A DNA stretch of 26,370 bases from Saccoglossus kowalevskii (lineage: Eukaryota > Hemichordata > Enteropneusta > Harrimaniidae): NCBI RefSeq assembly GCF_000003605.2, contig NW_003135341.1:408437-434806 (forward strand), in the 5' to 3' direction. The notes beneath the pieces were generated by a model. That model saw nothing but the letters and a program-made list of their open reading frames with translations. It had not been told where the DNA came from and made no database searches. Positions within the stretch are counted from its first letter, which is position 1. Every line of letters begins with the position of its first letter. The translations under genes and the position numbers were made by a program. Shown here piece by piece: positions 1 through 26,370 of the stretch.

Positions 1-620
1 TATGTAAATGAGTTGCTGGCCTCATCAGTTACGGTGCGGCGATGTGTTACTTCCTGTCCGCGACCCTGTTTAACTTACCTCAAGCGTTATCAACTAGTCT
101 CGCAAACTACAAAAAAAAATAAACAAAAAAACAGACAAGACAAAGACGCTTCCAGCATGCAAGCGGAATACGAAAAACATACAGTTGTAAATGATAAGTA
201 AACTTGTTCACGCTTATCTCGCAACATGTCGACAACTTCTCGCCCGGCATCTTTCAGTGGTGTACTGTTAACTATTTTTTTTCAGCATTTTTTTCTCCGA
301 ACGGCCCGAAGGCATTATAAAACTGACTAATTGTACATTTTTTGTTTCGCTGAACAATCACCGCGCTGATAGCATTGCGATGCAATGAATAAACACCATT
401 GCTGTGCTGTCATCGATAACTAACTTTTCAGTGGCAAAATACACAAACGTAAAATGCTCGGTTAATTACAAAAAAAAGTACCCCGGAAATTACAGAAACA
501 TCGGCAACGAGATGCTGTTTTTAAACACCGCGGAGAAATCACGCACTCTGCGATGCCATCTTGTCAGCTAGCATGCATATGTAGCGATGTCGCAAAGTAC
601 GTTGTACGGCCGTGCTCGGC

Positions 621-667
621 GACCTCTGGTACTAAGGCACTCTATGAATGAGGTATTTCCAGAGGTC
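621..667. repeat. Hairpin with 9-bp perfect stem
   Basis: GACCTCTGG at 621-629 pairs with CCAGAGGTC at 659-667 across a 29-base loop. No adjacent gene is recognised. Confidence 0.5.
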
Positions 668-764
668 AGGGTTCGTTTTAATTTGTACCGACCAGTCTCG
701 TATGCTCGTAGTTGAATGAAACCTGTTTCGATTTACAATAGTTGTCTTCCATTTCGACTTTTTC

Positions 765-1193
765 TCACCGGCGTTTGAGGGATTGAGTACAAAAACTGCG
801 AATAGCCGTTGTGTAGCAAAATATTACGGCCCATTTCAACCTGGCCGTCACACGGTTCATTTCACCGGAGATCGTGAAAAACTGCGTCATACAGAGTATA
901 TTTTCAAAAGTTTGAGGAAAGGTAAATTCAGACTCAACCCACCCAATGGGGATCGCTATGTTTATATAACTGTAAGAATATCTCATCGGCTTTACGTAAT
1001 CCATTGTGCCCCTCCCTAAGTGGAAATGATAACACGACGCCATGACAGTTTTCACGCAAGGTTTTGACACCGCGAACGATTTTACGTCCGTTTCCCTGGT
1101 ATTGTAAATATTTTTATTTAATTTTTTTATCTGGCGATTGAACATCAGCAAGCGTCGGTGTATGATGGATTTTGGCATGTCGTCGTGATGCAA
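765..1193 (-). CDS. Unrecognised 142-residue ORF, doubtful
   Basis: Among the longer open frames outside the GPCR and the repeats. It overlaps a 78-residue frame on the opposite strand (783-1019), so the open stretch may reflect base composition. There is no signal peptide, transmembrane pattern or recognisable motif. Residues 1-40 are rich in K and N, as in random AT-rich DNA, while the later part (GWVESEFTFPQTFENIL) looks more protein-like. I would not promote it to a gene without homology. Confidence 0.12.
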   Translation of the reverse strand: MHHDDMPKSIIHRRLLMFNRQIKKLNKNIYNTRETDVKSFAVSKPCVKTVMASCYHFHLGRGTMDYVKPMRYSYSYINIAIPIGWVESEFTFPQTFENILCMTQFFTISGEMNRVTARLKWAVIFCYTTAIRSFCTQSLKRR

Positions 1194-2124
1194 TAGCCAT
1201 TTTTGTGGACGATTAACGTCGCTTTCATAAAACAGGCATTATCTTCGTTCGTGTTTTCTGATTGGTTAGAGAGATTGAAAATTAATTAGCTCCCACAGTT
1301 TTTGTCAGTTTGTCTTGACATTTTCACACTATTTTGACAACGTCTCTACGAACAAAAGGACGTCTGGGCTTATTTTTAAAGCTTTGCATTCTCGGACAAT
1401 GACATTCGAAGTGTGAAATACTGACCGGGATTGACTATACGGCACACATCCTGCTTGACAACTTTGTAGTATGAAAACAAAATATATTACACATACGCCT
1501 GGACGTTCTTTTGTTAATAAACAACTGATAAACGTTGTGTGAAAATTTCACTCATAATAAACAAAAATTGTGCGAGCTATTTAGATTTCAACTTATATGC
1601 TAAACTGAAAAACACAAGTAGAGATAAATGGCTAATTTGCATAACCATTCACTCAGTAAGAAGTTTGCTAATGCTCATAATTAAAATGGCTGTAACAGTT
1701 CCAAATTTAAAGCTATTATCTTTTTGTAAAAAGTTAAATATAGTGCATAATATGGAGATCCTGTCATTACTTTTTTTCACCATGTTTCTTTTTGATTATT
1801 TATGTACAGCCTTGCTAAAACATGCAAAGCATTCAAAAGAGAGAATGTTTGTACCCGTTTTCTATACATGTATTTTAAAATCGTCTTTTGAGTATGTTCC
1901 ACTATTCATAATGCTGCGAAATGTTAACAGTCTATAGCCAAGACTGTTTGGGTAATAAAAAGCAAAAAAAAGAAAATTCACTCCTAAGTGCCCACAAACA
2001 TGCATCTATACCTTAAGTTAAAGTTGCATTTCATTGAATTTAAGGTATAACTAGATGCAGTTAAGTTAAACGGTAGTTAAATTTCCTTCCATTATAGCAA
2101 TGCATTTGAATTGAGTTTAAATAA

Positions 2125-2251
2125 ATTGAAATACAATTACATTACGATATAAGATTGCAATTTAATTGCGTTGTTTTATTAAAAACTGCATTCCTTGATG
2201 GGATTTAAAATTACAGATCGTAAATTGCAAAGCGCAGTTTGATGGTGGCCC
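2125..2251 (+). repeat. Dispersed repeat, copy A, possibly SINE-related
   Basis: Matches 3611-3733 in ordered blocks: ATTGAAAT.CAATTA, GATTGCAATTTAATT, then AAAGCGC..TTTGATGGTGGCCC against AAAGCGCGATTTAGTGATGGCCC. Immediately downstream, TGGCCCAATAGTTGAGCG (2254-2271) resembles a tRNA A-box. A degraded B-box-like GGAATCAAGG follows at 2292. The tRNA resemblance is weak. Confidence 0.6.
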
Positions 2252-2532
2252 GGTGGCCCAATAGTTGAGCGACCCTGCCAAACGAAACCATGGAATCAAG
2301 GTCAGGCAAACCCGGCAGTTGTTGATAAAATCGTGGAGTTTCGTGATACAATCTAATAGCATCTGTGTGACCAATGTATGTGCTTCATCAACAGAGTGTG
2401 CTGAATAAAAATCAAAACAACGTGGATTCCCTATAGTGATTTTGACTGATACTAAATGTCAATCAAATAGTGCGAAACTCGTTGAAACACTGAATGTAGA
2501 ACTAAGCCGAAATTAATAAACAAATGAATTAA

Positions 2533-2568
2533 TTACTTTATTAATTGATTAATCAATTAATAAAGTAA
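2533..2568. repeat. Perfect 36-bp AT-rich palindrome
   Basis: TTACTTTATTAATTGATT is followed directly by its exact reverse complement with no loop. The sequence could extrude as a cruciform. Perfect spacerless palindromes of this length are unlikely to arise by chance even in AT-rich DNA. Confidence 0.95.
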
Positions 2569-3610
2569 ATGAATATCTTTAATAAACAACAGTTTGCAAA
2601 TATTTTGTGACCACTCATTAGTCTGATATGCCGCTGTCTTTGAACTTTGAGAGTCAAGTTAAGGCACAGATACAACTATGAAGCGAAAGAAAGAGAGAGT
2701 TTCTGAACCGAATTTATACAGCATTTTACGTGATCAGGCAATTAATTTTCTGCATTTTGTTGTTAACCAAGACATGGCGAAATTTCGAGTCATACATATT
2801 GTGTGCTTAATAGTAGTGACAGAGGGCATATTTATTAAAATATGCAACATATGCAACCTTACCGAGTAGAGTTGAGGCGTCAGAAAAAAGTGGTTGGAAT
2901 ACTGCGGTCGCCATTTTATCCACACTGTAAGGAAACGTCAGGTTGTTTGAAAAAACGTATTCATGTGTGCTTGCTACATATTCCCCAGTACAATTGCGTC
3001 GAATAAATTACAATGTAGTAGATTTACATTTCATTATAAAACGTATGTTCACTATTTTCACTAATCTATATATAGAATATACTCCTTTTCATTACTACTG
3101 AATATAAGCTCACGTTTTGTGTTTGTTCGTATGTGTGTGCGTTTGTAAAGCCGGTGGTTCCTTTTTCATTTTGTGCTTTCAAGCGAAAGTTTTGTTTGTG
3201 AACCACGCCGCACCTTCGCATCGCTAGTTAGCAAACATTAAATATGAGTTCGGCTTACCCCACCCAAAAAGTTCAAAAGAGGTTTCTTGTTATAACTAGT
3301 CAGCAGTTGTTGAAAATACGACGGAAGATTTAGAATGAAGAGGTTTTACTCGATATGTAAGGGTTGGTAACATTAAAAAAATGTATTGTGGACAAATACC
3401 TGAATTCAGTTTTCAAAGAAACAGTAAGTAGTGTACAGTAGTATGAAACTGTTTGTATGAAGGAAGTTTCCGTCCAAGGTTGGGGCAAGATGTGTTCAAA
3501 TATCAAATGCCATCCAGAGAGTTCAAGCGAAGGTTCAACCTTCCCGACACCATTAAAGATATCAAATTGGGATCAATTGGGAGAGGTTGCCGTAGTCCTG
3601 TGATCATATA

Positions 3611-3733
3611 TAATTGAAATGCAATTAAATCGCATTTCTATATAGGATTGCAATTTAATTTCATTTCTATATACTGCGATTGAATTTAATATTCACAAAT
3701 ATAATTTAACAAAGCGCGATTTAGTGATGGCCC
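3611..3733 (+). repeat. Dispersed repeat, copy B
   Basis: Second copy of the repeat at 2125-2251, about 1.49 kb away and in the same orientation. It also holds a short internal direct repeat: GCAATTAAATCGCATTTCTATATA-like sequence near 3621 and 3648. It lacks the A-box-like segment seen after copy A, so similarity stops near GATGGCCC. Confidence 0.6.
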
Positions 3734-4308
3734 ATACGAACGTCTAGGATAGGTAACAAAACTACTTTACTTGTGGTTCATTGAACATCACCCAAACTGT
3801 TAAATAAGTAAATTCGTTGAAATACCCATCGTCTAATCTAAATTCAATAGTTTTCAATAAGTACAATTAACATTAACACAATTCATGGGACAATGTACAT
3901 TTATTCACATAAATGCATTGGTGCTGCTTTGTTTGTTGTGTCTGCACAACACAACAATATTTTGCACGATAATCCCTATAAAGCGTGCGTGTGTACAGTG
4001 GTAAACAAATGCATGTGCTACACAGTGGGGAGTGATCAGTCTCAGAGCATTCACAAACAAATAATGTGCAAACAAATGATATGTGAACCTCAAAGACGAA
4101 AATGCATTTGAAAAGTGGGGCTTGCTGTCAACATAAGTGTAGCGCATTTCAACAGTGGCGTGATACGCTATGACACTGATTTGTTCCAACACATTGGTCA
4201 ATGCACGTTTGAAGAGTATGTGGTATATTACAAAGAGTTGGGTTTGCCTGGCTTGGGATTGTTAGATGGAGTTGGTTTTACCGTTCGGTAGGTGTATATT
4301 AGTTAGGG

Positions 4309-4341
4309 CACAGTCCCTCTATCCTCTGTAGAGGGACTGTG
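4309..4341. repeat. Hairpin with 13-bp perfect stem
   Basis: CACAGTCCCTCTA pairs with TAGAGGGACTGTG across the 7-base loop TCCTCTG. GTTAGGG flanks the stem on both sides in direct orientation. It could be the remnant of a very short inverted-repeat element or a structured RNA element. Confidence 0.75.
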
Positions 4342-4452
4342 GTTAGGGTAATAGTGGGGTTGGACACGCACACTTGCAGTCGAAGGTTATGGGATGCGGC
4401 AAATATGTCTAGACGTAGATGGCGCAGTCATATCAACAATTGATTTGATCAT

Positions 4453-4486
4453 GGAAGGTATTAATCCGTTAGTACCTTCCACGATT
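4453..4486. repeat. Hairpin with near-perfect 12-bp stem
   Basis: TGGAAGGTATTA and TAGTACCTTCCA are reverse complements with one mismatch, separated by a short loop (ATCCGT). It lies about 115 bases from the CACAGTCCCTCTA hairpin. Confidence 0.6.
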
Positions 4487-4489
4487 TGA

Positions 4490-5758
4490 TAAACATCAAA
4501 AGATCGAGCCGTATATATTGATTTCAACCATTTAATAGATTAAACGTCAATGTAACTTTTACAGAACTGAACGAATTTACAGTTCAAACAATACTTACTT
4601 GATAGTAAGGGTTCATTCTAGTTTTGAGACGTACGACGATGATTTTCATTGTGTGGATGTTAGTACTCGGAAGTTCTGGTAGCGGTACTAAGCTCGTCTC
4701 CGTCTCGATTGAAACTGAAACTTTTGATCGGTGTCAGCATCCTTTATTTTATGTTTTTGTCATATTACCTAAAACCCTGAAAATGGAATTGTGCATGGAA
4801 TCATGGGAAGAAACGGTGTGCATTGTTATAACTGTAATAAAGGCCTTAAGGTGATTGACAGGTCATACTTGTTTTCAACTTTGGAAGGAGAATAGGAATC
4901 TACCAGGTGTGCTGTTATTTGAATAACAAAAGATGTTTATGATCCACTGAGTTGCCTACGTGACACAGCTACTAGCAAGATCACATTCTGATTGGCTGAT
5001 GTGGGAACCCAGGTGGTGACACTAAATCATGTCTATAAATTGGACAGACTCAGGACAGTTGGAGTCCATCATTTCAACTTGGTATCCAGTGTATGCTGCT
5101 ACGATATTGTATGACAAGTAATACAGGCTACAACCATCGTTCCGTGAGACTTGTATGAACTGCTCTGCGATCTCCTGCTTCCAGTGTTGCCCTCCAGAAT
5201 ACCAGCGTTCCTCTGCAAGCAAGAATCCTGTATTTCTTTGTTGTGTTGCAGACGCCATTGGCTGTCGTCCATTATTACATCCTGAAACTGTGAGTTATCA
5301 CCAATGCACACTTCCCTAAGCAATCCCCTATTTTAGTGACTCTATTCATTGTATTTTTCTGTGCTTTATTTCTTGTAATTATTTGTAGAGGTATTAAAGC
5401 CAGGAGCTTTAGCTCGATATTTTAGTATATGTGTATTTTATTTCCAGTAATATTGTCTTGTCTGCCCCATTCTAGCAGTAAAAAAAAAACCCTGTCCAAT
5501 GTGAGTTCCGTGGGTGGCCATCTCAATTGCGATAAGCAGGTTGTGACAATTTGAGACTCTTCTTATTTAAAGTGTGTGTCTGGAATATAATGTTGATTCA
5601 AACTTACCTTGGTATTATACCCAACCAAATCGTTGTCGTGTGAAAACTGACTTCTAAATATAGAATTTGTTTTTTTTTTGATATCATTATCCAATTCCAG
5701 TGACATGGAGCAAACGCTAGTATTTGCTTCTCTACTTACATGTGTTGATTACTAACTA
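4490..5758. other. Intergenic stretch
   Basis: Contains a 76-residue plus frame (4624-4854) that begins with a hydrophobic, signal-peptide-like MIFIVWMLVLG but has no recognisable continuation, and the weak minus frame at 5022-5258. No repeat structure was noticed beyond an A-run near 5480. Confidence 0.5.
5022..5258 (-). CDS. Unrecognised ORF, possible degraded exon or repeat-derived fragment
   Basis: A 78-residue minus-strand frame whose composition looks protein-like (many W, Y, Q, E and G, for example ERWYSGGQHWKQE) rather than AT-rich noise. The surrounding 250 bases have higher GC than the flanks. The start lies in CCAATGG. A second minus frame overlaps at 5099-5323. No family motif was recognised, and neither splice sites nor neighbours support a gene. 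It could be a remnant of a transposon or a processed pseudogene. Confidence 0.18.
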   Translation of the reverse strand: MASATQQRNTGFLLAEERWYSGGQHWKQEIAEQFIQVSRNDGCSLYYLSYNIVAAYTGYQVEMMDSNCPESVQFIDMI

Positions 5759-6353
5759 TTGGTGATCCGCTCCGCTAGGATTGCCCTTATAATCGCTTTT
5801 TTGTGGCTTTGTGTGTCTGTGTGATTTCCAGTGTTTTCACGTATTATTTCTTCTGTGATTTTTTTGGCTTGGCCAATTTCGCTCAAACTTGGCAGGTAAG
5901 TCACACCTTCAACCTAGTTATTAGGAAAAAATTGTGGCCCACCGTTGCCATAGCAACAGCCAAAAAAAAACTGTTTTGGGGATAGCTTCGCGCTTGGCTG
6001 ATTTTGCTCATACTTGACAGGCAGGTCATACCGTCACTAATTGGAATACTTTCGCCCCAAATTTATTACGACACTGTTACACTGTATCAACGTAATCCCA
6101 ACGCAACTTTGAATGAACTGTAAATGCTGCCTGCAATCTAGAAAATACTATCGCAAAACGGTTGGAAATGATAAATTTAACAGCAGAATACGTCCTAGTA
6201 ATAAAATAGACTTCTAAAGACTGAGTGTTTTTTTACGAACTTTGTATACGGTGCCCGTTTTAGTTATAAACCGACGTTAGCTTCAAGTCCATGTCCTACC
6301 ATGGCAACAGCCGAAAACATATTGCTTGTTTTTTGAGCGGAGCGGATCGCCAA
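5759..6353. mobile_element. 595-bp non-autonomous element with 18-bp terminal inverted repeats
   Basis: The left end TTGGTGATCCGCTCCGCT (5759-5776) and the right end (6336-6353), read in reverse complement as TTGGCGATCCGCTCCGCT, match at 17 of 18 positions. The interior has direct repeats: TTGGCCAATTTCGCTCAAACT at 5866 recurs diverged near 5995 (TTGGCTGATTTTGCTCATACT), each followed by TTGRCAGG.A.GTCA. A GCAACAGCC motif occurs near 5953 and 6304. No transposase frame is present and I see no clear target-site duplication. It resembles a MITE or other non-autonomous DNA transposon; the family was not identified. Confidence 0.82.
5944..5957. promoter_or_regulatory. RFX X-box-like palindrome
   Basis: GTTGCCATAGCAAC fits the RFX X-box consensus of two RGYAAC/GTNRCC half-sites. 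It sits inside the 595-bp inverted-repeat element. Weaker forms occur at 6549 (GTTGCCATAGTAAA) and 20142 (GTTGCCATGGGAAAC). Binding is not shown; the motif may simply belong to the repeat. Confidence 0.4.
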
Positions 6354-6359
6354 CCAGCC

Positions 6360-7000
6360 TACCGGCTTGTATATTTATTTATCATACACACATACCCAAA
6401 GCAGCAGCAAGGCACATAATTGACATATCAATATACTGTTTAGAGCCATATTGATACGGGATTGTTGAACTGATCAATATTTAGGTACGTATAGAGCGTT
6501 TGGTGAATTTAACAATATGGAAACAAAACGAAGGGGCATATTTGTTTGGTTGCCATAGTAAAGCATCAATGAATCCAATATTTAAAGCCAATTACTTAAC
6601 ATTTCAAACAGTCGGCAATTGATTGATTTCATTCATCTTTCACTCGGAATTGTTTAGATAACCGTATGGTGTGCGTACCGGCCACAATTATATATTCGAT
6701 TACCAAGCGGTGGGAAGAAATGCATGCTCTCATTTCCATTGACAGAAATGCGTTAATTATGTTTTTTTAAGTTCCACATTTCAGTTGCTGCTTGCAATGA
6801 AGACATCGATGTAATTATCGAACACACTGTTTTCCAGACGTCTGATTTCAGGAGTCACAGTCGTGTGTGCACTCGCATCGTATAAAGTATCATGGAAATG
6901 TCCATCTCAAATGTCTGCCCGTACAAGGAAAGTTCCCAGTCTTTTCAGATTATGGTCTACAGCATAACTACTGTCGTATACGACTTATTTACCACTTCCG
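6360..7000. other. Intergenic stretch
   Basis: Only a short inverted repeat (TATCAATAT...ATATTGATA around 6428-6458) and a weak X-box-like GTTGCCATAGTAAA at 6549 were seen. Confidence 0.5.
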
Positions 7001-7009
7001 TGTCACTGA

Positions 7010-7126
7010 GAATGTTCTAGAACCGTACTGTGTCTGGGTGGAATATTCTATATTTTTTTTAGGAACTGGTTGAATAGGTAATAGAACACTTTAGGAGGCA
7101 ATAGAAGGTAATGGAACATTCTAGAA
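7010..7126. promoter_or_regulatory. Heat-shock element cluster
   Basis: Two exact three-unit heat-shock elements of the form GAAnnTTCnnGAA: GAATGTTCTAGAA at 7010-7022 and GAACATTCTAGAA at 7114-7126. A two-unit GAATATTC lies at 7041-7048. A TATA-like run follows at 7192. No protein-coding frame is recognisable downstream, so this may be the promoter of a noncoding RNA, the promoter part of a degraded solo LTR, or coincidence. HSF trimers are known to bind this spacing. Confidence 0.5.
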
Positions 7127-7191
7127 ATCTGTAGTAAGTTCCAGACTCGTTATGTATGCTGATGTAATGGTCTATTTATAGACAGTATGGG

Positions 7192-7205
7192 TATATATAT
7201 ATATA
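7192..7205 (+). repeat. Short (TA)n run, possible TATA box
   Basis: Seven TA dinucleotides followed by GAGGAG, 66 bases after the second heat-shock element. It could act as a TATA box for transcription starting near 7225, where CAGCACTGAGATC follows, or it may be an ordinary microsatellite. Confidence 0.35.
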
Positions 7206-7209
7206 GAGG

Positions 7210-8300
7210 AGTTGTTCAGCACTGAGATCAGATCGGAGATCTCGTTGAATTGTATTGGAGTTTAAATATCTAGTTATTGGAGTAGTGAAGTTTTACCTCG
7301 TTATTGTACTTGATGTTTGCAGAGTATAATAATACCAGTACCAGTTGAAACCTCATCTGTTGGCTCCGTGTTCGTATGTTATCATCGCTGCCAGGGAAGT
7401 CTTTTTGTTACTGTTGCCATTTTGGTATTTGAACCATCACACCTGTACTATACCAATTACGGTAATATTACGTTGCGTGTGACAACTACATTCAAGTTAT
7501 AAACAAATCCCACTATTTGCGCATCTCCAATCCCCGTCGTCATGAAAGTGGTGTACGTCTTCCAGCTGCCCTGCGAAACATGTACCCAAGACCTCAATGT
7601 TACTAAACTACAAAGGCGCAGCATTTAGTCAGATTGAGTTTTGTCTAAACAGACGTGTCACGTGCACATTTTGCAACAGATCTGACTGCTTTTATCGAAC
7701 GTTCTAACCGGCAAATCTGCACGTCTGTGTTTCCGTTGCTGTAGCGTTTTTATTTTCTACAGTCATCATATCCACTGTGCTGTTGACTGGTGTAACCGTG
7801 ATATTTGAACGTGATGGCGGCAGAAAATAAAACATTATTTGGAAAATAAAAACAAGTCTCGTGGCTCTTTCTTGAACGAGGTTATTCGGAACCGTCTTCT
7901 TTAATTTCGATTAAAATAGCACCGTAGTGTTAGGCTGTAAATTCCTGTGATAGTGTAAGACGTTCACGCGTATGCATAATAAAATAGGGAAGATTCCTGT
8001 ATTTCGTTGACTGAAAACTTGGCTGTTGTTTTTGTTTTTGTGCTCTAGTAACCTCCTTTTATAATTTCGTGAAATAACCAAAGACGAGTAGCTCAACACG
8101 TAGTCCTTTCTTGTCCTGAGTTTCTGTGCGAAAGTTCAGTACTAATGATCTCGTGAAAATTTCTTAGATGAATAACCGGGTTACAGGTAACCAATAATCA
8201 TATAACTCAACGAAATTACTAAATTAGTTATTAACAACGCTGGTTCTCATGAAATATTTGTGGATTATTCTGATTCGTTTTACGGGAACGTTTGTTATCC
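7210..8300. other. Intergenic stretch after the heat-shock-element cluster
   Basis: No recognised gene. Small frames at 7317-7502 (plus) and 7911-8099 (minus) show no motif. The segment from 7210 to about 7500 could be the transcribed part of an LTR or noncoding RNA driven by the HSE/TATA region, but no LTR partner or primer-binding site was identified. Confidence 0.45.
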
Positions 8301-8306
8301 ACACCA

Positions 8307-8406
8307 GGATGGGCTGCTTATCGAGGTCACGATGCAGAGTTCAGGGGTCAGCACGCACACAGTCGCACACGGATTGGCTGCTTATCGGGGTCACGACGCA
8401 GAGTTT
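8307..8406 (+). repeat. 64-bp direct duplication
   Basis: GGATGGGCTGCTTATCGAGG at 8307 and GGATTGGCTGCTTATCGGGG at 8371 start two copies that continue with GTCACGAYGCAGAGTT. The second copy is partial. Between them is a CA-rich stretch (GCACGCACACAGTCGCACAC). The surrounding open frame has no recognised product. Confidence 0.85.
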
Positions 8407-8667
8407 CTTGCGTATTTTTGTGAACATTCGACCTAATGCATACCCAATGCATAATAATGTTTCTAATTGTCTTGCATAATTATTGATTTAGACACAAGTA
8501 CTCAACTTCTCGACTTTTCAACATTTTCAGGAAGAAACTCATTGATGAAAGCATAATCATCAGCTTATATTCTACATATAATTTGTAACCGTAATTTTTA
8601 ACAGTATGAGACAAAATCGTAATGTAAAAGTTATAGAAATGTTATCATCTTTTTACTAACTGGCTGG

Positions 8668-8875
8668 CGAGATCTCGTTGTGAGAAGGAGAACCACGTGA
8701 CTTTTTTCCGCCACAAAATGAGTGTCCCATTTTCATTCGTCATCGTGTTCAATGTTCTAATTACCATGGTTACATTAGCCTGGAGAAGAGTGGAAATGAT
8801 GACGAACAAAAATGGAACACTGTTTGAGAAGCATAACAAGTGTAGTGGATTTCTCGCTCTCAGCGAGATTACGGC
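8668..8875. mobile_element. ~210-bp imperfect foldback (inverted-repeat) element
   Basis: The two halves are imperfect reverse complements around a centre at ACCATGGT (8763-8770). Matching blocks, outer to inner: ATCTCGYTG.GAG, GTGT.CCATTTT..TTCGTCATC and TAACCATGG. Open frames on both strands (8697-8909 plus, 8645-8881 minus) encode similar peptides (NKNGTLF and NENGTLI), as expected of a palindrome rather than two genes. This fits a foldback or MITE-type insertion; no target-site duplication was confirmed. Confidence 0.78.
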
Positions 8876-9520
8876 GGCCATTCGTGTCAGGCGTAATCAA
8901 TATGTTTAATGATATGTTACGAATTAATCAATTCTTGCATGAACGCCATACCTAATCGATTAAACAACATACTTTATATTTGTATCATCAACTTTATTTT
9001 TATTTGACATACATAAGGTCACACGCCTCGGAAAACCGATGCCCAAACACGAACTAGTACGGCTCATCGAGGAAGTAAGCCATTCGTTTACTTTTTCATG
9101 GAAATTAGCTCTTTCAATCACATCATCTGATAAACAGTCTCGAGTCAGATTCACGCAGTGTAAACATATTGGATTGTTGTCAATCTTTATCAGGTTGTGT
9201 GATTGAAAATGGAGGTTATCTCTGTAAAAAAAAAACTGTCACGACAAAAAAAGTAAACAAACTTGTTACTACTTTCGCAAGCAACACAAATTTCTGCTGA
9301 ACCAAGGTCTAGCCTTCAAGCCACACACACTGGCTCTTAATATGTTCCATGGGCATCAGTCCACTTAGATGCCAACCATAAAACGTGATATGAAGATGCG
9401 AAATTGAAGCGTATTTATTTGTTTATATTTCTGATGCTCACTGTCGTAAATGTATAAATAATTAAATATCAAAGAGTATGAAACACTGGGGGTCCCGTGA
9501 TTACGTGACGCTTTCACCAC

Positions 9521-9528
9521 TGACGTCA
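9521..9528. promoter_or_regulatory. Perfect palindromic CRE (TGACGTCA)
   Basis: An exact CREB/ATF consensus palindrome. It lies about 310 bases past the stop codon of the GPCR gene, which runs on the opposite strand, and 35 bases beyond its possible polyadenylation signal. An ACGTGACG half-site-like stretch sits just to the left. Because the position is downstream of the gene, any role in its expression is guesswork; an 8-bp match can occur by chance in a window this size. Confidence 0.3.
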
Positions 9529-9555
9529 TTCAGATTCACAAATGTAAATGTTGTC

Positions 9556-9561
9556 TTTATT
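9556..9561 (-). terminator. Possible polyadenylation signal of the GPCR gene
   Basis: AATAAA on the minus strand, about 280 bases downstream of the GPCR stop codon. It is followed on that strand by moderately T/G-rich sequence, as expected for a cleavage-site environment. The hexamer is common in AT-rich DNA, so this is only the best nearby candidate. Confidence 0.3.
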
Positions 9562-9840
9562 TAGCTAAATCGCTAAACATACAGGTGGAGTTCACGTAAT
9601 ATATATTAAACTTTTCGTCAATAATGGGCAATACAAGCAGTATAAGTACTAGTATTCTTCAGGTCAAGGTTGGCATTGTCAGTGTCAGATTCCATAAGAT
9701 GCTAAATGCTTTGTTCGGAACACTCGAAATGTGTGGATTTCCAAAGCATTGTTCTGTTGGTGTCACAATTTCGAGAGCTTATTTTTTCAGCCTGAATATT
9801 CTGTAATTTCGGTAAATATCCTGAACTAGAAATCAACCTA

Positions 9841-10845
9841 CTATACATTAGATGGGGTTCTTTGACCTATTGGGGGCGTCCTACAATACCACCCACAAAA
9901 AAGCTTAATTAGAATTTGTTCCATAGTTTTTCTATAATCTTCCTGACGAAGTCCGTACGTCATCGGTCCAATGGCCGTACTCGCGAGAGCCAGTAATGCG
10001 AGTCCTGAGATGGAGCTATCAGTTACACAATGTTGACACATCGCCGATACCTGTACTACCACAAGAAATGGTAACCACCCGACCAGTAACATTCCCAACA
10101 TGATCAACAGCGCCACCGTGCTTTTTCGTCCGGTTCGAAAATCATTTCGTCGAGTCACAGACACTTTCTGAGCGCGAATCTTTCTGGCTTCCTGTTTTGC
10201 CACGCATATAATCTTTGAGTTGAAATAGACAATGGCGACGGTGCACGGGACGACAATACCGTAGTGCGTTAAACAAATATATTCAAAGGTTGCCACGTAA
10301 CGGAACAAGCACCCGGATGTTTGCCGATTGAGGGCGACGTTGTTCCATCCAAGAAGAGGAGCAGAGCTGTACAAAAGCGCTATGCCCCACGTGACTGATG
10401 ACGTGATCACGGCTTTCCGAGACGTCATAACTTTCTGGTAGCTGAAAGGGTGGACCAGTTGGTAGTACTTGTCGAATGACGTAACAAGCATATTAAGGAC
10501 AAAGCTCATCAGTCCGACCATTTGCATAAACGTCATGCCTGTGCACGTCCAATACGTCTGACTGACCGGAAATGTCGCAAATAACCACGTGTTTATTGGA
10601 ATAGTAATTAACCCAATAAAAACACCCGCTATTGTTAGGCTGGCATAAAAATAGTTCGAAGCCGAATGCAAGTTCCTGTTGACTACAACAGCCGTGATCA
10701 CCAGAATATTAATCAAGGAAACAGCGACACTTGCCGTTGCTAAGACAACAACTCCAGGCATTGAAATAATCGGTCCCGGGTAGCCTGTAGGTGGCGCTGT
10801 GTAGTTGACGTCGTAACCAGTGGAGTTTTCTTTGAATTCTACCAT
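9841..10845 (-). CDS. Class A (rhodopsin-family) GPCR, adenosine-receptor-like, single exon
   Basis: Predicted plasma-membrane receptor of 334 residues with seven hydrophobic segments at about 29-55, 64-89, 103-128, 145-167, 189-212, 243-269 and 279-299. The N-terminus has two N-glycosylation sequons (NST at 7, NYT at 14). Cys101 and Cys179 can form the conserved TM3-ECL2 disulfide, and CQHC (270-273) resembles the ECL3 disulfide of adenosine receptors. NYF at the start of TM2 and LGWNN after TM4 also point to adenosine-like (MECA group) receptors. Departures from the class: Gly74 at Asp2.50, DKY for DRY (125-127), GWLP for CWxP (256-259), Val264 at Asn6.55, and GPMTY for NPxxY (293-297). The missing Asn6.55 argues against adenosine as ligand. 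Helix 8 ends in Cys317 and Cys321, possible palmitoylation sites. The start was chosen at GCCATGG, a strong Kozak context; an in-frame ATG 42 bases upstream (10887) is possible. An intact frame suggests a functional orphan receptor; G-protein coupling is unknown. Confidence 0.92.
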   Translation of the reverse strand: MVEFKENSTGYDVNYTAPPTGYPGPIISMPGVVVLATASVAVSLINILVITAVVVNRNLHSASNYFYASLTIAGVFIGLITIPINTWLFATFPVSQTYWTCTGMTFMQMVGLMSFVLNMLVTSFDKYYQLVHPFSYQKVMTSRKAVITSSVTWGIALLYSSAPLLGWNNVALNRQTSGCLFRYVATFEYICLTHYGIVVPCTVAIVYFNSKIICVAKQEARKIRAQKVSVTRRNDFRTGRKSTVALLIMLGMLLVGWLPFLVVVQVSAMCQHCVTDSSISGLALLALASTAIGPMTYGLRQEDYRKTMEQILIKLFCGWYCRTPPIGQRTPSNV

Positions 10846-11055
10846 GGCTAAAATGGTAAAGTAAAAGTCAGATTCAGTTACGAACATACAAATATATGCA
10901 GATAACGAGAATTCCGCGCCAAATTACATATCTCTTTTTTTTAAATGTTATGGTTTATCAATGAAACGTGAGAAATGCAGTCCCCAACTGTATTCGCGGG
11001 CATTCATGTTGTTTACATTAGTGAAACATTCTGAAATAAGTGACATGAACCTTTA

Positions 11056-11220
11056 GAGTATGTCATCAACTCTACCATTTAGTTTGAGTATGTCATCAAC
11101 TCTACCATTTAGTTTGAGTATGTCTTCAAATCAGCCATTGCGTCCGAGTGTTTTATCAAAACTGCCATTTTGTCCGCGTACAAGATCAAATCTGTCATTT
11201 ATTCGAGTACGTACGCTGTC
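11056..11220 (+). repeat. 30-bp minisatellite upstream of the GPCR
   Basis: Units begin at 11056, 11086, 11116, 11146, 11176 and about 11205, each with the frame GAGTATGTCATCAA...CCATTT. The first two copies are identical over 30 bases and the later ones diverge progressively (GAGTATGTCTTCAA, GAGTGTTTTATCAA, GCGTACAAGATCAA). Because 30 is a multiple of three, the plus strand holds an incidental open frame (11060-11272) reading repeats like MSSTLPFSLS; it is not likely a gene. The array starts about 210 bases upstream of the receptor start codon, inside its putative promoter region. Confidence 0.9.
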
Positions 11221-11279
11221 AAATCTTTCTGCTTTTAGGTCGTATCTAGTCATCTTATGGCTTAAATACTAAATATATA

Positions 11280-12370
11280 TGACTTGACAATGAAATATTG
11301 TAGCCCGCCCTAAAATGGTCCGTTGGAATGGTCCGCCGTTTGATTCACGATATCAATAAGTACCAAAATGTGACGGGAGCATAAAAAACATGTCTATTAT
11401 ATAATATCAAACGATATTGTATATATATCTCAAGATGTTAACTATGAAAAAATGAGAATAGTGAAAACTCTACTTTTTCAAATGTTCACATGTGATCAAA
11501 AAATAATATACAAATTACTGGTTTCAATATGCAATACATTCAATCATATTTTTTTCCTAGCACATTTCAAAAAGTTTTAGCCGAAATGGGGTAATTTTAT
11601 TATTTTCTTTCAAAAAATTAAAGAATTCCACAATGTCGGAAAAGGTAAAGTGTTTATCGTAGTGTTGAGATATTATCTCCACCTAGCGATTGTCTAATGT
11701 TATTAATTCAGTCTTGCCGTACGAGGGCGGAATAAAGGATCGTGTGTTGCATGAAACACTAATGATTAAACGCTCTATATGTATATATTACTAAATAAAA
11801 TACATGTTCAAATTAAGATATAACATTATATCAGAATTGACATTGAGAAACTGAGCAAAAATATTAAGCAGTCACTGTATACAATCATAAAGAAACACAT
11901 TATCTACTTGAACTAATGCAAAAAAATATACCCGGTAAAATTAATTTGAAGATACTGGCCCTAAAAAATACGAAACGGAGCCCGACTGCATATTATAATT
12001 ACAAGTACTTGTCTGTATGCTCACATGCATGGCTTTGAAATCTTGTATGGGTTAGCTCTACAAGTGAAAAAAAATATTGGAAAAAACATGCACATCTGTA
12101 CATAGAGGTCGCTATGTTTTAATACACGCTGTATCTGCCAAAATAGACCAAAGACAGAGTAAACAATAATAAAGCCGTTGATATTGCAATGCAGTCAACA
12201 CTCGCGTTATATCTATCCAGTTTACTGTAAACCCGTGACCTCTTCTACAATTACAGCTTATCAGAGGGGAAACTACTAGTATTTGAATAGCCGAACGAGA
12301 TTTGAAACCATCTGCATTGAATGGCAATACTAAAACGGAAGTACACAGCATCTACATCGATAAAGCTAAA
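11280..12370. other. AT-rich intergenic stretch
   Basis: No gene, repeat array or clear inverted repeat was seen. The 79-residue minus frame at 12112-12351 has no recognisable motif. Confidence 0.55.
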
Positions 12371-12378
12371 GAATCAGC

Positions 12379-12399
12379 ATATATATATATATATATATA
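12379..12399 (+). repeat. (AT)n microsatellite
   Basis: About ten uninterrupted AT dinucleotides, ending in TAAATG. Confidence 0.95.
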
Positions 12400-12510
12400 A
12401 ATGTGCCATATTCGTGTTAATTTGTATATGAGATGAGATCATGGAAGTATTTTTGAATATACCACTGGGATTTTTTAATTTTTGATTACATAGTTAAATA
12501 TTATTATTTT

Positions 12511-13044
12511 ATACGGTTCCGTATTTATGTTATGTAGCTCCGTCTTCACATTATGTTCCTTCTGTGTTATGCAGTTAATCCCATCTTATGCAATCTCATT
12601 GTTAAGTTATGCAGTTCCATCTTTATGTTATGCAGTTCCATCTTTATGTTATGCAGTTCCATCTTTATGCTATGCAGTTCCATCTTTATGTTATGCAGTT
12701 CCATCTTTATGCTATGCAGTTCCATCTTTATGTTATGCAGTTCCATCTTTATGCTATGCAGTTCCATCTTTATGTTATGCAGTTCCATCTTTATGTTATG
12801 CAGTTCCATCTTTATGTTATGCAGTTCCATCTTTATGCTATGCAGTTCCATCTTTATGCTATGCAGTTCCATCTTTATGTTATGCAGTTCCATCTTTATG
12901 CTATGCAGTTCCATCTTTATGCTATGCAGTTCCATCTTTATGCTATGCAGTTCCATCTTTATGCTATGCAGTTCCATCTTTATGCTATGCAGTTCCATCT
13001 TTATGTTATGCAGTTCCATCTTTATGCTATGCAGTTCCATCTTT
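12511..13044 (+). repeat. Highly homogeneous 21-bp minisatellite
   Basis: From 12609 to about 13045 there are 20 full units plus a truncated last one. The unit begins ATGCAGTTCC and ends TTTATGYT. Twenty of its 21 positions are invariant in all full units; only the penultimate base varies, T or C. Left of 12609 there are about five degraded units back to 12511 (for example ATGTAGCTCC and ATGCAATCTC), whereas the right edge is abrupt. Since 21 is divisible by three and the unit lacks stops in several frames, long open frames run in all three forward frames and one reverse frame. These read repeats such as MQFHLYA, CYAVPSL, LCSSIFM and, in reverse, MELHSIK. I treat them as by-products of the repeat. 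Confidence 0.97.
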
Positions 13045-13169
13045 GTTTATAAAATGATTAATTATGTTACCAATGCATCGCATAGATATTGCAATGGAAC
13101 TATGATTCTCAGCCGTAATAGGTTGAAGGGAATGGTAATCGATGTTCATAAACTGCGACCATTTATGCA

Positions 13170-13285
13170 AAAGAATTTGGTACATTACTGTAAAATTTCC
13201 AGATTCAAACTAATCGACCTAAAAGTTGTACCTGACATGACAACAGTCTCTCTTTGGCACAACGTGTGCAAAACTTGTGAAATTA
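13170..13285 (+). repeat. Array tail, copy 1 (paired with 14040-14165)
   Basis: Non-tandem sequence starting about 125 bases after the homogeneous 21-bp array. It shares an ordered series of blocks with 14040-14165: GTACATTA, AAAATTT.CAGATT, GACCTA, GACA.GACAACAGTCTCTCT, then GGCA..ACG..TGCA.AACTT. The order is kept over about 115 bases, so the two are homologous. With the arrays, this suggests a larger composite repeat made of a 21-bp array plus a tail. Confidence 0.75.
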
Positions 13286-13319
13286 TAGTACAATGCTATA
13301 TTATGCGGTACATTCGTCA

Positions 13320-13760
13320 TATCATATAGTGCATTGGCCATATTATGTGGTGCATTTACCATGTTATGTACTGCATTTATCAGTGGGTGGTGCATTTACA
13401 GTGTGATGTTGTGCGGTCACCATGTTATGTTGTGCATTTATTATGTGGTGAATTCATGTTATGTAATGCATTCCCCGTGTTATGTTGTGCTTTCACCATG
13501 TTATGCTGTACATTCATCATGTCATTTAGTGCATGTATTATATGATGTGGTACATTTACCATGTTGTATTTTGCGTTCACCGTGTTATGTAGCGCATTTA
13601 TCAGTGTGTGGTGCATTTACAGTGTTATCTTGTGCATTCATTATGTGGTGCATTCATCATGTCATGTAGTGCATTTATTATATGATGTGGTGCATTCATC
13701 ATGTTATGTAGCGCATTTATCAGTGTTTGGTCCATTTACCATGGTATTATGCACCTATCA
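13320..13760 (+). repeat. Degenerate ~21-bp repeat array, same family as the upstream array
   Basis: A run of diverged units of about 19-22 bases with the theme GTGCATTTACCATGTTATGT, for example GTGCATTTACAGTGTGATGT, GTGCGGTCACCATGTTATGT and GTGCATTCATCATGTCATGT. Aligned to the clean unit at 12.6-13.0 kb, about 12-13 of 21 positions agree, including TTATG, GT and the terminal ATG, so the two arrays are probably old and young versions of one family. Several open frames rich in MLC, CYV and HHVM cross it on both strands and are repeat artefacts. Confidence 0.8.
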
Positions 13761-14039
13761 AAGCTTCCTACAAGGGTGCGGGCTAAATAGGGGAAGGCTA
13801 TATTTTTTCTTAATATGTTGTTCTTTCCCTCTGTTGCCCTCCTACCCACCCTCTACGGTGGAAAACATGTAGTACATTATATATCATATTATGCAATTCA
13901 TTCATAAGGTTAGGGTTGAGTCGTAAATGTAATACGGTAGTGAATATTTTATGGAGCTGTAAAATTGCCCTTGCGCCACTGCGCGCTATCTTTCAAGCTG
14001 ACTTCGCATTAATCAAAGCATACAAGTCACAGTGCGTGA

Positions 14040-14165
14040 GAATTGAGTACATTATTAGCAAAATTTGCAGATTTAAAAAAAAACTGACCTACAAATTAGG
14101 ACGTGATGACAAGACAGCAGTCTCTCTGTCTGTGGCATGACGGATGCAGAACTTATAACGATTGG
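14040..14165 (+). repeat. Array tail, copy 2 (paired with 13170-13285)
   Basis: Follows the degenerate 21-bp array and matches the tail after the homogeneous array, offset by about 870 bases: GTACATTA, AAAATTTGCAGATT, GACCTA, GACA.CAGTCTCTCT, GGCATGACG and TGCAGAACTT. Copy 2 has a few insertions relative to copy 1, including a longer A-run. An open frame ending here (13916-14140) has no recognisable product. Confidence 0.75.
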
Positions 14166-14214
14166 GCTCTCGATGACAGTCGATCGCATTCGATTGCGTG
14201 AGCAATGCGAGGTT

Positions 14215-14248
14215 GTTGACTTCCGGGTGTTGACTTCCGGGTGTTGAC
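14215..14248 (+). repeat. 14-bp tandem repeat, about 2.4 copies
   Basis: GTTGACTTCCGGGT occurs twice in tandem and is followed by GTTGAC. Just to the left, ATTGC-GTGA-GCAAT can form a small hairpin. Confidence 0.85.
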
Positions 14249-14249
14249 C

Positions 14250-15294
14250 ATGACCCATCATCAAGAGGTGTGATGCGAAAAATCGCGCAAAAAAGGCAGA
14301 GCTTGCCGACAGAGCAGTGGTCATCGAGCTATGACCTATGACATTCTGTCATTATGATAGAAAGGTCAAAAACCGGAAATGCAGACACCCACGTAACCGA
14401 TCCCGAATGTCGGTTTTGACAGACATATTTTCTTCGTATAAAGAATATCATAACATCAAACAACGAATTATGAATATGAATTTACTATGTTATATTTATA
14501 GAATCAGCGGTGCAATCGATAGAGAAATTGACCTAAACAATAATTAACCCTTGGATACACGGAACTGTGGCATCAAAACGCAGGTTACAGGTCAAGTTGC
14601 AGATTAGGTTACAGGTTGTCGATTACTAGTATTATAGATTATGCAGTATGAAAACTATTTTAAAAATAAAAGCTTACACAACTGTTGTAGCATTGAATCG
14701 ATCGTGCAAAAAATCAAGAAAGGTTGATAAAGAACTCTCACATGCAGAGGGCGATGTAGTCATGGGTAATATATAGATGATGGCTATTATATTAATCAAG
14801 AAGACGGTTGATATTAAGTGGTTCTAGAGATATAAGTGGAGAAGTGTGGTTACATGAATATTTAATATTCACGGAGTTGAAACAAGAACTATCCATATTT
14901 GGCTCGTCCCAGGACACTTTTAAAAGCCGGTGCCGAAATAAACTGACCATGACAACCGCTATCTCCTTATAGACTGTCTACTGAACATTTCAATATCTCT
15001 TGGAAGTGGTGTTTGTTATTATAACTTTGCATTTAACCATTAGAAATTTGCATATCGAAATATATTTGACAAGATTGTTCGAAGCTGAAATTAATGTATA
15101 CACATGGTAAGTGCACAGCATAATATTACAAGCCATGCATGGCACAGCCCCCGTTAGTTATCGAATTTAAGATATATAGTTTTTTTTTATAGTAATATAG
15201 CTGGAATATAACCATGTCAGGAATATGATTTTTTAACATTAAAATGATTGACATTTGTATCTGATCATCAAGTACTTGTCCATATTGAGAGATA
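14250..15294. other. Intergenic stretch
   Basis: No recognisable gene. GGTTACAGGTCAAGTTGCAGATTAGGTTACAGG near 14583 is a short imperfect direct repeat of GGTTACAGG. Otherwise only A/T runs were noted. Confidence 0.5.
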
Positions 15295-15960
15295 TTACTC
15301 TAGGACAGCATTCAAAATCAGCCATTTTGAATATATATATATATATCATGATGTATAACAAATATATAAAATTTGAATATAATCAGTCAAAGCATTTAAG
15401 AGATATGGCTCTAGAAGCCCAACCATTAAAACAAAATGGCCACCAGTCAGCCATTTTGAATCCAATCTGAAAAATAAAATGATGTGCATCAGGAACCCGT
15501 AATGTCTAATGCATTTATCAAGTTTGAACAAAATCCATCCATAAATGCCAAAAATGCTTGATATTTGATGATTTTTTAGCACAAAAATGACCACCATTCG
15601 GCAATTTTGAATAGGATCGTCAAACCAATATGTCTGTATTACTATGACATGATCTATAATCAATATTTAAAATTTGAACATAATCAGTCAAAGCAAGTCA
15701 GAGATATGGCACTAGAACCACATTCAATAAAACAAAATGGCCACCAGTCGACCATTTTGAATCTTATCTGAAAAACAAAATGATGTGCATCAAGGTCATA
15801 TGATGTCTAACGTATATACCAATTTTGAAGAAAATCCACTGTAAACAGCCGAAAAATGGCCGCCATTCGGCCATCTTGAATCAGATCGTGAAACAAATTG
15901 ACGTGCATATGTATGATATCATGTATGATGTATGTGTGAAGTTTGATTGTGATTGGTCCA
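15295..15960 (+). repeat. Divergent ~150-bp tandem repeat (301-bp dimer)
   Basis: AAAATGGCCACC-like anchors occur at 15433, 15584, 15734 and 15853, with a partial one near 15312. Spacings are 151, 150 and a shortened 119. Alternate units match best: the stretch from AAAACAAAATGGCCACCAG at 15428 recurs at 15729 (offset 301), and the preceding AAAATTTGAA.ATAATCAGTCAAAG...GAGATATGG block recurs with about the same offset. This implies a dimeric 301-bp higher-order unit. Each anchor carries the inverted pair AAAATGG...CCATTTT. Open frames here are not credible genes. Confidence 0.88.
15330..15346 (+). repeat. (AT)n microsatellite
   Basis: About eight AT dinucleotides, placed within the first, partial unit of the ~150-bp repeat block, replacing sequence conserved in other units after CCATTTTGAAT. 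Confidence 0.9.
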
Positions 15961-16220
15961 GGCATTTCTGAGATAACATGGTGAATGCACGGGATAATAG
16001 GATAAATGCACAACATAACATGGTGAGTGCACAGCATAATATAAATTCACTACATGACGTGGTAAATGTACTAAATAACATGATAATACACTACGTGACA
16101 TGATGAATGCAATACTAGAACATAACATGCACAACTTAATATAATTGTGAATCTACCACATGATAAGGTAAATGAGCACATAATTGGATAAATAAACCAC
16201 GTGTTATGATGAATTTATGC
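15960..16220 (-). repeat. Inverted, degenerate copy of the ~21-bp repeat family
   Basis: On the plus strand the units read like ACATGGTGAATGCAC and ATAACATGGTGAGTGCAC. This is the reverse complement of the GTGCATTCACCATGTTAT theme at 13.3-13.8 kb. About eight to ten diverged units are present. The array directly abuts the ~150-bp repeat block on its left. Open frames in this stretch (MLCTHHVM, MLCSSIAF) are repeat-derived. Confidence 0.75.
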
Positions 16221-17501
16221 GGATATCGGAGCAATGCCCTGGGAGTAATGTTCAACAGTCTTACAAAATGTTGTTTTCAGCAAGTGATGATCAAATGTAC
16301 CTACTATTTACGCAGGGTTTCTTACTCATCATTCAATGAACACGCCAGGAATGGCCTAATAATGATTCGACGTAAGCAAACGATTTATCACATTTTGAAT
16401 TAGTTAGTTACAGTCACATGATTGCATAAATGCGCTAAGGTCACGTAAGTCATTCGTCTGGAAATGAACAATTGAATCACGGGCATTGAACGTCTGTAGT
16501 TTACACTATTGTAAACAAAGCGAACAGTCCTGAAAAGCATCCAATATAATAATAAAACGTTAATAGCGATTAAAAGAAAAGGAGTCTCAGAGGCATTTCG
16601 TTAAGAGAACTTGTCATACCAGCTCAAATGTCGATCAACCAGAAGATCATGGACCTGCATGATAGAAACGAAGTTTTTGAATCACGCTGTTTTTCAAGAT
16701 AGCTTCTCTACTTAAGTGCAGCAGTAAATGTTTATGGTGACCGCTGGTCCACTGCTGAAAGCCTGCAGATAAGGCATGAACTGTATTTATTGTAAACATT
16801 GATACGAACCTGTTGATAAAATTTAATGGTGTGTCGATATTGAGGTTGGGGACTAACATTTTCGGGTAAATACTGGGAAGGACAACTTGTTGATAGACCA
16901 CAAACCCCCCTCTTTCGTGTAGATGTTATATTTTCTAGCTTACCCACCTCAAAATAATTATTGGTCTGACCTTAATCTTCTCCATATACATTATGTCGGG
17001 TTCATGCAATGTGAACACTTTCACAACCATGGAATAATACTTGTGTCGATTTCAGTTGTCTCCACTGGTATTAGAAAAGTTGTCTCAAGTGACTGCTCAC
17101 TCTAAATGTATTAGTCCGCCATTTTAAAACGAGCTCGTTTTCGCCAAAACTTCAATCACAAACCTAAGGCTCGCCTATTCTGGTATCATATTGAATAAAA
17201 CAGAAATACAAACATGCCACCCCTTGCAACAGTTCTCAAAATAGAGAGAATTACATGCGCCTTTTTTTCTACTAGCAGTGGGAAGAAGGCCTATAAAGAA
17301 TTGTTAGAGGGGTGGTGGATGAGTGCACATTTGTCATTGAGTATCTTAAATTGAGCTTCGAGTTCAAGGTCAGTCTATTCCTATTTCTTGAGCACTGCAT
17401 AAATTAGATAAAATCGGCAATGTATTGGCGTTTTTGGTCTTTATAGCACTTCAAGTGGAGAACGGTATGGCAAGCAGTCAGGATTAACCGTCGCGGACAT
17501 A
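16221..17501. other. Intergenic stretch
   Basis: No recognised gene. Short frames at 16206-16403, 16647-16901 (minus) and 16923-17105 have no motifs. GTTTAC-ACTATT-GTAAAC near 16499 is a small hairpin. Confidence 0.5.
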
Positions 17502-17712
17502 TACTGTAAAATATGTCTTCTTAGCTAGCATGTCATTTTAGCTAATTTAGCTAATCTGTAATTTTGTTAATTCAAGATGTAGCTAATTTAACGGAAAGTA
17601 TATTCCCACAAGGAGATAGTCGACTCCTTTGCTAAATTAAGATTCCGTTAATTCATGCCAAGAGTCAAATCCGCTAACATTGGATGCAGCTATTTCAACG
17701 TGTTCTACAGTA
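17502..17712. mobile_element. MITE-like element, TACTGTA family, copy 3 (divergent)
   Basis: 211 bp, starting TACTGTAAAATATG and ending CATGTTCTACAGTA-like sequence (CGTGTTCTACAGTA), so it shares terminal TACTGTA and overall length with the two elements near 24 kb. The interior differs, with repeated GCTAATTTAGCTAAT and GTTAATTC motifs, some inverted (AGCTAATTTAACGGAA against TTCCGTTAATT). It is probably a different subfamily using the same type of ends. Confidence 0.65.
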
Positions 17713-19686
17713 TATCTCGGTCGGGATATTTTGACTCCGCCCACTAAACGAAGATTCAGTTAAGTCTAACCCCCGATCCCGGGATAAATATCCCAATTAA
17801 ATTTTTTTTTAAAAATCCTCTGGATCGGGACAAATATCTTTTAACAACAGGTATAAAAAAATGTCCTGGACAACTATGTTAAACCCCTGTTTTTAAGGGT
17901 TTTTAGGAGAGGAAATTATACGTACCTGCTTCAATATGCGCCATGCTGTCTGTAATTACGCTAACGTGATCAGTATTCCGTTAGGATACTTATACTAATA
18001 TATATATTTATCAATCGGGAAACGCGTACAACCTGTTCGGTGGACAGTCTTGAATGGCAAGTGAAAGGCTAAAAATGGCACTCATTTTACACAAGGAAGT
18101 GGCAAATAATGATGTGTGTATTTATTTTGTTGTTTTTTTCGGTGATTTTATCGCAAATAATAAAATGCCCAATTTATGAACAATATAGAAAATCTTGTCT
18201 AATATTTTATAATTTTAGGTAGTGGCGTTTAATAAAGATTATATTTCACCAATGTGTCCCCCGCCTGTAAATGCGCGATTGGATGGGGAGTAGTATTTTA
18301 ATTTATGCAAGCCTGTCTTTAGCAGATTTTAATATCAGACAGCACAATTTTACGTGGTAATAAACAAGTAAAAAATAAAAAAAAACACCCGCTCGAATTC
18401 GTTGAAAAATGATACACGACCTTCAAGAAAAGGAACACTTTTAAGATAAATAATTATGTCTTTTAACGAAATATCGTTGTTCTGTCAAGAAAATGATATA
18501 CTAGTACGTGATGTAAATAATAACATGATGACGTAATTCACATCGTCCTGGAACAGCGCAGTCGTACATGCCCGCGCATGCGATGTAATTAATAGTAACT
18601 GACTCAACTGTGAGAAGCGATTTTTTTTTATTTGTGATTTATATTTCATTGCCTATCCATCCACCTTGACTACACAAGATAGTGCACGTAACGTTATATG
18701 GACTGAATCTACCGTTATGTACGTATGCGTTCTAGAATGGTTATGTGTGTCTTGGGTGCATCGAGGGATGGTCACAGACTTCCGGAATTTATAAATAATT
18801 TTGATATTTAAACGAATACGCATGTTTTCTCTACATTAACAACATTGAAGAGACGGTCCCGCGGGGTTCTAAGTGTATTAGTGTATACGATTAAAAGTCG
18901 ACAGACATCGACAACACCTCCGGGAACTAGTGACATGGTGACCGGGATCGTGGTTTGATTGTATCAACACATTTTATACTGCTTTCAGGCGTACAGATAA
19001 GATATGGAGTGTTTATTTAGTGTTCACCTTTTACTGCAATAAAACTCAATTATTTTAAACACATACATAGAAATTTTAACCCATTAATAATATTTGACAT
19101 TATATAGCAGTAAAATTCAAACACATGTTGATATTATACTATAATAATTGCGGTGTTGTGTGTTTGTTCTGTCTTCTAAAAAATGTGATGTGTCCAACCC
19201 TGAAATGAAAAATGACTGATGTCATGTTTTAGCGCCACTATTGTGCCATTAAACGTTGTGAACCGAATTAGGATAATTCACACAATATAACACTTCTGCA
19301 TGTTAAGCTGACAGTGCTTTATATGCCTTCGCAACAATCGGTCGTTCGCATCCATAAATTAAATTACGGCGTCGCTCTTTATTGTTGATATTAAATATAC
19401 GTGTTTGTGCTAATAAAACAACTTGCGGACAACGTTGCTATAGAGATCACAGGCCAATGCTGATTGGTAAGCAATATTTGTTATCTGACATTCGCATGCT
19501 GGCAAACATGTAAACATATAACGTGACAGTGCGCTTACTATTTAATATAACAAAAAAGATGTATACCAACAATATATCATAACATATTTAATTTGACCTT
19601 TACAAAGAGGTAAACACTTAATCAGACACTTCTCATTATTTTGTTCTCGAGTCTGATTCAACGCATCGGCAATTTATTTTATAATC
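17713..19686. other. Gene-free stretch
   Basis: No open frame of 60 codons or more starts here on either strand. GATCCCGGGATAAATATCCC near 17776 and GATCGGGACAAATATC near 17824 form a small related pair. An NRF1-like motif is at 18573-18582. Nothing else was recognised. Confidence 0.55.
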
Positions 19687-19806
19687 ATGGGCGTGAATTG
19701 TAGGAATAGTCTGCCTGAAAGGCACTTTTTCCCTGAAACGGAGAATTCACCAGATCGGGAAACAAATGTGGGTCAGCGGGCAATCTCTTACGGAGGTAAT
19801 GTTTGA
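19687..19806 (+). CDS. Possible small first exon or short ORF (39 codons), low confidence
   Basis: ATGGGCGTGAATTGTAGG opens a 39-codon frame with relatively high GC for this region, rich in charged residues (PERHFFPETENSPDRE). The peptide starts MGVNC, so Gly2 and Cys5 could be lipidated. A consensus-like splice donor, GAG|GTAATG, occurs at 19795/19796, just before the in-frame TGA, so the frame could be a first coding exon. No downstream exon could be identified and no family was recognised. It may well be chance. Confidence 0.15.
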   Translation: MGVNCRNSLPERHFFPETENSPDRETNVGQRAISYGGNV

Positions 19807-19990
19807 CAACCCACAAGGATGAGCAACTTATGATGATTAAATTAAAACAGTTCCACAATAAAATCTACGTTCAAGTTTATTTCGGATCATTTTTATACAT
19901 CTCCTGATTGGGAGACTGTCTACTGATATGTTAACGTGGTTCATACACCAGCTAGATTATTTACGGAGAGATTTGTCGAAAATAAAACGT

Positions 19991-20009
19991 AATGAATGAA
20001 TGAATGAAA
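19991..20009 (+). repeat. (AATG)n microsatellite
   Basis: Four to five AATG units within a stretch that has no recognised gene. Confidence 0.9.
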
Positions 20010-20654
20010 AATTGAGAGAATATCTCTTGATTCGGAGATAATCAACATTTTGGTGAAAAGTGTCATCCGTCGATTATAACAGAGACTGTTGTTATAAAGA
20101 AAAAGTTGTAAATCGCAAGACTTGGTCACACCGCGTAGAATGTTGCCATGGGAAACGGTGACATCCTGTAAAATCTGCTGGGTCGACACCAACAGAATAA
20201 GGCATATACAATTATAAAAATAGACACGTCACTGGAATTTATGTCAAACTTATTTGATAGTCCAAAGAATAAATTTACAATACATTAATTCATTTTTGAA
20301 TTAAATTCGAAATGACCGCCAGAGTGCAATACTATGATGACATCATGAAGTGGCTGTTTCAACAATCATCCGGGCATTTTCTCTCAGCGAGACAGTGCTT
20401 TCAAAATATTGTGCATGTTTCCTTCAACAAAAGTTAAAATATGTGTATTTACGCACAGAACATTAACATTAAGGACATGTACCATATCGGATGTTTATTA
20501 TTATTCAATTGTGCAGTGCGTGATCTGAGATGCGAAATCATTTTACGGCGATCTTTGTCAACTGCGCTCTTTAAAAATCCATTAATTCCCGAATAAAGCG
20601 AGCGTTATCGCCGATGTGGATGACGTAGTTACTCGCATTAACTTGACAGGCTGT

Positions 20655-20666
20655 CTTATATATAAG
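20655..20666 (+). promoter_or_regulatory. Possible core promoter: palindromic TATA box
   Basis: CTTATATATAAG is a strong TATA-box match. A CRE-like GATGACGTAG lies about 27 bases upstream. Downstream sequence (GGCAACTGG...) would contain a start site near 20690, but AATAAAATAAAATATATTAAAG follows almost at once and no reading frame is evident. A promoter for a noncoding transcript, or chance. Confidence 0.25.
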
Positions 20667-21419
20667 GCAACTGGATTTTACTATTCTATACACAATACAA
20701 TAAAATAAAATATATTAAAGCCTGAGAATTCGCTGGGCTGTTTTTGTATTTCGCAAACATGTTTAAAACATATGTTTTTATCACGTTTAGTACGATGAAT
20801 TTCTATCGAATGTCATGACTACACGATTTATCACGTAACATTCGGCATTGCCGTTTTGTGAGCACGGTCGTATATTTTGAAACTATGTGGAATGACCCCT
20901 CAATTCGTGTTATTCTTTTTTCGAAACTCAAAACTTTGAAACTCTAGCATGCGCGTTTCTTGTTAATATGAAGTTTGATAACTCAATTCTGAACGGAAGC
21001 GTCTTGAACCCTCTTGATGTTGACGCATCCACATTTTCTGTGACCGAGTTGAGCCACAGTCCGCCGCGGAAGAATGTAAAAAGTCGCAAAATTTAAATCA
21101 AATGTTGGTTTGCAAACTGAAAATATTGCCTGTGGATGGGTTGGTCTGGTATTGTATTTCGGAAATGGATGTTAAATGGTCCGCCGGGAATAAAATGATT
21201 TGAAAAACATGTGAAATATTCCCGTGAAGGGAGAGAGTGTGATTTTGAAAAAGAAAGCTTCAGGACGACAGTGAAGTGTAACGCAAAAACGTCCAAAGAC
21301 AAGGGAAATTGATTAGCTTTTTTTTACAACACTATGGGTAATACAATTTGGTTGACTTATCGCGGATATATGGTACATGTACATGTGACGTTGATGCCTA
21401 ACGCAGCTGATGCCATCCG

Positions 21420-21465
21420 ACGCATGCGCACCTCTTCTCGGCAGTAATATTGTTCGCTTATATAC
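21420..21465 (+). promoter_or_regulatory. NRF1-like site followed by a TATA-like motif
   Basis: GACGCATGCGCAC matches the NRF1 palindrome (core GCATGCGC), and TTATATACC lies about 35 bases downstream. A second NRF1-like site, CGCGCATGCG, is at 18573-18582. CpG-containing motifs stand out in this AT-rich sequence, but no gene follows either site. Confidence 0.25.
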
Positions 21466-23686
21466 CAGACATACCTACGCTTCTTGGAATATAGTAAACC
21501 CCCTAGCAGAATGAAAATAAATACAACAAGACTAATCCAAGAATAATGTCATATGTTGAAGCAATAACAACATACAATATTTCAACCGAATTGTCTCGTA
21601 TGTTTAATTTCATCATGATGCGACTTTTTTGTAAACAAACATATATCCCAAATCCGGCCCATGCTTACACGTGACATGGTGGAAGAGTTCCATTCACATG
21701 ATCGGCCGCTTTGCTGAAACGTGAGCTCGGACTCTCGGCAGCTGTTGCAACAGTACTTCGCCTGATAACACGAAACTGTCCCCGAACATTAAAACCCCAC
21801 TTACAAATAACTTTGCTAGTTCAAACATTCGCTGTTCGCTAGATTATCTCGACTAATAAAAGCGTTGACTATTTGAGCAATCGTGGACGCGAATCAATCA
21901 TATCAACCTTAATTAGAATATGTCGCGAGGGAAGAGATGTGATATTGCGTAGACTTACAACACGGGTGTGTAATACTCGCTATAGGGAAGTGTTCTCTTC
22001 CCCTCTCGAGTACAATTAAATTCACATGGCACTGTTCTCTGTAAAATAGCGACCCTAATGTATCAACATACACATACAACTATTGAAAATGTTGAAGAAG
22101 GCATCATCATTGACGTGGTTACCTGAAAAATATTTCCTCTGTTTTCCGGAACACGCATGTGGAACGAAGAGTTAAACAACAGATACATTTAACAGCACTA
22201 CGCAGCAAATTCTTCCTGATACCAACAGCACGAAGTGGACGTGGGAACTTACTGAAGCTCACTGATATCCAGCAATGCCGACAGGGGCGATGATAGTACT
22301 GAGGGCGTTTGATAAGCGGAAACATGTAATTTACACGCATGGACTATTAATGGGGCTCTCGCTGCGGGCGACTATGCGTGTTTAAACAGTAACAGGATAG
22401 CGTGCGGTTGTTTACCTCAGATGACAGCCACCAGGGGAATAATAACACCCCTAAGGGACGGTATTAATACAGGGATTGGACTCATTTTTGATTGCATGGC
22501 TTAATAGAATACGGGGATCAGTGTTATACATTAGGACGTGCAAATGAATACATTGTGAGTAGGTACGATGACGGAACTCTTTTTTGATGGATTACCCAAT
22601 CACGTACAACGAACATTCATTTTTAAAGTAATCATAAGCATGTCATGTTTATACAAGAGTGAAATGATTGAATTTGCACGACTTTACAACAAGCTTCTAA
22701 GCTGGGAGAGAAATGTATTAAACATGCCCTGAGGAAATCTGTGGCATCAGCGATTGTAGTCAAGGTTGAAACGCGGTCGCCTGGATGGCATGAAAGAAGA
22801 CGGCGTCTGTATTGGCCCTACTTTTGAGACCAGAACATGAATACAGACTCGTTTGGGACGCCCCCAGTGGGAGATACTAAATACACATAATACGACCATC
22901 GCCGGCAGGCAGCCATAAATCTGCAAAGCACGGTGTAATCAAATAGTAAAAATGTTGACGGGAAAGTGGAATGCTATGTGAGTTAAGAAATAAAATGCAA
23001 ACTAGAAGAGTGTAAACCGATATGATTGAGTGGTTGTAGTTCAGAGGACGGAGTGGAAGTAACATCGCTACCCCTGTGAAGTACACCATTAGCCGAGAGA
23101 CGCAGTTACTAGTACTTTACACGACTCCGATTAATGAGCATGGTGTACAGAGGGTGCCTCAATATGAAGCCACCCTACGTCACCACACTGAGATGGTGTC
23201 TGTCATAATTATATAACAGTTAAATTATATATTTACAGTAATAACACGATTCATTCAAGTATACTCACAGTAATTTGTTTTCATAGAGCGATGACATTGC
23301 AATAATTCATTACACGTGTGTACTGGTGCATGATACTGAAAGTGACGTAATCACACAAGACTCATGCCGATACTACCAGTATATTATATGGAGAAATGTT
23401 ACACGACTTAACGTTACTGTTACTCCATGATATATGTGGTTCGAGTTATTGAAGTCAAAAGCAAAAAGTACATTTTGTCCAAACCACCAAACACGCGGTG
23501 TTGGATTCGAGGGAAACGAGACGGCCTATCAGCCGAGGAGAACGAAAACTATCGACCCCGTGCACTGTTCCAACTGCCAGTGCTCGTTAACGAACTCGTG
23601 CAAAGATTTCCCAAAGGGACTGTAATTGCGATGTCCGCTAAACATTCCCGGGTAGGGGTTGCAGGCGTAAAAATGCCTCCGTTACA

Positions 23687-23894
23687 TACTGTAAAATGAC
23701 TAATTTTCACTGGGTTTAAATTTCGCTGATTTGCCGTTTCAGGCATATTCATTGGATTTTAATTTCACAGTTTTACCATTTAGATAATGTGTTCTATGAT
23801 CAATTTTACATATTCACTTGTTTTTAATACAGCACATTTTCCAGTCAGCGATATAAGCAAAATTATAACCCAGTGAATTGACACTTTAACAGTA
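23687..23894. mobile_element. MITE-like element, TACTGTA family, copy 1
   Basis: 208 bp, starting TACTGTAAAATGACTAATTT and ending TTAACAGTA. The last ~50 bases, in reverse complement, align with the first ~50 through TACTGT, AATT, CACTGGGTT and ATTT.GCT. Ends of the form TA-CTGT...ACAG-TA suggest a TA target site as in Tc1/mariner-related MITEs. It lies 235 bases from copy 2. The open frame at 23427-23699 takes its last codons and stop from this element's left end. Confidence 0.8.
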
Positions 23895-24129
23895 AGTCGT
23901 AATTAGTCATGAGTGTCGTATTATTTCAATTTTTCGAGTGTTGATGGCAATCATCAATTCTTCGGTTACGAGCCCCGGTAAAGTTACATATACAAATATA
24001 TATACGCCCACAATTTCAATTTGTGTTTCTTTATTGGTGTTAGGCGAATTTCTGTCTGCCAGTATGCACATTATTACAAACATTCACAGTCAATGTGTTT
24101 TCAATGAAGCGCTTGTTGTGATATTGATA

Positions 24130-24340
24130 TACTGTAAAATAATTTATTTTGGCTAGATTTAATTTTTGCTGAGAGGGCTTTTTTGGTGTTATGTATGGAA
24201 TTTATTTTCACTGTTTTTTGAAGAGTTGATTGTAAAATATAGGAAAATAGTATATTTGCTGGATTTTATTTTCACTCAATCATCCAAATAGTGAAAATAG
24301 CGAAAATTAATTCCAAGCGAAAATAAAAAATTTTACAGTA
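24130..24340. mobile_element. MITE-like element, TACTGTA family, copy 2
   Basis: 211 bp with terminal inverted repeats of about 25 bases: TACTGTAAAATAATTTATTT at the left, and TACTGTAAAATTTTTTATTT when the right end is read in reverse complement. The interior has TGGATTTTATTTTCACTCAATC and GTGAAAATAGCGAAAATTAA, which are themselves partly inverted. Same end sequence and size as the element at 23.7 kb. No coding capacity. Confidence 0.85.
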
Positions 24341-26127
24341 TTACAAATCAACCAGAACGCCGTGTCAGCTTATGAGGAGATTTCTGTCTATTCTTCGTGT
24401 TTTTGCATATTCGACTCTTATATCTTCATATATTTTCAAATTGATTCGATTTAATAATTATATTTTCGACTGATTAACCATCGTCGTTATTCAAAGTCCA
24501 TATCTAAACACTATTGTAACAAAACAGTTGTCTCGTGTTTATATTTGTGCATTGTTAGATCGACGATCATGTTAATAAAACGTAACTGTGTTTAAACATG
24601 TATATTTCACTTTCTAAGGTGTGTGTTTTAATATATGCATACTGGAGCAACATATTTCAAGTTTGTTTGGTAACTTGGCCCTTGAAAACTATCAAAGCTT
24701 AATATGGGAATATGCAAATTCTAAGTCTGATAACTGAAAATTCGCGGACACGTGACTAGATCAATGCAACAATTATGTAATATATATGTGACATAAAATA
24801 CTGTTTTAATTGAGAAATAATCTGCTATTCCAAAACAGGAAGTCAGTTTGTGTATCAAAATCAGCGCACAAATCACATTCTGCTCAGGCGTTTTCTTCGT
24901 CGACCTTTATTCCATGTAGTATGTCTTTTGAAGTGAATTTCCGATACTCATTATCGATCCATGAAACCGGAACAATACTATTCCAAACATTTATTATGTT
25001 CAATTTCGTAAGCAACATGTAGCCTCGTTCGCAGTTCTCCTAACGAATATGCCTACCGTCTCGTGAATACAAACAAATAACAAACACATAGAGAATTGTT
25101 GTGGTGTTTCAAATCAAATATTTAGCTGCCATGAAATGGTTTGGTAGATAAATATTTGGAGGACGGTTTTACTGATGCTGTCGCACGATTGTATGCGAAC
25201 GAGACAGCATATTATGACGTACCCTGACTAAAATTATCGCGTGCTACTGAAACCCAAAAATCATTAACTTAATCTGTTGATTGATAATCGCGTTATGATT
25301 GAGTAAAATAAATTTACTCAGGGGTGTTATGATTCAACCAATGCTTAATGAGGGTATATATTAGAGAAGGATTATAGCGATCCATCATGGATTACGTCAT
25401 GTTGTTTACCGCGATCCAATGACGTACAATGAAGTTAATGATTGACTTTATCTTATCATTCATTGTAATATCTTGTCAATCATGAGCTGGAGTTCATCAC
25501 TATATGGTTCGTCATCTCATGAGAGAAAGGGGTTCGGGTTTAAGGAAATGGCTGAGATAGGGGAATCTGGCCGATGCATTGCTCTCCAAAAAAAGGCGCA
25601 TTGCGGGTAAAGAATGTGAATAGACGATGGTCGTTTCTTAGTGCGCGTTCGAATGTATTTTTATGAGCGTTGTGTATGTTACATGGGACCCATTTCGAAT
25701 AGGACTCGCCTCGAAGACCACTGTCCATTGTACACTGAATGGCTCACTGCCGCAGCGTTCAAACCATGTTCATTATATATTTCAACGTTACGTACACCAC
25801 AAAGCACAATGTGACAGCGGATATACGTTACCGAGCCGCCCTGTAATAACGTTAACGTGTGTAGGTGTTAGCATAACGTCGTCATTTTCCATTGCATATA
25901 TATGCAGTAAACATGCAAGGCAGTGCAACTTTTGAATTTGGCGCTAACTACCTTGAACAATTGTTCTATTCTATTCTATTCTCTCAATCGGCCACTGAAA
26001 ACATACTGTAAACTTTTCTGTTTGATAAGTTTATTGATCCTGATTTGGGGAACAAACTCCGGAATAAATGTCGACAGAAGTGTGTTATAATCGTGTGATT
26101 TTTGTCGGTATCGTCGATGAAAGTTGT
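24341..26127. other. Gene-poor stretch
   Basis: The 90-residue plus frame at 25663-25935 and an overlapping minus frame at 25540-25728 are unrecognised. Three ACGT-containing CRE-like half-sites (ATGACGTAC at 25215, ATTACGTCAT at 25392 and ATGACGTAC at 25421) lie within about 220 bases. Confidence 0.5.
25963..25982 (+). repeat. (TTCTA)n microsatellite
   Basis: Three to four TTCTA pentamers followed by CTCTCAATCGG. Confidence 0.9.
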
Positions 26128-26182
26128 GATTGACTGATTGATTGATTTGTTGGTTGAATGAAGGATTGATTTATTGATGGAT
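26128..26182 (+). repeat. Imperfect (GATT)n repeat
   Basis: GATTGACTGATTGATTGATTTG is followed by degraded units (GAATGAAGGATTGATTTATTGATGG), typical of a decaying tetranucleotide microsatellite. Much of it is also composed of TGATT/GATC-like words. Confidence 0.8.
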
Positions 26183-26216
26183 CAATTATAATTAATATTG
26201 ATCAGATATGGTACAC

Positions 26217-26310
26217 AGTGTTTTAAAATCAGCCAACCTCTTTCCCCGAGGGAAGACTGTTATGCAGCAGTCAGAAATCATATTTGTTCCAAAATCCATT
26301 TTAAAACACT
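26217..26310. mobile_element. 94-bp segment with 13-bp terminal inverted repeats
   Basis: AGTGTTTTAAAAT at 26217-26229 and ATTTTAAAACACT at 26298-26310 are exact reverse complements. The interior holds CTTTCCCCGAGGGAAG, a smaller inverted repeat. It is too short to code and could be a tiny MITE or a structural element. Confidence 0.5.
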
Positions 26311-26370
26311 ATAGAGCAACTGATCCCCTCATGACGACCCCTCCCCGTTCGCAGAGTATGATTACTCAAA

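Follow-up and report, generated by a model that had tools for sequence, protein, structure and literature searches.

The window analysed here is the whole stretch of 26,370 nucleotides from contig NW_003135341.1 of Saccoglossus kowalevskii (positions 408,437 to 434,806). Its features are collected in table 1. The single-exon open frame on the minus strand is predicted to code for a seven-transmembrane receptor of the rhodopsin family (PF00001, E 1.8e-31); among solved structures it is matched best by adenosine, muscarinic, histamine and other aminergic receptors. The window also carries a direct repeat, whose two copies are 80% identical and start 301 bases apart, and four short elements that lie in direct and inverted orientation, are 71-75% alike and perhaps represent a small interspersed element. 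A structured RNA was rejected as a candidate: there is no Rfam match at gathering scores and no tRNA within the window. The remainder of this report concerns the tandem arrays of 21-bp units near the middle of the window.

Table 1. Positions of the repeats and other features found in the window.
Feature	Position	Strand	Basis or remark
Single-exon open frame, predicted receptor	9841-10887	-	PF00001
Further tandem repeat, 30/60-bp period	11056-11170
Decayed left edge, about four diverged 21-bp units with indels	~12500-12603	+	sequence; matches to other satellite loci
Edge unit, one mismatch (site 2) to the T type, T at site 4	12604-12624	+	unit alignment
Homogeneous 21-bp array, 20 full units ATG[T/C]TATGCAGTTCCATCTTT	12625-13044	+	TRF and unit alignment
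Two-state site, unit position 4	12628, then every 21 bases to 13027	+	order TTCTCTCTTTCCTCCCCCTC
Old, strongly diverged array of the second family, period 21/42, consensus near ATGTTATGTAGTGCATTYAYC	13298-13747	+	TRF
Direct repeat of 213 nt	15342-15554 and 15643-15855
Inverted, diverged array of the second family	15973-16111	-	TRF, repeat comparison, genome matches
Short elements	17501-17553, 23686-23774, 24129-24217, 24289-24341		ATACTGTAAAAT or its complement at one end

The first array is reported by TRF at 12602-13044, with a period of 21, 21.1 copies, 97% matches and a score of 802, far beyond chance. Alignment of the units, which are arranged head to tail, agreed exactly with what the earlier note had described: among 20 full units, 20 of the 21 positions are invariant and only site 4 varies, with 9 T and 11 C in the order TTCTC TCTTT CCTCC CCCTC. 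The two unit types, called T and C below, are interspersed. The range first given, 12609..13045, ends one base too far. When the edge unit is added, there are two variable sites over 21 units; when the decayed edge is also included (25 units), 18 of the 21 positions vary, and the one-site pattern is confined to the inner 20 units. On the left, matches from other satellite loci start at 12485-12504 of the window, and the decayed units, read by eye, carry T at the polymorphic site; neither this leftward continuation nor the two older arrays nearby figure in the earlier note. On the right, the array stops suddenly at 13044.

A genome-wide 21-bp satellite family

The array in the window is a short outpost of a 21-bp satellite family that is found throughout the genome. 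A T-type 22-mer, searched with at most two mismatches, has 1303 matches on the plus strand and 1011 on the minus strand of the 572-Mb genome; the pattern read in reverse, which served as a control, has 1 and 0. Three contigs, C1526 (49.8 kb), C2702 (32.5 kb) and C3338 (29.0 kb), consist of satellite over their whole length, with a coverage per kb by units of at most six mismatches of 0.96-1.00, 0.96-1.00 and 0.81-1.00, respectively. Their unit is a 42-bp dimer, ATGTTATGCAGTCCCATCTTT followed by ATGTCATGYAGTCTCGTATTT; identity at lag 42 is 0.81, 0.92 and 0.79, and 35, 33 and 40 of the 42 dimer positions are variable among the 200, 213 and 164 dimers of the first 10 kb. Shorter arrays of the 21-bp family are present at six more loci looked at (L012-L017). 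The family has marks of a satellite with dispersed short arrays: head-to-tail units, long arrays of the unit elsewhere and array-specific (concerted) variants, such as the exact C unit described below; as another example, T stands at site 13 in 21 of 21 window units and in 24 of 228 units of L009. A literature search with six 18-base probes of the 21/42-bp family found no paper in the collection searched.

The flanks of the window array have no match in nine loci compared, all matches falling within 12485-13074 of the window; three of these loci (L009-L011) are satellite throughout, which leaves six with comparable flanks, and three of the six hold N. Tandem repeats borne by Helitrons are known from oysters. 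As to a possible carriage of the present arrays by a Helitron or another transposon, the comparison covered the window's own flanks: no flank sequence is common to the window and the nine loci, or to the window and the 19 loci of the second family described below.

A genome-wide search for both variants, proposed in the earlier note, revealed that the two exact variants co-occur nowhere else in the assembly. The exact C-type unit has 11 occurrences in the genome, all 11 of them in the window array. The three satellite contigs contain 35, 1 and 7 exact T-type units (43 in total) and lack the exact C-type unit altogether. Their major unit is present in 590, 244 and 243 copies; with C at site 4 on this background there are 2, 0 and 1 copies, that is, 3 of 1080 exact units. 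With up to four mismatches allowed, units with C at site 4 number 6 among 228 in L009, 1 among 227 in L011 and 1 among 4 in L014; L010 (227 units), L012 (41), L013 (26), L015 (7), L016 (3) and L017 (15) have no such unit. Privacy to the window array holds for the exact C unit only; a C at site 4 does turn up in other arrays. Because the exact C unit is found only here, exact T units occur elsewhere and the edge units carry T, T is probably the ancestral state and C probably arose within the window array. Recent expansion from two unit types had been suggested beforehand; in place of two founding types, a single founder, of the T type, is probable.

Variation at a single site and the order of the two types

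A single mutation since the common ancestor of the 20 units is sufficient to explain one variable site, and selective constraint is therefore not needed. We simulated the tandem duplication and deletion of blocks in an array of 20 units under infinite sites, with copy number fixed at 20 and block sizes uniform. With 0.01-0.05 base changes for each exchange event, the duplication models gave exactly one segregating site with P 0.22-0.37 (the exception is single units at 0.05 changes, P 0.135); the conversion models did so with P 0.12-0.24 at 0.015-0.03 changes. At 0.3 changes per event, at most 0.010 of the simulations had exactly one segregating site, and no more than 0.0008 had one that was present in 9-11 copies. 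These models suggest either that exchanges exceed base changes by a factor that lies very roughly between ten and a few hundred or that the expansion is young, two situations indistinguishable here.

The 14 other arrays sampled, a non-random set unscreened for homogeneous inner stretches, vary at 12-21 of the 21 positions. Stretches in register offer a fairer comparison than whole arrays, since the window array taken with its edge units also varies at 18 of 21. In such stretches, there are 2 variable sites in 21 units for the window, 14 in 15 units for L013, 12 in 22 for L012 and 16 in 21 for L028. Recent expansion or strong homogenisation, two of the causes proposed for the one-site pattern, is supported, and one mutation spread by repeat turnover explains variation at one site; constraint, the third, is not, given that just one mutation is required and that the other arrays vary so widely.

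Of three further arrays compared in register, two have a comparable interspersed two-state site, which lies among a much larger number of variable sites: site 8 of L012 (14 G and 8 A in 13 runs) and site 20 of L028 (14 C and 7 T in 12 runs). Some two-state sites have fewer runs than shuffles (site 9 of L012, P 0.017; site 18 of L028, P 0.019). For the two-state sites 15 and 18 of L013, P for a run deficit is 0.06 and 0.24.

The T/C order of the window array comprises 12 runs and is no different from shuffles (P 0.77 for as few runs or fewer, 0.39 for as many or more). No lag from 1 to 6 shows excess periodicity (lowest P 0.18). T is somewhat commoner towards the left and C towards the right (one-sided P 0.048), a trend that the turnover model does not need. 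A minimum of 8 tandem duplications leads from TC to the observed order, compared with 4-9 in 300 shuffles. Any binary word of length at least 4 contains a square; all such orders can therefore be reached by tandem duplication, and the missing periodicity cannot exclude it.

The number of runs was followed in those simulated arrays that had a single variable site, present in 9-11 copies. Duplication of single units gave a mean of 2.3 runs, and 12 runs in 0 of 119 samples; conversion between nearest neighbours gave a mean of 2.0, and 12 runs in 0 of 63. With duplication blocks of up to 2, 3, 5 and 10 units, the mean rose to 4.1, 7.1, 10.7 and 12.2 runs, and the fraction with at least 12 runs was 0.032 (n=93), 0.155 (n=84), 0.414 (n=116) and 0.614 (n=127). 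For conversion with a reach of up to 2, 4 and 8 units, the means were 3.3, 6.0 and 9.5, with at least 12 runs in 0/122, 0.079 (n=76) and 0.213 (n=47) of the samples. Because the single-unit and nearest-neighbour simulations never reach 12 runs, the interspersed order argues, within these models, for the exchange of multi-unit blocks or for conversion over a long reach, and it speaks against exchange that is strictly short-range. The earlier note had taken the non-periodic order as a sign of short-range exchange rather than duplication of a block. It was right that no block duplication is visible as a period at lags 1-6, but the simulations point the other way on the range of exchange. Simulated turnover fits the pattern in its details only modestly, at about 1%: a single variable site present in 9-11 copies and arranged in 11-13 runs was reproduced at best in 0.0138 of the simulations (blocks up to 8 units, 0.03 changes per event), and with single units in 0 of 5000 at each of six rates.

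Origin of the window array

An older 21-bp array probably once occupied the locus, with the decayed left edge as its survivor. Its interior has probably been overwritten in recent times by copies of a single T-type unit, as multi-unit blocks were duplicated in tandem and deleted again and again (unequal exchange or equivalent gene conversion). During this turnover, a T-to-C change in one unit would have arisen and then been copied into 11 of the 20 units. The account starts from what is observed at the locus and in the genome, namely the satellite family, a C unit that in its exact form is private to the window array, the decay at the left edge and the random-like order; the copying process and the block size are those that the simulations suggest. 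As a whole, we consider it highly probable that an outpost array had its interior replaced by T-type copies and that a C mutation was copied in the course of turnover.

Both unit types might instead have been present in the seed, for example if it was inserted from a satellite array holding T and C, and the array might have grown from this pair. The 8 duplications that suffice from TC would agree with such an origin, as would the occasional C at site 4 on other unit backgrounds (as in L009). The exact C unit is, however, absent outside the window array in the assembly, and also from the 111 kb of satellite contigs, which makes a seed of two types unlikely. The T/C alternation could also be an artefact of assembly, by collapse or as a mosaic of two haplotypes, since short homogeneous arrays are difficult to assemble; yet the window is without N, and interspersed two-state sites are also present in L012 and L028, though the same fault is possible there. 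We give an artefact very little credence.

Selective constraint on 20 of the 21 bases, whether as a coding repeat, as the heptads of a coiled coil encoded on the minus strand or as a binding site, is very improbable. The array is indeed open throughout in three forward frames and one reverse frame, because 21 = 3 x 7. The minus frame matches 58 Pfam families at E<=1, several of them above the cut-off, the best being PF16515 (coiled-coil type, E 1.3e-09); matches of this type are expected for any seven-residue repeat with spaced hydrophobic residues, and they were judged compositional. The three forward frames, in contrast, have no Pfam match above the cut-off, and three of the four frames stop no more than about 85 bases from the array; the remaining one, 12553-13329, extends 285 bases beyond it. 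In 10 kb of each of the three long arrays, the three frames of the unit strand hold 31-126 stops, with a longest open stretch of 557 codons, as from a stop-free repeat. The variability of the 14 other arrays also stands against constraint. The coding repeat was therefore rejected, its open frames being a by-product of the 21-bp period. A Pfam scan of 10 of the 41 stop-to-stop frames of at least 75 amino acids in the window found nothing above the cut-off. Single-strand hairpins were likewise rejected as drivers of instability: four units fold no better than shuffles on either strand (z -0.95 and -0.25). A function for the window array is neither needed nor indicated.

A second family and comparison with known systems

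The array at 13298-13747 belongs to a second dispersed 21/42-bp family, with 54 genome matches at E<=0.001, two of them in the window (the direct and the inverted arrays). Among 19 further loci on 12 contigs that were compared, none has the window's flanks; seven of them hold N. At the best rotation, four TRF consensuses of this array are identical to the first array at 13, 14, 13 and 11 of 21 positions (the third in another register), with shuffle P values of 0.035, 0.012, 0.034 and 0.34; for the consensus of the inverted array, the identity is 13 of 21 (P 0.074). The blastn score against the satellite was reached by 2 of 200 shuffles for 13298-13747 and by 0 of 200 for the inverted array (15973-16148), while the scores of three control stretches of the window were reached by 152, 190 and 17 of 200. 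Two of the five relatives of 13298-13747 that were tried also align to the first array (L028, E 1.2e-20; L036, E 3.7e-08). These comparisons of sequence are good evidence, short of conclusive, that the second family is probably related to the first.

A 12-bp core, ATGTYATGYAGT, seems to be kept between the two 21-bp families, and the 9-bp tail differs. In 11 of 15 arrays, the tail has diverged more than the core: this holds for all 8 first-family arrays besides that of the window and for 3 of 6 second-family arrays, the first array of the window itself being an exception. Since the core was delimited with the arrays already in view, and since the long arrays are dimers, its conservation is a lead and nothing firmer. 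Constraint on the core, for example as a putative protein-binding box like the CENP-B box, while the tail drifts, appears very improbable. If it were true, the arrays of the window would be functional binding platforms.

The minisatellite MS32 (D1S8), mapped by MVR-PCR, has two interspersed repeat types. The same is true of other minisatellites mapped in this way, such as human D7S21, and of the window array, which differs from them in sequence and organism and is known from one assembled sequence. MVR mapping reads arrays of two randomly interspersed unit types (PMC2363947; PMC2599865), and by analogy the window array behaves like these two-type minisatellites. In human MSY1, a Y-linked minisatellite, the order of repeat types records turnover, with length changes and conversion-like events (PMC2599865). 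The window array resembles it in that its repeat-type order may serve as a record of turnover; the MSY1 types, however, form blocks, (1)15(3)42(4)20 in the progenitor allele given there, whereas those of the window are interspersed. According to another paper (PMC10048060), it is common for short arrays in euchromatin to share their sequence with a satellite. The layout described there, with short dispersed and long arrays of one unit, is also that of the present family, although the unit here is 21/42 bp; Drosophila 1.688 and Tribolium TCAST are examples of such systems.

The 21/42-bp satellite family is documented here, and views on repeat evolution are unchanged by it. The window array offers a clear natural case of concerted evolution under way, in which a probable ancestral unit is found together with a private variant at intermediate frequency, and the order of T and C permits a guess at the size of the blocks exchanged.
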